From Herbidospora yilanensis (GTDB taxonomy: Bacteria; Actinomycetota; Actinomycetes; Streptosporangiales; Streptosporangiaceae): a DNA stretch of 64,000 nt. Under the pieces are notes generated by a model. The model did no database searches and was not told the origin of the DNA. It was given only the letters and a program-made list of their open reading frames with translations. The stretch is from NCBI RefSeq assembly GCF_001570565.1, contig NZ_BBXE01000014.1, forward strand, positions 62,001 to 126,000, given 5' to 3'. The first letter of the stretch is position 1; each line of letters opens with the position of its first letter. Shown piece after piece: positions 1-64,000 of this stretch. The translations under genes were made by a program, and so were the position numbers.

Positions 1-301
1 CGTCTTCCAGGCCGGCCGGGCCGGTGAGCTGGTCGGTGCCGGCGCCGCAGGCCACCAGGTCGGGGGCCTCGGCCGCGCTCAGCCTGATCAGCTCCTTGGT
101 CGCCGCCCAGTCGAGGCCGGCGTTGCGCTGGGCGGTGTCCATGGCGTCGGCGACGCGGAAGCCGTGGGACCACAGGTGCCGGCGGTAGTGGAGCGTGGCC
201 TCCCAGTCGACGACGGCCGGTCTGCCCGGTGTGTTGTCGGCGAGCGGATCGGCCACGACGTGGGCGGCGGCGTACACGACCCTGCTTTTGAAGGTCTTCA
301 C
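1..301 (-). CDS. DUF993 family protein (dihydrodipicolinate synthase-like), C-terminus missing
   Basis: The first 100 codons of a gene that runs off the left edge. It starts with GTG at 301, overlapping the TGA of the upstream oxidoreductase in the four-base pattern GTGA, so the two are translationally coupled. The reading begins [19 protein letters not shown] and continues with a [16 protein letters not shown] stretch and [14 protein letters not shown] recognise this as DUF993, a TIM-barrel family related to dihydrodipicolinate synthase that is common in actinobacteria beside Gfo/Idh/MocA oxidoreductases and sugar-isomerase genes. A role in sugar or inositol-type catabolism is inferred only from neighbours. 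The Schiff-base lysine region is not in the window. Confidence 0.8.
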
Positions 302-1434
302 GACGTCACCGCCATGCGGCGGCCCTCGGCCGCCGAGCGGAGGCCCAGCTCGGCCAGCAGCACCCCGCGCGCGCCGGAGCGCAGCGTGTAGGGGAACGGC
401 GCGTCGTCGACCACGTGGCGCACGAACCGCTCCCACTGGACCTTGAAGCCGTTGTCGAACTCGGTGTTGTCGGGGACCTCCTGCCAGCCGTCGCGGAACC
501 TGGCCGTGGCGGGCAGGTCGGGGTTCCAGACCGGTTTGGGGGTGGCGCTGCGGTGTTGTACGCGGCAGCCGCGCAACCCGGCGACCGCGCTGCCGTGGGT
601 GCCGTCGACCTGGAACTCCACCAGTTCGTCGCGGTTCACCCGGACCGCCCACGACGAGTTGATCTGGGCGACCGCGCCGCCGCCGAGCTCGAACACCGCG
701 TAGGCGGCGTCGTCGGCGGTCGCCGCGTAGGCCTGCCCGCGCTCGTCCCACCGCTCGGGGATATGGGTCGTGACGTGGGCGTAGACCGAGGTGACCGGGC
801 CGAACAGGTTCTCCAGCACGTAGGCCCAGTGGGGGAACATGTCGAGCACGATCCCGCCGCCGTCTTCGGCGCGGTAGTTCCACGACGGGCGCTGCGCGGC
901 CTGCCAGTCGCCCTCGAACACCCAGTAGCCGAACTCGCCCCGGATCGACAGGACACGCCCGAAGAACCCGCCGTCGATGAGCCGCTTCAGCTTCAGCAGG
1001 CCCGGCAGGAACAGCTTGTCCTGCACGACGCCGTTCTTCACCCCGGCGTTCTCGGCCGTGGCGGCCAGTTCCAGCGCCTCGGCCGAGGTCTCGGCGGTCG
1101 GCTTCTCGCAGTAGACGTGCTTGCCGGCCGCGATGGCCTTCTTCGTCGCCTCGACCCGGGCCCGGGTGATCTGCGCGTCGAAGTAGATCGTGTTGGCCGG
1201 GTCGGCCAGCGCGGCGTCGAGATCGGTGGTCCAGTCGGCGACGTCGTGCGTGGCGGCGAGCTCCTTGAGCTTGGCCTCACTCCGCCCGACCAGCACCGGC
1301 CGCAGCCTGACCTTCGAGCCGTCGGCGAGCACGACCCCGCCCTCGGCGTTGATCGCCAGCACCGACCGCACCAGATGTTGCCGGTATCCCATCCGCCCGG
1401 TGACCCCGTTCATCACCACGCCAAGCTCGGCCAT
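298..1434 (-). CDS. Gfo/Idh/MocA family NAD(P)-dependent oxidoreductase
   Basis: A 378-residue protein of usual family length. The N-terminus [17 protein letters not shown] forms the nucleotide-binding Rossmann start (GVTGRMG). The family motif EKP is at residues 110-112 (HVYCEKP), and the catalytic-type D-x3-H pair is at D198 and H202 ([12 protein letters not shown]). The family oxidises or reduces sugars, inositols and related polyols with NAD(P). The true substrate cannot be read from sequence. A clear AGGAGG lies just before the ATG. The gene is coupled to the downstream DUF993 gene and diverges from a GH13 glucosidase, with a LacI-type palindrome in its 5' leader, so sugar-dependent repression is likely. 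Confidence 0.88.
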
Positions 1435-1450
1435 GCGGTCCTCCTTCAGT

Positions 1451-1464
1451 GGAAAGCGCTTTCC
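1451..1464. promoter_or_regulatory. LacI/GalR-type operator, perfect palindrome
   Basis: GGAAAGCGCTTTCC is a perfect 14-bp palindrome with a central CG, the classic form of LacI/GalR-family operators. It lies 17 bp upstream of the oxidoreductase start and about 76 bp upstream of the glucosidase start, so one repressor could act on both directions. The repressor gene is not in the window. Confidence 0.7.
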
Positions 1465-1539
1465 GCACGGTACGTCGGCGCGCTCCCGGAACGCAAGGGT
1501 TCTGATTAACTAGGCAAACGACCAGCAAAAAGGGAGTGT

Positions 1540-3087
1540 GTGTTGAGTCAGTGGTGGCGTGACGCCGTCGTCTACCAGGTCTACCCCCGCAGCTTCGCCG
1601 ACGGCAGCGGCGACGGCACCGGCGACTTCGCCGGAGCGCTGGCCCGGCTGCCCCATCTGGCCGATCTGGGCGTCGAGGCCGTCTGGTTCTCGCCCTTCTA
1701 CCCCTCGCCGCTGGCCGACGGCGGCTACGACGTGGCCGACTACTGCGACGTCGACCCCCGCTTCGGCACCCTCGCCGACTTCGACGCCTTCGTCGCCGCG
1801 GCGGCCGGCCACGGCATCCGGGTGATCGTCGACATCGTGCCCAACCACTGTTCGTCGGCCCACCCGGCGTTCCAGGCGGCCCTCGAAGCCGGTCGGGGCA
1901 GCCCCGAGCGCGACCTGTTCATGTTCCGCGACGAGCCCAACAACTGGCAGTCGATCTTCGGCGGCCCGGCCTGGACGCAGGTCGACGACGGGCAGTGGTA
2001 CCTGCACCTGTTCGACTCCTCCCAGCCCGACTGGAACTGGCGCAACCCGGCCGTCCCGGCGATGTTCGAGAAGGTCATCCGGTTCTGGCTCGACCGGGGC
2101 GTCGCGGGCCTGCGCGTCGACGTGGCCCACGGCCTGTTCAAGGACCCCGACCTGCCGAACGTCCCCGACCCGGCGCCCTCCGACCGCCCCTCGCCGTGGT
2201 TCCACCGCCCCGAGCTCATCGGCCACTACGCGTCGTGGCGGGCCATCCTCGACTCCTACTCGCCCGACGTCTTCCCCGGCGAGCGCACGGCGGTCGGCGA
2301 GTTCTGGGGCACCGAGATCACCCACCTGGAGCCCTACTTCCGCCCCGGCGGCATGCCCCAGGCCTTCAACTTCTTCCTGTTCCAGACCGCCTGGGACGCC
2401 GCCGCCCTCAAGCACACCATCGCCACCTCGATCGGCCTGGCCGCCGAATCAGACGTGGTCGCGCCCTGGGTGATCAGCAACCACGACGTGGTGCGCCCGG
2501 TGACCCGCTACGGCGGCGGCCCGCTGGCCACCCGCGACCTCGACGTGGACGTCGCCCTCGGCACCCGCCGCGCCCGCGCCGCAGCCCTGCTGCTGCTCGC
2601 GCTCCCCGGCTCGGCCTACGTCTACCAGGGCGAGGAACTCGGCCTCCCCGAGGTCATCGACATCCCCGACGCCTTCCGCGACGACCCCGTCTTCCACCGC
2701 ACGGCGGGCGCCCGCCTCGGCCGCGACGGCTGCCGCGTGCCCATTCCGTGGTCCGGCACGGCCAAGCCCTACGGCTTCACCGAAGCGGAGTCGACCTGGT
2801 TGCCCCAGCCGGCGAACTGGGCCGCGCTGACCGTCGAGGCCCAGCGGGCCGACCCCGGCTCGACGCTGAACCTCTACAAGCGCGCCATCGCGGCCCGTCC
2901 GCGCGGGGGCGCCTTCACGTGGCTCGACAGGGGCGACGAGGTGATCGCCTTCACCCGGGGTGACGGGTTCACCTGCGTGGTCAACCTGTCGGCGCGGACG
3001 CTGCCGGTGGAGGGGGAGGTCATCCTGGCGAGCGGGCCGCTGGAGGGCGGCCTGCCGCAGGACACGGCGGTGTGGCTGCGGTCGTAG
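1540..3087 (+). CDS. GH13 alpha-glucosidase (oligo-1,6-glucosidase type)
   Basis: A 515-residue GH13 enzyme starting WWRDAVVYQVYPRSFAD, the signature of alpha-glucosidases and trehalose/oligo-1,6-glucosidases. Conserved region I is DIVPNHC (residues 98-104). The nucleophile is D194 in GLRVDVAHG, the acid/base E254 in VGEFWG, and the transition-state stabiliser H315-D316 in SNHD. The protein is cytosolic, with no signal peptide. It hydrolyses terminal alpha-glucosidic bonds in imported maltodextrins or related oligosaccharides. GTG at 1540 or TTG at 1543 could start it; AGGGAG at 1531-1536 is better spaced for the TTG. It diverges from the Gfo/Idh/MocA gene across a LacI-type palindrome. Confidence 0.92.
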   Translation: MLSQWWRDAVVYQVYPRSFADGSGDGTGDFAGALARLPHLADLGVEAVWFSPFYPSPLADGGYDVADYCDVDPRFGTLADFDAFVAAAAGHGIRVIVDIVPNHCSSAHPAFQAALEAGRGSPERDLFMFRDEPNNWQSIFGGPAWTQVDDGQWYLHLFDSSQPDWNWRNPAVPAMFEKVIRFWLDRGVAGLRVDVAHGLFKDPDLPNVPDPAPSDRPSPWFHRPELIGHYASWRAILDSYSPDVFPGERTAVGEFWGTEITHLEPYFRPGGMPQAFNFFLFQTAWDAAALKHTIATSIGLAAESDVVAPWVISNHDVVRPVTRYGGGPLATRDLDVDVALGTRRARAAALLLLALPGSAYVYQGEELGLPEVIDIPDAFRDDPVFHRTAGARLGRDGCRVPIPWSGTAKPYGFTEAESTWLPQPANWAALTVEAQRADPGSTLNLYKRAIAARPRGGAFTWLDRGDEVIAFTRGDGFTCVVNLSARTLPVEGEVILASGPLEGGLPQDTAVWLRS

Positions 3088-3151
3088 GTCGCGCGGCCTG
3101 ATGGTCTGAGACTGGCAGAAGGGCATCGTCGAGGACGAAATCGCCCCTCTG

Positions 3152-4378
3152 CTAGATCTCGCCCTTGATCTCCAGGCGCTGGAGCGCCCGTGACATCGGA
3201 TGGGCCGCCAGCCCGATCTGCCACTCGCGGGCACCCAGCGCCCGCAACCGCTCCGAGATCGCCTCTTCGTCGAGGTCGGCCGGAGGCTCCCAGGTCAGCC
3301 GGCGCACCGCGTCGGGCTGGAGGAGGTTCTCGGTCGGCATGCGGTGTTCGTCGGCCAGGGCGGCGACCACCGCGCGGGCGGCGGCCAGGCGTTTGGCGGC
3401 GGCCGGGTCGCGGTCGGCCCAGCGGTTCGCCGGGGGCGGGCCGTCGCCGGGGCCGAGGGGCTGGGGCAGCTCCGATTCGGGCATGGTGCGGCCGCGGGTG
3501 ATGGCGGCCAGCCATTCGCGCAGGTGGCGGCGGGCGCTGCGGCCGGTGAAGGGGGCGATCTCGGTCAGCGACTTGGTGGTTCGGGGCAGGTCGAGGGCGG
3601 CCTGGACGATCGCCGAGTCGGGCAGCACCCGGCCCGGGGCCAGGTCGGTCTCGCGGGCCAGGGCGTCGCGGATGTTCCACAACTCGCGGACCACCGCCAG
3701 GCCGCGCAGGGCGCGCACCCGGTGGATGCCGCTGGTGCGGCGCCACGGGTCGGTGCGCGGGGGAGCCGTGGGGGCGGTCAGGATGGCCGCGAACTCCTCC
3801 ATGGCCCAGTCGAGTTTGCCGGTCTCGGTCAGCTCGGCGTGGAGGGCGTCGCGGAGCTCGATCAGGACCTCGACGTCGAGGGCGGCGTAGCGGAGCCAGT
3901 CTTCGGGCAGCGGACGGGTCGACCAGTCGGCGGCCGAGTGGCCCTTCACCAGGCCGAAGCCCAGGACGACCTCGACCATGGTGCCGAGGCCGACGCGTTC
4001 GTAGCCGAGCAGCCGGCCGGCCAGCTCGGTGTCGAACAGCCGCCGCGGCCGGAAGCCGATCTCGGCCAGGCACGGCAGGTCCTGCGTCGCGGCGTGGAGC
4101 ACGACCTCGGCGCCGGACAGGGCGGTGTCGAGGTCTGACAGGTCGGGGCAGGCGATCGGGTCGATGAGCGCGCTCCCACTGCCCGCCCGCCGGAGTTGCA
4201 CGAGGTAGGCCCGGCCGCTGTAGCGGTAGCCGGAGGCCCGCTCGGCGTCGACGGCAACGGGGCCGGTCCCGCCCGCGAAAGCGGTCACCGCCGTCGCGAG
4301 GTCGGCGGCCTCCGCTATGACGGGCGGGATCCCTTCGCGAGGTTCCAGCAGAGGCTGAACGGCTGTCTCATCGGTCAC
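3152..4378 (-). CDS. rnd: Ribonuclease D (3'-5' exonuclease with HRDC domain)
   Basis: A 408-residue DEDD-family 3'-5' exoribonuclease. Metal-binding residues are visible in order: D44 and E46 (VAVDAERASG), D100 (HAATQD), and Y164 with D168 (YAALDVE). An HRDC nucleic-acid-binding domain follows at roughly 215-290 (VRALRGLAVVRELWNIRDAL). The family trims tRNA and other stable RNA 3' ends. It starts by ATGA overlap with the upstream DUF3000 gene, a pairing widely conserved in actinobacteria. The C-terminus is basic and ends a few tens of bases from the convergent glucosidase gene. Confidence 0.93.
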   Translation of the reverse strand: MTDETAVQPLLEPREGIPPVIAEAADLATAVTAFAGGTGPVAVDAERASGYRYSGRAYLVQLRRAGSGSALIDPIACPDLSDLDTALSGAEVVLHAATQDLPCLAEIGFRPRRLFDTELAGRLLGYERVGLGTMVEVVLGFGLVKGHSAADWSTRPLPEDWLRYAALDVEVLIELRDALHAELTETGKLDWAMEEFAAILTAPTAPPRTDPWRRTSGIHRVRALRGLAVVRELWNIRDALARETDLAPGRVLPDSAIVQAALDLPRTTKSLTEIAPFTGRSARRHLREWLAAITRGRTMPESELPQPLGPGDGPPPANRWADRDPAAAKRLAAARAVVAALADEHRMPTENLLQPDAVRRLTWEPPADLDEEAISERLRALGAREWQIGLAAHPMSRALQRLEIKGEI

Positions 4379-5037
4379 GTACTGGTCTTCCGGTCTGTCT
4401 CTTCATCGGTGCGTCTCGGCCGCAGGGCCGTGACATCGGGCGGCAGGGGAGGTATCCCGGCGGCGATGCACATCAGGTCGCACCAGGCGGCGACGTGCGC
4501 GGAAAGATCCTCGTCGAGAGGCGACCATGACGCGCGCAGTTCCAGCTCGGTCGTGACGGGATCGTTGTCCTTGTTCCCGAAACCCTCCGACACCGCTCTG
4601 GTAACCGTACCTCCCGCGGCGGCGAACCCGGCGCCGTGGGTCTCCAGCGCGTCGGTGAGCCAGCTCCACGCCACCGGGCCGAGCAGGGGGTCGGAGGTGA
4701 TCTCCGGCTCCATGTCGGCGCGCACGTAGGCGACCAGCCGGAAGGGGCCCTCCCAGCCGCGCTGGCCGTCGGGGTCGAACAGGACGATGAGCCGGCCCAC
4801 GGCCAGTTCGTCGTCGTCGCGGTAGACCGACGCGCCCACGGCGCCCGAATAGGGGGCCAGCCGCTGCGGCGCCGGGATGTCTTCGAGCTCGATCTCGGGG
4901 CGTACGGTCGCGGGGCGCAGCGTGGCCATGGCACGGGCGAACGCCTCCGGCGGCCCCGGGCGGTCACCGATCGGCATGACGGGCGCGGTGGCGGGTCGCG
5001 GGACGAGACGGAGCAGGGGGGTGGTCGTCGCGGTCAT
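4375..5037 (-). CDS. DUF3000 family protein
   Basis: A 220-residue protein matching the actinobacterial DUF3000 family: an AFARAMATLRPATVRPEIELE start, FDPDGQRGWEGPFRLVAYVR in the middle and a SWSPLDEDLSAHVAAWCD end. It has no signal peptide or membrane segment. Function is unknown. The family almost always sits directly upstream of RNase D, and here the genes overlap by four bases (ATGA), so they are surely co-translated. A role in RNA metabolism is inferred from linkage alone. Confidence 0.88.
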   Translation of the reverse strand: MTATTTPLLRLVPRPATAPVMPIGDRPGPPEAFARAMATLRPATVRPEIELEDIPAPQRLAPYSGAVGASVYRDDDELAVGRLIVLFDPDGQRGWEGPFRLVAYVRADMEPEITSDPLLGPVAWSWLTDALETHGAGFAAAGGTVTRAVSEGFGNKDNDPVTTELELRASWSPLDEDLSAHVAAWCDLMCIAAGIPPLPPDVTALRPRRTDEETDRKTST

Positions 5038-5046
5038 CTGTGGTGA

Positions 5047-5214
5047 TCAAGCCGCCGCCATCATCAGGAACAGGGCGCTCCCGCAGATCACGCACGACCA
5101 CTCGGGGCACACCTCGTGACCCTCCTCGCAGGGCGGCTGTGTGAACTCGCGCTCGGTGTCGCAGGAGGCACAGCGCTCAGTGCGGTGTTCGGGGGAACTC
5201 CACATCGAAGTCAT
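5047..5214 (-). CDS. Small zinc-ribbon-like protein, 55 residues
   Basis: A short cysteine-rich protein: MTSMWSSPEHRTERCASCD then EFTQPPCEEGHEVCPEW and a C-x2-C pair (SCVICGSALF). The cysteine pairs suggest one or two structural zinc sites. Similar small proteins are common upstream of DUF3000 genes in actinobacteria, and this one ends 10 bases before DUF3000. AAAGGG precedes the ATGs at 5214 and 5205, and either could be the start. The reading frame extends further upstream, but that N-terminus is unlike the cysteine-rich core. Function unknown. Confidence 0.65.
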   Translation of the reverse strand: MTSMWSSPEHRTERCASCDTEREFTQPPCEEGHEVCPEWSCVICGSALFLMMAAA

Positions 5215-5466
5215 CGCCCTTTCATCGGAACCGGTCCGTCCGACGGTGGCACGTCGCGCCGACAAAACCCCGCATCGCGCTCGGCGTGTCTCGAAAGTGG
5301 TATTGGAATCGATGCCGGAGCCCTATTTGGCGAACACTTTGCCTAGAGCGGCGTTCACGAGGCGTTTGACCGGGGTGTCGCGAGGGCCCAACGATACCGA
5401 TCATTGGGTGGTCCTGTACCCGGGGTCCTGGCACGGACCGGCGTCCGGGCGTGGGACTCTGGTGGG

Positions 5467-6504
5467 GTGAATCCCCAGCTGGCCGAGTCGCCTTTCCTGC
5501 TGGCCTGCCGCCGTCGGCCAGTGCCCCACACGCCCGTCTGGTTCATGCGCCAGGCGGGCCGTTCGCTGCCCGAGTACCGCAAGGTCCGCGAGGGCACCGA
5601 GATGCTGGCCGCGTGCGCGACCCCCGACCTGGTCGTGGAGATCACGATGCAGCCGGTCCGCCGCTACGGCGTCGACGCGGCCATCTTCTTCAGCGACATC
5701 GTGGTGCCGCTCAAGGCCATCGGGATCGACATCGACATCAAGCCCGGCGTGGGTCCCGTCGTCGCCGACCCGATCCGCGACCAGGCCGGGATCGGGCGGC
5801 TGCGCCCGCTCGCGCCCGACGACGTCCCCTACATCACCGAGGCCGTGACCGAACTGGTCGCGGAGCTCGGCGCGACCCCGCTGATCGGGTTCGCCGGCGG
5901 GCCGTTCACCCTCGCGTCCTACCTGATCGAGGGCGGCCCCTCGAAGAACCACGACCACACCAAGGCCATGATGTACGGCGCCCCCGAGCTCTGGCACGCG
6001 CTCATGGACCGGCTGACCACCATCACGCTGGCGTGGCTGAAGGTCCAGGCCGACGCGGGCGCCTCGGCGCTGCAGCTCTTCGACTCGTGGGTGGGGGCGG
6101 TCGCGCCGCTCGACTACCGGGAGTTCGTGTTGCCGTACACCTCGAAGATCTTCGCCGGGCTCGAAGAGCTCGGCGTCCCGCGCATCCACTTCGGGGTCGG
6201 CACCGGCGAGCTGCTGCCGGTCATGGGCGAGGCCGGGGCCGACGTCGTCGGGGTCGACTGGCGGGTGCCGCTCGACGAGGCGGCCAGGCGGGTCGGGGCC
6301 GGCAAGGCGCTCCAGGGCAACCTCGACCCGGCGATCCTGCTGGCTCCGTGGGAGGTCGTCGAGAAGCGGGCCCGCGCGGTGATCGAGGCCGGGCGGGCGG
6401 CCGAGGGCCACGTGTTCAACCTCGGCCACGGAGTGCTCCCGTCGACCGACCCCGGCCAGGTGGCCCGGCTGACCGACCTCGTCCACGAACACAGCGCCCG
6501 CTGA
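5467..6504 (+). CDS. hemE: Uroporphyrinogen III decarboxylase
   Basis: A 345-residue enzyme that removes four carboxyl groups from uroporphyrinogen III to give coproporphyrinogen III, the last step before the coproporphyrin-dependent haem branch. The active-site segment [16 protein letters not shown] is near the N-terminus, and [12 protein letters not shown] and VGVDWRVPL follow as expected. I chose GTG at 5467 ([10 protein letters not shown]) because it gives the usual family length; upstream in-frame codons add an unrelated N-terminus. The stop overlaps the next start by one base (TGATG). HemY and HemQ lie 2-4 kb downstream on the same strand. Confidence 0.95.
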
Positions 6505-6962
6505 TGAGGATCGTGGTCGACGACCTCTCGGGGCCGGAGATCGCGGCCTTCCTGGAGGAGCACATCCGGGAGATGCGCGCCACCACCCCGCCCGAGAGCA
6601 AACACGCCCTCGACCTCGACGGCCTGCGCCGCCCCGAGGTGACCTTCTGGTCGGTGCGCGACGAGGGCGTGATCGTCGCATGCGGCGCGATCAAGGCGCT
6701 CGACGACGTCCACGCCGAGGTGAAGTCGATGCGGACCGCCGCCGCGCGCAAGCGCAGCGGGGTCGCGTCGCTGCTCCTCGGCCACCTCATCGCCGAGGCC
6801 GCCCGCATGGGGTTCACCCGGCTGAGCCTGGAGACGGGCTCGGCCGAGTTCTTCGCCCCGGCCAGGTCCCTGTACGAGAAGTTCGGCTTCACCTACTGCG
6901 AACCCTTCGCCGATTACCGCCCTGATCCGCTGAGCGTCTTCATGACCAGGGAGCTGGTCTGA
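6504..6962 (+). CDS. GNAT family N-acetyltransferase
   Basis: A 152-residue protein with the GNAT fold. The acetyl-CoA loop motif R-x-x-G-x-A/G appears as RKRSGVASLLLGHLIAEA, followed by RLSLETGS and a C-terminal LYEKFGFTYCEPFADY that is typical of small-molecule acetyltransferases. It starts at ATG 6504, sharing one base with the hemE stop, so it is translationally coupled to hemE. The substrate is unknown, and nothing in the sequence links it to haem chemistry. Confidence 0.87.
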   Translation: MRIVVDDLSGPEIAAFLEEHIREMRATTPPESKHALDLDGLRRPEVTFWSVRDEGVIVACGAIKALDDVHAEVKSMRTAAARKRSGVASLLLGHLIAEAARMGFTRLSLETGSAEFFAPARSLYEKFGFTYCEPFADYRPDPLSVFMTRELV

Positions 6963-6974
6963 CAGGGTGACCCC

Positions 6975-7736
6975 ATGCGGGCCGCTCTCCTCTCGGCGTC
7001 ACTGCTCCTGCTGATCGCCTCGCCCTTCCTGCCCGGGGGATACGACCCCCTGGCGCTGCCCCTGTCCACCCTGGTGCAGATCTTCGGGGGAGTGGGCCTG
7101 CTCGCCGTGGTCACCTCGGCGCCGCTGCTGGTCTGGCCGCGCAACCGGTTCTGGCGGGTCGCCCAGACCGTCAGCCTGACGATCACCGCGCTGGCGGTCT
7201 CGGCCGCCGCGGCGGCCGAGTCGGGGCTGCTCCTGGGGCTCGGGACGCTCGTGTTGTGGGTGGCCGTGCTCGCGCGGCGGCCCTCGCCGGTCTACTTCGT
7301 GGTGCTGCCGCTCGTCGCGCTGGCGGGACAGGCCGTGCTCAACCGCCCGCTGACCGCCTACGCCCGCGACACCGCCGTCGCCAACGCCGCCGAGATGATC
7401 GCGGCTGTCGAGAGGCGCCATACCGACCTGGGCGGCTACCCCGACGCGCTCACCGCCGTCCGGCCCGACTACCGGCCGGGGGTCAGGGGGGTCGGGCGGT
7501 ATCACTACGCGAAGAACGGGGATTCGTACGACATCTCCTTCGAACTGCCCCGGTTCTTCTTCGACGCGTTCGGGACCAGGGAGTTCGTCGTCTACAACCC
7601 CAGCGACCGGCACCTGATGCCGGCCCACGCCTCCTGGGTGCTGCTGTGGTCCGACGCCCGGCTCCGCAACCAGCAGGGCTGGTACGAGTCCCGCGACGCC
7701 GGACCACCGCACTGGAGGTCATTCCTTTTCGACTAG
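6975..7736 (+). CDS. Membrane protein of unknown function with soluble C-terminal domain
   Basis: A 253-residue protein whose first half holds about four hydrophobic segments (LLSASLLLLIAS; IFGGVGLLAVVTSAPLLVW; TITALAVSAAAAAESGLLLGL; VYFVVLPLVALAG). After residue about 120 a soluble domain follows with AVERRHTDLGGYPDAL and YHYAKNGDSYDISFEL, loosely like type II pseudopilin tails. That resemblance is only a hint. AGGGTGA is well placed before the ATG. It lies 12 bases after the GNAT gene, so it is probably the last gene of the hemE operon. It overlaps the convergent DUF4349 gene by 18 bases. Confidence 0.7.
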   Translation: MRAALLSASLLLLIASPFLPGGYDPLALPLSTLVQIFGGVGLLAVVTSAPLLVWPRNRFWRVAQTVSLTITALAVSAAAAAESGLLLGLGTLVLWVAVLARRPSPVYFVVLPLVALAGQAVLNRPLTAYARDTAVANAAEMIAAVERRHTDLGGYPDALTAVRPDYRPGVRGVGRYHYAKNGDSYDISFELPRFFFDAFGTREFVVYNPSDRHLMPAHASWVLLWSDARLRNQQGWYESRDAGPPHWRSFLFD

Positions 7737-8684
7737 CTCCTCCTCGTGCTCCCGCGAGGCGGTGACGGGGGCCGGGACCGGCTGGCGGCGGCGCATCCGG
7801 CGCCACCACGGCAGCGCGAGCAGGGCCAGGACCGCCAGCACGGCCAGCCACGGCAGCAGCGCGCCCAGAATCGTCGAGAGGGCGTCGGCGAAGTTCTTCA
7901 GGCCGGTCCAGCCCGCCTTCAGGCCGGCCAGGAAGCCCGTCTCCTCCTCGACCGGCTGGACCGGCGGCGCCGACGGGCCGACGAGGGTGATCGTCACCGT
8001 CGCCATGCCGGTCTGCTCGGCCAAAGACTTCTGCCGGGCCTGGAGGGCCTCCAGGTCGGCGGTGCGGGCCTGGATCTCCCGCTCGATGTCCATGATCTCG
8101 CCGATCTTCTCGGCCTTGGTGAGCAGCGTGCGGAACTGCGCCACCGCCGCCTCCGCCGACTTCACCCGGGCCTCGACGTCGGCGACCTCGCCGGTGACGT
8201 CCTGGGTGCCCTGGTGCAGCGACTCGGTGGTGCCGAGCTCCTTGCCCAGGCGGGTCAGCGTGCCGGGGTACCGACCCGGCGGGATCTTGAACGTGAGCGT
8301 CGACTCCTGGCGGGCGGCGAAGGAGTTGGAGCGCTCCTCCGCGACGTAGCCACCGGCCTCGGTGACCATGCGCTTGGCCGATTCGGCGGCGGCGGCCACG
8401 TCCTTGGCCCGGACCGTCATCTCGGCCGTGTAGATGATCGCTCGGTCGGCGGGGGCGAGCGTCATGTTGCCGCCGGTGTCGGCCGCCTTGGCCTCCTCGC
8501 CCGCGGCGTCTCTGGCCTGGGGCTCGGCGGCGGGAGCGGCCGCCTCCGAGCTCAGGGCGGGGGCTTCCGCCGCCCCGCCCATCGCAGGGGCGCTCGCCGA
8601 CTCCGAGCCGCCGCCCGCGCACGCCGTCAGGAGGAACGCCGCAACCACAAGCGGCAGTACCGCGCGTGAGCGCAAAGTGTTCAT
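7719..8684 (-). CDS. DUF4349 lipoprotein with coiled coil and C-terminal membrane anchor
   Basis: A 321-residue predicted lipoprotein. The signal peptide MNTLRSRAVLPLVVAAFLL ends in the lipobox LTAC. The DUF4349 core includes IIYTAEMTVRAKDVAAAAES and RQESTLTFKIPPGRYPGTL. A long coiled coil follows (EARVKSAEAAVAQFRTLL to EALQARQKSLAEQ), then a C-terminal transmembrane helix (LLPWLAVLAVLALLALPWW) and a basic tail. The family is surface-exposed with unknown function. I chose ATG 8684 because it places the signal peptide correctly; the frame extends further upstream. It diverges from hemY. Confidence 0.85.
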   Translation of the reverse strand: MNTLRSRAVLPLVVAAFLLTACAGGGSESASAPAMGGAAEAPALSSEAAAPAAEPQARDAAGEEAKAADTGGNMTLAPADRAIIYTAEMTVRAKDVAAAAESAKRMVTEAGGYVAEERSNSFAARQESTLTFKIPPGRYPGTLTRLGKELGTTESLHQGTQDVTGEVADVEARVKSAEAAVAQFRTLLTKAEKIGEIMDIEREIQARTADLEALQARQKSLAEQTGMATVTITLVGPSAPPVQPVEEETGFLAGLKAGWTGLKNFADALSTILGALLPWLAVLAVLALLALPWWRRMRRRQPVPAPVTASREHEEELVEKE

Positions 8685-8761
8685 GACCCATTGACGTTCT
8701 CCGTGCGTGATCGGTTTTGGGCGGCGCGTCACGACTCAGTCACGGCCTTAGGGTGAAGCTC

Positions 8762-10192
8762 ATGGAGCGTTTTCACGTCGTCGTCGTGGGCGGCGGCATC
8801 GCCGGGCTCGCCGCCGCATGGCACCTGAGGAACGACCGGATCAGGGTGACCGTGCTCGACGGCGCGAGCCGGATCGGCGGCAAACTGGTCGCCACCGACG
8901 TGGCCGGGGTGCCGGTCGACGCGGGCGCCGAGTCGCTGCTGGCCCGCCGCCCCGAGGGCGTCGAGCTGGCCCGGCTGGCGGGGCTCGGCGGCGACCTGGT
9001 CGATCCCGGCACGACCAGCGCCTCCATCCTGTCCCGGGGCGAGTTGCGGCCGATGCCGAAGGGCCAGGTCATGGGCGTGCCGTCCGATCTGGTGGCGCTG
9101 GCCCGCTCGGGCGTGTTGTCGCCGGCCGGGCTGGCCCGGGTGCCGCTCGACCAGGTGCTGCCCGCGACCCTCGTGACGACCGACGTCTCGGTCGGCTCCT
9201 ACGTCCGGGCGCGCATGGGCGACGAGGTGGTCGACCGGCTGGTCGAGCCGCTGCTCGGCGGCGTCTACGCCGGGTTCGCCGACCGGCTCTCGCTGGAGGC
9301 GACCATGCCGTCGGTGGCCGCGGCGGCCCGGTCCGAGGCGTCGCTGCTGCGGGCCGCCCGCGAGATCGCCGGCGCCGCGCCGGCGAACGCCGGGCACGTG
9401 TTCACGTCGTTGAAGAACGGGATGGGCAGCCTGCCGCCCGCGCTGGCCGCCGCGTCCGGAGCCGAGGTCCGCACCGGGGTGATGGTGCGTGAGCTGGCCC
9501 GTACGCCCGCCGGCTGGCGCCTGACCACCGGCCCGACCCGCGACGAGCACACCGTCGAGGCCGACGCGGTCGTGGTGGCCGTGCCGGCGACCCCGGCCGC
9601 CCGCCTCCTCGAACGCGAGGTCCCCAAGGCCGCCGCCGAACTGGCCCGGATCGAATACGCCAGCATGGCGATCGTCACCCTCGCCTACCCGATCGAGGCC
9701 TTCCCGCAGCTCCCCGGCGGCAGCGGCTACCTGACCCCGCCCGTCGAGGGCCGCGCGGTGAAGGCGGTCACCTTCTCCAGCGTGAAGTGGCCCCATCTGG
9801 GCGGTCACGGCTACGTCTTCGCCCGCTGCTCGCTCGGCCGCCTGGGCGAGGAGCGGCTGCTCCAGCGCGACGACACCGAGCTGGTCGCCCTGGCCATGAA
9901 CGAGATGACCGAGATCATGGGGGTACGCGGCCTCCCGGCCGACACCCGGGTCACCCGCTGGGGCGGCGCGCTGCCGCAATACGAGGTCGGCCACAACGAC
10001 CGGGTCGCCCGGGTCCGCGCGGCCGTGGCCGCGGTCCCCGGCCTGGCCGTCTGCGGCGCGGCCTACGACGGCGTCGGCATCCCCGCCACGGCCGCGACCG
10101 CCCGCGCGGCGGCCGCCCGGATTCTCGACCACCTGGATCCCCGGGCAGAATGGCGGCATGACGGACGGCACCCCGCGGCTCAAGGCGCGTGA
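8762..10192 (+). CDS. hemY: Coproporphyrinogen III oxidase / protoporphyrinogen oxidase family flavoenzyme
   Basis: A 476-residue FAD enzyme with the dinucleotide motif [18 protein letters not shown] directly at the N-terminus and a C-terminal FAD contact region ([28 protein letters not shown]). In actinobacteria this HemY/CgoX enzyme oxidises coproporphyrinogen III to coproporphyrin III; the gene order with hemQ supports that role. ATG 8762 gives the normal N-terminus. The 3' end overlaps the hemQ start by 35 bases, an unusually deep overlap for this pair. The soluble form is typical of Gram-positive bacteria. Confidence 0.93.
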
Positions 10193-10859
10193 CCTCAACA
10201 ACGTGATCCGCTACACCATGTGGTCGGTCTTCCGGCTGCGCGAGGGCCTCCCGGCCGAACGCGACGCCGTGGCCGAAGAGGTGGCCGAGCTCCTCGGCCA
10301 GCTCGGCGAGAAAGACGTGGTGACCCGCGGCGCCTACGACGTGGCCGGGTTCCGCGCCGACGCCGACTACATGTTCTGGTGGCACGCCCCGACGCCCGAA
10401 GACCTCCAGGAGGTCTACGCCCGGTTCCGCCGCACCGCCCTCGGGCGGGCCAGCGAGCCGGTCTGGTCGGCGATGGCGCTGCACCGCCCGGCCGAGTTCA
10501 ACAAGTCCCACATCCCGGCGTTCCTGGCCGAGGAGGAGCCGCGCGGCTTCGTGTGCGTCTACCCGTTCGTGCGGTCGCTGGAGTGGTACCTGCTCGACGA
10601 CTCCGAGCGCCGGGCGATGCTGGCCGAGCACGGCCAGATGGCCCGTGACTACCCCGACGTCCGCGCCAACACGGTCGCCTGCTTCGCGCTGAACGACTAC
10701 GAGTGGATGCTCGCCTTCGAGGCCGACGAACTGCACCGCATCGTCGACCTGATGCGCCACCTGCGCGGCGCGAAGGCCCGGGAGCACACGCGGGTGGAGA
10801 TCCCCTTCTACACGGGGTCGCGCAAACCCGTCACCGAACTGGTCAACGCCCTGCCTTGA
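10158..10859 (+). CDS. hemQ: Coproheme decarboxylase (HemQ/ChdC, chlorite dismutase family)
   Basis: A 233-residue member of the chlorite dismutase superfamily that converts coproheme to haem b in the Gram-positive pathway. Recognisable segments are [53 protein letters not shown] and the C-terminal [16 protein letters not shown]. The histidine in [12 protein letters not shown] is a plausible axial haem ligand (inferred from the family). ATG 10158 lies inside the 3' end of hemY in another frame, so translation is coupled. With hemE and hemY it completes three steps of the route; the ferrochelatase is not in the window. Confidence 0.93.
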
Positions 10860-10889
10860 GCAGGCAGTTGTTGGCATACTCGTGGGCAA

Positions 10890-11456
10890 ATGATGAAAAT
10901 GGCACGATCCACCGGGAAACGTCGCAGGTCGCGATCGCGCACGGCCGAAGTGGTCGTCGGCGTCTCGTGCCTGGGGCTCGGAGTGACGGCCGTCGTGGTG
11001 CCGCTCCTGGCGGCGCGGGGGGAACAGGCCCCCGTACGCACCGCCTCGATCGAGGAGCCCACGACGGCGGCGGCCGCGCCGGCGGCGCAGGCCCCGCCAC
11101 CGGCGGAGAAGGCGGACGAGAAGGTGAAGCGCAAGGAGTCGAAGTACTCCGACAAGGACGCGCTCGCCTACTTCGACGAACGCTGGGACGACGCGACCCA
11201 CCGCCACATCACCGACATCCGCACCACCGGCACCTACCTGCGCATCTACACCGATTTACCTGAGTCGGCCGACAACTCCCCGGCCTCGCTGCGGCTCTGC
11301 GAGCGGGGGATGCGCTATCTGGCGGAGCTCGGCGTCAAGAAGCGGGTGGTGTTCGTGCAGGCCCGCACCGGGGGCAACGGCAACCCGGTGCTGGCCAACG
11401 TGCTCGGCCCGAAGGACGACGACTGCCGGGTCACTTATCCGAAGCCGAAGTCCTGA
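10890..11456 (+). CDS. Single-pass membrane protein of unknown function
   Basis: A 188-residue protein with a basic N-terminus ([11 protein letters not shown]), one transmembrane helix ([22 protein letters not shown]), an alanine/proline-rich extracellular linker and a soluble domain of about 110 residues ([22 protein letters not shown] to [10 protein letters not shown]). Two cysteines (LRLCERGM and DDCRV) could form a disulfide. I do not recognise the family. It starts 30 bases after hemQ and may be co-transcribed with it. Its end overlaps convergent msrB by 26 bases. Confidence 0.65.
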
Positions 11457-11841
11457 GCGTGAGCGCGACGGAGTTGATGCAGTAACGGTCGTCGGTGGGC
11501 GTCGGGTAGCCCTCGCCGTGGAAGACGTGGCCCAGGTGGGAGTCGCAGGAGGCGCAGCGCACCTCGACCCGCACCATGCCGAGGCTGCGATCCTCGATCA
11601 GGGTCACGTGGTCGCCCGCCGCCGGCTCGTAGAACGAGGGCCAGCCGCAGTGCGACTCGAACTTGGTGTCCGAGGTGAACAACTCCGCGCCGCAGGCGCG
11701 GCAGGAGTAGACGCCCTCGGTCTTGGTGTCGACGTACTCCCCGGTGAAGGGCCGCTCGGTGCCGGCCTGGCGCAGCACCCGGTACTCCTCGGGGCTGAGC
11801 TGGGCGCGCCACTCGGCGTCCGTCTTCATGACCTTGTTCAT
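11431..11841 (-). CDS. msrB: Peptide-methionine (R)-S-oxide reductase MsrB
   Basis: A 136-residue enzyme that reduces methionine-R-sulfoxide in proteins, using thioredoxin. The catalytic cysteine is C121 in RYCINSVAL. Zinc ligands are the pairs C47/C50 (CRAC) and C96/C99 (CASC). Family landmarks [22 protein letters not shown] and [12 protein letters not shown] are intact. ATG 11841 ([11 protein letters not shown]) and ATG 11829 are both possible starts. The frame is open far upstream but that part is antisense to the next gene. It diverges from the LigD-type polymerase gene. Confidence 0.95.
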
Positions 11842-11925
11842 CAGCCACCAGCCTTTTCTGGACGGGATTCCACCTGATCCAACCCACAAGGAGGGTGGAA
11901 CCTTCCCGCTGGGTAGGGTTCGAAC

Positions 11926-12921
11926 ATGCCTTCGCCGTTCATCGAAATCGAGGCCGGGGAACGGACCGTCAAGGTCACCAACCCTGACAAGGTCTACTTC
12001 CCGGGCATCGGCGCGACCAAGCGCGACCTCGTCGAGTACTACCTGAGCGTCGGCGACGGCATCATGCGCGCGGTCCGCGACCGGCCGACCTATCTCAAGA
12101 GGCATCCCGACGGGGTGCAGACCGACGCGATCTACCAGAAGCGCATGCCCAGGCATCCCGACTGGCTGCGGACCGCCGAGGTCCACTTTCCCAGCGGCCG
12201 CACCGCCGACGCCTTCCGCCCGACCGAGGTGGCCGCCATCGCGTGGTGCGCCAACCTGGGCACGATCGACTTCCACCCGTGGGCGGCCCGGGTGCCCGAC
12301 CTCCACCACCCCGACGAACTGCGCATCGACATCGACCCGCAGCCCGGCACCGGCTTCGACGAGGCCCGCAAGGTCGCCTTCGCGGCCCGCGAGGTGCTGG
12401 CCGACCTGGGGCTGACCGGCTTCCCGAAGACGTCCGGCAACCGGGGCGTCCACATCTCGGTCCGGCTCCAGCCGCGCTGGACGTTCACCGAGGTCAGATA
12501 CGCCGGCATCGGGCTGGCCCGGGAGGTCGAGAAGCGCGTCCCCGCCCTCGCGACCACGGCCTGGTGGAAGGAGGAGCGCGGCGAGCGCGTCTTCATCGAC
12601 TTCAACCAGAACGCCCTCGACCGGACCGTCGTGGCGGCATACTCGGTCCGGGCCCGGCCCGACGGGCAGGTCTCGGCGCCGGTGACGTGGGACGAACTGG
12701 AGTCGTGCGACCCCGCCGACTTCACGCTCCGCACCATGCCGGCGCGGTTCGCCGAGATCGGCGACCCCCACCAGGGCATCGACGAGGTGGCCTTCGACCT
12801 GACGGGCCTCCTGGAGGTCTACGAGAAGGACGGCCGGGGCGACATGCCCTATCCGCCCAACTACCCGAAGATGCCGGGCGAGCCCAAGCGGGTGCAGCCC
12901 TCGAAGGACCGCGACCGATGA
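11926..12921 (+). CDS. Stand-alone LigD-type NHEJ polymerase/primase domain protein
   Basis: A 331-residue protein covering only the primase-polymerase (PolDom) part of LigD. Markers are the start [25 protein letters not shown], the catalytic D-x-D in [10 protein letters not shown] (near residues 134-136), [14 protein letters not shown], and [13 protein letters not shown] with the third acidic residue. In LigD this domain fills gaps with ribo- or deoxyribonucleotides at Ku-bound DNA ends. There is no ligase or phosphoesterase domain. A separate ATP-dependent ligase lies 3.5 kb downstream. Ku is not in the window. It diverges from msrB. Confidence 0.9.
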
Positions 12922-13024
12922 TCCGCTCTTGTGACCTTCCCGGCTCCTTTTGGGCTGGGCTCCCACCTGTGTTAAATCGGATGAACGGGTAGGGAAAATC
13001 CCGGGAAGCGAGAATGGGACCTGA

Positions 13025-15141
<2,117 letters not shown>

Positions 15142-15145
<4 letters not shown>

Positions 15146-15564
15146 CGGGTCAGCTCGGCCGCCGCCAGCAGGGCCAGCACGAAGGTGCAGACCCCCGCCA
15201 GTCCGTGGAGCCCCACCGCCACCGCGGGGAAGTGGGTCTCGGCGCCGCGGGCGTGCCGTCCGCCCCCGAGCCAGCGGGTGAACATCACGAACCCCAGGAA
15301 CGCCACCAGGCAGAGCGCGCCGAACGACCCCCAGGCGTAGGCGCCGGTGCCCGTGACCATAAAGGCCGCCCACAAACCCAGCCCGGTCACCGCCAGCAGC
15401 GGGTGGCTGAAGATCAACGCCTTGGGGAAGCGGGTCACCTTGGTGGCCTGCTGGCGCAGCCCCCCGCCGCGTAACCACAGGTAGAGCAGGTAGACCCCGA
15501 CGGATGCGGCGATCAACCACACGATCAACACGACAAGCGGCACGAAAACCCCCTCCGACCACAT
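15142..15564 (-). CDS. Four-helix membrane protein of unknown function
   Basis: A 140-residue integral membrane protein with about four hydrophobic stretches (FVPLVVLIVWLIAASVGVYLLYLW; LLAVTGLGLWAAFMVTG; WGSFGALCLVAFLGFVMF; GVCTFVLALLAAAE). Between helices are short charged loops, including LRQQATKVTRFPKALIFSHP. Proteins of this kind recur in actinobacteria without assigned function. It is convergent with glgX and diverges from the RibD-C-like reductase; about 108 bases separate the two starts. Confidence 0.75.
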
Positions 15565-15672
15565 CTGGTTCGATCCAACACCGAACCTGACAATCGGCGA
15601 CCGCTTGACATCAAACCGTTACCCCCCGAGGGCCTCTCCCAGGTTGTCGGACCGCTGTGAAAGTGTGGGGTC

Positions 15673-16410
15673 GTGCGCCAGATACATCCCGAGCCGGCCG
15701 ACGACCCCGACCTCCCGTCGGTCTACGCCTACCCTCAGGCCGAGTGGCTGCGCCTCAACATGGTGGCCAGCGCCGACGGCGGAGCCTGGCTGAAGGGCCT
15801 GTCCAAGGGCTTGTCGTCGCGGGGCGACCGGCGGATCTTCATGGTCCTGCGCGGCCTCGCCGACGTCGTCGTGGCGGGCGGCGCGACCGTCCGGATCGAG
15901 GGCTACGGCCCCTCCAAGCCCCGCGACGCGTGGCGCCCGCTGCGCGAGGGCCGCCCGGCCGCCCCGCCGGTGGCCGTGATCACCCGCAAGATCGACCTCG
16001 ACCTCGGCGGCGCCCTGTTCACCGAGTGCGCCCCCGAGTCCCGCACCATCGTGATCACCACCGAGTCGGCCCCCGCCGACCGCAGGGCCGAGGCGGCCCG
16101 CCACGCCGACGTGATCGTGGCCGGGGAGCAGCGGGTCGACCTGGCCGAGGCCGTCGGCCGGCTGCGCGCCCGCGGCCTCGGCCGCATCCTCTGCGAGGGC
16201 GGCCCGCGCCTCAACGCCCACCTCGCGGCGGCCTCCCTGGTCGACGAGCTCTGCCTGACCGTCTCCCCCCTGATGATCGGCGGCGACGCCGCCCGCGTGC
16301 TCAACGGCACCGCCTCCCACACCCGGTTCGCGCTGGCCGGGGTGCTTGAGGAGGAGGGCTCGCTGTTCTGCCGCTATGTCCGCGACCCACACCAGGAGGA
16401 GGCTCGATGA
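15673..16410 (+). CDS. RibD C-terminal-like pyrimidine reductase family protein
   Basis: A 245-residue protein with the RibD_C/DHFR-like fold: RLNMVASADGGAWLKGLSKGL near the N-terminus, RGLADVVVAGGATVRIEGYGPSKP, GLGRILCEGGPRLNAHL and the C-terminal VDELCLTVSPLMIGGDAARV. The family reduces the ribosyl of diaminopyrimidines in riboflavin synthesis, but this stand-alone actinobacterial group lacks the deaminase domain and its substrate is not settled. GTG 15673 starts it. It overlaps the DNA ligase gene downstream by four bases (ATGA), an association whose meaning is unclear. Confidence 0.87.
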   Translation: MRQIHPEPADDPDLPSVYAYPQAEWLRLNMVASADGGAWLKGLSKGLSSRGDRRIFMVLRGLADVVVAGGATVRIEGYGPSKPRDAWRPLREGRPAAPPVAVITRKIDLDLGGALFTECAPESRTIVITTESAPADRRAEAARHADVIVAGEQRVDLAEAVGRLRARGLGRILCEGGPRLNAHLAAASLVDELCLTVSPLMIGGDAARVLNGTASHTRFALAGVLEEEGSLFCRYVRDPHQEEAR

Positions 16411-17549
16411 CCACACGCGAGCCCGAAGACGCCAAGGCGGCCGAGCCCGATCCCGCCGCGCTCGGCCTGCCCGTCCGGCCGCCCGTCTCGCCCATGCTGG
16501 CCAAGGCGGTCAAGAAGATGCCCGAGCAGGACGGCACCCTGTTCTACGAGCCCAAATGGGACGGCTTCCGCTGCATCGTGTTCCGCGACGGCGACAGGGT
16601 GTTCCTCGGCAGCCGCAACGAGCGGCCGTTCACCCGCTACTTCCCCGAGGTCATCGAGGCGGTCAAACGCGAGCTGCCCGAGCGGTGCGTGCTCGACGGC
16701 GAGATCGTGGTGACGCGCGGCTCCGTTCTCGACTTCGACCAGCTCCAGCAGCGCATCCACCCCGCCGCCTCCCGGGTGAAGCTGCTGTCGGAGACCACGC
16801 CCGCCTCGTTCATCGCCTTCGACCTGCTGGCCCTGGGCGACGAGAGCCTGATCGACCGGCCGTTCTCCGAGCGGCGGCGGCTGCTGGTCGAGGCGACCGC
16901 CAAGGCCGGCGACTCGATCCGGCTCACGCCGATCACCACCAACCAGGAGCAGGCGCTCGAATGGTTCGAGATGTTCGAGGGCGCCGGGCTCGACGGCATC
17001 ATCGTCAAACCGGGCGGGTTGCCCTATGAGCAGGACAAACGCGTCATGTTCAAGGTCAAGCACGAACGGACCTGCGACGTGGTGGTGGCCGGATACCGTG
17101 AGCACAAGTCGGGGCCGATCGTGGGGTCGCTGCTGCTGGGCCTCTACGGCGACGACGGCAAGCTCCATCACGTCGGGGTGGCGGCGTCGTTCCCGATGAA
17201 ACGCCGCGAGGAACTGGTGGCCGAGCTCGCCCCCTACCGGGTGACCGATCCCGCCGACCATCCGTGGGGCGAGTGGGCGTCGTGGGCCTCGGCCGGGGTC
17301 GGCGGCGGCCCCGAGGGGCAGCGGCTGCCCGGGGCGATCTCCCGGTGGAACGCGAAGAAGGACCTGTCGTTCATCCCGCTGCGGCCCGAGCTGGTGATCG
17401 AGGTCGCCTACGACCACATGGAGGGGGTGCGGTTCCGCCACACGGCCCAGTTCCGGCGCTGGCGCACCGACCGGACCCCCGAGTCGTGCACCTATGAGCA
17501 GCTCGACGTCCCGGTGGCCTACCACCTCGACGACATCCTGGCCAGGTAG
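16407..17549 (+). CDS. ATP-dependent DNA ligase (LigC type)
   Basis: A 380-residue nucleotidyltransferase-superfamily ligase. The AMP-accepting lysine is in motif I, YEPKWDGFR (near residue 50). Motif III-type LDGEIVV, motif IV DGIIVKPG and the motif V lysines in MFKVKHERT follow, then an OB-fold domain. There is no polymerase or nuclease domain, so it resembles the LigC-type end-joining or repair ligases. The C-terminus includes VIEVAYDHMEGVRFRH, typical of this group. It may act with the stand-alone LigD-type polymerase nearby (inference). It is translationally coupled to the RibD-C-like gene. Confidence 0.92.
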   Translation: MTTREPEDAKAAEPDPAALGLPVRPPVSPMLAKAVKKMPEQDGTLFYEPKWDGFRCIVFRDGDRVFLGSRNERPFTRYFPEVIEAVKRELPERCVLDGEIVVTRGSVLDFDQLQQRIHPAASRVKLLSETTPASFIAFDLLALGDESLIDRPFSERRRLLVEATAKAGDSIRLTPITTNQEQALEWFEMFEGAGLDGIIVKPGGLPYEQDKRVMFKVKHERTCDVVVAGYREHKSGPIVGSLLLGLYGDDGKLHHVGVAASFPMKRREELVAELAPYRVTDPADHPWGEWASWASAGVGGGPEGQRLPGAISRWNAKKDLSFIPLRPELVIEVAYDHMEGVRFRHTAQFRRWRTDRTPESCTYEQLDVPVAYHLDDILAR

Positions 17550-17653
17550 CCGAGGGTCGTCGCCGGCGGAGCGGGAACGGCCGGTCGGCGCCGGTCGCGG
17601 GGCGGGCCGGGGGCGGCGGGCGGGGCCCCGGTGGGCGGAGCCGTAACGGGAAG

Positions 17654-17685
17654 AAAAAAGGCCTCCGCCTGGTGGGGGAGGCCTT
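17654..17685 (-). terminator. Intrinsic terminator downstream of the OsmC gene
   Basis: Arms AAGGCCTCC (17658-17666) and GGAGGCCTT (17677-17685) form a 9-bp perfect stem with a 10-base loop. On the minus strand it is followed by a run of six T (17654-17659), as in a rho-independent terminator, and it sits 15 bases after the OsmC stop. It may also stop transcription from the ligase side. Confidence 0.85.
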
Positions 17686-17699
17686 CGTTCTCGAACGGT

Positions 17700-18128
17700 C
17701 TAGCTGAGGAGCTCGGCGTTCAGGGTGATCTCGGTGCCGGTGAGGGCCTTGCTGACCGGGCAGTTGGCCTTGGCGTTCTCGGCGGCGGCCTGGAACTCCT
17801 CGGCGGTGATGCCGGGGACCTGCGCCTTGACCGACAGGACGATGCCGGTGATGCCCTGGCCGGGCTGGAAGGTCACGTCGGCCTTGGTCTCGACGGTCTG
17901 CGGCGGGGTGCCCGCCTGCGCCAGGCCGTGCGAGAGGGCCATCGAGAAGCACGAGGAGTGCGCGGCCGCGATGAGCTCTTCGGGGCTGGTCTTACCGTTG
18001 GCCGCCTCGGCGCGCGACGGCCAGCTGACGTCGAACGTGCCGACGCCGGACGTGTCCAGCGACACCGAGCCGGAGCCGTCGAGGAGCGCGCCCTTCCACT
18101 GGGTCGTCGCGGTACGAGTGGTCGCCAT
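17700..18128 (-). CDS. OsmC family peroxiredoxin
   Basis: A 142-residue thiol peroxidase of the OsmC type, which reduces organic hydroperoxides. The peroxidatic cysteine is in AAAHSSCFSMALSH, and the resolving cysteine in NAKANCPVSKAL. The conserved N-terminal segment (SGSVSLDTSGVGTFDVSW) and the TSPEELIAAAH motif are intact. I chose ATG 18128 (MATTRTATTQW) with AAGGGAT upstream at good spacing. It is a single-gene unit ending in a strong terminator. It lies just downstream of the guanidine ABC operon, and I see no terminator between them. Confidence 0.93.
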   Translation of the reverse strand: MATTRTATTQWKGALLDGSGSVSLDTSGVGTFDVSWPSRAEAANGKTSPEELIAAAHSSCFSMALSHGLAQAGTPPQTVETKADVTFQPGQGITGIVLSVKAQVPGITAEEFQAAAENAKANCPVSKALTGTEITLNAELLS

Positions 18129-18174
18129 AGCGATATCCCTTCGATAACGGTGATGCCACGACGAACATAACGCC

Positions 18175-18954
18175 TCAGGCGCGCGCGGCTGCCAGGTGGG
18201 CACGGTGTTCGCGCCGGACCAGGTCTTCGACCTGCGCCCGGACCGCCAGGAACTCGGCGGTCCGCTTCACCTCCAGGCCGTCGCCGGGCGGCTCGACCCG
18301 CAGGTCGCGGGCCACCCGGCCGGGGTCGCTGGCCAGGACCAGGACCCGCCGCCCCAGGAAGACGGCCTCCTCGACGTCGTGGGTGACCATGACGACCGTG
18401 GTGCCGAGATCCCGCCAGACCTGGCGGATGAACAGTTGCATGTCCTCCTTCGTCTGGACGTCCAGAGCCCCGAACGGCTCGTCGAGGAGCAGGACCTTGG
18501 GGGAGCGGGCCAGCGCCCGCGCGATCGAGACCCGCTGCTGCTGGCCGCCCGAGAGGCTCCCGGGGAGTTTCCCGGCGTGCTCGGTCAGGCCGACCTCGTC
18601 GAGGAGCCAGGCGACGCGTTCCCGCCTGGCCTGGCGGGAGAAACCCCGTGTCTCCAGGGCGAACGCGACGTTCTGCGCCACCGTGCGCCACGGGTAGAGG
18701 CTGGGCGACTGGAAGGCCATGCCCCGGTCGGGGCCCGGTCCCTCGACGGTCCGGCCGTCGAGGACGACGCGGCCCTTCGTGGGTCTGGTCAGGCCCGCGA
18801 CCAGCGACAACAGGGTCGACTTGCCCGAGCCGCTGGCCCCGACGATCGTGACGAACTCGCCGGGCGGGATCTCCAGGTCGATGTCCTCCAGTACGGGGAC
18901 TCCGGGGGTGTAGGCCATCGACACGCCCTCGAAACGCAGGCTCACGCCGACCAC
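18175..18954 (-). CDS. ABC transporter ATP-binding protein, probable guanidine importer
   Basis: A 259-residue ATPase of the nitrate/sulfonate/taurine (SsuB/TauB) group. Walker A is GASGSGKST, the Q-loop region AFQSPSLYPW, the signature LSGGQQQR, Walker B VLLLDEP, and the switch histidine in VTHDVEEA. It overlaps the permease gene by 13 bases and is the last gene of a five-gene operon that begins with a guanidine-I riboswitch. By this context the ligand is most simply guanidine, although the family is annotated for nitrate, sulfonates or taurine. Confidence 0.93.
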   Translation of the reverse strand: MVGVSLRFEGVSMAYTPGVPVLEDIDLEIPPGEFVTIVGASGSGKSTLLSLVAGLTRPTKGRVVLDGRTVEGPGPDRGMAFQSPSLYPWRTVAQNVAFALETRGFSRQARRERVAWLLDEVGLTEHAGKLPGSLSGGQQQRVSIARALARSPKVLLLDEPFGALDVQTKEDMQLFIRQVWRDLGTTVVMVTHDVEEAVFLGRRVLVLASDPGRVARDLRVEPPGDGLEVKRTAEFLAVRAQVEDLVRREHRAHLAAARA

Positions 18955-19769
18955 CTGCCGACCCGGGACCGGACGACTCTGAGCGTGACGTCGATGGTCA
19001 GGCCGATGAGGCCGATCACGATCAGGATGGCGAAGATCTTGTCGGTCTGGAGGAAACGCTGGGCCCGGGTGATCCGGTAGCCGAGGCCGGAGGTCGCCGC
19101 GATCAGCTCGGCCACGACGACGAGGTTGTAGGCCACGGCGGCGTTGACCCGGAGGGCGTCGAGGATGCCGGGGAGCGAGTGCGGGAACACCACCCGGGCG
19201 GCGACGCGCGCCCGCCCGGCCCCGAGGGTAGCCGACACGTCGAGCAGCCTCCTCGGGACCTGCCGGACGACGTCGGCGGTCATGAGCGTGTTGAAGAACA
19301 CCACGCCGAGCACCAGCAGTGCGATCTTGGACGTCTCCCCGATGCCCAGCCAGATGATCAGCAACGGGATGAAGGCGGAGGCCGGGAGGTAACGGAGGAT
19401 CCCGATGATCGGCTCGAACAGCGGCTGCGCCCAGCCGACCGTCCCCATCAGGAACCCCAGCGGGACGGAGACCAGGATCGCGAGCCCGAACCCGGCCCCG
19501 ATCCGGCCGAGGCTGGCCAGCAGATCGTTCCGCAGGTCACCGCTGGCGGCCATGTCCGTGAAGGCGGCCCAGACCTGCGGGGGCGCGGGCAGGAACCGGT
19601 CGGGGACGACCCCCGAGCCGCTGACCGCCCACCACACCGCGAACGGCACCGCCACCGAGGCGATCCGCAACACCCAGGCGGTCCGGCGCGAGACCCCGGT
19701 CTTGAGGAGCCTGACCCGGGGCGCGGGGGAGGCGGCCCGCTCGACGGGAGGCGACTCCACGCTCACCAC
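18942..19769 (-). CDS. ABC transporter permease, probable guanidine importer
   Basis: A 275-residue inner-membrane permease of the BPD_transp_1 family with about six helices (VLRIASVAVPFAVWWAVSG; IGAGFGLAILVSVPLGFLMG; IALLVLGVVFFNTLMTA; FAILIVIGLIGLTIDVTL). The EAA-loop equivalent lies near DVSATLGAGRARVAARVVFP. It follows a small unknown gene by 39 bases and overlaps the ATPase. The N-terminus (MVSVESPPVERAASPAPR) is a cytosolic tail of about 30 residues. The substrate is inferred to be guanidine from the riboswitch upstream of the operon. Confidence 0.92.
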   Translation of the reverse strand: MVSVESPPVERAASPAPRVRLLKTGVSRRTAWVLRIASVAVPFAVWWAVSGSGVVPDRFLPAPPQVWAAFTDMAASGDLRNDLLASLGRIGAGFGLAILVSVPLGFLMGTVGWAQPLFEPIIGILRYLPASAFIPLLIIWLGIGETSKIALLVLGVVFFNTLMTADVVRQVPRRLLDVSATLGAGRARVAARVVFPHSLPGILDALRVNAAVAYNLVVVAELIAATSGLGYRITRAQRFLQTDKIFAILIVIGLIGLTIDVTLRVVRSRVGRWSA

Positions 19770-19808
19770 GACCTGCCTCCTGAGGGGTGGGCGCGCTCCG
19801 GTGCCTTG

Positions 19809-20090
19809 TCAGCCATCGCTGCCCCCGCCCGACTGTTCGACCCGCCAGGACCCGTCGGTCACGGCCACGACCACCCGGCGGGCCGCGTTGGCGACCGGGC
19901 CCGCCGGCAGGGCCTCGGCGAACTCGTGGACGACGGCCGGGACCTCGGCCGGGGTGGTCAACCGGCTGCGGTCCTGTCCCGCGAGGGCGGACGCGCCGCG
20001 GTTCCGGTCGGCCGCGGAGGCCTCACCCCGGGTGCGGGCGGTCGGGCCGGAAGAGGTCACGCGGACGCGGTGGCGGTTGGCGAGGGTCAT
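19809..20090 (-). CDS. Small unknown protein within the guanidine operon, 93 residues
   Basis: A 93-residue reading frame that fills the gap between the substrate-binding protein and permease genes. ATG 20090 overlaps the preceding stop by four bases (ATGA), which is strong evidence that it is translated. The first 40 residues are basic and low in complexity (MTLANRHRVRVTSSGPTART); the rest is more protein-like (TPAEVPAVVHEFAEALPAGP, then AARRVVVAVTDGSWRVEQ). It has no cysteine or obvious metal motif and no membrane segment. I do not recognise it. It could be an accessory factor or a degraded gene. Confidence 0.55.
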   Translation of the reverse strand: MTLANRHRVRVTSSGPTARTRGEASAADRNRGASALAGQDRSRLTTPAEVPAVVHEFAEALPAGPVANAARRVVVAVTDGSWRVEQSGGGSDG

Positions 20091-21055
20091 GGCTGGACGG
20101 CCTCCACGAACTTGGACAGGAACAGGCCGTCGAGCGGCGGGGCCGCGTCGACGAGTTTGGTCGAGACCAGGAAGTCGGAGATCAGCTTCGCCTGCTGGTC
20201 GAGCGCGCCGGTGAAGGCGGTCCGGTTCTGGTCGAGGGTGAAGATCGTGGTGCCCTTGTCGTACGTCTCGTACTCCGCCGGCGTCACCCCGCCCCGCTTG
20301 GCCATGATCTCCACCGCCTTCGCGCGGTTGGCGCCGATCCACTCGATCGTGTCGAACCACGTGTTCACCAGGCCCTGGACCGCCCGTTCGTCGCGGGAGA
20401 GCAGGTCGCGGGTGACCACCAGGTGGTCGGGGATCGCGCCGGGGAAGTCGGCCGAGGTCGCGACGGCGGTGCTGCCCTCGCGTTCCAGCGCCGTCGAGGT
20501 GAAGGGCGCGAACGCGCCGACGGCGTCGACCTGGCCCGCGACGAAGGCCGCGGCGGCGGCGTCGGTGAGCATCGGGGTGAAGTTCACGTCGGCCTCGGAC
20601 AGGCCGGCCTTCTCCAGGGCGAGCAGCAGCAGGTAGTGGTCGACCGTGCCCTGCTCGGCGGCCACCGTCTTGCCCTTGAGGTCGGCCAGGGTCTTGATCC
20701 CGGGGGCGGCGATGATCTGGTCGTTGCCGGTCGAGTTGTCGTTGACCAGGACGATGCTCTGCTGCGCGCCGCCGGCCACCGAGGCCAGCGTGTCGTTGAG
20801 GGTCTGGCTGTTGGCGTCGATCGTGCCGGTCGCCAGGGCGTTCAGGGAGTCGGTGTAGCTGTCGAAGTACTTCAGCTCGACCGTCACCCCGTTCTTCTCG
20901 AACAGGCCCTGCTCCTGGGCCACCTGCCACGGGAACCAGCCGGGCCAGGCGCTGAAGCCGAGGGTGATGGGCGCGGCCGTCGGCGTGGCCGGTTCGGCCG
21001 GGGCGGCGGCGCAGGCCGTGCAGAGCAGTAAGACCAAGAGCACGCGACGGAACAT
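20087..21055 (-). CDS. ABC transporter substrate-binding protein, probable guanidine receptor
   Basis: A 322-residue periplasmic-binding protein of the NMT1/THI5-SsuA-like class: ITLGFSAWPGWFPWQVAQEQGLF at the mature N-terminus, TGTIDANSQTLNDTLA, LKGKTVAAEQGTVDHYLLL and FVAGQVDAVGAFAPF. The signal sequence MFRRVLLVLLL is followed by CTAC, a lipobox with an unusual cysteine at -3, so lipidation is likely but not certain. ATG 21055 shares a base with the upstream hydrolase stop (TGATG). It binds the imported substrate outside the membrane; guanidine is inferred from the operon's riboswitch and first gene. Confidence 0.9.
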   Translation of the reverse strand: MFRRVLLVLLLCTACAAAPAEPATPTAAPITLGFSAWPGWFPWQVAQEQGLFEKNGVTVELKYFDSYTDSLNALATGTIDANSQTLNDTLASVAGGAQQSIVLVNDNSTGNDQIIAAPGIKTLADLKGKTVAAEQGTVDHYLLLLALEKAGLSEADVNFTPMLTDAAAAAFVAGQVDAVGAFAPFTSTALEREGSTAVATSADFPGAIPDHLVVTRDLLSRDERAVQGLVNTWFDTIEWIGANRAKAVEIMAKRGGVTPAEYETYDKGTTIFTLDQNRTAFTGALDQQAKLISDFLVSTKLVDAAPPLDGLFLSKFVEAVQP

Positions 21056-22176
21056 CACGCCGCTCCCTTCTTCTTGGGGAGGTGACCCGCGCGGACCAGG
21101 CACCCGAGGGTGTCGCAGATCACGCGGGTGGCGATGAGGGAGGTGATCTCGGCGTTGTCGTAGGGCGGCGCGCACTCGACCACCTCGATGCCGGCCAGCG
21201 GCCGGGCGTCGGCGATGAGCTGGATGAACTTCAGCACCTCACGCGGCAGGAAGCCGCCCGGCTCGGGCCAGCCGGTGCCGGGCACGAACGCGGCGTCCAG
21301 GCAGTCGACGTCGAACGAGAGCCACACGGCCTCGGCCCCGTCCCAGGCCACCTCCAGGGCCCGCTCGGCCGCCGCCTCGATGCCCATCTCGACGCAGTCG
21401 GTGACGGTCATGATGGTGGTGCCGCGCTCGCGGCCGACCTTCACGCCCGGTCGCGGCGCCTGCCAGCCGCCGATCCCGATCTGCACGAGGTTCTTCGGCG
21501 GCACGTTCGGCAGATCGGTGGCGTGGAACCAGGGTGTGGTGTGCATCCGCTCGTCGAGGTCGGTCTCCTGGGTGTCGACGTGGCGGTCGAAGTGGATGAT
21601 CCCGACGTTCCCCGTGTGGTGCTCGGCCACCGCCCGGACGGTCGGGTAGCCGATCGAGTGGTCGCCGCCCAGCACGACCGGGAACGCCCCCGACGCGTAG
21701 ACGTGGGAGACGCCCTTGCTGATCTGGTCGAAGGTCTTCTCGATGTTGGCCGGGATGGTGAAGATGTCGCCCAGGTCGCAGATCGTGATCGACTCGCGCA
21801 GGTCGACGCCGAGCTCGAAGCTGTAGGGGCCGTAGAGAGCGCTGATCTTGCGGATGCCCTGGGGGCCGAAGCGGGTGCCCGACCGGTAGGTGGTGCCGCC
21901 GTCGAAGGGCGCGCCGATCACCGCCACGTCGTAGTCGCCGCAGGTGCGGACGTCCTCGACGTACGGGGCCTTGAGGAAGGTGTTGATGCCGGCGAAGTGC
22001 GGCAGCTCGCCCCGGGAGAAGGTGGGGATGGTCCGGTCGACGATCGAGTCGGCGCCCGGCAGCCCGAGTTCCAGGCCGCGCGCGATCTCGCGCTGGTGCA
22101 TGGTCGTGGGCAGCGCGGCCTCGCGCTCCACGGCCGACCGGGCCTCGGGGCCGTAGTTGTTGTGGAGGTGTCCCAC
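21055..22176 (-). CDS. gdmH: Ureohydrolase-family guanidine hydrolase candidate (would be annotated agmatinase)
   Basis: A 373-residue ureohydrolase. Dinuclear metal ligands are in GGDHS (170-174), FDRHVD (D197, H199, D201) and SFDVDCLD (D289, D291). The usual DAHxD motif is DRHxD here, and PGTGWPEPGG carries W where agmatinases commonly have T. Established knowledge: some 'agmatinases' behind guanidine riboswitches are nickel-dependent guanidine hydrolases that release urea and ammonia. The guanidine-I riboswitch directly upstream makes that reading better than agmatinase. GTG 22176 has AAGGAG five bases upstream; a longer frame would translate through the riboswitch and is rejected. It is followed by an ABC importer. 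Confidence 0.85.
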   Translation of the reverse strand: MGHLHNNYGPEARSAVEREAALPTTMHQREIARGLELGLPGADSIVDRTIPTFSRGELPHFAGINTFLKAPYVEDVRTCGDYDVAVIGAPFDGGTTYRSGTRFGPQGIRKISALYGPYSFELGVDLRESITICDLGDIFTIPANIEKTFDQISKGVSHVYASGAFPVVLGGDHSIGYPTVRAVAEHHTGNVGIIHFDRHVDTQETDLDERMHTTPWFHATDLPNVPPKNLVQIGIGGWQAPRPGVKVGRERGTTIMTVTDCVEMGIEAAAERALEVAWDGAEAVWLSFDVDCLDAAFVPGTGWPEPGGFLPREVLKFIQLIADARPLAGIEVVECAPPYDNAEITSLIATRVICDTLGCLVRAGHLPKKKGAA

Positions 22177-22226
22177 GGGCACTCCTTTTCGGGGAAAAGC
22201 CTCAGGTGGAGAGGCAGCCGTCGTGA

Positions 22227-22318
22227 CTGTCTCCCGGGCTTTTCCCCCGCCGTGGAACGGCCTTGCGGCCGTCTGCACCTCTCGGACCAGGCCTCACGAA
22301 GAGCGGAACCCTAGGTGC
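22227..22318 (-). promoter_or_regulatory. Guanidine-I (ykkC) riboswitch
   Basis: The aptamer matches the ykkC consensus in order on the minus strand: CTAGGGTTCCG (22314-22304), GGTCCGAGAG, ACGGCCGCAAGGCCGT as a stem-loop, CACGGCGGG, and GGGGAAAAGCCCGGGAGA ending near 22230. It lies in the leader of the hydrolase/ABC operon. Guanidine binding to this class generally turns expression on. Downstream, GCTTTTCCCC (22200-22191) is exactly complementary to GGGGAAAAGC of the aptamer and touches the ribosome-binding site, so it is a likely expression platform. A stem-loop, CTCACC-GGAG-GGTGAG (22336-22321), lies just upstream. Confidence 0.94.
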
Positions 22319-22398
22319 GCCTCACCCTCCGGTGAGTCCCCTTCATGAGAGCGCCGGGCCGTTTCCTCCGTGTTTCCGGCCGGTAGCGGTCCGGTGAC

Positions 22399-24009
22399 TC
22401 AGATCCGGGCCAGGATGGCGTCGAGGTCGCGGCCCGGCCCCAGGGCGCCGTAGGCGCGGCCCGAGCCGCCGCCGAGCCGCGAGGCGCAGAACGCGTCGGC
22501 CACGCTCGCCGGGGCGAACCTGATCAGCAGCGAGGCCTGCAGCACCAGCGCCATCTCCTCCGCGAGCCGCCGCGCGTCGGCCTCGGTGGCGTGGGCGAGC
22601 GTCTTGCGCACCCGGCCGACCGATTCGGAGATCCGCGGGTCGGTGGCCAGTTCGACCTCGGTGAAGAACGCCTCCGCCGTCTCGGGCTCGCGGGTGAGTG
22701 CCCGCACCAGGTCGAGGGCGGCGACGTTGCCCGACCCCTCCCAGATGCCGTTCAGCGGCGACTCGCGGAACAGCCGGGGCAGGCCCGACTCCTCGACGTA
22801 GCCGTTGCCGCCCAGGCATTCGAGCGCCTCGGCGGCGTGCCCGGCGGCCCGCTTGCAGACCCAGTACTTCCCGGCCGCCAGCGCCACCCGCCGGAACAGC
22901 CCCTCCTGAGCCTGACCGGCCACGGCCCGGTCGGTGGCCCCGGCGAGCCGCATCATCAGCACCGTCGCCGCCTCGGACTCCAGGGCCAGGTCGGCCAGCA
23001 CGTTCCGCATGAGCGGCTGGTCGGCGAGCAGCCGGCCGAAGGCCCTGCGGTGCCGGGTGTGGTGGACGGCCTGGGTCAGCCCCAGCCGCATGCCCGCCGC
23101 TGACCCGATCACGCAGTCGAGCCGGGTCATGTTGACCATCTCGATGATCGTCCGGATGCCGCGCCCCTCCTCGCCGACCAGCCAGGCGACCGCGTCGTCG
23201 TACTCGACCTCGGCCGAGGCGTTCGACCGGTTGCCGAGCTTGTCCTTCAGCCGCATGAGCCGGACGGCGTTGCGGGCGCCGTCGGGGAGCACCCTCGGGA
23301 GCAGGAAGCAGGAGAGCCCGCCCGGCGCCTGGGCCAGCACCAGGAACACGTCGCACATGGGCGCCGAGTTGAACCACTTGTGGCCGTTCAGGACGTAGGT
23401 CCCGTCGCCGAGGGGCTCGGCGGTGGTCGTGTTGGCGCGGACGTCGCTCCCGCCCTGCTTCTCGGTCATGGCCATCCCGGCGAGCACCCCGCGCTTGTCG
23501 GCCATGGGCCGCAGGCCCGGGTCGTAGGTGCGGGAGGCGAGCGCCGGCTCCCACTCGGCCGCGAGCGCCGGGGCGTGCCGCAACGCGGCCACCGAGGCGT
23601 AGGTCATCGAGATCGGGCACCCGTGCCCCGCCTCGACCTGCGACCACACGTAGAACTTGGCCGCCCGCGCCACGTGGGCCCCTGGCCGGGCCATCGTCCA
23701 GGGCGCGGCGTGCAGGCCGTGCTCGACGGCGACGGTCATCAGCTCGTGCCACGCCGGGTGGAACTCCACCTCGTCGATCCGGTGGCCATAGCGGTCGTGC
23801 GTCTTCAGGACCGGCTCGTTCTCGTTGGCCAGCCGCCCCCACTCCTGCGCCTTCGCGGTGCCCGCCAGCGTGCCGAGCTGCCGCAACTCGCCCTCGGCCC
23901 AGTCGGCGCCCTCCCGCACCAGCGCCGCCGCCAGCGCCGGGTCGGCCGCCACGTCGTGACCGGACAGCGGCGGCACCTGATTCATCACTTCATGGCTCAT
24001 GTCATCCAT
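22399..24009 (-). CDS. Acyl-CoA dehydrogenase, AidB/isovaleryl-CoA dehydrogenase-like
   Basis: A 536-residue flavoenzyme of the longer AidB-like branch of acyl-CoA dehydrogenases. The FAD-contact motif MAMTEKQGGSDVRANTT, the WFNSAPMCD segment, DKLGNRSNASAEVEYDDAVAW and the C-terminal LECLGGNGYVEESGLPRLFRE are all typical. E. coli AidB limits alkylation damage; relatives oxidise branched acyl-CoAs, so the substrate is open. ATG 24009 (MDDMSHEVMNQ) or 24000 could be the start. It diverges from an ECF sigma gene across about 55 bases. Confidence 0.9.
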   Translation of the reverse strand: MDDMSHEVMNQVPPLSGHDVAADPALAAALVREGADWAEGELRQLGTLAGTAKAQEWGRLANENEPVLKTHDRYGHRIDEVEFHPAWHELMTVAVEHGLHAAPWTMARPGAHVARAAKFYVWSQVEAGHGCPISMTYASVAALRHAPALAAEWEPALASRTYDPGLRPMADKRGVLAGMAMTEKQGGSDVRANTTTAEPLGDGTYVLNGHKWFNSAPMCDVFLVLAQAPGGLSCFLLPRVLPDGARNAVRLMRLKDKLGNRSNASAEVEYDDAVAWLVGEEGRGIRTIIEMVNMTRLDCVIGSAAGMRLGLTQAVHHTRHRRAFGRLLADQPLMRNVLADLALESEAATVLMMRLAGATDRAVAGQAQEGLFRRVALAAGKYWVCKRAAGHAAEALECLGGNGYVEESGLPRLFRESPLNGIWEGSGNVAALDLVRALTREPETAEAFFTEVELATDPRISESVGRVRKTLAHATEADARRLAEEMALVLQASLLIRFAPASVADAFCASRLGGGSGRAYGALGPGRDLDAILARI

Positions 24010-24063
24010 CTGACCACCCCGGGCGAATAATGCGATGCCCGGGTCGACGAGTGGGGAGCCGCC

Positions 24064-24600
24064 GTGGACGACCACCTGTTCCACCGCCGGGTCGTGAGCG
24101 GCGACGAGTCCGCGCTGGGGGAGTTGTACGACCACTTCTCCGCCCTCCTCCACGGCCTGGCGCTGCGGGTGACCCGCGACCGGGTCGCCGCCGAGGACAT
24201 CACCCAGGAGGTCTTCGCCACCTTCTGGGAGCGGCCGCTGGGCTTCGACCCCGCACGCGGCAGCCTGCGCACCTTCCTGGCGACCGTGGCCCACCGGCGC
24301 TCGGTTGACCACGTCAGGTCGGAGGAGCGCCGCCGCGTCGGCGCGCTCGCCCCCCGCCTGTTCGAACGCCCCCACGACCTGGAAGAGGCCGTCGTCGCCG
24401 CCGACGAGGTCGAACGGGTGCGGCAGGCCGTCGCGGGCCTGCCCGACGCCCTGCGCCAGGTGATAGAGCTGGCCTACTACGGGGGCCGCACCTACCGCGA
24501 GGTGGCGGTGGAGATCGGCGTACCGGAGGGGACCGCCAAGTCCCGCATCCGGCTGGCCCTGCGCCGCCTGGCCGAGACGCTGAACGAGGAGGCGCCGTGA
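24064..24600 (+). CDS. ECF RNA polymerase sigma factor
   Basis: A 178-residue group IV sigma factor. Region 2 covers ALGELYDHFSALLHGLALRVT and AAEDITQEVFATFWERPLGFDP; region 4 covers GLPDALRQVIELAYYGGRTYREVA and VPEGTAKSRIRLALRRL. The start is GTG 24064 with GGGGAG before it. The stop overlaps the next gene by four bases, which in this family usually means the next gene encodes its cognate regulator. Target promoters cannot be named from this window. Confidence 0.92.
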   Translation: MDDHLFHRRVVSGDESALGELYDHFSALLHGLALRVTRDRVAAEDITQEVFATFWERPLGFDPARGSLRTFLATVAHRRSVDHVRSEERRRVGALAPRLFERPHDLEEAVVAADEVERVRQAVAGLPDALRQVIELAYYGGRTYREVAVEIGVPEGTAKSRIRLALRRLAETLNEEAP

Positions 24601-25484
24601 GCCTCGACCGCCTCTACCTCGACCTGCTCGACGAGGCCCCCACCGCCCCGCCCCCGGGCGGCCGGGCCCGCCTGCTCGCCACCGCCGCCGCCCGCCGCCG
24701 CCCGGCGGCCTCGTGCGTCTCCTGGGCCCGCCCCTACGCCGGCCGGGTCGCCGCCATGGACGCCGTCTTCGCCTCGGCGACGGCGTGGGACGTGGAGATC
24801 GTCGAAGGCTGGAACCTCCAGGAGCTCCTGGGCCACCTGACGGCCAAGGACGGCCTGGTCGCGGCGGCCGTCGGCGCCCCAGTCCACGGCCCCCCGATCA
24901 CGGTGGACGAGCCGATGGCCCGGACCGCCGCCCTGCACGCCCACGAACGCTCCCGCTCGCTGCTGGAGACCCGCCGGTCGTGGCGCGACCAGGCCGACGC
25001 CCTCTGCCACGCCCTGGCGGGCGCGGACCCCGCCCGGTTGATCACTCCCGGCGGCCTGCCCCTGCCCGTCGGCGACCAGATCCTCGGCCGCGCGCTGGAG
25101 ACGTGGATCCACACCCACGACACCGCCGTGTCCGAGGGCCTGAACCTCCCGAGGCCGACGGCGGGGGAGCTCCACCCGATGGCCGGCCTGTGCGCGCGGC
25201 TGCTGCCCGTGACGGCGCTGATGAGCGGCCTGGAGGCGGGGAACCGGTCGATCCGCCTGACCCTGACCGGCGACGGGGGAGGAGACTGGCACCTTCCCCT
25301 GCTCCCCGGCGCGCCCTCCTCGGTGTACGACGGCCAGGAGGTCGCCCTCTCCCTCCGGGCCGACGCGGCCGAATACTGCTTCGTGCTGGGCGGGCGGGGA
25401 GCCGACCACGTGTGGGAGGCCGAGGGGGACCTGTCCCTGGCGGCCGACCTGAGAGCGGCTGCCCCTGGCTTGTCAGGCCCATAA
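24597..25484 (+). CDS. Mycothiol-dependent maleylpyruvate isomerase-like protein, possible anti-sigma partner
   Basis: A 295-residue protein of the DinB-like maleylpyruvate isomerase N-terminal family. After a 50-residue N-terminal extension (LYLDLLDEAPTAPPPG) the core holds the metal-type histidines in QELLGHLTAKDG and in ETWIHTHDTA, followed by a C-terminal domain. Family members use mycothiol and a divalent metal. It is coupled to the ECF sigma gene (GTGA overlap), and such pairs are thought to work as sigma/regulator modules. The regulatory role is inference; an enzymatic role remains possible. Confidence 0.8.
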   Translation: MSLDRLYLDLLDEAPTAPPPGGRARLLATAAARRRPAASCVSWARPYAGRVAAMDAVFASATAWDVEIVEGWNLQELLGHLTAKDGLVAAAVGAPVHGPPITVDEPMARTAALHAHERSRSLLETRRSWRDQADALCHALAGADPARLITPGGLPLPVGDQILGRALETWIHTHDTAVSEGLNLPRPTAGELHPMAGLCARLLPVTALMSGLEAGNRSIRLTLTGDGGGDWHLPLLPGAPSSVYDGQEVALSLRADAAEYCFVLGGRGADHVWEAEGDLSLAADLRAAAPGLSGP

Positions 25485-25497
25485 ACGGATATTTAAT
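25470..25497 (+). promoter_or_regulatory. Candidate sigma-A promoter for the RelA/SpoT module
   Basis: TTGTCA (25470-25475) and TTTAAT (25492-25497) are separated by 16 bp in an AT-rich stretch that stands out from its surroundings. Transcription would begin near 25504, upstream of ATG 25516 but downstream of TTG 25501, which argues for the ATG as start. Confidence 0.45.
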
Positions 25498-25515
25498 GAA
25501 TTGAATATCGGGCCC

Positions 25516-26568
25516 ATGTCGAACGATTATGCGAATCCGCAACAAGCGTTTATGTTGTGCGCCATGGCGAACCTGCCTCTTTCCAAGGGAGCCTTTGACC
25601 GGTTGGGAGAACGTCTCGCCCGCCAAGGCGGCGTCCCGGACGACGATGTGGAGCTCTTCACATCGATCGTCAGTGCTTACGAAGACACCCTGACCCAGGT
25701 CGAGGCGGTGCTCGTCGACCTGGGCTACCGGCCGAGCGCCAGGGTGAAGACGACCGCGGTCCTCATCGAGAAACTGGTCCGGGAGAGCAGCCGTCTCAGC
25801 CAGGTGCAGGATTTCGCCGGCGCGCGAATCGTGTTGGCGAATCGGCTTGACCAGGATCGGGCCGTGCAGCGGATATCCGAGAGGTTCGACGGCTTCTGCC
25901 CCCGGCCTTCCCGGGTCAAGGACCGGAGGCACGAACCCTCTCACGGATACCGCGCCGTCCATCTCGTCGTCTTTCCCGATGGAAACCCGGTGGAGATCCA
26001 GGTTCGCACCGAACTCCAGGACCGTTGGGCCCAGATCGTCGAGCGGCTCGCCGACAGTTGGGGCAGAGGCATCAGATATGGGGAACCTCCTGAAGACGCC
26101 GATGCTCTGATCAACCACCCCGACGGGTCCACGTCCACTCGCCGCGACCTGCTCGAGGCGACCAAGGCGCTCAGCCTGCTGATCAGCAAACAAGAGGAGT
26201 TGCACGTCAGCGCGTCTCGCAACGCCGACCATCGGACGCGCCTTGATCGGCTCTACCAGGAGGTGCTGGGCATGCAGGCCTCGTGGGCGGAGCCTTCGGA
26301 GACTCCGAAGTCGGAGCTGGTCCTGCCGGATGTCATCGCGGAACTGCTCAGCGGCTTGCGCACTCAGTCGGGAAACGGAGATCTGCCGGAAGTCCTCGAG
26401 TTTCCGCTTGAGACTTTGGCGGATGCCGACCGGTTGGTGATCCACCTGAAGCAGGCCAACGCGACCGCGCTGGAGAACGTCATGGCACGGATGGCTGCCG
26501 CCCATGATGAGGTCCAAGATATGGTTGCAGAGTTCGCCCGTACAGCAGAGATGAGTGTCGACTCATGA
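25516..26568 (+). CDS. RelA/SpoT-domain nucleotidyltransferase, possible toxic small alarmone synthetase
   Basis: A 350-residue protein with a (p)ppGpp-synthetase-like fold. Visible motifs are RVK (R76-K78), DFAGARIV (D99), the G-loop-type HGYRAVH (Y145, H149) and EIQVRTELQDRW (E160), so the catalytic core looks complete. There is no hydrolase, TGS or ACT domain. A C-terminal region of about 170 residues (ALSLLISKQEELHV onward) is mostly helical and not recognised. Codon use is less GC-rich than in neighbours, suggesting transfer. It overlaps an 85-codon gene by four bases. Alternatives are a housekeeping alarmone synthetase or a tRNA-modifying toxSAS toxin. Confidence 0.8.
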   Translation: MSNDYANPQQAFMLCAMANLPLSKGAFDRLGERLARQGGVPDDDVELFTSIVSAYEDTLTQVEAVLVDLGYRPSARVKTTAVLIEKLVRESSRLSQVQDFAGARIVLANRLDQDRAVQRISERFDGFCPRPSRVKDRRHEPSHGYRAVHLVVFPDGNPVEIQVRTELQDRWAQIVERLADSWGRGIRYGEPPEDADALINHPDGSTSTRRDLLEATKALSLLISKQEELHVSASRNADHRTRLDRLYQEVLGMQASWAEPSETPKSELVLPDVIAELLSGLRTQSGNGDLPEVLEFPLETLADADRLVIHLKQANATALENVMARMAAAHDEVQDMVAEFARTAEMSVDS

Positions 26569-26822
26569 ATCACTACCTGCTGGTTTACGACCGCCGCAAA
26601 GGCAAGCTGCTGCGCACGCAGAAGTTCACCGACGGCCGGGAAGCCATCCGGAATCGCTTCGCCGCGGAGCGTGACCACGTTGGGGACAAGGACATCGAGG
26701 TCGTGGTGCTCGGCGCCCGCTCGTTCGATGCCCTGCGGCAGACCCACGCGCGCTACTTCTCCTCGGTGAAGGACCTCGCGTCAAGCTTCGGAGAGCTGGC
26801 GGAGCGGGCTCTCCACAGCTAG
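26565..26822 (+). CDS. Small protein coupled to the RelA/SpoT-domain gene, 85 residues
   Basis: An 85-residue protein, MNHYLLVYDRRKGKLLRTQK at the start, then FTDGREAIRNRFAAERDHVG, DIEVVVLGARSFDALRQTHA and YFSSVKDLASSFGELAERAL. It is charged, has no membrane segment, and reads like a beta-hairpin followed by helices. It overlaps the upstream gene by ATGA, so the two products are made together, as in toxin-antitoxin pairs. I do not recognise the family. It may be the antidote or a partner of the RelA/SpoT-domain protein; that is inference from order, size and codon use. Confidence 0.72.
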   Translation: MNHYLLVYDRRKGKLLRTQKFTDGREAIRNRFAAERDHVGDKDIEVVVLGARSFDALRQTHARYFSSVKDLASSFGELAERALHS

Positions 26823-28204
26823 AGGTCCAGGCCCAGCGCCCCCGCCGCCTGCAGCGCCACGTCCCTCGCGTAGACGTCGTCGCTCTCCGACAACACCCGG
26901 TGCACCCCCCGCACCGCCCGGTCGTCTCCCCGCATGGCCAGCCCGCGCGTCGCCTCCGCCGCCGTGACCAGGTCGGGGTCGGTCAGCCGGTCGAGCAGGG
27001 CCGCGCGGAGGTCGCCGTTGTCCGCGTCGAGGGCCGCCAGGCCGAACGTCGCGTAGTCGCGCACGTCCGCCGAAGGGTCCCGGGACAGTGTGATCAGCGC
27101 CGCCAGGCCGTCCTTGTCCTCGCCCGGCAGCACCGCCGACAGGGCGACCGGGTCGCGCATCGTGTGGACCCGGCCCGGCCGTTCGATCAGGGCCAGCACG
27201 TCGGGCAGCGCCCGGGGGTCGCCCTGCTGGCCGAGGGCGCGCAGGATCGAGTCGATCACCCGGGGGTCCTCCTCCCGTTCGGCCAGGTCGCGGAGGACGG
27301 GCAGGGTCCGGTCGAGGTAGGGGCGGGTGCCGGCGGTGAAGCCGAACTGCGACAGGACGTCGACGCCGAAGTCGCGTTCCATCGGGTCGTCGCGGTCGAC
27401 CAACGCGACCGCGGCGGAGAAGGTCTCGTCGTCGGCGCGGCGCTGGATGGCGTGCACGGCCGCCCACCAGGTCTCCCCGTCCTCGTCCACGTCCCGGTAG
27501 GGCACCGCGCGCCGCATCAGCTCCTCGACCGGGGGGCGCTCACCGAGGGCGTCCTCCAGGAGGGTGGCGATGGCCGCGTGGCCGCGCTGCGAGATCTCCC
27601 TGCCCTCGGGGGAGGGGGTGCTCACCAGGGTCGTGCCGTCGGCCGCCAGTGAGACCTCGGCCGGCGGGTCGCAGCCCTCGGCCAGCTCGGTCAGGTCGCG
27701 GGCGGCGAGGGCGCGGGCGACCTCCAGGGCCTCGTGCAGGGGGGTGGCGCCGTGTTCCAGCAGGCTCCAGACCACTCCGTAGGCGCCGAACCGGGCGGCG
27801 GCGACCAGCGGGGAGCACAGGTCGGGGTCGGCGCCGAAGTCGAGCAGCAGGTCGGCGGTCTCCAGGTGGCCGAGGGTGGCGGCCCACATCAGCGGGGTCC
27901 ACTCGTCGCACTCGGTCAGGTCGGGGTCGGCGCCGCCCTCCAGCAGGGCGCGGAGCGCCTCCTCGTGGTTCCAGCAGGCCGCCGCGCACAGGGGCAGGCC
28001 CTCCTCTTCGCCGTGGGAGGCCTGGTTCGGGTCGGCTCCGTGTTCGAGCAGCAGCGTCACCATGGCGGCGTTGCCCCGCTGGGCCGCGCGGTAGAGCGGC
28101 AGGGTGCCCCGGCCACGGTTCAGGTCGGGTTCGCGCCGCAGTGCCGCGTGGGCGCGCTCCAGGTCGTCGTGCGCCACGGCGAGCATCAGCTCACTGATCG
28201 TCAC
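26819..28204 (-). CDS. Ankyrin-repeat and HEAT-repeat protein
   Basis: A 461-residue cytosolic repeat protein. Ankyrin repeats fill the first 170 residues (TLPLYRAAQRGNAAMVTLLLEH, LCAAACWNHEEALRALLEGG, TPLMWAATLGHLETADLLLD). The second half resembles HEAT repeats (DFGVDVLSQFG, DPRVIDSILRALGQQGDPRA, DVRDYATFGLAALD, AAEATRGLAMRGDDRAV). I chose GTG 28204 (VTISELMLAVAHDD) since the ankyrin domain starts there. Such proteins mediate protein contacts, and the partner is unknown. It ends in a four-base convergent overlap with the small gene of the RelA/SpoT pair. Confidence 0.82.
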   Translation of the reverse strand: MTISELMLAVAHDDLERAHAALRREPDLNRGRGTLPLYRAAQRGNAAMVTLLLEHGADPNQASHGEEEGLPLCAAACWNHEEALRALLEGGADPDLTECDEWTPLMWAATLGHLETADLLLDFGADPDLCSPLVAAARFGAYGVVWSLLEHGATPLHEALEVARALAARDLTELAEGCDPPAEVSLAADGTTLVSTPSPEGREISQRGHAAIATLLEDALGERPPVEELMRRAVPYRDVDEDGETWWAAVHAIQRRADDETFSAAVALVDRDDPMERDFGVDVLSQFGFTAGTRPYLDRTLPVLRDLAEREEDPRVIDSILRALGQQGDPRALPDVLALIERPGRVHTMRDPVALSAVLPGEDKDGLAALITLSRDPSADVRDYATFGLAALDADNGDLRAALLDRLTDPDLVTAAEATRGLAMRGDDRAVRGVHRVLSESDDVYARDVALQAAGALGLDL

Positions 28205-28326
28205 TCTTCCAGGGTACTTTATGGTGATATGTCCAGAATGTGGGCTGGCTGGATGGGGTTGTCCCCCGGTCGAATCGGTGGCTTTCCGGCTCAATCGGGC
28301 GGACGGATCTCCCTACCGTGATCGCC

Positions 28327-28941
28327 ATGGAGAAACTTGACGGGATCGCCGGCTGGGCCGTCGGTCTGATGGAGACCCTCGGGGCGCCCGGCGCGGGCCT
28401 GGCCACCGCGATCGAGAACCTGGTGCCGCCGATCCCCAGTGAGCTCATCCTGCCGCTGGCGGGGTTCACCGCCAGCCAGGGGAACATGAGCCTGGTCGCC
28501 GCCGTCGCCTGGTCCACGGCCGGATCGGTGGCGGGGGCTCTGGTCCTGTACGGCCTGGGCGCCCTCCTCGGCCGCGACCGCACCGTCGCCCTGCTCGGCA
28601 GGGTCCCGTTCGTCACGGCCGGCGACATCGAGAAGGCCGAGGCCTGGTTCGCCCGCCACGGGCGCAAGACCGTCTTCTTCGGCCGGATGGTCCCGGTCTT
28701 CCGCAGCCTCATCTCGCTTCCGGCCGGGGTCGAGCGGATGCCGCTCGGGACGTTCACCCTGCTCACCGCGCTGGGCAGCCTCATCTGGAACTGCGTTTTC
28801 GTGCTGGCCGGCTACGTCCTGGGGGAGAACTGGGAGATCGTCCAGCGCTACTCCGGCTGGCTCACCAACGGGGTGATCGTGGTCTGCGCCGTCGCCGTGG
28901 CGGTCTTCGTGGCCATGCGGGTGAAGGCCCGGGTGAGGTAG
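28327..28941 (+). CDS. DedA family membrane protein
   Basis: A 204-residue DedA/SNARE-associated membrane protein. Family markers are ENLVPPIPSELILPLAGF with the membrane-embedded acidic residues, FGRMVPVFRSLISLPAGVERMP with the paired arginines, and a C-terminal LGSLIWNCVFVLAGYVLG helix followed by another helix. DedA proteins are linked to lipid flipping (undecaprenyl phosphate or phospholipids) and envelope homeostasis. ATG 28327 begins the conserved N-terminus. It stands alone between the ankyrin gene and the DUF1707 gene. Confidence 0.93.
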   Translation: MEKLDGIAGWAVGLMETLGAPGAGLATAIENLVPPIPSELILPLAGFTASQGNMSLVAAVAWSTAGSVAGALVLYGLGALLGRDRTVALLGRVPFVTAGDIEKAEAWFARHGRKTVFFGRMVPVFRSLISLPAGVERMPLGTFTLLTALGSLIWNCVFVLAGYVLGENWEIVQRYSGWLTNGVIVVCAVAVAVFVAMRVKARVR

Positions 28942-28960
28942 GAATCGTCCCCAGGGAGGA

Positions 28961-28989
28961 TCGAGCGGGAGCTCCCGGAGGGTTAGATT
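28961..28989 (+). promoter_or_regulatory. Candidate promoter giving a leaderless DUF1707 transcript
   Basis: A -10-like TAGATT (28984-28989) lies seven bases before ATG 28997, with TCGAGC at 28961-28966, a 17-bp spacer. Transcription would start at or next to the ATG, giving a leaderless mRNA, which is common in actinobacteria. The -35 is weak. Confidence 0.35.
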
Positions 28990-28996
28990 CTTAGCC

Positions 28997-29755
28997 ATGA
29001 CCGAACCAGCCGGCATGCGCGCGTCCGACAGCGAGCGCGAAGCCGTCGTCGAGCGGCTGCGGGTCGCCTCCACCGAGGGCCGGCTGACGCTCGCCGAACT
29101 GACCGACCGCACCGAGGCCGCCTACCTGGCCCAGACGCAGGGCGAGCTGGCCCAGCTCACGGCCGACCTCCCCGGCGGCGCCCCCGCCCCCTCCCACGCC
29201 CCCGCCAAGCCCCCGGGCAAGGCCCGTCAGTGGTTCGTCGCCGTGATGGGCGACACCAAGCGCAAGGGCAAGTGGCGGGTCGACAACGAGATCGGCGCGG
29301 TGGCCGTCATGGGCGACGTGACCATCGACCTGCGCGAGGCCGAGGTGCGCTCCAACGAGATCGACATCGTGGCGACCTGCGTGATGGGCGACATCAAGAT
29401 CATCGTGCCCGACGGCGTCGACGTGCAGCTCAGCGGCGTGACGATCATGGGCGACAAGAAGGTCAAGGTGGTCGAGGCGCCGCCTGGTCAGCACGCTCCG
29501 ATCGTCCGCGTCCGAGGTTACGTCGTCATGGGCGACATCAAGATCATCGGCGACTCCCACGCCGCGCCCATCCGGCGCAACGCCCTGGCCTGGACCGAAT
29601 GGTGGCTCCACCGCCGCGGCCTCGGCCACGGCTCCATGCACGGCGCCATCAACCAGGCGGTCAACGAGTCGATCCGCGAGACCAACCGGATGGTCAACGA
29701 CTCGATCCGCCAGGCCGTCCGCGACTCCAAGGCCTGGAAGCACAAAGACCGCTGA
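28997..29755 (+). CDS. DUF1707 (SHOCT-like) protein with LiaF-like beta domain
   Basis: A 252-residue protein. DUF1707 spans about residues 6-55 (MRASDSEREAVVERLRVASTEG to LTDRTEAAYLAQTQGEL). A proline-rich linker follows, then a repetitive beta domain in which MGD recurs five times (VMGDTKRK, VMGDVTID, VMGDIKII, IMGDKKVK, VMGDIKII), as in cell-wall-stress LiaF-type C-terminal domains. A charged helical tail (AINQAVNESIRETNRMVNDS) ends it. There is no signal peptide, so it is probably cytosolic. Function unknown; a role in envelope-stress sensing is inference. Confidence 0.85.
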   Translation: MTEPAGMRASDSEREAVVERLRVASTEGRLTLAELTDRTEAAYLAQTQGELAQLTADLPGGAPAPSHAPAKPPGKARQWFVAVMGDTKRKGKWRVDNEIGAVAVMGDVTIDLREAEVRSNEIDIVATCVMGDIKIIVPDGVDVQLSGVTIMGDKKVKVVEAPPGQHAPIVRVRGYVVMGDIKIIGDSHAAPIRRNALAWTEWWLHRRGLGHGSMHGAINQAVNESIRETNRMVNDSIRQAVRDSKAWKHKDR

Positions 29756-29830
29756 CACCGGTGCAACGGATCGCCGGGGCCGCCGCGTCATCGTCGGTGA
29801 CATGATTTCTCCGACGGTGAGGACCCCGAC

Positions 29831-30319
29831 ATGCGCGACCGGGCCGACTTCGAGCGGTACGTCGAGCAGCGGTCGGGCCGGTTGCTGCGCACGGCCTACC
29901 TGCTCTGCCGCGACTGGGCCACGGCCGAGGACCTGACGCAGACCGCCCTGGCCAAGGCCTGGCTCGCCTGGCGACGGGTCGGCGACCACCCCGACGCGTA
30001 CGTCTACCGCATCCTCGTCAACACCCACAACTCCTGGTGGCGCCGCATGTGGCGGCGCGAGGTGCCCACGGACGCGCTGCCCGACCGCGCGGGTCCCGGC
30101 GGCGAGGGCTCCCGCGACGATCGCGACCTGCTGCGGGTCGCCCTGGCGGGGCTGCCGCCGGGCATGCGGGCGGTGCTGGTGCTGCGGTACTTCGAGGACC
30201 TCTCCGACGCCGAGATCGCCGGGATCCTCGGCTGCTCGGAGGTCACCGTCCGGAGCCAGGCCAGTCGCGCCCTGGCGAAACTGCGCGTCGACCCCGCCAT
30301 GGACTGGAGCAGGCGATGA
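29831..30319 (+). CDS. SigE-family ECF RNA polymerase sigma factor
   Basis: A 162-residue sigma factor of the actinobacterial SigE-70 subfamily: FERYVEQRSGRLLRTAYLLCRDW and AEDLTQTALAKAWLAWRRV in region 2, and GLPPGMRAVLVLRYFEDLSDAEIAGILGC with VTVRSQASRALAKLR in region 4. It is coupled by ATGA overlap to the next gene, a membrane protein likely to be its regulator. It starts 75 bases after the DUF1707 gene. Confidence 0.92.
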   Translation: MRDRADFERYVEQRSGRLLRTAYLLCRDWATAEDLTQTALAKAWLAWRRVGDHPDAYVYRILVNTHNSWWRRMWRREVPTDALPDRAGPGGEGSRDDRDLLRVALAGLPPGMRAVLVLRYFEDLSDAEIAGILGCSEVTVRSQASRALAKLRVDPAMDWSRR

Positions 30320-31002
30320 TCCGTGAGCTTTTCGAGGACGACACCTTCAATGCCCCCACCCACCGGATCTCCCTGAAGGAGATCGACCGGCGGGCCGCGA
30401 GGATCCGCTGGGGGCGCGCCGCCCTGGCCATGGCCGCCGCGGCGACCGCCGTGGTGGCCGCCGGGTTCGTCCTGCTGCCGGTGGAGAGCCCCGGCGGCCG
30501 GGACGTCACCCTGGCGAACGCGGCCCCGGCCCCGCAGACCGTTTACATGCTGGCCGAGCGGTCGGTGGCCACGCCCGGCACCCTGCAGGGGTTGTTCTAC
30601 CCGGGGAGCGAGGGCCCGGTGCAGATCTACGTGAACTGCCCCGGCTTCGCCGCCCACGCCGGAGTGTGGATCGAGGACAGGCTGGTCGCCCAGGGCCCGT
30701 GCGGCCCGCTCACCGCGCTGACCTACGACGACCACGCCGACCCCGACCGGCCCACCGGCGCGGACGGAATGGTCGACGTGCGCGTCCGCGCCTTCCCCTA
30801 CGACAAGGGCGGCATGCTCCCCGAGGCCGAACTGCTGGCCCGCGCCGAGGAGGCGAAGGACTACCGGATGGGCGTCCTGGTGCACGTCTACCGCTACCCC
30901 GGCCTGTACAGCCCGCCCGTCGACTGCGAGCAGCCCCTCGTGCTCCAGCGCCCCGACGGCACGCGGGAGACGCTCGAACCGGTCCGCTGCGACCTCGACT
31001 GA
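30316..31002 (+). CDS. Single-pass membrane protein coupled to the sigma gene, possible anti-sigma factor
   Basis: A 228-residue protein with a 40-residue cytosolic N-terminus (MIRELFEDDTFNAPTHRISL), one transmembrane helix (LAMAAAATAVVAAGFVLLPV) and an extracellular domain with three cysteines (VNCPGF, GPCGPL, VDCEQP). Topology and ATGA coupling to the sigma gene fit a membrane anti-sigma factor. No zinc-binding HxxxCxxC motif is present, so it is not a ZAS-type. The external domain could sense envelope conditions. Function is inferred from arrangement. Confidence 0.75.
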   Translation: MIRELFEDDTFNAPTHRISLKEIDRRAARIRWGRAALAMAAAATAVVAAGFVLLPVESPGGRDVTLANAAPAPQTVYMLAERSVATPGTLQGLFYPGSEGPVQIYVNCPGFAAHAGVWIEDRLVAQGPCGPLTALTYDDHADPDRPTGADGMVDVRVRAFPYDKGGMLPEAELLARAEEAKDYRMGVLVHVYRYPGLYSPPVDCEQPLVLQRPDGTRETLEPVRCDLD

Positions 31003-31003
31003 G

Positions 31004-31726
31004 TCAGGCGCGCAGACACTCCAGCCGCCCGGCCGCCGTAGCCGCCGCGTCGTAGCGGTCGAGCACGATCCGGACCAGTTCCGGAGCCGGCCCGAGGCTG
31101 TCGGCCACCAGGTCGGCGCCGGCCGCCAGGGTCTCCCGGGCCACCTTGTCGGCGAAGAAGCCGGGCGCCAGCAGGTAGGGCGCGACCACCACACGCGGCG
31201 CCCCGGCCGCGCGCAGCATCGCCACCGCCTCCGCCGGACGGGGGCCCGAGGCGCTGGCGAACGCCGTCGTCACCGACCACCACGGCCGCGAGCGCGCCCA
31301 GTCGCGGGCGATCGCCCGGACCGTCGTGTTGGCGGCCGGGTCGCTCGACCCGGCCGACACCAGCACGACCGCCGTCCCGGGGTCGCCGACGACGGCGCCG
31401 GCCTCGGCCAGGCGGCGTTCCAGGGCGGCCGTCAGCAGCGGGTCGGGGCCCAGCGTGGAGCTGACCTCGGCCCGGGTGCCGATCCCGGCCAGCGCGCCCG
31501 GGATGTCGACCTTGCTGTGGTAGGCGGCCGTCAGCAGCAGCGGCACCACCACCGCCCGGTCGAGCGGGGCCAGGGCGGTGGCCAGCGCCGGTTTCACGTG
31601 GTCGAGATAGCTGACCCGGACGTCCAGGCCCGGACGCGAGAGCCGTACACGATGGAGCAGCGCCTCGGCCACGGCGGCGGCGCGCGGGTCGCGGGACCCG
31701 TGCGCCACGGCCACCAGGGGCGTCAA
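31004..31726 (-). CDS. CbiX/SirB-type sirohydrochlorin chelatase
   Basis: A 240-residue two-lobed class II chelatase. The first lobe starts LVAVAHGSRDPRAAAVAEAL with the metal-site histidine, and carries VVPLLLTAAYHSKVDIPG; the second lobe has VLVSAGSSDPAAN and VVVAPYLLAPGFFADKV. With sulfite reductase and CysH next door, iron insertion into sirohydrochlorin to make sirohaem is the natural role. TTG 31726 overlaps the CysH stop (TTGA); GTG 31714 is an alternative start. It ends one base from the convergent sigma-linked gene. Confidence 0.87.
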   Translation of the reverse strand: MTPLVAVAHGSRDPRAAAVAEALLHRVRLSRPGLDVRVSYLDHVKPALATALAPLDRAVVVPLLLTAAYHSKVDIPGALAGIGTRAEVSSTLGPDPLLTAALERRLAEAGAVVGDPGTAVVLVSAGSSDPAANTTVRAIARDWARSRPWWSVTTAFASASGPRPAEAVAMLRAAGAPRVVVAPYLLAPGFFADKVARETLAAGADLVADSLGPAPELVRIVLDRYDAAATAAGRLECLRA

Positions 31727-32451
31727 AGGTGGATACCGCACTCGATCTTGCCCAGTCCGGCCCAGCGGCCGGACCGCGCGTCCTCGCCGTCGGCGACCCG
31801 GCGGGTGCAGGGGGCGCAGCCGATCGAGGGGTAGTTGTCGTAGTGGAGCGGGTTGATCAGGACGCCGTTGTCGGCGATGTAGTTGTCGACGTCCTCCTGG
31901 GTCCACCGCGCGATCGGGTTGACCTTGACCATCTGGCGCTTGGCGTCCCACTCGACGACCTTCGTGCCGGCCCGGGTCGGCGACTCGTCGCGGCGGATGC
32001 CGGAGATCCACGCCAGGTAGGGCTCCAGCGCCCGGTTCAGCGGCTCGACCTTGCGCAGGAAGCAGCACAGGTCGGGGTTGCGGCCGTGGAGGCGCGGCCC
32101 GAGGTCGCGGTCCTGCTCGGCGACGGTCCGCGACGGGGTGATGTTGATCAGGTTGACGTCGTAGACGGCCTCGACCGCGTCGCGGGTGCCGATCGTCTCG
32201 GCGAAGTGGTAGCCGGTGTCGATGAACAGCACGTCGACGCCCGGCTTGACCCGGCTCACCAGGTCGATCAGCAGCGCGTCGGACATCGAGGAGGTGAGAC
32301 ACATACGATCGCCGAAGGTCGCCGCCGCCCAGCGGATGATCTCTCGGGCGGGGGCGTCCTCAAGGAACTCGGCCGCCGACTCGACGATGCTCTGGAGGTC
32401 GAGCACGCCGCGCCGGCGCTCTAGCTCAACCTCGATGTCCACCAGGGTCAT
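31723..32451 (-). CDS. cysH: Assimilatory APS reductase CysH (iron-sulfur type)
   Basis: A 242-residue adenylylsulfate reductase that makes sulfite from APS with thioredoxin. The cluster cysteines C129-C130 (DLCCFLRK) and C212/C215 (IGCAPCTR) mark the [4Fe-4S] APS-specific class, and the catalytic cysteine is C238 in the C-terminal ECGIHL. Nucleotide contacts include TSSMSDALL and FIDTGYHF. ATG 32451 has GAGGAG six bases before it; GTG 32475, overlapping the previous stop, is possible. It is in an operon with sulfite reductase, a zinc-ribbon protein and a chelatase. Confidence 0.95.
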   Translation of the reverse strand: MTLVDIEVELERRRGVLDLQSIVESAAEFLEDAPAREIIRWAAATFGDRMCLTSSMSDALLIDLVSRVKPGVDVLFIDTGYHFAETIGTRDAVEAVYDVNLINITPSRTVAEQDRDLGPRLHGRNPDLCCFLRKVEPLNRALEPYLAWISGIRRDESPTRAGTKVVEWDAKRQMVKVNPIARWTQEDVDNYIADNGVLINPLHYDNYPSIGCAPCTRRVADGEDARSGRWAGLGKIECGIHL

Positions 32452-32471
32452 CACGCTCTCCTCACGGGGGG

Positions 32472-32624
32472 TCACGATCGAACGCCTATCCCCAGGAACT
32501 TCACCCGGAAGGCCCGGGCACAGCTCCGGCAGTACCAGCCGTAGGCCTCCTCTTCGGAGACGTACGGCTCCAGATCTTCTTCACCGCAGTACGGGCAGTA
32601 GTACGGCGCGGCGCGTTCACTCAT
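32472..32624 (-). CDS. Small zinc-ribbon protein of the sulfate-reduction operon, 50 residues
   Basis: A 50-residue protein, MSERAAPYYCPYCGEEDLEP at the start, with two C-x2-C knuckles (C10-P-Y-C13 and C32-R-S-C35) spaced for a rubredoxin/zinc-ribbon fold, then ARAFRVKFLGIG. Small proteins like this lie between sulfite reductase and CysH in many actinobacteria. A role as a redox or metal partner of sulfite reductase is plausible but unproven. The TGA overlaps a GTG in the CysH leader. It is too short for usual gene finders but clearly coding. Confidence 0.82.
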   Translation of the reverse strand: MSERAAPYYCPYCGEEDLEPYVSEEEAYGWYCRSCARAFRVKFLGIGVRS

Positions 32625-32643
32625 GCCGCGCTCCGCACGGCGG

Positions 32644-32736
32644 GCGAAAGCCGCTGGGATCCGGTGTCTTCCCTCGTCGCTCCGGGTCGCTTCGCTCCCC
32701 TGCGCTCCTCAGCCCAGACACCGGCGCGGCTTTCGC
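32644..32736. repeat. Large imperfect inverted repeat between sir and the zinc-ribbon gene
   Basis: Outer arms GCGAAAGCCGC (32644-32654) and GCGGCTTTCGC (32726-32736) are perfect complements. Inner arms CCGGTGTCT (32661-32669) and AGACACCGG (32716-32724) pair as well. The loop holds GGAGCGAAGCGACC-like elements. The RNA would fold into a hairpin of about 93 bases inside the operon. It has no T-run and is not a standard terminator. It may be a transcript-processing or stabilising element, or an intergenic repeat seen elsewhere in the genome. Confidence 0.75.
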
Positions 32737-32763
32737 GTTGTGGCTGAGCACGGTAGGCCTCTG

Positions 32764-34446
32764 TCATTTCAGGTCCGCCTCGTCGGCTCGCTGGACCCAG
32801 GCGGCGAAGGACTCGTCGTCGCTGCGCTGCTTGGCGTAGTTGGAGGCCACTCGCTCGACGTAGTCGGGCAGGTCTTCGGCGGTGGTCTTCAGGCCGCGGA
32901 CCTTGCGGCCGAAGCCGGGGGTCGCGCCCAGGGAGCCGCCCAGGTGGATCTGGAAGCCCTCGACCTGCTCGCCCTTCTCGTTGACGACGAGCTGGCCCTT
33001 GAGGCCGATGTCGGCCACCTGGATGCGGGCGCAGGAGTTCGGGCAGCCGTTCACGTTGATCGTGAGGGGGTGGTCGAAGTCGGGGAGGCGGTTCTCCAGC
33101 TCGTGGATCAGCGTCGTCGCGGTCGCCTTGGTCTCGACGATCGCGAGCTTGCAGTATTCGATGCCGGTGCAGGCCATCGTCTGCCGCCGGAACGTCGACG
33201 GGCGCACCTTCAGGCCGATCGCGTCGAGCCCGTCGACCAGCGACTCGACCCGGTCTTCGGCCACGTCGAGGATGACCATCTTCTGCTCGACCGTCATCGC
33301 GACCCGGTTCGACCCGTGGGCCTCGGCCAGATCGGCGATCTTGGCCAGGGTGTCGCCGTCGACCCGGCCGACCTTCGGCGCGAAGCCGACGTAGAACTTC
33401 CCGTCCTTCTGGCGGCGGACGCCCACGTGGTCGCGGCGCGTCTCGTCGGCCGGCTCGGGGGCCGGGCCGTCGGGCAGCGTGTATCCGAGGTATTCGTCCT
33501 GGAGGATCTGCCGGAACTTCTCGGCGCCCCAGTCGTTCACCAGGAACTTGATGCGGGCCCGGTGACGCAGCCGCCGGTAGCCGTAGTCGCGGAAGATGCC
33601 GATCACGCCGCCGTAGACGTCGCCCACCTGGTCGGGGCGGACGAACGCGCCGAGCCGCTTGCCGATCATCGGGTTGGTCGACAGGCCGCCGCCCACCCAG
33701 ACGTCGAACCCGGCCTCGCCGGCCTCGTTCACCACGCCCACGAACGCCACGTCGTTGATCTCGTGGACGGTGCAGTGGGCGGCGCAGCCGCTGATGGCCG
33801 ACTTGAACTTGCGGGGCAGGTTCGAGAACGCCTTGTCGCCGATGAACCGGTCGTACACCTCGCGGATCTGCTCACGGCCGTCGATCACCTCGTCGGCGTC
33901 GACGCCCGCCAGGGGGCAGCCCAGGATCACGCGCGGGGTGTCGCCGCAGGCCTCGGTCGTGGACAGGCCGACCGCCTCAAGGCGCTCCCAGATCTCCGGG
34001 ACCGACTCGATCTCGACCCAGTGGAGCTGGACGTTCTGCCGGTCGGTGATGTCGGCGGTGCCCCGGCCGAAGTCGTTGGAGATCCCGGCGATCACCCGGA
34101 GCTGGTTCAGGTCGAGCTGGCCGCCGTCGATGCGGATGCGGAGCATGAAGTAGCGGTCGTCGAGCTCCTCGGGCTCCAGGATCGCGGTCTTGCCGCCGTC
34201 GATCCCGGGCTTGCGCTGCGTGTAGAGGCCGTACCAGCGCATACGTCCGCGCAGGTCGGCGGGGTCGATCGAGTCGAAGCCGCGCTTGGAGTAGATGTCG
34301 ATGATCCGCTGACGGACGTTGAGGCCGTCGTCGTTCTTCTTGTTCTCCTCGTTCTTGTTCAGGGGCTCGCGATAGCCGAGAGCCCACTGACCTTCGCCGC
34401 GAGGGCGCTTGTGGTGGCGGTTCGCCGGGCGGGCCGGGGTGCTCAT
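32764..34446 (-). CDS. sir: Ferredoxin-dependent assimilatory sulfite reductase
   Basis: A 560-residue sirohaem/[4Fe-4S] enzyme reducing sulfite to sulfide (NirA/Sir family). The two ferrodoxin-like repeats are visible (MRWYGLYTQRKPG and FYVGFAPKVGRVDGD). Cluster and sirohaem-bridging cysteines lie in MACTGIEYCKLAIVE and NGCPNSCARIQVAD. Residues TADITDRQNVQLHW bind the anion site. The N-terminus is basic, with AANRHHKRP-like character. ATG 34446 has GGAAAGG at proper spacing. It is the first structural gene of the sulfate-reduction operon, behind a leader peptide and attenuator-like hairpin. Confidence 0.95.
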   Translation of the reverse strand: MSTPARPANRHHKRPRGEGQWALGYREPLNKNEENKKNDDGLNVRQRIIDIYSKRGFDSIDPADLRGRMRWYGLYTQRKPGIDGGKTAILEPEELDDRYFMLRIRIDGGQLDLNQLRVIAGISNDFGRGTADITDRQNVQLHWVEIESVPEIWERLEAVGLSTTEACGDTPRVILGCPLAGVDADEVIDGREQIREVYDRFIGDKAFSNLPRKFKSAISGCAAHCTVHEINDVAFVGVVNEAGEAGFDVWVGGGLSTNPMIGKRLGAFVRPDQVGDVYGGVIGIFRDYGYRRLRHRARIKFLVNDWGAEKFRQILQDEYLGYTLPDGPAPEPADETRRDHVGVRRQKDGKFYVGFAPKVGRVDGDTLAKIADLAEAHGSNRVAMTVEQKMVILDVAEDRVESLVDGLDAIGLKVRPSTFRRQTMACTGIEYCKLAIVETKATATTLIHELENRLPDFDHPLTINVNGCPNSCARIQVADIGLKGQLVVNEKGEQVEGFQIHLGGSLGATPGFGRKVRGLKTTAEDLPDYVERVASNYAKQRSDDESFAAWVQRADEADLK

Positions 34447-34519
34447 GCGGGACCTTTCCAGTGGTGGTCGCGCGCTTCCAGGCTTCCCCTCCCGCCTCGG
34501 CGCTGAGTGCGGGGGCATG

Positions 34520-34578
34520 AAAAAAGACGCCTGTCACGCGCCCTTAACAGAAAGAAGGGGCGGCGATCAACGGGCGTC
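34520..34578 (-). terminator. Attenuator-like terminator in the sir leader
   Basis: On the minus strand GACGCC (34578-34573), which is the end of the leader-peptide ORF, can pair with GGCGTC (34531-34526), directly followed by six T (34525-34520). An alternative hairpin pairs CGCCCCTT with AAGGGCG inside the loop. A ribosome stalled at the leader's cysteine codon would cover the 5' arm and block this terminator. The mechanism is inferred from layout. Confidence 0.55.
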
Positions 34579-34635
34579 GATACAGATGGCGCTGCGGACG
34601 CGCTGAAGGTCGACGTGACGGCGCACGACGAGCAT
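34567..34635 (-). CDS. Cysteine-containing leader peptide of the sulfate-reduction operon, 22 residues
   Basis: ATG 34635 opens a 22-codon frame, MLVVRRHVDLQRVRSAICID then AR and TGA. It matches the pattern of actinobacterial 'putative leader peptides' (RRHVDLxRVxSAxC) found upstream of sulfur-assimilation genes. The single cysteine codon TGT is residue 18, five codons before the stop and just ahead of the 5' arm of a terminator-like hairpin. Its likely job is to sense cysteinyl-tRNA through ribosome stalling and so control sir-cysH. The peptide itself probably has no other function. Confidence 0.85.
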   Translation of the reverse strand: MLVVRRHVDLQRVRSAICIDAR

Positions 34636-34657
34636 CGGGTCCACTGGCATGTCCGTA

Positions 34658-34686
34658 ACAATACCTTGCGGGTACTTGATGTCCAA
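34658..34686 (-). promoter_or_regulatory. Sigma-A type promoter of the sir-cysH operon
   Basis: On the minus strand TTGGAC (34686-34681) and TATTGT (34663-34658) are spaced by 17 bp. Transcription would start near 34651, 16 bases before the leader-peptide ATG. No other comparable pair lies between the leader and brkB. Confidence 0.65.
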
Positions 34687-34692
34687 GTTTGC

Positions 34693-34707
34693 GTCCACAG
34701 TGTGGAC
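34693..34707. promoter_or_regulatory. Palindromic operator candidate between sir and brkB
   Basis: GTCCACA-G-TGTGGAC is a perfect inverted repeat with 7-bp arms. It lies six bases upstream of the sir -35 element and overlaps where a -35 for brkB would lie. A transcription factor binding here could act on both genes. Its identity is unknown. Confidence 0.5.
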
Positions 34708-34737
34708 CCCTTCGCGAGACACGTAATGTTAACGCCG

Positions 34738-35694
34738 ATGACCTCAGCGAACGCGCCCCGGCGCCGGTCCCGCCGCCACTGGTTCGGGCACCAGTCCCGC
34801 GCCGGCATGGCGCGCGCCCGCGTGGGGATGGAGCGTTTCGCCGGCAGCGGCTTCTGGGCGCTGGTCAAGGCCACGACGATGGCCGGGGTCAACTACCGGG
34901 TGACCGGCCTGGCCGGGGAGGCGGCGTTCTTCGCCCTGCTGTCGCTGCCGCCGTTCGTGCTCGGCCTGCTGGGTGTCCTCGGTCACCTTTCCAGCCTCCT
35001 CGGCCCCTCGACCATCACCGAGATCAAGGCCTCGGTGATCGAGCACGCCGACCTGCTGTTCACCCCCGACGCCGTGCGGCGGGTGGTCGAGCCGCTGCTG
35101 AACAACGTGTTCAACGGCGGTGAGGTCTCGCTCATCTCGGTGGGCTTCCTGCTCTCGCTCTGGTCGGGGTCGCGCGCCCTGTTCGTGTACGTCGACCTGA
35201 TCTCGATCGCCTACGGCATGGGCGAGACCCGCGGCATCATCCGCACCCGGATCTTCAGCTTCGGCCTCTATCTCGCGGCCCTGCTGATCGGCCTGGTCGT
35301 CATGCCGATCCTGGTGGTCGGGCCGACCCTGCTCACCAGCGCCCTGCCGAGTTACGAGCCGCTCATCTCGATCTTCTACTGGCCCGTGGTGATCGCCGGT
35401 TCGGTGCTGATGCTCACCCTGCTCTACCACGTGAGCGTGCCCGTGCGCACCCGATGGTGGCGCGAGGTGCCCGGCGCGCTGCTGGCCCTGGTGATCTGGA
35501 TCATCTGCGCGGCCGTGCTGCGCGAGGTGCTGGCCGCCTGGTTCGACCCGCTGTCGATCTACGGCTCGCTGGCCGCGCCGATCGCGGTGCTGCTCTGGCT
35601 CTACATCACCGCCCTCGCGGTCCTCATCGGGGCCACCCTCAACGCCGAGGTCGACCGCCTGTGGCCGCTGGCGGGTAACACCCGGCGGCACTGA
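34738..35694 (+). CDS. YihY/BrkB family inner-membrane protein
   Basis: A 318-residue membrane protein with about six helices. Family markers include VNYRVTGLAGEAAFFALLSLPPF, VGFLLSLWSGSRALFVYVDLISIAYG, REVPGALLALVIWIICA and the C-terminal SIYGSLAAPIAVLLWLYITALAVLIGATLNAEVDR. The YihY/BrkB family has no settled biochemical function, and a ribonuclease BN label for it is outdated. ATG 34738 (MTSANAP) or 34726 could start it. A TAATGT at 34724-34729 would give a nearly leaderless transcript. Confidence 0.9.
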   Translation: MTSANAPRRRSRRHWFGHQSRAGMARARVGMERFAGSGFWALVKATTMAGVNYRVTGLAGEAAFFALLSLPPFVLGLLGVLGHLSSLLGPSTITEIKASVIEHADLLFTPDAVRRVVEPLLNNVFNGGEVSLISVGFLLSLWSGSRALFVYVDLISIAYGMGETRGIIRTRIFSFGLYLAALLIGLVVMPILVVGPTLLTSALPSYEPLISIFYWPVVIAGSVLMLTLLYHVSVPVRTRWWREVPGALLALVIWIICAAVLREVLAAWFDPLSIYGSLAAPIAVLLWLYITALAVLIGATLNAEVDRLWPLAGNTRRH

Positions 35695-35710
35695 CAGCCG
35701 ATAAGGTGGG

Positions 35711-35787
35711 GTTCTCGCTACTGGCGCTATGAGGTGGGGCACCACCGGGGAGCGGAAACCGCGTCGGCCGTGCGCCTGGGTCGACGC
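35711..35787 (+). promoter_or_regulatory. ZTP (pfl) riboswitch controlling glyA
   Basis: The leader of glyA carries the pfl consensus in order: TCGCTACTGGCG (35715-35726), AGGTGGGGCACCACCGGGGA forming the pseudoknotted hairpin region, then GGCCGTGCGCCTGGG (35766-35780). The class senses ZMP/ZTP, a sign of 10-formyl-tetrahydrofolate shortage, and turns on one-carbon genes; glyA is a typical target. Downstream, CGACGC (35782-35787) can pair with GCGTCG (35761-35766), or its CGACG can pair with CGTCG (35792-35796), offering alternative folds next to GAGGAAGG, the ribosome-binding site. Confidence 0.93.
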
Positions 35788-35815
35788 AGTCGTCGAGTTC
35801 CGAGGAAGGCGCTCA

Positions 35816-37081
<1,266 letters not shown>

Positions 37082-37091
37082 CCCGCTGAGA

Positions 37092-37134
37092 CGAAAGCCC
37101 CGGCCCGCTGACGGACGTGGGACCGGGGCTTTCG
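37092..37134 (+). terminator. Terminator after glyA
   Basis: CGAAAGCCCCGG (37092-37103) and CCGGGGCTTTCG (37123-37134) form a perfect 12-bp stem with a 19-base loop, 11 bases after the glyA stop. There is no long T-run, as is common for terminators in high-GC actinobacteria. Confidence 0.8.
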
Positions 37135-37222
37135 CCATGCCGGTCCGCATCCGGGGCGGGGAGAAGCGGACGAGCGGACCCGAAAGGTGGGGAGACGGGC
37201 GGGGGCGGGCGCGGTAATCGCG

Positions 37223-37252
37223 TTGCGGGGTCCTTCGCGGCTGTCCTATGGT
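37223..37252 (+). promoter_or_regulatory. Candidate promoter for rsgA and its leader ORF
   Basis: TTGCGG (37223-37228) and TATGGT (37247-37252) are spaced by 18 bp. Transcription from about 37259 would give a leader of about 140 bases that contains a 17-codon ORF with a strong ribosome-binding site. Confidence 0.4.
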
Positions 37253-37303
37253 TCTGCGTGGCCGGAACGAGCCGGCCCTTTTCCTTCAGGGAGGTGGCGA
37301 CAC

Positions 37304-37357
37304 ATGCGGGTCTTTCTCCTGAGCCTGCCGTCCATCCACCTCCGGGCCGCCCGCTGA
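37304..37357 (+). CDS. Short leader ORF upstream of rsgA, 17 residues
   Basis: ATG 37304 is preceded by GGGAGGTGG, the strongest ribosome-binding site in this area, and opens MRVFLLSLPSIHLRAAR then TGA. The SIHLR core is loosely like the HVDLxRV core of actinobacterial leader peptides but it has no cysteine. It ends 40 bases before the GTG of rsgA. It could be a regulatory upstream ORF; the rsgA start has only a modest site of its own (AAGGG). Coding status is inferred. Confidence 0.45.
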   Translation: MRVFLLSLPSIHLRAAR

Positions 37358-37397
37358 CGCACGCGGGGCCTGTTTCATCCTGAAGGGTTCCACCCAA

Positions 37398-38483
37398 GTG
37401 TTTTTCGATCTGTCTCTTCTCGGCTGGGACGACACGCGCTCGCTCCCCGTGGACTCGATCCCCGGCCGGGTTTCCCAGGTGCACCGCGGGGCCGCCGAGG
37501 TCATCACCGAACAGGGCCAGTTCCAGGCCCACTACAGCGCCCGGGTGCGCCGTGAATCCGCCGCCGACCCCACCAGGCTCCCGTGTGTGGGCGACTGGGT
37601 GGCGCTGCGGCTCCTCGCCGAGGGCCGCCACGAACTCGACGAGGTGCTGCCCAGGGCCACCGCGTTCGTCCGGGGCGGGGTGTCCCGCGACTCGCGCGGA
37701 GGGTTGTCGGGCGACGGGCAGGGCCAGGTGCTGGCCGCCAACGTCGACATCGTGTTCGTGGCCGAACCGGCCATGCACGCGACCGACTTCGCCGACCTCG
37801 GCCGCATCGAGCGGCTGACCGCGCTGGCCTGGGAGAGCGGCGGCACGCCCGTCGTCGTCATCACCAAGGCCGACCTCTTCGAGCAGGGCCTCGACGACCT
37901 CCTGAACGACGTCAGGGCCGCCGCGCCGGGCGTCGACGTGCACGCCGTCTCGTCGTTCACCGGCGACGGGGTGGACGTCGTCCGCTCCTACCTGATGGGC
38001 TCCCGGACCGCCGTGATCCTGGGCGCCTCCGGCGCGGGCAAGTCGAGTCTCGTCAACGCCCTGGCGGGCGGCGAGGTCATGGAGACCCAGCAGGTCCGGG
38101 CCGGCGACGGCCGGGGCCGCCACACCACCGTCCACCGCGAGCTGATCCCGCTGCCCGGCGGCGGCATCGTCATCGACACCCCGGGCATCCGGCGGGTCGG
38201 CCTGTACGACATGTCCGACGGCGTCGACCGGGTCTTCTCCGAGATCGAGGACCTGGCCGAACAGTGCCGCTTCGGCGACTGCTCCCACGAGTCGGAGCCC
38301 GGCTGCGCGGTCCTGGCGGCGCTGGAGAGCGGCGAGTTGCCCGAACGGCGGCTGGAGAGCTGGCGCAAGCTCCAGCGGGAGGCGGCCTGGATGGCGCGGC
38401 GCAGCGACGCCCGGCTCCAGGCCGAGGAGACCAGGAAGTGGAAAATCATCCACAAGGAGATGAGAGGCCGCAACCGTCCCTGA
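37398..38483 (+). CDS. rsgA: Ribosome small-subunit-dependent GTPase A
   Basis: A 361-residue circularly permuted GTPase that assists 30S subunit maturation. An N-terminal OB domain (GRVSQVHRGAAEVITEQGQF, CVGDWVALRL) is followed by G4 (VVITKADLFEQG), G5-like VSSFTGDG, G1 (LGASGAGKSSLVNAL), G2-region GRGRHTT and G3 (IDTPGIRRVGL). The C-terminal zinc site is C-x4-C-x-H-x5-C in EQCRFGDCSHESEPGC. The start is GTG 37398. The gene is followed four bases later by a phosphoribosyltransferase gene. Confidence 0.95.
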   Translation: MFFDLSLLGWDDTRSLPVDSIPGRVSQVHRGAAEVITEQGQFQAHYSARVRRESAADPTRLPCVGDWVALRLLAEGRHELDEVLPRATAFVRGGVSRDSRGGLSGDGQGQVLAANVDIVFVAEPAMHATDFADLGRIERLTALAWESGGTPVVVITKADLFEQGLDDLLNDVRAAAPGVDVHAVSSFTGDGVDVVRSYLMGSRTAVILGASGAGKSSLVNALAGGEVMETQQVRAGDGRGRHTTVHRELIPLPGGGIVIDTPGIRRVGLYDMSDGVDRVFSEIEDLAEQCRFGDCSHESEPGCAVLAALESGELPERRLESWRKLQREAAWMARRSDARLQAEETRKWKIIHKEMRGRNRP

Positions 38484-38487
38484 ACGT

Positions 38488-39132
38488 GTGGGTAGGACCG
38501 GGAAGGTGGAAGCCTTCCCGGACCGGGCGACCGCCGGCGCGCTCCTCGCCGAGGCGCTGGCGGGCACCCCCGCCGACATCGTGCTCGCCCTGCCGCGCGG
38601 CGGGGTGGCGGTCGGCGCCGTGGTCGCCCAGGCGCTCGGCGTGCCGCTCGACGTCCTGGTGACCCGCAAGCTCGGGCATCCCCTCCAGCCCGAGCTGGGC
38701 CTGGGCGCCATCGCCGAGGGCGGCGAACCGGTCTACGACCGGGCGATGTTGCGCCGGACCGGCTACGACGAACACGACCTCGCCGGCGTCGTGGCGGCGG
38801 AACGCGCCGAACTGGCCCGCCGGGTCGACGCCTACCGCGACGGACGTCCAGCCCCCGACCTGCGCGGACGGGACGTGATCGTGGTCGACGACGGCCTGGC
38901 CACCGGCGGCACGGCCCGGGCGGCGCTGCGGGCGGTGCGGTCGAAGAACCCGCGCCGCGTCACCCTGGCCGTGCCGGTCGGGGCCGCCGCGGCGGTCAGA
39001 TCACTCGAAAGCGAGGCCGACGAGGTCGTCGCGGTCATGGCGCCCGAGCAGTTCGGTTCCGTCGGAGGCTGGTACGAACGGTTCGAGCAGCTCACCGACG
39101 ACGAAACCCGGGCGTGCCTCCGCTCCGTGTGA
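38488..39132 (+). CDS. Phosphoribosyltransferase-family protein
   Basis: A 214-residue type I phosphoribosyltransferase-fold protein. The PRPP-binding loop is VIVVDDGLATGGTARAAL. The N-terminal half includes DIVLALPRGGVAVGAVVAQAL and VTRKLGHPLQPELGLGAIAEGG, typical of the stand-alone actinobacterial group whose substrate is unknown. A C-terminal AVMAPEQFGSVGGWYERFEQLTD is conserved in the group. GTG 38488 and GTG 38506 are both possible starts. It is probably co-transcribed with rsgA. Confidence 0.87.
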   Translation: MGRTGKVEAFPDRATAGALLAEALAGTPADIVLALPRGGVAVGAVVAQALGVPLDVLVTRKLGHPLQPELGLGAIAEGGEPVYDRAMLRRTGYDEHDLAGVVAAERAELARRVDAYRDGRPAPDLRGRDVIVVDDGLATGGTARAALRAVRSKNPRRVTLAVPVGAAAAVRSLESEADEVVAVMAPEQFGSVGGWYERFEQLTDDETRACLRSV

Positions 39133-39156
39133 TCAACGTTCACTTACGGTGACTGG

Positions 39157-39249
39157 GTGGTCGCGGAGCTCCTGGGCGCCCTCCTGGAGACGGCCTGGGT
39201 CCCGACCGGCACCGCCGACCTGCCCCCGGAACCCGCTGTGGCCTGCTGA
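39157..39249 (+). CDS. Very short ORF between the phosphoribosyltransferase and CydB-like genes
   Basis: GTG 39157 opens a 30-residue frame (VVAELLGALLETAWVPTGTA, then DLPPEPAVAC) ending nine bases before the CydB-like start. The composition is protein-like, but there is no clear ribosome-binding site. It sits where a cydA gene would be expected and could be a small subunit, a leader or a remnant. I cannot tell which. Confidence 0.25.
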   Translation: MVAELLGALLETAWVPTGTADLPPEPAVAC

Positions 39250-39258
39250 GAGGACGCC

Positions 39259-40239
39259 GTGACGCTCGACGACATCTGGTTCGCCGCCATCGCCGTGCTC
39301 TTCACGGGCTACTTCGTCCTGGAGGGCTTCGACTTCGGGGTGGGGGTGCTGCTGCCGTACCTGCCGAGGGAGGAGCGGGAACGCCAGGTCATGGTCGGCA
39401 CGATCGGGCCCGGGCGGGACGGCGGCGAGGTCTGGCTCATCACCGCCGGCGGCGCGCTGTTCGCCGCCTTCCCCGAGTGGTGCGCCACCCTGTTCAGCGG
39501 CCTCCACCTGCCGCTGCTGCTGATCCTGCCGGCGCTGATCGTGCGCGGGGTGGCCGTCGAATACCGGGGCAGGCGCAACGGCGGACGGTGGCGGCGCAAC
39601 TGGGACCGCTGCCTTTTCTGGGGTTCGCTGGTGCCCGCTTTTCTGTGGGGCGTGGTGTTCGGCAGCATCGTGCGCGGAATCGCCCTGGACGAGAAGCATG
39701 AATTCGCCGGCACGTTCTGGGACCTGCTGAACCCGTTCGCGCTACTCGGCGGATTGACGACGCTGGCCCTTTTCGTCACGCACGGCGCGATTTTCCTGGC
39801 GCTGAAAACGCGGGGGAGGATCCGCCGGAAGGCGAAGGCCGCGGCGGAGAAAAGCGGGGTGGTCGCGGCGGTTCTGGCCATCGTTTTCCTGACCTGGGCA
39901 CAGGCCGCGAACGGGTCGTTCGCCGGTGTTCTGCTCGCGGTGGTCGCTATCGGCGCATGGGGCGCGGGAATGGTGGCCAACTTCTTCGGCCGGGAGGGCC
40001 GGGCGTTCCTCGGGTCGGCCGCCGCGATCGGCGCGGCCATGATCAGCCTGTTCGCGGCGCTCCATCCCGGCGTGTTGCCGCCGGACATAGAAAACGCCGC
40101 GTCCACGCCGAAGACCTTGCAGATCATGACGTGGGTCGCGGTCGTGTTCCTGCCGCTGGTGCTGCTGTACCAGTCGTGGACCTACTGGGTGTTCCGCCGC
40201 CGCATCGGAGTGCGGAACATCCCAGCGGGTCACAACTAG
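39259..40239 (+). CDS. Orphan cytochrome bd oxidase subunit II-like protein
   Basis: A 326-residue membrane protein of the CydB family with about eight helices: DIWFAAIAVLFTGYFVLEGFDFGVGVLLP at the start and TWVAVVFLPLVLLYQSWTYWVFRRR at the end, both typical. There is no CydA next to it; a complete-looking cydAB pair lies at 62.4-64 kb. The conserved TIGPVWDGNEVWL segment reads TIGPGRDGGEVWL, losing the W and N. It may be a diverged paralogue pairing with a distant CydA or serving another role. GTG 39259 is preceded by AGAGGA. Confidence 0.85.
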   Translation: MTLDDIWFAAIAVLFTGYFVLEGFDFGVGVLLPYLPREERERQVMVGTIGPGRDGGEVWLITAGGALFAAFPEWCATLFSGLHLPLLLILPALIVRGVAVEYRGRRNGGRWRRNWDRCLFWGSLVPAFLWGVVFGSIVRGIALDEKHEFAGTFWDLLNPFALLGGLTTLALFVTHGAIFLALKTRGRIRRKAKAAAEKSGVVAAVLAIVFLTWAQAANGSFAGVLLAVVAIGAWGAGMVANFFGREGRAFLGSAAAIGAAMISLFAALHPGVLPPDIENAASTPKTLQIMTWVAVVFLPLVLLYQSWTYWVFRRRIGVRNIPAGHN

Positions 40240-40274
40240 GGAGATGTGGCGAATGCGTAAGGCAGGTTCACCGC

Positions 40275-40314
40275 GCGAGCCACGGCCGGCCTTCGGCCGG
40301 CCAGGTCTCGCTTT
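40275..40314. terminator. Bidirectional hairpin between the CydB-like and WhiB genes
   Basis: GGCCGGCC (40284-40291) and GGCCGGCC (40295-40302) pair around a TTC loop, extended by GCGAG (40275-40279) with CTCGC (40307-40311) and then TTT. It lies between convergent genes and can end both transcripts. Confidence 0.6.
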
Positions 40315-40333
40315 GCCGGGGAGGGTGGTGATG

Positions 40334-40648
40334 CTAGGCGACGGCGCTGATTCCGGCGCTCGCGGCGCGCCGCATCCGACGGCGACGCTCGGAGGCGCGC
40401 TCGTCCTCGTTCAGGCCACCCCAGGTGCCGTACTTCTCAGGGCGGGAAAGCGCGTAGTCAAGACACTCCGCGCGGACCGGGCAACCGGCGCAGATCGCCT
40501 TCGCCTTCCGCTCACGGATGTCGCGCTCAGGCTGGCGCTCCCCGTCAGGGCCGAAGAACAGCACAAGGTCCTCTCCCCGGCACGCGGCATCATCCTGCCA
40601 ACCCCAACTGGGGCGGGGGCGGGCGAGCTGCCGACGTACCTGAGACAT
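40334..40648 (-). CDS. WhiB-family iron-sulfur transcription regulator
   Basis: A 104-residue Wbl protein. The four [4Fe-4S] cysteines are in AACRGEDLVLFF, then CAGCPVRAEC; the turn KYGTWGGLNEDER and the basic C-terminal helix ASERRRRMRRAA follow. Wbl proteins bind the principal sigma factor and control development, redox or antibiotic responses. I cannot assign it to a numbered subfamily with confidence. ATG 40648 has AAGGTGG at suitable spacing. It is transcribed away from the sucrase/ferredoxin-like gene's 3' end. Confidence 0.93.
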   Translation of the reverse strand: MSQVRRQLARPRPSWGWQDDAACRGEDLVLFFGPDGERQPERDIRERKAKAICAGCPVRAECLDYALSRPEKYGTWGGLNEDERASERRRRMRRAASAGISAVA

Positions 40649-40749
40649 GAGAAACCACCTTTGGTGAGAAGAGGTATTTCAGTGTTTGTGCCGCATTGGA
40701 CGCTTATGGTGTCCTCTTTTGCAACGCGAGGAGCGTCCGTGGTGTTCCC

Positions 40750-40765
40750 GGCTTCTTGCGAAGCC
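40750..40765 (-). terminator. Short GNRA-loop hairpin after the sucrase/ferredoxin-like gene
   Basis: On the minus strand GGCTTC-GCAA-GAAGCC is a 6-bp stem with a stable GCAA tetraloop, starting right after the TGA of the upstream gene. It has no T-run, so it may be a weak terminator or a 3'-end stabiliser. Confidence 0.4.
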
Positions 40766-41674
40766 TCAGGTCAAAGCCGGGGTGAGCTGCTTGAGCTCGG
40801 CCAACCTGTAGGTCGTGATCTCTTCGGCGCAGGCGAGACCGCACGGTGCCGCGAACACCGAAGGCTCGACCACTACCCGAAAACGGGACGTTCCACCAGG
40901 CGCGTTGGTTTGCACAACGCACACGGTGGAGTCACCTTCCGACCGGGAGGATTCCACGGCCACTCCGCCGACCGAGAGCTCGCCCGTGTGTGACCGGACA
41001 AAATGCTCGGCGGCTTGCGATGGCTCAGGGAGACCCGCGCGCCCCCGGAAACGGTCAAGAACGATCTTGCCGTCACGGTAGGCGTGTGCCGCCGCGATCG
41101 CGGCAGCCTCAGACATGCTGCCGTAGTAAAGCCCGTGTGGCAAGCACACGAGGTTGGCGGCGTATCGATCGCCGCCGACATGTGTGGTTTCCCACACATT
41201 CCCGGGCTGTTTCCGGGATAGTGATCTCGCGATCGGGAGACCAAAGCGGGCGCAGCACGCGTTGCGCTTGGCGTGCGTGCAGACCAGAAATACCGGCTCA
41301 CTGACAAGTATGCAGGACTCCGGAAGCGCTCCGTCCACAAGTGCGCCCAGGTCAAGATCGTCGGGGTGGTCGAGCCAGGCCTCTGCCAGCCAGGGGTCAC
41401 TCCCCGTGGACGATCCGACAAAAACGTGCAGCGCACGGGGGCCCGGAGTGGTCTCACGGTCGGGACGGCGGATGAGCTGCGAACGGATGCCGAGGGCGGT
41501 GGCGCGGTCGATGAGGGCCAGCACGCTCTCGGGCAGGCGGCATTCGGGCAGGTATGCGGCCCATGGGCCGTTGTGCTCGATGAGCAGCCACCGGCGGGCG
41601 CCGACCGTCGCGCTGGCGAGCACCGGCGCGTCGCCGGTGTGCAGGCCCGCCGCGTGGTCGCAACCCTTGCTCAT
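40766..41674 (-). CDS. Sucrase/ferredoxin-like protein, iron-regulated
   Basis: A 302-residue protein of the sucrase/ferredoxin-like family (thioredoxin-like ferredoxin fold). The putative [2Fe-2S] ligands are in LVCTHAKRNACCARFG and the histidine-containing TTHVGGDRYAANLVCLPHG. Yeast relatives (Apd1) bind a cluster with Cys/His ligands and reduce substrates. Here an iron box overlaps the promoter, suggesting a part in iron acquisition, perhaps siderophore reduction (inference). ATG 41674 is used. Its codon use is somewhat less GC-rich than that of neighbours. Confidence 0.85.
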   Translation of the reverse strand: MSKGCDHAAGLHTGDAPVLASATVGARRWLLIEHNGPWAAYLPECRLPESVLALIDRATALGIRSQLIRRPDRETTPGPRALHVFVGSSTGSDPWLAEAWLDHPDDLDLGALVDGALPESCILVSEPVFLVCTHAKRNACCARFGLPIARSLSRKQPGNVWETTHVGGDRYAANLVCLPHGLYYGSMSEAAAIAAAHAYRDGKIVLDRFRGRAGLPEPSQAAEHFVRSHTGELSVGGVAVESSRSEGDSTVCVVQTNAPGGTSRFRVVVEPSVFAAPCGLACAEEITTYRLAELKQLTPALT

Positions 41675-41705
41675 GTGCCCGATCCGTTCCTTTGATCACC
41701 TGCGG

Positions 41706-41738
41706 TTAGGTAATCCTAACCTTAGACGATGGTGTCAA
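41706..41738 (-). promoter_or_regulatory. Promoter with DtxR/IdeR-type iron box
   Basis: TTAGGTAATCCTAACCTTA (41706-41724) matches the IdeR/DmdR consensus TTAGGTTAGSCTAACCTAA at 15-16 of 19 positions. On the minus strand a TTGACA -35 (41738-41733) lies eight bases upstream of the box, so the box covers the -10 region, the normal site for iron-dependent repression. It drives the sucrase/ferredoxin-like gene, whose ATG is 32 bases downstream. Confidence 0.85.
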
Positions 41739-41742
41739 ACGT

Positions 41743-43242
41743 TCAGGGCTCAAGTGACAGAACGTGCCGCGCGACTTTCAGCGCCGTCCGGCGGTCTTCC
41801 GGAACAAGCCCGATCCTGGTACGGCGGTCGAGCAGGTCGTCCTCGTCGAGCGCGCCCTCGTGGCGGACCGCCCAGACGAGCTCGGCCCAGGTGGTCGCCG
41901 CGCCGGGGAGCACCTTCGCGCCGAGCGCCCGGTTCGAGGCGATGAGCGCGGCGATGTCCTCGGCCTCCGCGCCATAGCGCTCGACCAGCCGCCACGGCGC
42001 CCTGATCCCGCGCGTGGCGGCGCCGACCAGCGGCAGCCGCGCGGTCGTGCTGCGCCGGGCGTGCGGGCAGGCCGCGTCGACCGCGTCCTCGGCCATGCGG
42101 CGGTAGGTGGTCAGCTTGCCGCCCACGACGGTCACGACGCCGTCCTTGCCCGTCAGCACCGCGTGGCGGCGCGACAGGTCGGCGGTGCGGCCGGTTCCGG
42201 TGTCGAGCAGCGGGCGCAGCCCGGCGTGGGCGCCCGCGACCTGGTCGCGGGTCACCGTCACGCCCAGCACGCCGTTGAGCGTGGCCAGCAGGAACTCCAC
42301 GTCGCTCTCCGGCACGTCGGCCACGTCGGGCACCGGCCCCTCGACCGGCTCGTCGGTCAGCCCGACCAGGACGTGGCCGTCGCTCTGCGGCAGCACCAGC
42401 ACGAACCGGCTCGACTCGCCCGGGATCGGCACGTGCAGCCCCGCCCGCATCGGCCCCAGCACACCCTCCCGGAGCACCAGGTGGGTGCCGCGTGAGGGCC
42501 GCAGCGTGATCTCGGGGGCGAGTCCGCCCGCCCACACGCCCGTGGCGTTCACGACCGCCTTGGCCCTGACCGTGAGCGTGTCACCCGACAGTTCGTCGCG
42601 CACCTCGGCGCCGTCGCCGGCCAGGCCGAGCGCCCGGCAGCGGGTCAGCACCCGCGCGCCGTGCGCGGCGGCGGTGCGGGCCAGCGCGACCACCAGCCGC
42701 GCGTCGTCGACCACCCGGCCGTCGTGGGACCGCAACGCGCCCCGCAGCCCGTCGGCGGCCAGCGCCGGGACCAGGCCGAGCGCCTCGGACGCGCCCAGCC
42801 GCGCCGGGCCCGGGATCAGCCTCCTCGGCGTGCCCGCGGCGGCCCGCAGCAGGTCGCCGAGCCGGTAGCCGGTCATCAGCCGCCGGGCCGTGGCCGCCGA
42901 GACGGCCGGGGTAAGCGGCAGCAGATAGGGCTGGGCCTTCACCAGGTGGGGCGCGGTGTGCCGGATCAGCACGTGGCGTTCGGCGGCGCTCTCCCTGGCC
43001 AGCCCGATCTGGCCGGACGCGAGATAACGCAGACCGCCGTGGATGAGCTTGGAACTCCAGCGGGAGGTGCCGAACGCCAGGTCGTGGGCGTCGATCGCGA
43101 CCACCGACAACCCGCGGGACGCGGCGTCGAGCGCCACCCCCGCCCCCGTGGCGCCCAGGCCCACGACGAGGAGGTCGGCCACCTCGGCGCGGGCGTCGTC
43201 GAGATCGCGGGCGCGGCGGGCCGCGTTGAGGGAAGACTCCAT
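41743..43242 (-). CDS. glpD: FAD-dependent glycerol-3-phosphate dehydrogenase
   Basis: A 499-residue flavoenzyme that oxidises sn-glycerol-3-phosphate to dihydroxyacetone phosphate and passes electrons to quinone. The FAD motif is LLVVGLGATGAGVALDAASRGL, followed by FGTSRWSSKLIHGGLRYL. Substrate-domain landmarks RPSRGTHLVL, GLRPLLD and VVGGKLTTYRRMAEDAVD are present, and a C-terminal domain closes it. It diverges from an alkyl-DHAP-synthase-like gene, and both enzymes touch dihydroxyacetone phosphate chemistry. A palindrome lies between the two starts. Confidence 0.93.
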   Translation of the reverse strand: MESSLNAARRARDLDDARAEVADLLVVGLGATGAGVALDAASRGLSVVAIDAHDLAFGTSRWSSKLIHGGLRYLASGQIGLARESAAERHVLIRHTAPHLVKAQPYLLPLTPAVSAATARRLMTGYRLGDLLRAAAGTPRRLIPGPARLGASEALGLVPALAADGLRGALRSHDGRVVDDARLVVALARTAAAHGARVLTRCRALGLAGDGAEVRDELSGDTLTVRAKAVVNATGVWAGGLAPEITLRPSRGTHLVLREGVLGPMRAGLHVPIPGESSRFVLVLPQSDGHVLVGLTDEPVEGPVPDVADVPESDVEFLLATLNGVLGVTVTRDQVAGAHAGLRPLLDTGTGRTADLSRRHAVLTGKDGVVTVVGGKLTTYRRMAEDAVDAACPHARRSTTARLPLVGAATRGIRAPWRLVERYGAEAEDIAALIASNRALGAKVLPGAATTWAELVWAVRHEGALDEDDLLDRRTRIGLVPEDRRTALKVARHVLSLEP

Positions 43243-43266
43243 GCGGTTCCTTGATCGGGTCGGGCA

Positions 43267-43280
43267 TTACCCTTGGGTAA
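43267..43280. promoter_or_regulatory. Palindromic operator candidate between glpD and the AGPS-like gene
   Basis: TTACCC-TT-GGGTAA is a perfect inverted repeat in the 60-bp space between two divergent genes. The TTAC...GTAA pattern is common for TetR- and GntR-type repressors in actinobacteria. It would let one regulator control both genes. The regulator is not identified. Confidence 0.55.
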
Positions 43281-43302
43281 CCTATCGAGAGGCCGGCATC
43301 CT

Positions 43303-44832
43303 GTGGAGACTCCGCGTACCCCCGTGCAGCCCATGCTCTGGTCGGGCTGGGGTGACCCCGGCAAGGCGACCGGGCTCGGTCCTGACGTGCTGGAGCTGCT
43401 CGCGGAGGCGCTGGGCGTCACGGCGCCCACCGGCGAACCGGCGGGGTTCGGCGACGTCCGGCTCCCCGCAGCCGATCTGTCACCCTTCGTGCTGTCCTCG
43501 TTGCGGTCCATCGTAGGCGCAGAGAACGTGCGTACCGATGCCGATGCCCGCATCCGTCACACGAGGGGCAAATCCACGCCAGACCTCCTCAAGATGCGGA
43601 TGGGGGACGGTTCCGACGCCCCCGACGCCGTCGTGCTGCCGGGCTCCCACCACGAGGTCTCCGAGGTGCTGCGGGTCTGCGGCCCGGAGAGGGTCGCGGT
43701 GGTGCCGTTCGGCGGCGGGACGTCCGTCGTCGGCGGGGTCACCCCGCTCCGCGACGGCTTGGCCGGGGTGGTCGCGCTCGACGTGCGGCGGCTCGACCGG
43801 CTGGTGTCGGTCGACGAGGAGTCGATGCTGGCCGAGCTCCAGCCGGGGCTGCGCGGGCCGCAGGCCGAGGAGCTGCTCAACGCCCGGGGGCTGACGCTGG
43901 GGCACTTCCCGCAGTCGTTCGAGTACGCCACCCTCGGCGGGTTCGCCGCCGCCCGCTCGTCGGGGCAGGCCTCGGCCGGCTACGGGCGGTTCGACGACAT
44001 GGTCGAGGGGCTGACCGTGGCCACGCCGGTGGGCGACTGGGAGCTCGGCCGGGCGCCGCGCTCGGCCGCCGGGCCCGACCTGCGGCACGTCGTCCTCGGC
44101 TCCGAGGGCGCGTTCGGGGTGATCACCTCGATGCGGCTGCGGGTGCGCCGGCTGCCCGGGCGGCGGAACTGGGACGCCTGGCGGTTCCCCTCGTTCGCGG
44201 CGGGACGTGAGGCGATGCGCGTGCTGGCCCAGGAGCGGAGACTCCCGGCGGTGCTCCGCCTGTCCGACGAGACCGAGACCATGATCGGCGGCGGTTCTGG
44301 CTGCCTGATGGTCGTCGGCTGGGAAGGGGGCGAGCCGCCGAGGTTCCCCGGCGCCGACCACCTGGGGGCCGAGCCCGCCCGCCGCTGGGCCGAGGGCCGG
44401 TTCGGCGGCCCCTACCTGCGCGACGCGCTCATCGCCGCCGGGGCGACCGTGGAGACCCTGGAGACCGCCGCCCACTGGTCGGGCCTGCCCCGGCTCTACG
44501 AGGCCGTGAGGCTCTCTCTGGAGGCCGCGCTCGGCCGGGTGATCGTGATGTGCCACGTCTCCCACCTCTACGAGACCGGCGCGTCGCTCTACTTCACCGT
44601 CGTCACCGCCGCCGGAGACGACCCGCTGGCCCGGTGGGAGGCCGCCAAGGCCGGGGCGAGCGAGGCGATCGGGCTGGCCGGGGGCACCATCTCGCACCAC
44701 CACGGCGTCGGCCGCGACCACCGCGCCGCCTACGCCGCCGAGATCGGTCCGGTCGGCGTCGGCGTCATGCGGGCGATCAAGAAAAGTCTCGATCCGATGG
44801 GGATTCTCAACCCCGGTGTCCTCGTCCCCTGA
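43303..44832 (+). CDS. FAD-binding oxidase, alkyldihydroxyacetonephosphate synthase-like
   Basis: A 509-residue VAO/PCMH-type flavoprotein. The FAD-binding half shows PDAVVLPGSHHEVSEVLRVC, VVPFGGGTSVVGGVTP, GHFPQSFEYATLGGFAAARSSGQ and LGSEGAFGVITS. The C-terminal half includes SHLYETGASLYFTVV and ISHHHGVGRDH with the active-site histidines of AGPS enzymes, ending LDPMGILNPGVL. AGPS exchanges the acyl chain of acyl-DHAP for an alkyl chain in ether-lipid synthesis; actinobacterial homologues are numerous and mostly untested. GTG 43303 gives the usual N-terminus. It diverges from glpD. Confidence 0.88.
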   Translation: METPRTPVQPMLWSGWGDPGKATGLGPDVLELLAEALGVTAPTGEPAGFGDVRLPAADLSPFVLSSLRSIVGAENVRTDADARIRHTRGKSTPDLLKMRMGDGSDAPDAVVLPGSHHEVSEVLRVCGPERVAVVPFGGGTSVVGGVTPLRDGLAGVVALDVRRLDRLVSVDEESMLAELQPGLRGPQAEELLNARGLTLGHFPQSFEYATLGGFAAARSSGQASAGYGRFDDMVEGLTVATPVGDWELGRAPRSAAGPDLRHVVLGSEGAFGVITSMRLRVRRLPGRRNWDAWRFPSFAAGREAMRVLAQERRLPAVLRLSDETETMIGGGSGCLMVVGWEGGEPPRFPGADHLGAEPARRWAEGRFGGPYLRDALIAAGATVETLETAAHWSGLPRLYEAVRLSLEAALGRVIVMCHVSHLYETGASLYFTVVTAAGDDPLARWEAAKAGASEAIGLAGGTISHHHGVGRDHRAAYAAEIGPVGVGVMRAIKKSLDPMGILNPGVLVP

Positions 44833-44852
44833 AACCGAGCAAGATTGACCGT

Positions 44853-46364
44853 ATGGCGGACATCGGCGTCGAGGCTGCGGCCGCGCGCGGGAAGCTGGTC
44901 TCCTCCCGGGTCTCCGAACACGGCGCCGGGTGGCACTGCCAGGAGATCGGGACCTTCCAGGCGCTGCGCCCCAACAAGAACACCTTCACGTGGTTACACC
45001 CCAAGACCCTGTGGCGGTCGCGCAACGAGATCCTCGCGGGGCTGTTCGGCGATCCGTCCGCGGAGGTCCGCCGCCGGTGGGTGGCGTCCATGCGGGAGAA
45101 CGGCGCCGACCCCGACTTCCGGATGACCCGCCTGATGGGCCCGGAGTACTCGTTCATCGTCATCGGCGACACCGGCGAGGGCGACGCCTCCCAGTACGCC
45201 GTGATCCCGGGCCTGCTGAAAGTGGGCGAGAAGACCGACTTCGCGGTCATCGCCAGCGACGTGATCTACCCCACGGGCGCCGCGAGCGACTACTGCGACA
45301 AGTTCTTCCGCCCGTTCAAGGACTACGACGCCCCCATCTACGCCATCCCCGGCAACCACGACTGGTACGACGGCCTCGGCGGCTTCATGCGGGTGTTCTG
45401 CGGCGCCAGGCCGCTCAAGGTCGAGAAGGAGGGCTTCCGGCTCTCCCCGGCCGGGCTGCGCGGCCTGCTCTGGAAGAAACCCGAGGCGATCGACGAGGCC
45501 GCGCTGGCCGAGGCGTGGAAACTGCGCGGCAGGCCGGCGCAGGAGGCCCGGCAGCCCGCCCCCTACTGGGCGCTCGACCTGGGTGAGCTCGTGCTGGTCG
45601 GCATCGACACCGGCATCACCGGCTCGCTCGACCGCGAGCAGGGCGAGTGGCTGCGCCACGTGTCGTCGGCCGACACCCGGCCCAAGGTGCTCATCACCGG
45701 CAAGCCGATCTACGTGCGCGACGACCACAAACCCTGCCCGATCGAGGGCGGCGGCACGGTCGACGAGATCGTGCGCGACCCCGCTCACAACTACGTCGCG
45801 GCGATCGGCGGCGACGTGCACAACTACCAGCGTTTCCCGGTCAACGTCGACGGGCGGGTGATCCAGTATCTCGTCGCGGGCGGCGGCGGCGCGTTCATGC
45901 ACGCCACCCACACGATCCCGCGCGTCGAGACGGTCCACGAGGACGACTTCCGCTGCTACCCGCTGCGCGGCGACTCGTTGTCGTTCTACAGCCTGCTCTA
46001 CTCGCGCAAGCTGCGGATGAAGTGGCTCTACCTGACGCCCGAGGAGGCCGTGGCGCTGATGTCGCGGCAGATCGGCAACGAGCCGGTCCGCGACACCCCG
46101 CCCGTGAAGATCACCGCCCGGATGAAGTGGGCGGCCCGGTTCCTCGGCGGCTGGCCGATGCCGTTCCACCTGCCGGTGGGCCGCTTCTTCCACCGGTGGA
46201 TCTCGGAGCTGACCGACTGGGACACCCCGCCGTTCTTCAAGAGCTTCCTGCACGTCTCGGTCTCCCCGGGCGAACTGCGCATCCGCTGCTTCGCGGCGAC
46301 CGGGTGCCTGGCCCAGGAGCTCGAACCGCCGGTCGAGGACGAGGTGATCATCCCGCTGACCTGA
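44853..46364 (+). CDS. Calcineurin-like metallophosphoesterase
   Basis: A 503-residue protein with the phosphoesterase metal motifs: IGDTGEGD (GDxGxxD), ASDVIYP (a GDxxY/SDxxY variant), IPGNHDWYDG (GNHD/E), and GGDVHNYQRF in place of GHxH. N- and C-terminal extensions are unusual (a start KLVSSRVSEHGAGWHCQEIG and a C-terminal WISELTDWDTPPFFKSF). There is no signal peptide, so it is cytosolic. The substrate is unknown. It follows the AGPS-like gene by 20 bases and is probably co-transcribed, hinting at lipid or phosphate metabolism. Confidence 0.87.
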   Translation: MADIGVEAAAARGKLVSSRVSEHGAGWHCQEIGTFQALRPNKNTFTWLHPKTLWRSRNEILAGLFGDPSAEVRRRWVASMRENGADPDFRMTRLMGPEYSFIVIGDTGEGDASQYAVIPGLLKVGEKTDFAVIASDVIYPTGAASDYCDKFFRPFKDYDAPIYAIPGNHDWYDGLGGFMRVFCGARPLKVEKEGFRLSPAGLRGLLWKKPEAIDEAALAEAWKLRGRPAQEARQPAPYWALDLGELVLVGIDTGITGSLDREQGEWLRHVSSADTRPKVLITGKPIYVRDDHKPCPIEGGGTVDEIVRDPAHNYVAAIGGDVHNYQRFPVNVDGRVIQYLVAGGGGAFMHATHTIPRVETVHEDDFRCYPLRGDSLSFYSLLYSRKLRMKWLYLTPEEAVALMSRQIGNEPVRDTPPVKITARMKWAARFLGGWPMPFHLPVGRFFHRWISELTDWDTPPFFKSFLHVSVSPGELRIRCFAATGCLAQELEPPVEDEVIIPLT

Positions 46365-46532
46365 GCCGCTGGTCCCGTTTTCCGGGGTCCGCCCGGCTTC
46401 GGTGCGCGCGACCGCTCACGTCCCGCTCATGCCGGTTTCTGTTACGGCTCCCGCCCGCCCTCCGGCCATCCGACGGCACGGGGCCTGCCCGGCGGACACC
46501 GAACTGTCGGTGCGGCCTGGCAGGCTGGAACC

Positions 46533-48128
46533 GTGCAGGTTGCGGTTTCCGGGGCGAAAGACGGCAGTGGTGAGCTGCTGCCCGGGGGCCCGGCGACCGA
46601 CCTCGCGGCGGCGGTGGCCGAGGCCGAGGAGCACACGGCGCCCCGGTGGGTGTGGGCCGACACGCGGCGGATCTACCCCGGCCTCCTGGCCCGGGGCGTG
46701 CGGGTGGCGCGCTGCCACGACGTCGCGCTGACCGAGAACCTGCTGCTGGCCGCCGAGGGCCGCTACGGCGAGCCCCGGTCGGCCGAGGCCGCCCACGCCC
46801 GGCTCCACGGCCTGCCGGTGCCAGAAGACCGCCACGAGACCCCCGAGGCCGCCCAGGGGTCGCTGTTCGACCCCGAGCCCGGTCCGGCCGAGCCGGGGGC
46901 CGCCCTCGTCGAAGAGGTGGCCGCCGCGCAGGCCGCCCGGATCGCGGCGCTGCCCGAACCCGGGCGGTTCCGGCTGCTGGTCGCGGCCGAGTCGGCCGGC
47001 GGGTTGATCGCGGCCGAGATGGGCCACGACGGCATGCCCTGGCGTGAGTCGGTCCACCAGGCGCTGCTGACCGACCTGCTCGGGCCCCGCCCCGCCCACG
47101 GCATGCGGCCCGCCAAGTTGCAGGCGCTGGCCGACCAGGTGTCGGCGGCGTTCGGCCGGCCGCTCAACCCCGACTCGCCGCAGCAGATCGTCAAGGCGTT
47201 CAAGGCGGCCGGGGTGCCGGTGCCGTCGGCCCGCTCCCACGTGCTGAAAGAGGTCGACCATCCGGGGGTGGGGCCGTTGCTGGCGTACAAGGAACTGGCC
47301 CGGCTCTTCAGCTTCCACGGCTGGGTGTGGGCCGACCAGTGGGTGCGTGACGACCGTTTCCGGGCCGAATACGTCGTGGGCGGCGTCGTCAGCGGCCGGT
47401 GGGCGACCAGCGGGGGAGGGGCGCTGCAGATCCCGAAGGTGATGCGCAAGGCGGTGGTGGCCGACGACGGGTGGACGCTCGTGGTCGCCGACGCCGCCCA
47501 GCTCGAACCGCGGGTGCTGGCCGCGATGGCCGGAGACCGGGGGCTGGCCCGCGCCGCCGGGGAGATCGACCTCTACGCCGCGCTGGCCCAGGCGTTCGGC
47601 GGGCAGCGCGACGCCGCCAAGATCGCCATGCTGTCGGCCATGTACGGCGGCACCAGCGGCGACGCCCCCAAACTGCTGGCCGTGATGCGCAACCGGTTCC
47701 CCCAGGCCTACGCGTTCGTCGAAGACGCCGCCCGCGCGGGTGAGGAGGGCCGGGTGGTGCGCTCGTGGCTGGGCCGCACCAGCCCGCCGCCGTCCGACCG
47801 CTGGCGGATGGTCGTCTCGGGGCCCGACGGGGGCAGGGCGGCCCGCGACCGAGGGCGCTTCACCCGCAACTTCGTCGTCCAGGCCACCGCCGCCGAATGG
47901 GCGCTCACCCTGATGGCCGTGTTGCGCGGCCGTCTCAGGGAACCCGCGAAGCTGGTGTTCTTCCAGCACGACGAGGTCATGATCCACTGCCCGGAAGGCC
48001 AGGCCGGAGAGGTCGCCGCCGCCATCGAATCGAGCGCCGAGGAGGCGACCCGCCTGCTGTTCGGCCCGACCCCGGTCAGGTTCCCCATGGAGGCGGTGCC
48101 GGTGACCTGCTACGCCGACGCCAAGTGA
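46533..48128 (+). CDS. Family A DNA polymerase with N-terminal exonuclease-like domain
   Basis: A 531-residue protein annotated in actinobacteria as bifunctional 3'-5' exonuclease/DNA polymerase. Polymerase motif A is VVADAAQLEPRVLAAMAGD, motif B RDAAKIAMLSAMYGG, and motif C FFQHDEVMIH. The N-terminal domain (residues 1-170) is reduced and the DEDD residues are hard to place, so exonuclease activity is doubtful. It lacks a 5' nuclease domain. It is shorter than Pol I and probably takes part in repair. GTG 46533 is used. It overlaps the convergent transporter gene by 19 bases. Confidence 0.9.
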   Translation: MQVAVSGAKDGSGELLPGGPATDLAAAVAEAEEHTAPRWVWADTRRIYPGLLARGVRVARCHDVALTENLLLAAEGRYGEPRSAEAAHARLHGLPVPEDRHETPEAAQGSLFDPEPGPAEPGAALVEEVAAAQAARIAALPEPGRFRLLVAAESAGGLIAAEMGHDGMPWRESVHQALLTDLLGPRPAHGMRPAKLQALADQVSAAFGRPLNPDSPQQIVKAFKAAGVPVPSARSHVLKEVDHPGVGPLLAYKELARLFSFHGWVWADQWVRDDRFRAEYVVGGVVSGRWATSGGGALQIPKVMRKAVVADDGWTLVVADAAQLEPRVLAAMAGDRGLARAAGEIDLYAALAQAFGGQRDAAKIAMLSAMYGGTSGDAPKLLAVMRNRFPQAYAFVEDAARAGEEGRVVRSWLGRTSPPPSDRWRMVVSGPDGGRAARDRGRFTRNFVVQATAAEWALTLMAVLRGRLREPAKLVFFQHDEVMIHCPEGQAGEVAAAIESSAEEATRLLFGPTPVRFPMEAVPVTCYADAK

Positions 48129-49357
48129 GCCGTGCGCCGCCGCCAGATGACCACTCCGGTGAGCCCGGTCAGGACCGCCGTGATCAGACCGAGGACCGGG
48201 TAGGAGAGCGTGCCGACGATCGCGCCGGCCAGCAGGGCGCCGACGGCGCCGCAGACGTTCATCGTGAGGTCCGAGAGGCCCTGCACGGCCGGGCGGCGCT
48301 CCAGGTCGACCGCCTCGGTCACCATCGCCGAACCCGCCACGAGGGAGCACGACCAGCCCAGGCCCAGCAGGACCAGGCCCGCCGTGATCACCGGCACGTC
48401 GTGTCCGCCGAAGGCGGCCAGCAGGCCGGCGGCGACCAGCACGCCCATGCCGGCCGCGGCGACCACGGCCCGGCCGAGACGGTCGGCGGCCCAGCCGACC
48501 AGCGGCGAGAACATGAACATCCCGGCGATGTGCAGGCTCAGCACCATCCCGATGACCGAGATGCCGGCGTGCCCGTGGTCGAGGTGCACGGGCGTCATCG
48601 ACATCACCGAGACCATCGCGGTGTGCCCGGCCGCGATCGTCAGCAGGCCGGTCCGGGCGGCCGGAGTGGCCTTCACCGTCCCGGCGGCCTCCCGCAGCGG
48701 CTGCCGCCGGCGGGCGACGGCCACCTCACGCCCCTGCCGGGCGAGCAGCAGCGGGTCGGGGCGCAGGCCGCCGTTGACGATCACCAGGGAGACCGCGAAC
48801 GCGGCGGCGGCCAGCGCGAACGGCCCGGCGGCGGGCGCCAGGCCCAGGTCGACTCCCAGCGCGTCGGCGGGATGGGCCAGGTTGGGGCCCGTGACGCTGC
48901 CGATCGTGGCGGCCCAGACGACCAGCGACAGGTGACGGGCGGTCCGGCCGGGCGGGGCGAGATCGGTGGCGGCGTACCGGGCCGACAGGTTGCCGGCGCT
49001 GCCGGTGCCGACCATGACGAGCGAGAGCAGCAGCAGCGCCCACGACCCGGCCTGGATCGAGGCGACGGCGGCCACGCAGCCGAGGAAGGCGACGCCGTGG
49101 GCGAGCGTCAGGCCCGCCCTGCGCCCGCCGCCGTCGGCGGCCCTGGCGGCCGGGAGCGCCATCAGGGCGGCCCCCAGGACGGTGGCGGTCCCGGCCAGGC
49201 CGCTGATCGCTTCGGAGCCGGAGAGTTCGTACACCACGAGGGAGCTCAGCGCGAGGCCGACCGCGATCCCCACACCCGAGACGATCTGGACGGCGGACAG
49301 GACACCGAGTGTCCGGCGTTGCACCTTCTGGTGGGGTGTGAGGGGGATCGCTGTCAT
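48110..49357 (-). CDS. MFS transporter
   Basis: A 415-residue transporter with about 12 hydrophobic segments. N-terminal helices include LGVLSAVQIVSGVGIAVGLALSS and AISGLAGTATVLGAALMALPAA, followed by the loop-2/3 type motif ARAADGGGRRAGL; the second half has MVLSLHIAGMFMFSPLVGWAADRLGR. The MFSPLVGWAADRLGR segment resembles drug-efflux relatives, but the substrate is unknown. The start codon lies inside a 9-bp-arm inverted repeat, which may be an operator. Confidence 0.88.
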   Translation of the reverse strand: MTAIPLTPHQKVQRRTLGVLSAVQIVSGVGIAVGLALSSLVVYELSGSEAISGLAGTATVLGAALMALPAARAADGGGRRAGLTLAHGVAFLGCVAAVASIQAGSWALLLLSLVMVGTGSAGNLSARYAATDLAPPGRTARHLSLVVWAATIGSVTGPNLAHPADALGVDLGLAPAAGPFALAAAAFAVSLVIVNGGLRPDPLLLARQGREVAVARRRQPLREAAGTVKATPAARTGLLTIAAGHTAMVSVMSMTPVHLDHGHAGISVIGMVLSLHIAGMFMFSPLVGWAADRLGRAVVAAAGMGVLVAAGLLAAFGGHDVPVITAGLVLLGLGWSCSLVAGSAMVTEAVDLERRPAVQGLSDLTMNVCGAVGALLAGAIVGTLSYPVLGLITAVLTGLTGVVIWRRRTAHLASA

Positions 49358-49383
49358 GAGCGAAGTCTGGCATGGCTCATGAC
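49353..49383. repeat. Inverted repeat spanning the MFS transporter start codon
   Basis: GTCATGAGC (49353-49361) and GCTCATGAC (49375-49383) are perfect 9-bp inverted arms 13 bases apart. One arm contains the ATG of the MFS gene. It could be a repressor operator or an mRNA hairpin that hides the start codon. Confidence 0.55.
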
Positions 49384-49400
49384 AGCGGTTGAAACGGGTT

Positions 49401-51392
49401 TTACGCCGGGCTGAAGGAGTTCCACAACGTCGCGCGGACGTTCGCGGCGCTCTCGGTCCAGTCGTAGTCGGGCGCGGTGAAGGTGATCGCGTAGGCGCGG
49501 CCGTCGACCGTGACGTAGCGGACGGCCGTGTGGACGGTCACGTTGGCGGCGTCGCGGTGGGTGTACTCCCACTCGGCGGCCGGCCAGCGGTAGTCGACCT
49601 GGGCCAGCGCGAGCTGGGTGTACTCCTCGAAGGAGGCCTTGGCCTCGGTCGCCTTCAGCGCGTCGAGGTCCCCGTCGGGGATCTCCTCGATCAGGCCGCT
49701 CTGGCCGCTGTCCTTCGGGCCGGTCAGCACGACCGCGCCGTCCTGCGCGGCGGCCTTCCAGGTGTCGGGCACCGCGACGGTGACGTTGCCGACGGTGTGG
49801 TTGCGGAAGCCCTCGGGGAGCTCGCCCTCGGGCGAGGCGGGCACGGCCGGCCCGCCGGCGTCGGCGGCCGTGCCGGTCGCGGCCGGCCGGCTGCGCGGGT
49901 CGGCGGGCGGCTTGTCACCCGGTACCATGATCAACAGCACCAGCACCACGACCGCGATCACGGCGATGGCCGCGACCACGGCGAGCAGGCTGCTGCGGCT
50001 GCCCCGGTCGTCGTCGTGGTCCTTGCGGCGGCGCGAGGCGCGCGGCCCGGCGGGCCTGCGCTCGACGGCCGGTGTGTCGGCGGGCTTCCCGGCGCGCGGC
50101 TCCCTGCCCAGGTCGCCGAACTCGGGCAGGTCCTTCTGCTCGGGCGCCGGCCAGCCGCCCGGGGTCTGCCCCGGCGCGGGGGCCGGACGGCTCGGGCCGC
50201 CGGGTTTCGACGGGGTGATCGGGGCGAAGAACGACACGCCGCCCGTCGAGGTGATGTCGCCGGTGGGGCTGCTCAGCGGGTCGGGCTTGGGGGAGCCCAT
50301 GTTGTAGCCGCCCGACGGGCTGTTGGGGTCGTAGGGCACCCGGACCGGCCCCGACGGGGTCTCGATGATGCGCGAGGGCATCGGCCCGGACGGCGGGTCG
50401 AGCGGCGGCAACATCTGGACCGGGGTCTGGACCGAGGTCTGGTCGGCGGGGGTCGGCGCGGGCGAGGGGCCGGTCTGGGTCTGCGCCGGGCTCTGCGGCG
50501 GGGCGGTCGGGCGCACGCCGACGCCGTGCTGGCGCAGCACGTGTTCGAGCATGTCGGACACCTGCGCGGCGGGCAGCCGGTCGGCCGGGTTCTTGCGCAG
50601 CAGGCCCTCGATGACGGGCATCAGCGCGCCCGCCCGGCCCGGCCGGTTGGGCTCCTGGGTCAGCACCGCGCCCAGCACGGCGACCGCGTCGGGCCCCTCG
50701 TAGGGAGGCCGGCCCTCCACCGCCGCGTAGAGGGTGGCGCCGAACGACCACAGGTCGGCCGCGAACGTGATCGGGCGGCCCTGGAGCCGCTCCGGCGGGA
50801 TGTAGGCCGGGGAGCCCATCAGCAGGCCCGGGTGGGTGATCGAGACGTCGCCCTCGATGGCCGCGATGCCGAAGTCGGTGAGCACCACGCGGTCGGCCGT
50901 CAGCAGCACGTTGCCCGGCTTGACGTCGCGGTGGAGGATGCCGGCGGCGTGCGCGTGGCGCAGCGCGTCGAGCACCCTAATCCCGATCTCGGCCGCCTGG
51001 ACGACCGGCAGCGGCCCGCTCTGGCGCACCGCCTGCTCCAGCGACCAGGCCCGGACCAGCTCCATCACGATCCACGGGCGGCCGTCTTCCTCGACGACGT
51101 CGTGGACGGTCACGATGCCCGGATGGCTCAGCCGCGCGGCCGAACGGGCCTCGCGGAGCATGCGGGTGTGGGCGGTCTGGCGGCCCTGCTGGTCGAGGCC
51201 GTAGGGGAGGATCAGCTCCTTGACCGCGACGTCGCGGTCGAGCAGCACGTCGTGTGCGTGCCACACCATGCCCATGCCGCCCCGGCCGACCGGCGAGAGC
51301 AGCCGGTAGCGGCGGCCGACGAGCCTGCCCTGCCCCTCGGGCGTCCCGCCCTGACCATCGGGGACCATACCGAGCAGGCGATCGGTCGTCAT
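49401..51392 (-). CDS. PknB-type membrane serine/threonine protein kinase
   Basis: A 663-residue eukaryotic-like kinase. The glycine loop is VGRGGMGMVWHA, the ATP lysine K58 (VAVKEL), the catalytic loop HRDVKPGNVLL (HRD 154-156), and DFG at 173-175, followed by GSPAYIPPERL. A long proline-rich linker (about 290-450) leads to one transmembrane helix (about 466-491, LLAVVAAIAVIAVVVLVLLIM) and an extracellular domain of about 170 residues without PASTA repeats. The outer domain (VTVAVPDTWKAAAQDGAVVL) may sense a ligand. ATG 51392 has GGGGA upstream. The target proteins are unknown. Confidence 0.93.
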   Translation of the reverse strand: MTTDRLLGMVPDGQGGTPEGQGRLVGRRYRLLSPVGRGGMGMVWHAHDVLLDRDVAVKELILPYGLDQQGRQTAHTRMLREARSAARLSHPGIVTVHDVVEEDGRPWIVMELVRAWSLEQAVRQSGPLPVVQAAEIGIRVLDALRHAHAAGILHRDVKPGNVLLTADRVVLTDFGIAAIEGDVSITHPGLLMGSPAYIPPERLQGRPITFAADLWSFGATLYAAVEGRPPYEGPDAVAVLGAVLTQEPNRPGRAGALMPVIEGLLRKNPADRLPAAQVSDMLEHVLRQHGVGVRPTAPPQSPAQTQTGPSPAPTPADQTSVQTPVQMLPPLDPPSGPMPSRIIETPSGPVRVPYDPNSPSGGYNMGSPKPDPLSSPTGDITSTGGVSFFAPITPSKPGGPSRPAPAPGQTPGGWPAPEQKDLPEFGDLGREPRAGKPADTPAVERRPAGPRASRRRKDHDDDRGSRSSLLAVVAAIAVIAVVVLVLLIMVPGDKPPADPRSRPAATGTAADAGGPAVPASPEGELPEGFRNHTVGNVTVAVPDTWKAAAQDGAVVLTGPKDSGQSGLIEEIPDGDLDALKATEAKASFEEYTQLALAQVDYRWPAAEWEYTHRDAANVTVHTAVRYVTVDGRAYAITFTAPDYDWTESAANVRATLWNSFSPA

Positions 51393-51463
51393 AGGCGGGG
51401 TCCCCAATTCTCCTCGTCCGGGCCGCGCGAGAGACCCGCACGATTTTCTGAGGTTGGCCACCG

Positions 51464-51488
51464 ATATTAGGGTCAAACCAGGGTCAAA
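51464..51488 (-). promoter_or_regulatory. Kinase promoter region with direct repeats
   Basis: A TAATAT -10 (51469-51464, minus strand) lies about 70 bases before the kinase start. Just upstream, TTTGACCCT occurs twice in direct repeat, 11 bp apart (51488-51480 and 51477-51469). Spacing to TTGACC is too short for a normal -35, so the repeats may bind an activator. Confidence 0.4.
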
Positions 51489-51493
51489 GGGAA

Positions 51494-54472
51494 TTAAACC
51501 CGGGCCAAAGCGGCCAGCGCGGCCGTGAAAGCCTCCATCGGAGGACTCACCAGACCTGCTCCGACCTGCCCCGTTCCGGCGACGCGCCCGGCGATACCCG
51601 TATTGACTACCGGCAGCACCGAGGTCCGCGTGACCAGTGTGACATCGATCCCGGCGGGCGTGCCGCGGAACCCGAGACCCGGGATCTGGTAAACGGGGTG
51701 CTCGGCGAGCGTGATCTCGTACATGGCCGTGGTGGCGGCGACCGCGTCGGCGACGTCGCCGCCGACGAACCGGACGATCGCCGGGGCCGCGGCCATCGAG
51801 AAGCCGCCCAGGCCGACCGTCTCGGTGATGGTCGAGTCGCCGATGTCGGGGTTGGCGTCGCCGGGGCCGTAGGCGCCCAGATAGAGGCCGTCGGGCACGC
51901 CCGCCGGGCCGGTGAACCAGCGGTCGCCGAGGCCGGAGACCTGGATGCCGAAGTCGGTGCCGTTGCGGGCCATCGCGACGACCATCGAGGAGCCCGCGAC
52001 GTTCCGCGCGGCGTCGGCCGAGACCTTGCCTGCCGCCATGCCGGCGTTGAGGAAGAAGTGGTCGTTGCCGTTGACGAACCGGAGGATCTCGGCGGCCCGG
52101 CTCGGGACGGCGTCGACGATGGCCGGGGCGAGCTCCCTGACCATGAGGGAGGTCGCGGCCCGGTTGCGGTTGTGCAGCTCGTCGCCCATCTGGAGGGCCT
52201 GGGCGATCAGGTTGCGCAGGTCGAGCGGGCCGACGACCTTCATGACCTCGGCCAGCGCCGGGCCGAGGACCTCGCCCATCCACCTCAGCCGCTCGATCAC
52301 CTCGGGCCCGTAGGCGCCGTAGCGGAGCACCTTGCCGAGGCCCTCGTTGAGCGAGCAGTAGGCGGTGCCGCCGTTCTCGGCGTCGTGCACCTCCAGCATC
52401 CACATGGACGGGGACACGACCCCGGCCATGGGCCCGACGGTCCGGTGGTGGTGACAGGAGTCGAGCGTGACCTCGCCTCCCGCGAGCTTCCGCTCGGCCT
52501 CCTCGGCGTCGGCCGCGAGCCCCTCGAACAACATCCCGCCGATGAGCGCGCCCCGCATGGGCCCGGAGGCCCGTTCCCACTCGATGGGCGGCCCGGCGTG
52601 GAAGAAGGTGCCCTTCGGGAGATCCAGTACGTCTCCGGCCCGCTTCACCCCGACGAGATGCGGCCGCGCGCTCAGCAGCCGGGCGACGGCCTTCTCGTTG
52701 GCGGCCTTCCGGCGGGGGTCGGCCATGACGGCGGCCAGATCGGCGGCCACCCCCTGGACGGGGGGACGCCAGTCGACGGGGGTATGCGCCACGGCCTGCT
52801 GGTCGATCGCCTCGGCCAGGATCGACGCGCCCACCGAGATGACGGAGGGCTCCGCCGAGAGCATGGCCAGAGGACGGCCCACCCAACCGCCCTGAGAGAC
52901 CGACGCCTCTCCGGCCGTCCCGGCTCCGGCCGCGGTGGGTTCGGCCGCGGTGGGTTCGGCCGCGGTGGGTTCGGCCGCGGTGGGTTCGGCCGCGGTGGGT
53001 TCGGCCGCGGTGGGTTCGGTCGCGCTGGGTTCGGCCGCGCTGGGTTCGGGCGCATTCGGCTCGGCCGGGCTGGTTCCGGTCCCGGTGGTGGCCGCCGCTT
53101 CGGGCGCGGCCGGAGCCGCTCCGGCCAGCGTGGCGGCTCTCCGCGCCGCCTGGGCGTTCGAGGTGTAGACCTCGGCGCCCGACTCGAACAGGCGGGCCGC
53201 TTGGGCCTGGAGGTTCTGGGGGTCGCCCTCCGTGCCGACCAGCGCGACCACCACGGCCACGCCGCGCGACTTCGCGGCGGCGATCGCCGCGGACAACGAA
53301 CCGGCCGGGTCGGGGTCGGAGCCGTGGCCCAGCACGACGTCGAGGAGCACGACGCCCTCGGTCACCGCGTCGAGGGCCTCCAGGCGGAGGGCGGGGTCGA
53401 TCATGGGGTGGGCGCGGCCCACCGTGTACTCGTCGTCGCCGAAGTCGGTGAACTCGCCCGTCCCGGCGATCAGGCGGGCCTCGGTGCACAGGGTGCCGCC
53501 CGAATAGAGGCCGCGCAGCGGGCCGCCGCCGGGCTCGGTGTCGCCGGGCCGGCTCGGCCAGACCGGGATCTCGGCGCCGACGGCGCGCAGGACCGATTCG
53601 GCGGCCGTCGTCAGGTCGGGCCGGCCCTCGCCGAGGAGGGCCGTGATCACGGGCTTCGGGCTCCGCGCGATCGCCTCGCCCAGGTGGGCCGCCACCTCGG
53701 GGCTCGGGGGCTTGGAGACGACGACGATCAGCTCGGTCGCCGGGTCGGCGTTCAGCGCGTCCAGGGCCTGGAGGGTGGACCGGCCGCCGACCTCGGCGCC
53801 CAGGTCGCGGCCGCCGACGCCGAGCACGTGGCTGACGCCCACCCCGGCCAGGTCGAGCAGGGCGGTGAGCTGCTGGGCGCCCGTCCCGGAGGCGGCGACC
53901 ACGCCGACCCGCCCGGGGCGGACCACGTTGGCGAAGCCCAGACCGGCGCCGCCGACGATCGCGGTGCCGCAGTCGGGGCCCATGACCAGGACGCCGCGCT
54001 CGCGGGCGAGGTCCTTCAACGCCACTTCCCGCGCCACCGGCACGTTGTCACTGAAGATCATCACGGAGTGGCCGCCGTCGACCGCCTCCATCGCCTCGGT
54101 GAAGGCGTGCTCGCCCGGCACGCTGACCAGCACGACCGCCGACGGGTCGGCCAGGCGCGCCGCGGCCCGGATCGTGCGGGGGAGGGCCTCCTCCCGGCCG
54201 CGCGTCTCGGTCCGGGCCGACAACTGTCTCTCCAGGTCGGCCGCGGCGTCGTGGAGGTCGGCGTCCGTCGTCGCCCGGATGGCGACCAGCAGGTCGCCGG
54301 CCGTCGCGGCCGGGACGTCGAAGCCCGCGTCCGCGGCGAGTTCGACGTTCAGGGCCGTCGCCATCGCCACGATCGCCAGTTCGACACCCGGGCGGCCGGT
54401 CAGCGCCTGGCTGACCCTCATCAGGCTGACCGAGTCGTGATAGACCCCGGGACGGATCTCCACCAGGTTCAC
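51494..54472 (-). CDS. FdrA-DUF1116 (AllF-AllG) single-chain fusion, oxamate carbamoyltransferase subunits
   Basis: A 992-residue protein joining two families. Residues 1 to about 455 are FdrA/AllF, a succinyl-CoA-synthetase-like protein (VVLVSVPGEHAFTEAMEA, VLVMGPDCGTAI, GRVGVVAASGTGAQQLTALL, GLYSGGTLCTEA). Residues about 525-992 are DUF1116/AllG (VGVKRAGDVLDLPKGTFFHA, TLDSCHHHRTVGPMAGVVSP, AYCSLNEGLGKVLRYGAYG, GNDHFFLNAGMAAGK). A linker of TAAEP repeats (about 464-514) joins them. With AllH (DUF2877) these form the oxamate carbamoyltransferase of ureide catabolism in E. coli. GTG 54472 overlaps the DUF2877 stop. The two proteins are usually separate genes. Confidence 0.9.
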   Translation of the reverse strand: MNLVEIRPGVYHDSVSLMRVSQALTGRPGVELAIVAMATALNVELAADAGFDVPAATAGDLLVAIRATTDADLHDAAADLERQLSARTETRGREEALPRTIRAAARLADPSAVVLVSVPGEHAFTEAMEAVDGGHSVMIFSDNVPVAREVALKDLARERGVLVMGPDCGTAIVGGAGLGFANVVRPGRVGVVAASGTGAQQLTALLDLAGVGVSHVLGVGGRDLGAEVGGRSTLQALDALNADPATELIVVVSKPPSPEVAAHLGEAIARSPKPVITALLGEGRPDLTTAAESVLRAVGAEIPVWPSRPGDTEPGGGPLRGLYSGGTLCTEARLIAGTGEFTDFGDDEYTVGRAHPMIDPALRLEALDAVTEGVVLLDVVLGHGSDPDPAGSLSAAIAAAKSRGVAVVVALVGTEGDPQNLQAQAARLFESGAEVYTSNAQAARRAATLAGAAPAAPEAAATTGTGTSPAEPNAPEPSAAEPSATEPTAAEPTAAEPTAAEPTAAEPTAAEPTAAGAGTAGEASVSQGGWVGRPLAMLSAEPSVISVGASILAEAIDQQAVAHTPVDWRPPVQGVAADLAAVMADPRRKAANEKAVARLLSARPHLVGVKRAGDVLDLPKGTFFHAGPPIEWERASGPMRGALIGGMLFEGLAADAEEAERKLAGGEVTLDSCHHHRTVGPMAGVVSPSMWMLEVHDAENGGTAYCSLNEGLGKVLRYGAYGPEVIERLRWMGEVLGPALAEVMKVVGPLDLRNLIAQALQMGDELHNRNRAATSLMVRELAPAIVDAVPSRAAEILRFVNGNDHFFLNAGMAAGKVSADAARNVAGSSMVVAMARNGTDFGIQVSGLGDRWFTGPAGVPDGLYLGAYGPGDANPDIGDSTITETVGLGGFSMAAAPAIVRFVGGDVADAVAATTAMYEITLAEHPVYQIPGLGFRGTPAGIDVTLVTRTSVLPVVNTGIAGRVAGTGQVGAGLVSPPMEAFTAALAALARV
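52931..53065. repeat. 15-bp minisatellite encoding the fusion linker
   Basis: A 15-bp unit (cgcggtgggttcggc) occurs in tandem, five perfect copies from 52931 and four more with one to several changes up to 53065. On the coding (minus) strand it encodes repeated T-A-A-E-P. The 15-bp period keeps frame, so copy number can change without breaking the fusion protein. Confidence 0.95.
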
Positions 54473-55371
54473 TCAGCGTCCCTCTCACCAAGTCCGAGGA
54501 CGGCCGACACTCCCGTCCGGATGCCCCACGCCAGGTCGGCGCCCGAGGTGTGACCCAGGCGGAGCAGGCGGTGCGCCGCCGGTTCCAGCGGCTGGCGGCC
54601 GGTGAGGCCGCGCAGCACCGCCAGGGTCTCCAGGCCCGCCTCGCCGCGCGCCGCGCAGTGCAGCAGCGTCGCGGAGATCGGTGTGGTCCGGGTGCGGGCG
54701 TCGAAGGTCACCGCGGCGGCGAGCCAGTCGGCCAGCCACACCGCCCGGCCGACCCCGGCCGCCGTGCCGACGGAGCGCAGGGTGACCAGGAGCCCGGCCA
54801 GCATGTCGTCGCCGCTCGGGGTGAGCCCCGGCCCCAGGCCCATGAGCTGCTCGGCCGCGGTGATCGCGTCGACGAGCGAGCCCCGGTGGCAACCGGCCGA
54901 CAACAGCGCGGACGCGCCGCCGCTCTCCAGGCCGGGTCGTCTCGGGGAGGAGACGCAGATGTCGTTCAGGACGGGGAGGGAGGCGGCGAGGGCCGTGGCG
55001 GAGACGGGGCCCAGCGGCGGAGCGGGGTCCCACCAGCGGCGGACCCGCACGGCCCGGCCGCCGGCCTCGACGACGCCGTCGCCGACCCAGGCGTCGTCGC
55101 CGGGGGAGAAGCCCTCCAGCGTGCCGGTCAGCACAACGGCGTTGGGGAGGCGGGTGGCCTCGCCGGTCACCAGCGCGAGCACCCGCGGCTCGGTCTCGGT
55201 CCGCACCTCCAGGTAGACCGCCAGGGGGAAGGCGGCCAGCACCCGGGCGGGGCGGCGCGGGGCCTCCAGAAGCGGCCGGAGACTGGTGGCGGCGGCCCCG
55301 GAAAGGTACGTGACCTCGGGCTGCGCCGTCTGCACCGGGCGGCGGCTTCGAGGGCGTGTACCTACAACCAC
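54469..55371 (-). CDS. DUF2877 protein (AllH), oxamate carbamoyltransferase subunit
   Basis: A 300-residue DUF2877 protein with the family signature GLGPGLTPSGDDMLAGLLV and downstream TRTTPISATLLHCAARGEAG. In E. coli, AllH (YlbF) is the third subunit of the enzyme that splits oxalurate into oxamate and carbamoyl phosphate, with FdrA/AllF and AllG. GTG 55371 has GGGAGGA upstream at close spacing. It overlaps the AllF-AllG fusion gene by GTGA and diverges from pucR, which likely regulates it. Confidence 0.88.
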   Translation of the reverse strand: MVVGTRPRSRRPVQTAQPEVTYLSGAAATSLRPLLEAPRRPARVLAAFPLAVYLEVRTETEPRVLALVTGEATRLPNAVVLTGTLEGFSPGDDAWVGDGVVEAGGRAVRVRRWWDPAPPLGPVSATALAASLPVLNDICVSSPRRPGLESGGASALLSAGCHRGSLVDAITAAEQLMGLGPGLTPSGDDMLAGLLVTLRSVGTAAGVGRAVWLADWLAAAVTFDARTRTTPISATLLHCAARGEAGLETLAVLRGLTGRQPLEPAAHRLLRLGHTSGADLAWGIRTGVSAVLGLGERDAE

Positions 55372-55456
55372 GAGTCCTCCCTCATCCGAACCCCCATTAG
55401 AAGGGACGCTAGAACGCGACCCCCGGGGTCCGTACGGGGAAATCTGCCAACAGTCG

Positions 55457-55470
55457 GCCAAATGCTTGGC
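55457..55470. promoter_or_regulatory. Candidate PucR operator between allH and pucR
   Basis: GCCAA-ATGC-TTGGC is a palindrome in the 165-bp space between the divergent DUF2877 and pucR genes; a further GCCAA half lies at 55447-55451. The site is well placed for a purine-responsive regulator acting on both directions. Assignment to PucR is by position only. Confidence 0.45.
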
Positions 55471-55536
55471 TCTTCCTGACAGTCGCCCAGTCGGGCACAA
55501 TTTGCGGAGAACGTTCAAATCCCCCCGGAGCGCACC

Positions 55537-57147
55537 ATGACGACGGATCCCGCTGCACCCGCCATGCGGCTCGCCAGCACCGGAACGATCATCCACGGGG
55601 TGGCGGTCGGAGAGGTCCTGGGAGTCTCGACCCTCGCCGGGGCACGGCTCATCGCCGGGAAATCCGGGCTCGACCGCATCGTCCAGCGGCTCAACGTCAT
55701 GGAGGTGCCCGACATCCTGGCGTGGGTGAAACCCAACGAACTGCTGCTCACGACCGGTTACCCGCTCAGGAACACTCCCCAGTCGCTGGGCCGCCTTGTG
55801 GCGGATCTCGACGAACGCGGCTTGTCGGCCCTCGCCATCAAACTGGGCCGATACCTCGACGAACTGCCCGCCGAGATGATCGAACAGGCCGACCGGCTCG
55901 GCTTCCCGCTGATCATCCTGCCGAACGACGTTGGGTTCGACGACATCCTCAACCAGGTGCTGACCGACATCCTCAACCGGCAGGCCGCCATCCTCGCCCG
56001 CGCCGAGGACGCCCACCGGGGGCTCGTCCAGATCGTGCTGGCGGGCGGGGGCATGCGCGAGGTGACCGCCGAGGTCGCCGGGCTGCTGGAGGTCGCGGTC
56101 GCCGCCATGGACGTCTCGGGCGCCACCCTGGCCGCCGCCGGGGGCGCGGAGCAGGTGGCGATGCTGCGCGACGCGTACATGATCAGCGGGCCGGGCCGCG
56201 ACCAGCCCGAGCCGATGGTGCGCGCCGACGGCCACTACGCCGTCGTGCCGATCGTGGCCGGAGGCCACCACCACGGCCGGATCGTCGCCTTCAGCCAGGC
56301 CGGGACGCTGCGCGAGAGCGACATCCGCATCCTGGAGCGGGCCGCCACGGTCGCCGCGCTCGTCATCACCAAGCAGGAGGCCGTCAACGCGGTCGAGAGC
56401 AAGTACCGCGCCGACTTCCTGCGCGACGTGCTCACCGGCCGGGGCGGCGGGCGCATCGCCGAACGCGCCAAGGCCTTCGGCTGGGACCTGGAACGCCCCG
56501 TCAGCGTCATGGTCGCCGAACTCGACCCCGAGAGCGACGAGCGCACCGCCCAGGACCGGCTGCTGGCCGTCTGGCAGACCGCCGTCCGCCGCCACGACCC
56601 CCGCGGCGCGGTGGCCGGGTTCTCCCACGAGGTCGTCGTCATCGTCGGGGCCGGGGTCGACACCGCCCGGCTCGCCGCCGCCGCGCAGTCGGCCTTCGCC
56701 GAGTGCACCTTCTCCACCGGCATGAGCCGGATCGCCTCCGGCGCCGAAGGGCTCGCCGACGCCTACGCCCAGGCGCTCAAGGCCGCCCGGGTCGGCCGCC
56801 AGCTCCACGGCAACGGCGCGGTCGCCCACTTCGATCAGCTCGGCGTCTACCGCCTGCTGTCACTCGTCAACGACACCGCCGAACTGCACGCCTTCGTCCG
56901 CGAGACCCTCGGCGCGCTGGCCGGCGACGACGACGCCGAGAACGCCGACCTGCGGCGCACCCTCCACGTGCTGCTGGAGACGAACCTGAACGTGGCCGAG
57001 ACCGCCCGGCGGTTGCACTTCCACTACAACACGCTGCGCTATCGCATAGGCAAGCTCGAACGCCTGCTCGGCAACTTCACCGAGGACGCTCACTTGCGCC
57101 TCAATCTGACGCTCGCTCTTCATGTGCTCAACATGCGTGGTATTTAG
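55537..57147 (+). CDS. pucR: PucR-family purine catabolism regulator
   Basis: A 536-residue regulator with the PucR N-terminal domain (VGEVLGVSTLAGARLIAGKS, VPDILAWVKPNELLLTTGYP), a central GGDEF-like region (FLRDVLTGRGGGRIAERAKA) and a C-terminal helix-turn-helix (LLETNLNVAETARRLHFHYN, then TLRYRIGKLERLLG). PucR proteins control xanthine, allantoin and related genes in response to ureides or other cues. It lies between the allantoin/oxamate-type genes and the permease/hydroxylase operon, which it probably regulates. A damaged copy of its own 3' end follows directly. Confidence 0.92.
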   Translation: MTTDPAAPAMRLASTGTIIHGVAVGEVLGVSTLAGARLIAGKSGLDRIVQRLNVMEVPDILAWVKPNELLLTTGYPLRNTPQSLGRLVADLDERGLSALAIKLGRYLDELPAEMIEQADRLGFPLIILPNDVGFDDILNQVLTDILNRQAAILARAEDAHRGLVQIVLAGGGMREVTAEVAGLLEVAVAAMDVSGATLAAAGGAEQVAMLRDAYMISGPGRDQPEPMVRADGHYAVVPIVAGGHHHGRIVAFSQAGTLRESDIRILERAATVAALVITKQEAVNAVESKYRADFLRDVLTGRGGGRIAERAKAFGWDLERPVSVMVAELDPESDERTAQDRLLAVWQTAVRRHDPRGAVAGFSHEVVVIVGAGVDTARLAAAAQSAFAECTFSTGMSRIASGAEGLADAYAQALKAARVGRQLHGNGAVAHFDQLGVYRLLSLVNDTAELHAFVRETLGALAGDDDAENADLRRTLHVLLETNLNVAETARRLHFHYNTLRYRIGKLERLLGNFTEDAHLRLNLTLALHVLNMRGI

Positions 57148-57160
57148 CGCCCGTCTTTTG

Positions 57161-57248
57161 GGCAAGCTCGAACGCCTGCTCGGCGACTTCACCGAGGACC
57201 CTCAATCTCACCCTGGCGCTCCATGTCCTCAACATACGGGGCATCTGA
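57161..57248 (+). pseudogene. Degraded second copy of the pucR 3' end
   Basis: These 88 bases repeat the last 99 bases of pucR (57049-57147) with an 11-base deletion. The first 38 bases differ by one substitution and encode GKLERLLGDFTEDP; after the deletion the frame shifts and reads LNLTLALHVLNIRGI then TGA, with changes mostly at third codon positions. It is the remnant of a paralogous pucR-like gene or of a local duplication, and cannot encode a working domain. Confidence 0.85.
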
Positions 57249-57254
57249 GGCCGG

Positions 57255-57283
57255 TTGTTTGGCACATGCTGCCCGTGTGCTAG
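57255..57283 (+). promoter_or_regulatory. Candidate promoter of the permease-molybdenum hydroxylase operon
   Basis: TTGTTT (57255-57260) and TGCTAG (57278-57283) are spaced by 17 bp. The spacer holds inverted arms GCACA (57262-57266) and TGTGC (57276-57280), a possible operator. Transcription would start near 57290, giving a leader of about 110 bases before the permease ATG. Confidence 0.45.
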
Positions 57284-57403
57284 AGAGATCGCAGGCCTAA
57301 TGTGCCCGCAACAGCCCTGGTAGAAGGGCTGACTGAACGATTTGCCGCGCTGGGAAGCCCGCGGGGTGGCCACCAGGTGTCGGCCCGTTGCAAAGGGGCT
57401 CAC

Positions 57404-58726
57404 ATGGCTTTCGGGTGGAAGGTACACGGAGAAAAGGGCACGCTCGCACCGGGCGAGGTGGTGAAACCCGACGAGCGGTTGTCGTGGCCGCGCATGGTCG
57501 GGTTCGGCGCCCAGCACGTCATCGCGATGTTCGGCGCCACGTTCGTCTTCCCCGTGGTGATGGGGCTCGACCCCAACGTCGCGGTGATGATGAGCGGCGT
57601 CGCGACGATCATCTTCCTGCTCATCGTGAACGGGAAGATCCCCAGCTACCTCGGCACGTCGGCGTCGTTCGTCGGCGGCGCCGCCGCGATCACCGCCCAG
57701 GGCGGGAGCCCGGCCACGATCACGGGCGCGATCCTGGTGGCGGGCGTCGTGCTCGCGCTGTGCGGCGTGGTCATCCACTTCCTCGGCATCGGGGTCATCA
57801 ACCGGATCTTCCCGCCGGTCGTGACCGGCGCGGTGGTCATGCTCATCGGCTTCGGCCTGGCCTACGTCGTCGCCGACATCTACTGGCCGCAGGACCAGTG
57901 GATCGCCCTCATCACGATGCTCGTCACCTTCGTGATCATCGCGCTGTTCCGGGGCTTCGTCGGACGGCTCGGCATCCTGATCGGCCTCGTCGCCGGTTTC
58001 GTCCTCTCGTGGCTGGCCGACGTGGTCTTCGGCCAGATCACCGCCCCCGACGGCGCCGGGCAGGTCACCGCCCACTTCCGCGTCGACTTCGGCGGCGTCG
58101 AGCAGGCCCCCTGGTTCGGCCTGCCCAACTTCCACGCCCCCGACTTCAAGCTCTCGGCCATCATCGTGGTGCTCCCGGCGGTCATCGCTCTCATCGCCGA
58201 GAACATCGGGCACGTCAAGGCCGTCGGCGAGATGACCGGAGCCGACGTCGACCCGGTCATGGGCAGGGCGATCATCGGCGACGGCGTCGCCACCGTGGTC
58301 ACCTCGGCCGTCGGCGGCTCGCCCACCACCACCTACGCCGAGAACATCGGCGTCATGGCCGCCACCCGCGTCTACTCGACGCTGGCCTACTACATCGCCG
58401 CCGTCATCGCCATCCTCCTGGGTCTGGTGCCCAAGTTCGGCGCGCTCGTCTACGCGATCCCGGGCGGCGTGCTCGGTGGCGTCACCGTCATCCTGTACGG
58501 CATGATCGGCCTCCTCGGCGCCAAGATCTGGATCGAGAACCGGGTCGACTTCGCCGATCCGGTCAACATGGTCCCGATCGGCGCGGGCATCATCCTGGCC
58601 ATCGGCCCGGTCAACATGCAGATCGTCGAGGGCTTCGACCTCGGCGGCATCGCCCTGGGCACCGTGGTCGTACTGGGCGGGTACCACCTGCTCCGAGCCT
58701 TGTCGGGGAGTAAAACGGTTTCGTGA
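57404..58726 (+). CDS. NCS2 uracil-xanthine permease
   Basis: A 440-residue nucleobase:cation symporter of the NAT/NCS2 family with about 12-14 helices. Substrate-site motifs are the QH start (FGAQHVIAMFGATFVFPVV), AENIGHVKAVGEMTG and GGSPTTTYAENIGVMAATRV. The family imports uracil, xanthine or urate. Next to a molybdenum hydroxylase and PucR, a purine is the likely substrate. ATG 57404 has AAGGGG six bases upstream; the frame extends further upstream without similarity. It overlaps the hydroxylase FAD-subunit gene by four bases. Confidence 0.93.
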   Translation: MAFGWKVHGEKGTLAPGEVVKPDERLSWPRMVGFGAQHVIAMFGATFVFPVVMGLDPNVAVMMSGVATIIFLLIVNGKIPSYLGTSASFVGGAAAITAQGGSPATITGAILVAGVVLALCGVVIHFLGIGVINRIFPPVVTGAVVMLIGFGLAYVVADIYWPQDQWIALITMLVTFVIIALFRGFVGRLGILIGLVAGFVLSWLADVVFGQITAPDGAGQVTAHFRVDFGGVEQAPWFGLPNFHAPDFKLSAIIVVLPAVIALIAENIGHVKAVGEMTGADVDPVMGRAIIGDGVATVVTSAVGGSPTTTYAENIGVMAATRVYSTLAYYIAAVIAILLGLVPKFGALVYAIPGGVLGGVTVILYGMIGLLGAKIWIENRVDFADPVNMVPIGAGIILAIGPVNMQIVEGFDLGGIALGTVVVLGGYHLLRALSGSKTVS

Positions 58727-59535
58727 AGCCTCCTTCGTTCGTCTACCACGCTCCCGCCACGGTGGCTGAGGCCGTCGAGGCGCTCGCCGCGGCGGGAGCC
58801 GACGGGAAGGTGCTGGCCGGGGGCCAGAGCCTCATCCCGCTCATGAACATGCGGCTGGCCGCGCCCGGTCAGCTCGTCGACATCAACCACGTGGCCGGGC
58901 TCGGGGAGATCACCGCCGAGGCCGGGGGAGTGCGGGTCGGCGCGCTGGCGCGGCACGCCGAGGTCGAGGCCAGCGAGACCGCCTTCGCCGCGCAGCCGCT
59001 GGTGCGCGGGGCGCTGCGGCTGGTGGCCCATCCGGCGGTCCGCAACCGGGGGACCACCGTGGGCAGCATCGTGCACGCCGATCCGGCCGCCGAGATGCCG
59101 GCCGTGCTGGCGCTGCTCGACGGATCCGTGCGGGTACGCGGCCCCGAAGGGGAACGCGACATCCCGGCGGCGGAGTTCTTCACCGGGCCGATGGAGTCGT
59201 CGCTGCGTACCGGGGAACTGGCCGTCTCGGCCTTCTTCCCGTCCACTCGGGGCGGGACCGCCATCGCCGAGGTGGCGCGGCGGCACGGCGACTACGCCAT
59301 GGCGGGGGTGGCGGCGCTGGTCGCCCCGGACCGGGCCAGGGTCGCCTGCCTGAGCGTCGGGCCGGTGCCCGTGGTCGTCGACGTCACTTCGGCCGAGGGC
59401 GACTGGAAGCGGGCGGCGCACCTCGTACGGGAGCGGATCGAGCCGGAGGCCGACATCCACGCCACGGCCGACTACCGGCGGCACCTGACCGGGGTGCTGG
59501 CCGAGCGGGCACTCAGGGAGGCCGCCGATGCATGA
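58723..59535 (+). CDS. Molybdenum hydroxylase FAD-binding subunit (CoxM/XdhB type)
   Basis: A 270-residue FAD subunit. FAD motifs are KVLAGGQSLIPLMNMRLA and NRGTTVGSIVHADPAAEMPA, both canonical. The C-terminal CO_deh_flav_C domain includes GGTAIAEVARRHGDYAMAGVAA. It passes electrons from the molybdenum and iron-sulfur subunits to an external acceptor. GTG 58723 overlaps the permease stop (GTGA), and its own end overlaps the iron-sulfur subunit by eight bases, so all four genes are co-translated. Confidence 0.93.
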   Translation: MKPPSFVYHAPATVAEAVEALAAAGADGKVLAGGQSLIPLMNMRLAAPGQLVDINHVAGLGEITAEAGGVRVGALARHAEVEASETAFAAQPLVRGALRLVAHPAVRNRGTTVGSIVHADPAAEMPAVLALLDGSVRVRGPEGERDIPAAEFFTGPMESSLRTGELAVSAFFPSTRGGTAIAEVARRHGDYAMAGVAALVAPDRARVACLSVGPVPVVVDVTSAEGDWKRAAHLVRERIEPEADIHATADYRRHLTGVLAERALREAADA

Positions 59536-60004
59536 CGTCACGTTGATCGTCAACGGGGTGCCCAGGCACGCGCGGGTGCCCGCGCGGCGGCTGCTCAGCG
59601 ACTTCCTCCGGCACGACCTCGGGCTGACCGGCACCCACGTCGGATGTGAGCACGGGGTGTGCGGGGCCTGCACCGTGCTGCTCGACGGCCGGCCGGTGCG
59701 GGCGTGCCTGACCTTCGCGGTGTCGGTGTCGGGGCAGGAGGTCACCACGGTCGAGGGTCTGGCGAGGGACGGCGAGTTGTCGCCGGTGCAGCGGGCCTTC
59801 GCCGAGTGCCACGGGCTCCAGTGCGGGTTCTGCACGCCCGGGTTCCTGACGACGGTGACCGCGTTCCTGCGGGAGAACCCCGCGCCCGCCGACGACGAGG
59901 CGATCGAGGCGGTGGCGGGGAACCTGTGCCGGTGCACGGGTTACCAGAACATCGTGAAGTCGGTGCACCGCGCCGCCGAGCTGATGGCCGAGGAGGGCCC
60001 GTGA
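59528..60004 (+). CDS. Molybdenum hydroxylase [2Fe-2S] subunit (CoxS/XdhC type)
   Basis: A 158-residue small subunit with two [2Fe-2S] clusters. The plant-type cluster ligands are in GCEHGVCGACTVLLDG, and the second cluster ligands in LQCGFCTPGFL and GNLCRCTGYQNIV. It carries electrons from molybdopterin to FAD. ATG 59528 overlaps the FAD subunit, and its TGA overlaps the GTG of the large subunit. The arrangement M-S-L is that of CoxMSL-like and XDH-like enzymes. Confidence 0.95.
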   Translation: MHDVTLIVNGVPRHARVPARRLLSDFLRHDLGLTGTHVGCEHGVCGACTVLLDGRPVRACLTFAVSVSGQEVTTVEGLARDGELSPVQRAFAECHGLQCGFCTPGFLTTVTAFLRENPAPADDEAIEAVAGNLCRCTGYQNIVKSVHRAAELMAEEGP

Positions 60005-62424
60005 CCACCCGACTGTTCGGCGAGCCGGTCCGCCGCAGAGAGGACGCCCGGCTGGTCGCCGGTAACGGCCGCTACCTCGACGACCTGGGCGCGGACGCGC
60101 TGGCCGTGGCGTTCGTGCGCTCGCCGCACGCGCACGCCCGCATCACCGGCGTCGACGTCGACGACGCGATCGACGTCGAGGGCCTGGTCGCGATCTACAC
60201 GTGGGAGGACCTGCCCGAGGGGGTGCGGGAGCCGCTGCCGCTGCTGATCCCCCATCCGGCGCTGACCCACGGGCGGACCGCCTACTGCCTGGCCAAGGAC
60301 GTCGTGCGGCACGTCGGCGAGCCGATCGTCATGGTCGTCGCCGCCGACCGCTATGTCGCCGAGGACGTCTGCGAGCGGATCCGGGTCTCCTACGAGTTCC
60401 TCAAGCCCGTCGTCGGGCTGGAGAACGCCGTCGAGGGGCCCAACCTCGTCCACGACGACGTGCCGGGCAACATCGGCGCGCACATGGTGCAGGAGGTCGC
60501 CCACCGCGACGGCCGGGCCACCCGCGACGTCATCGCCGCCGCGCCCCACACGCTGGAGTTCCGGCTCGACATCGAGCGGTCGGCGTGCATGCCGATGGAG
60601 GGCAAGGGGGTGTACGCCCGCTGGGACGCCGACGACCGTTCGCTGCGCGTCTACAGCTCCACCCAGACGTCCACGAGCGTGCGGATGGCCATCGCGGCCA
60701 AGCTCGGGCTGCCCCTGCCGAAGGTCGAGGTCATCGCGCCCGACGTCGGCGGCGGGTTCGGTGTGAAGATCGTGCACCCGTGGCCGGAGGAGATCCTCGT
60801 GCCGTGGGCGGCCCGGCTGCTCGGCCGGGAGGTCAAGTGGACCGAGGACCGGCGTGAGCACTTCGTCTCCTCGGCCCACGAGCGCGCGCAGGTGCAGCAC
60901 GTCAAGGTGGGGTTCGACGACGAGGGCCGGGTCCTCGGGCTCGACGTCGAGATCCTGCACGACCACGGCGCCTACACGCCCTACGGCATCATCGTGCCGA
61001 TCATCACCTCGACGCAGTTGCTGGGGCCGTACAAGATCGGCTCCTACCGGGTGGAGTTCTTCTCCGTCTACACCAACACCGTGCAGGTCACCCCCTACCG
61101 GGGGGCCGGGCGCCCGCAGGGCGTGTTCTGCATGGAGCGCACGATGGACAAGATCGCCCAGTACCTCGGCAAGGACCGCACCGACGTCCGGGCGGTGAAC
61201 TTCATCCAGCCCGACGAGTTCCCCTACGACCAGCAGATGATCTTCCAGGACGGCCGCCCGCTGATCTACGACAGCGGCGACTACCCCGAGTCGCTGCGCA
61301 AGCTGAAGGACCTGATCGGCTGGGACGACTTCCCGGCGATGCAGGCCGAGGCGGCCGCCGAGGGCAGGAGGATCGGCATCGGGGTCGGCTGCTACGTCGA
61401 GGGCACCGGCGTCGGCCCCTACGAGGGCGGCCACGTGCAGGTGACCTCCGACGGGCGGGTGCACGTCTCCACCGGCCTCACCTCACAGGGGCAGGGCCAC
61501 GAGACGGTGTTCGCGCAGATCGCCGCGACGGAGCTCGGCGTGCCGATCGAGAAGGTGTCGGTCGTGACCGGTGACACCCGGCGGTTCGGCTACGCCGTCG
61601 GCACCTTCGCCTCGCGCGCCGCCGTGATGAGCGGCAACGCCATCGCCCTGGCGTGCCGGAAGGTCAAGGAGAAGGCGCTCCGGATCGCCGCCGACGCGCT
61701 GGAGGCCGACCCGGCCGACCTGGAGATCACCGACGGCATGGTGCACGTCGTGGGCGCCCCCAGCGCCTCGATCCCGCTCGCCACCGTCGCGGTGCTCTCC
61801 AACCCGCTGCGGTACGCCTTCGACGAGGAGGCCAAACGTGCCACCCAGTTCGCCACCGGCGGCGGCATGGACCGGCCCCCGGTCGCCGAGGGCCAGGAAC
61901 CGGGCCTGGAGGGCAAGGACTACTACTCGCCGGTGCGCTCGACGTTCGCGTCGGGCATGCACGCCGCCATCGTCGAGACCGACCCCGACACGGCCGAGAT
62001 CAAGATCCTCCGGTACGCCGTCGTCCACGACTGCGGCAAGATGATCAACCCGATGCTGGTCGAGGGGCAGATCCACGGCGGCGTCGCCCAGGGCGTCGGC
62101 GGGGCACTCTACGAGAAGATGGTCTACGACGAGTACGGCCAGCTCCTCAACGCCTCGTTCATGGACTTCCTGATGCCCTACGTCACCGAGATCCCCCGCA
62201 TCGAGACCGACCATTTGGAGACCCCGTCCCCGCTCAACCCCCTGGGCATCAAGGGGGCCGGCGAGGCCGGGGTCATCCCGGTCTCCGCCGTCGTCGCCGG
62301 CGCGGTGGAGGACGCCGAGAAGATCGTCATCGACCGGATGCCGATCTCCCCGTCCGACCTCTACGCGTTGCGCGACTCCAGCAGGACCTCCGGAGCGGTC
62401 AGCCTCTTGCGGAACACCCAGTAG
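60001..62424 (+). CDS. Molybdenum hydroxylase large subunit, probably acting on a purine
   Basis: An 807-residue molybdopterin-binding subunit. The active-site loop near residue 365 reads PYRGAGRP, not the AYxCSFR of true CO dehydrogenase, so it is a form II 'CoxL-like' enzyme. The catalytic glutamate lies in GIKGAGEAGVIP near residue 753. Other landmarks are GGGFGVKI, TSQGQGHETVFAQIA and FASRAAVMSGNA. With an NCS2 permease and PucR next to it, hydroxylation of hypoxanthine/xanthine or another N-heterocycle is likely, though not proven. Its last 64 bases overlap cydB on the other strand, giving an odd C-terminus (SSRTSGAVSLLRNTQ). Confidence 0.92.
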   Translation: MTTRLFGEPVRRREDARLVAGNGRYLDDLGADALAVAFVRSPHAHARITGVDVDDAIDVEGLVAIYTWEDLPEGVREPLPLLIPHPALTHGRTAYCLAKDVVRHVGEPIVMVVAADRYVAEDVCERIRVSYEFLKPVVGLENAVEGPNLVHDDVPGNIGAHMVQEVAHRDGRATRDVIAAAPHTLEFRLDIERSACMPMEGKGVYARWDADDRSLRVYSSTQTSTSVRMAIAAKLGLPLPKVEVIAPDVGGGFGVKIVHPWPEEILVPWAARLLGREVKWTEDRREHFVSSAHERAQVQHVKVGFDDEGRVLGLDVEILHDHGAYTPYGIIVPIITSTQLLGPYKIGSYRVEFFSVYTNTVQVTPYRGAGRPQGVFCMERTMDKIAQYLGKDRTDVRAVNFIQPDEFPYDQQMIFQDGRPLIYDSGDYPESLRKLKDLIGWDDFPAMQAEAAAEGRRIGIGVGCYVEGTGVGPYEGGHVQVTSDGRVHVSTGLTSQGQGHETVFAQIAATELGVPIEKVSVVTGDTRRFGYAVGTFASRAAVMSGNAIALACRKVKEKALRIAADALEADPADLEITDGMVHVVGAPSASIPLATVAVLSNPLRYAFDEEAKRATQFATGGGMDRPPVAEGQEPGLEGKDYYSPVRSTFASGMHAAIVETDPDTAEIKILRYAVVHDCGKMINPMLVEGQIHGGVAQGVGGALYEKMVYDEYGQLLNASFMDFLMPYVTEIPRIETDHLETPSPLNPLGIKGAGEAGVIPVSAVVAGAVEDAEKIVIDRMPISPSDLYALRDSSRTSGAVSLLRNTQ

Positions 62425-63269
62425 GTCCACGCCTGGTAGGCGATGACCCCCGGGAGCGCGATGAGGCCGATCCACGTGAGGACCGTGAGCGTGTAGGGGG
62501 CCGAGGCGGCCGACTCGACCGTGAGCCCCGGCAGGGGCTCGGGGTGCAGGGCGAGGAAGGTCGCGGCGGTGGTCAGGGCGATCGTGACCGCCGTGCACCC
62601 GAACGCCCACGCCTCGCGCCCGGCCCAGACGAGCGCCACCCCGGCGGCGTACGCCGCCATCGCGGCGTACGCCGGCCAGGCGTCCATCCGCCACAGGGCG
62701 AAGGCGACCACCGGGACGAGCACCACGCCCGCCACCCAGGCGGTCTCGCGGGCGCGGGCCCGGACCGGGCCCCTGGTCTTCAGCGCGACGAACACGGCGC
62801 CGTGCACCAGCGCGAGGCCGAGCGACAGCAGCCCGCCCATGACGGTGGCGAACGCCGACCCGAACAGCACGTTGCCGAAGATCGCCCCCCACAGGAAGGC
62901 GGGCAGCACGCTGCCGGTGACGATCGCGGCGTCCACCAGCGGGGTCTCCCTGGCGCGCACCTTGCCGCGCCATTCGAGCCCCACGCCGCGCACGATCAGC
63001 CCCAGGACGACCATGACGGCCGCCAGGTAGAACTGGCTGAGGAACCCGGCGTACCAGGCGGGGAAGGCGGCGAACATGGCGCCGATCGCGGTGATCAGCC
63101 ACACCTCGTTGCCGTCCCAGACCGGGCCGATGGTGCGCAGCACCTGGCGGCGCTCGGCCTCGCCGCGGGCCAGGACCGGCATCAGCGCGCCGACCCCGAA
63201 GTCGAAGCCCTCCAGGACGAAGTAGCCGGTCCAGAGGAAGGCGATCACGATGAACCAGAACGTGGTCAT
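62361..63269 (-). CDS. cydB: Cytochrome bd oxidase subunit II
   Basis: A 302-residue CydB with about eight helices. Conserved segments FLWTGYFVLEGFDFGVGALMP, RTIGPVWDGNEVWLITAIGAMFAAFPAWYAG, and VLPAFLWGAIFGNVLFG are canonical. It forms the bd quinol oxidase with CydA, reducing oxygen to water at low oxygen. It starts 11 bases after cydA. Its 3' end overlaps the hydroxylase large-subunit gene by 64 bases in antisense. A second, diverged CydB-like gene is at 39.3 kb. Confidence 0.95.
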   Translation of the reverse strand: MTTFWFIVIAFLWTGYFVLEGFDFGVGALMPVLARGEAERRQVLRTIGPVWDGNEVWLITAIGAMFAAFPAWYAGFLSQFYLAAVMVVLGLIVRGVGLEWRGKVRARETPLVDAAIVTGSVLPAFLWGAIFGNVLFGSAFATVMGGLLSLGLALVHGAVFVALKTRGPVRARARETAWVAGVVLVPVVAFALWRMDAWPAYAAMAAYAAGVALVWAGREAWAFGCTAVTIALTTAATFLALHPEPLPGLTVESAASAPYTLTVLTWIGLIALPGVIAYQAWTYWVFRKRLTAPEVLLESRNA

Positions 63270-63280
63270 GTCAGGGCACC

Positions 63281-64000
63281 TCAGTACATCAGGGTCGGGA
63301 CGCGGCGTTCGGTCTCGTCGGGCACCACGGCCGGCATCGGCTCGTCGGGGCCCGCCTTGACGTGCCGGATCAGCAGCACCGCCTCGGCGACCGCGAGGAC
63401 GCCGTACACGAGGGTGAACAGGCCCAGCGAGATCGCGACCTCGGTCAGGCTCACCCCGGGCGACACGCTCGCCGCGGTGAGCAGCTCACCCTGGACGGTC
63501 CAGGGCTGGCGGCCGATCTCGCTCAGCAGCCAGCCGGAGATGATCGCCGCGATCGGCAGCGGCAGCGCCAGCACGCACAGCCGGGCGAACCAGGTCGGCA
63601 CGGGCCGGGCCCGCCGGCCCCGGCCCCGGGTCAGGAACAGCCCGAGGAAGGCCAGCCCGACCGTGGCCATGCCGAACACGATCATCACCCGGAAGGACAG
63701 GTAGACGATCGGCAGGTTCGGCACGTAGTCGCCGGGCCCGAACTGGGCCACCAGGCGCTGCTGGATGTCGTCGATGCCCTGGACGGTGGCGTTGGGGTCG
63801 TGCGCGGCCAGCAGGCTCAGCATGTTGGGGACCTCGATCCCCGGCACCGGCGAGAACGGCGCCCCGGCGGTGTCGTGCCGCAGCCCCTCGGCGGCGGCCA
63901 GCTTCATCGGCTGCTGCGTGTGCAGCAGTTGCCCCGACATGTCCCCGGTCAGCGCGACGATCGCCCCCGCGACGGCCGTCATCACCAGCGCGCCGCGCAG
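63281..64000 (-). CDS. cydA: Cytochrome bd oxidase subunit I, N-terminus missing
   Basis: The last 240 codons of cydA, which runs off the right edge. Visible are the quinol-loop and later helices: GQLLHTQQPMKLAAAEGL (the KLAA-E motif near the haem ligands), SFRVMIVFGMATVGLAFLGLFL with the haem b558 methionine, and SGWLLSEIGRQPWTVQGELLTA, the conserved GRQPW motif. It has a short-Q-loop-like length. It is followed by cydB after 11 bases. Confidence 0.93.
   Translation of the reverse strand: MRGALVMTAVAGAIVALTGDMSGQLLHTQQPMKLAAAEGLRHDTAGAPFSPVPGIEVPNMLSLLAAHDPNATVQGIDDIQQRLVAQFGPGDYVPNLPIVYLSFRVMIVFGMATVGLAFLGLFLTRGRGRRARPVPTWFARLCVLALPLPIAAIISGWLLSEIGRQPWTVQGELLTAASVSPGVSLTEVAISLGLFTLVYGVLAVAEAVLLIRHVKAGPDEPMPAVVPDETERRVPTLMY

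Follow-up and report, generated by a model that had tools for sequence, protein, structure and literature searches.

Described guanidinase operons

The type of guanidinase operon discussed here is already known from cyanobacteria, and its enzyme, the guanidine hydrolase GdmH, is reportedly the topic of a 2022 Nature paper. The enzyme and its former agmatinase label, as well as this type of operon, were covered in papers of 2021, 2024, and 2025. According to PMC8390497, guanidinase activity is more likely than agmatinase activity for the Synechocystis protein Sll1077, and guanidinase genes are often found in operons with hypA, hypB, and genes for SsuA_fam, TM_PBP2, and NrtD/SsuB proteins under guanidine riboswitches. 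This description of enzyme and operon is extended by PMC11410670 and PMC12186494. A preliminary description of the present DNA regarded the operon as hidden under agmatinase and nitrate/taurine transport labels, which was an overstatement: the relabeling from agmatinase to guanidinase was already published in 2021.

We found no literature on Herbidospora and guanidine. The locus in Herbidospora yilanensis is a sound predicted further member of the known operon type and, judged from its sequence, is very probably a guanidine assimilation operon. With the operon of Synechocystis PCC 6803 (sll1077, encoding GdmH, hypA/hypB, and sll1080-1082), it has in common the riboswitch, the guanidinase, and an SsuA_fam/TM_PBP2/NrtD-SsuB importer (PMC8390497, PMC12186494). 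However, hypA and hypB are part of the Synechocystis operon and are required there (PMC12186494), whereas the Herbidospora operon has neither gene and does not match the Synechocystis arrangement in this respect; the two enzymes are 66.4% identical (239 of 360 residues, Protein Data Bank [PDB] entry 7ESR). The operon of Nitrospira inopinata, as described in PMC11410670, resembles the present one in its riboswitch, in an enzyme with 83.1% identity (305 of 367 residues, PDB entry 9FEK), and in having no adjoining nickel chaperone gene. The importer predicted for N. inopinata is an APC permease (PMC11410670), whereas Herbidospora encodes an ABC importer. Guanidine riboswitches and an ABC importer likewise serve nitrogen assimilation in the guanidine carboxylase pathway, described for Raoultella and Klebsiella and, for the importer, Pseudomonas syringae (PMC12186494, PMC11410670). 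In contrast, the enzymes of that pathway are a carboxylase, a carboxyguanidine deaminase, and an allophanate hydrolase, and the Herbidospora operon proteins match none of these families.

Locus organization and riboswitch

All features of the operon lie on the minus strand of the window (the whole 64,000-nucleotide stretch that was analyzed), which belongs to a genome of 7.85 Mb given as 100% complete. A cmscan search of the window placed a guanidine-I (ykkC) riboswitch aptamer (RF00442) at positions 22325 to 22229 by covariance-model alignment, with a score of 75.5 bits (gathering score, 63 bits; E = 1.3e-11) and coverage of the full model (positions 1 to 107 of 107). It was the single RF00442 match in the genome and lies upstream of gdmH. 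The covariance model thus accepts the ykkC assignment made in the preliminary description, in which the riboswitch was also correctly placed; the stretch given there, 18175 to 22318, stopped 7 bases short, as the aptamer starts at 22325. The claim that a ureohydrolase gene and a complete ABC importer follow the riboswitch was also borne out by the family matches (PF00491, SsuA_fam, PF00528, and PF00005) and the common strand of the genes.

The gdmH gene (22176 to 21055) encodes a predicted guanidine hydrolase of 373 amino acids. Its likely start is the GTG at 22176, preceded by AAGGAG at 22187 to 22182, and its stop ends at 21055. Downstream on the same strand, an importer of the SsuA/NrtD type spans 21055 to 18175. 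It consists of an SsuA/NMT1-like substrate-binding protein, the predicted guanidine receptor (SBP; 21055 to 20087), a permease (19769 to 18942; PF00528, 89 bits), and a TauB/NrtD-like ATPase (18954 to 18175; PF00005, 118.5 bits). The guanidinase is 98 to 100% identical to the enzymes of three Herbidospora species, and the neighboring importer genes show 92 to 97% identity to those in the same three loci (permease, 93 to 96%).

The minimum free energy fold of the leader (22340 to 22150) breaks part of the aptamer, as the aptamer 3' strand GGGGAAAAGCC pairs with GGCUUUUCCCC, which stands directly before the Shine-Dalgarno sequence. The resulting predicted alternative hairpin (22248 to 22191) is a possible expression platform. 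The fold had a z score of -1.94, and 6 of 200 shuffled sequences folded equally well. Neither a canonical terminator nor a sigma-70 promoter was found in 22050 to 22450. Among the leaders of 80 relatives, 53 carried the aptamer-end pattern and were compared, while the 27 without it were dropped; the window's own leader was folded separately and is not among the 53. In the lowest-energy folds, at least six positions of the aptamer 3' end paired with a downstream stretch in 48 of these 53 leaders, a pair count that has no shuffle baseline. When the downstream part was shuffled for comparison, the median z score was -1.84, and at most 5 of 100 shuffles folded equally well in 27 of the 53. A ligand-free OFF hairpin that is prevented by guanidine binding has been described for this riboswitch class (PMC12186494), and the leader hairpin would fit such a switch. 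This fit is suggestive only, because the leader lacks a recognizable canonical terminator, the z and shuffle values in relatives are modest, 27 of 80 leaders were dropped, and the pair count lacks a shuffle baseline. A short CUUUU/AAAAG pairing, weak by eye, could mask the ribosome site and would act in the opposite sense.

Predicted guanidine hydrolase

The ureohydrolase carries the PF00491 domain (269 bits). Among proteins of solved structure, it matched the two PDB guanidinases with 724.8 and 567.1 bits, compared with 194.5 bits for the next solved relative. On these scores to solved structures, it is closer to characterized guanidinases than to other ureohydrolases. In the N. inopinata enzyme, Thr105, His222, Trp313, and Glu344 might matter for guanidine catalysis, and the guanidine specificity of the Synechocystis enzyme is described as dependent on Thr97 and Trp305 (PMC11410670). 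Residues Thr96, His212, Trp303, and Glu334 of the Herbidospora enzyme align with those sites in 9FEK and 7ESR, so that a comparison with characterized guanidine hydrolases, as proposed in the preliminary description, found all four key residues identical in both. The same four residues were present in 80 of 80 relatives; these were the best kept of 571 matches, and the set is for that reason biased toward close kin.

The N. inopinata guanidinase has been crystallized and assayed, and it converts guanidine to urea and has only very little activity with agmatine (PMC11410670). Its Km is high (13.6 mM), and the authors of that study weighed guanidine as a side substrate (PMC11410670). The 83.1% identity to this assayed enzyme and the shared Thr, His, Trp, and Glu support the initial reading of the Herbidospora protein as a guanidine hydrolase, and we infer that it hydrolyzes guanidine to urea and ammonium.

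Gene neighborhoods in relatives

The surroundings of the guanidinase gene were surveyed by tblastn in 80 loci within a limit of 3.5 kb, with transporter types assigned from the Pfam domains of seven such transporters. An SBP homologue was found near the guanidinase in 40 of the 80 loci. Relatives of an amino acid (APC-type) permease were present in 24 loci (20 with one permease, 4 with another) and a sodium:solute symporter in 5, while 11 loci had none of the three types, 3 of them being cut within 1.1 kb downstream. The APC-type count partly reflects family resemblance, because 10 of the 20 matches to the same permease had 27 to 34% identity and lay upstream or on the other strand, all in Nitrospira-type loci. 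We found no description of a sodium:solute symporter as a guanidine importer in the guanidine riboswitch literature.

RF00442 was detected at an E value of ≤0.001 in 42 of 48 genomes of relatives and exceeded the cut-off in 37. Each of these 42 genomes had a match inside the fetched gdmH stretch (coordinates compared by eye). The other six genomes (L026, L028, L039, L046, L047, and L049) gave no match under stricter filters, which lose some weak matches.

Urease and nickel chaperones

The genome contains a single match to urease alpha (ureC), adjoined by ureF, ureG, and ureD (named by eye from the translations). Urease alpha was also present in 47 of the 48 genomes of relatives, which says little because urease is common in Actinomycetota. 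In seven of these genomes (G015, G017, G024, G026, G036, G042, and G046), it was located ≤8 kb from the riboswitch, as judged by eye. UreD was encoded ≤3.5 kb from gdmH in 8 of the 80 loci, in 7 of them on the same strand. The urease genes support urea as the product, although such genes are widespread in these bacteria.

A search for HypA (PF01155) gave no match in the Herbidospora genome; the same search was positive in 7 of 14 control genomes. Three PF02492 matches were obtained in the genome, identified by eye as UreG beside the urease genes, a CobW-like protein, and the SRP GTPase (Ffh), and none of the three was HypB-like. The Herbidospora genome thus seems to lack the nickel chaperones found in the Synechocystis operon, in line with the absence of such chaperones near the comammox guanidinase (PMC11410670). 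HypA was likewise without a match in 21 of the 48 relatives. The remaining 27 do have HypA, in no case close to gdmH or the riboswitch when contigs and positions were compared by eye, and it may still act on the guanidinase from elsewhere in the genome. It is conceivable, and we propose it tentatively, that the actinobacterial guanidinases form a HypA/HypB-free branch in which nickel is supplied by the urease accessory machinery or without a chaperone, and in which one guanidinase is conserved while the importers are exchangeable, a sodium:solute symporter among them. Guanidinases from genomes where HypA is missing would offer natural test cases for nickel loading of the enzyme.

Alternative readings and proposed pathway

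An ordinary agmatinase or guanidinobutyrase that stands behind the riboswitch by chance is a highly improbable alternative. The enzyme is a PF00491 member, and its best NCBIfam match is the agmatinase subfamily model NF002564, but the score of 218.4 bits remains below the cut-off of 302; the agmatinase model TIGR01230 was likewise missed (168.4 bits; cut-off, 174.3). The two PDB guanidinases far outscore the next solved relative, Thr and Trp occupy the specificity sites, and the genome encodes a separate ureohydrolase with other residues at those sites. In this second PF00491 protein (L082), the two specificity sites are occupied by Ser and Thr, and the motifs GGTSHRPG, DAHAD, and GTGTPEPGG stand where the gdmH product has GGTTYRSG, DRHVD, and GTGWPEPGG (motifs compared by eye). 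The variants DRHxD and GTGWPEPGG, noted in the preliminary description, are thus present, and these two motif clues are sound because L082 differs at them. Agmatinase identity was rejected on the below-cut-off scores together with the guanidinase residues.

A second alternative is that the importer has a substrate other than guanidine itself, such as taurine, a sulfonate, nitrate, or a substituted guanidine, and that guanidine acts only as inducer. The SBP exceeded the cut-off of the broad SsuA_fam model TIGR01728 (220.7 bits; cut-off, 163.5), and the solved proteins nearest to it (54 to 63 bits) are chains binding a sulfonate or taurine, together with a protein named as a nitrate transport protein. 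However, the specific taurine and sulfonate models reached only 52 to 71 bits, far below their cut-offs. A higher score, 155.6 bits, was obtained with TIGR03427, which is named for a putative urea ABC transporter SBP and is linked to urea carboxylase and guanidine, although this too is below its cut-off (333.9). No listed NCBIfam model was passed by the permease, and the best 25 of 188 matches of the ATPase were all below cut-off. Of the models for such importers, then, only SsuA_fam was passed (for the ATPase, among the best 25 of 188 matches), none of the specific taurine, sulfonate, or nitrate importer models was, and the sequence class of the SBP is broad. Against another substrate also stands the neighborhood survey, in which 40 of the 80 loci had an SBP homologue close to the guanidinase gene and 29 had another transporter type, and we consider this reading quite unlikely. 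An SsuA_fam/TM_PBP2/NrtD-SsuB importer adjoining guanidinases is published (PMC8390497), and from the operon context we infer that the Herbidospora importer brings in guanidine. A role mainly in detoxification of internal or external guanidine, with nitrogen gain secondary, would have a parallel in Synechococcus 7942, whose guanidinase relieves guanidine toxicity (PMC8390497). However, more guanidine would enter the cell through an importer encoded in the operon, and a urease is encoded in the genome and, in some relatives, near gdmH; such a role is unlikely.

Under the preferred reading, guanidine assimilation, guanidinium would bind the riboswitch, as is known for its class, and would thereby allow transcription or translation into gdmH and the importer genes. 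The importer, as its place in the operon suggests, would take up guanidinium, and GdmH, with its high identity to the N. inopinata enzyme and identical key residues, would convert it to ammonium and urea, from which ammonia and CO2 could then be released by the urease whose genes lie elsewhere in the genome. Guanidine would in this way serve the bacterium as a nitrogen source. Nickel would reach GdmH without HypA/HypB, perhaps through simple metal binding or with the help of accessory proteins of the urease. What the Herbidospora locus and its relatives add to the known operon type is a setting without chaperones, a variety of transporters, and the adjoining urease genes of some relatives. They also suggest that many actinobacterial genes that would be labeled agmatinase or taurine/nitrate transporter belong to a guanidine nitrogen route, which bears on annotation and on the nitrogen cycle.

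Small ORF between the importer genes

Between the SBP and permease genes lies a 93-codon open reading frame (ORF) without assigned function (20090 to 19809), which was absent from the preliminary description and whose start overlaps the SBP stop. It had no Pfam or NCBIfam match at an E value of ≤0.001, and no match at ≤1e-3 was obtained in the 77 relatives outside the genus. It was present in all three other Herbidospora loci. With the C-terminal 41 residues as query, only its own genome and Herbidospora appeared at an E value of <0.01 among the matches listed. The ORF may be a real small gene.

Gene neighborhoods of guanidinase relatives

Among the loci of guanidinase relatives (the 80 best kept of 571 hits), gdmH had a sodium:solute symporter gene close by in L031, L039, L046, L054, and L070. 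The symporters of L046 and L054, the two tested of the five, belong to PF00474. The L031 symporter gene is preceded by a strong guanidine-I riboswitch (83.7 bits), and no matches were found when the L039 and L046 genomes were searched for this riboswitch. Alongside the SBP-dependent importer and the APC-type permease, the sodium:solute symporter is a candidate third transporter type for guanidine (or urea). The urease accessory gene ureD was located shortly upstream of the guanidinase gene, on the same strand, in L016, L018, L025, L027, L031, L037, and L046. Guanidine and urea breakdown thus adjoin in these seven genomes.

Other genes in and around the operon

Within the H. yilanensis operon, a 93-codon open reading frame (19809-20090, minus strand) sits between the SBP and permease genes. 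It was present in all four Herbidospora sequences compared, varying in length and with a C-terminal end conserved in an unchanged frame; Pfam and NCBIfam profile searches found no known family for its product. The operon is flanked on its own strand by genes for an AidB-type acyl-CoA dehydrogenase upstream (22399-23991; AidB_N, 213.7 bits) and an OsmC-type peroxiredoxin downstream (17700-18125; 170.4 bits), neither of which was taken as part of it.

A ZMP/ZTP riboswitch (RF01750; 35707-35788, plus strand) scored 57.5 bits against a cut-off of 39. It heads an open reading frame listed as 35729-37081 on the plus strand, with an inner ATG near 35816, whose translation, judged by eye, reads like serine hydroxymethyltransferase (glyA). 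A ZMP/ZTP riboswitch ahead of glyA is an expected pairing.
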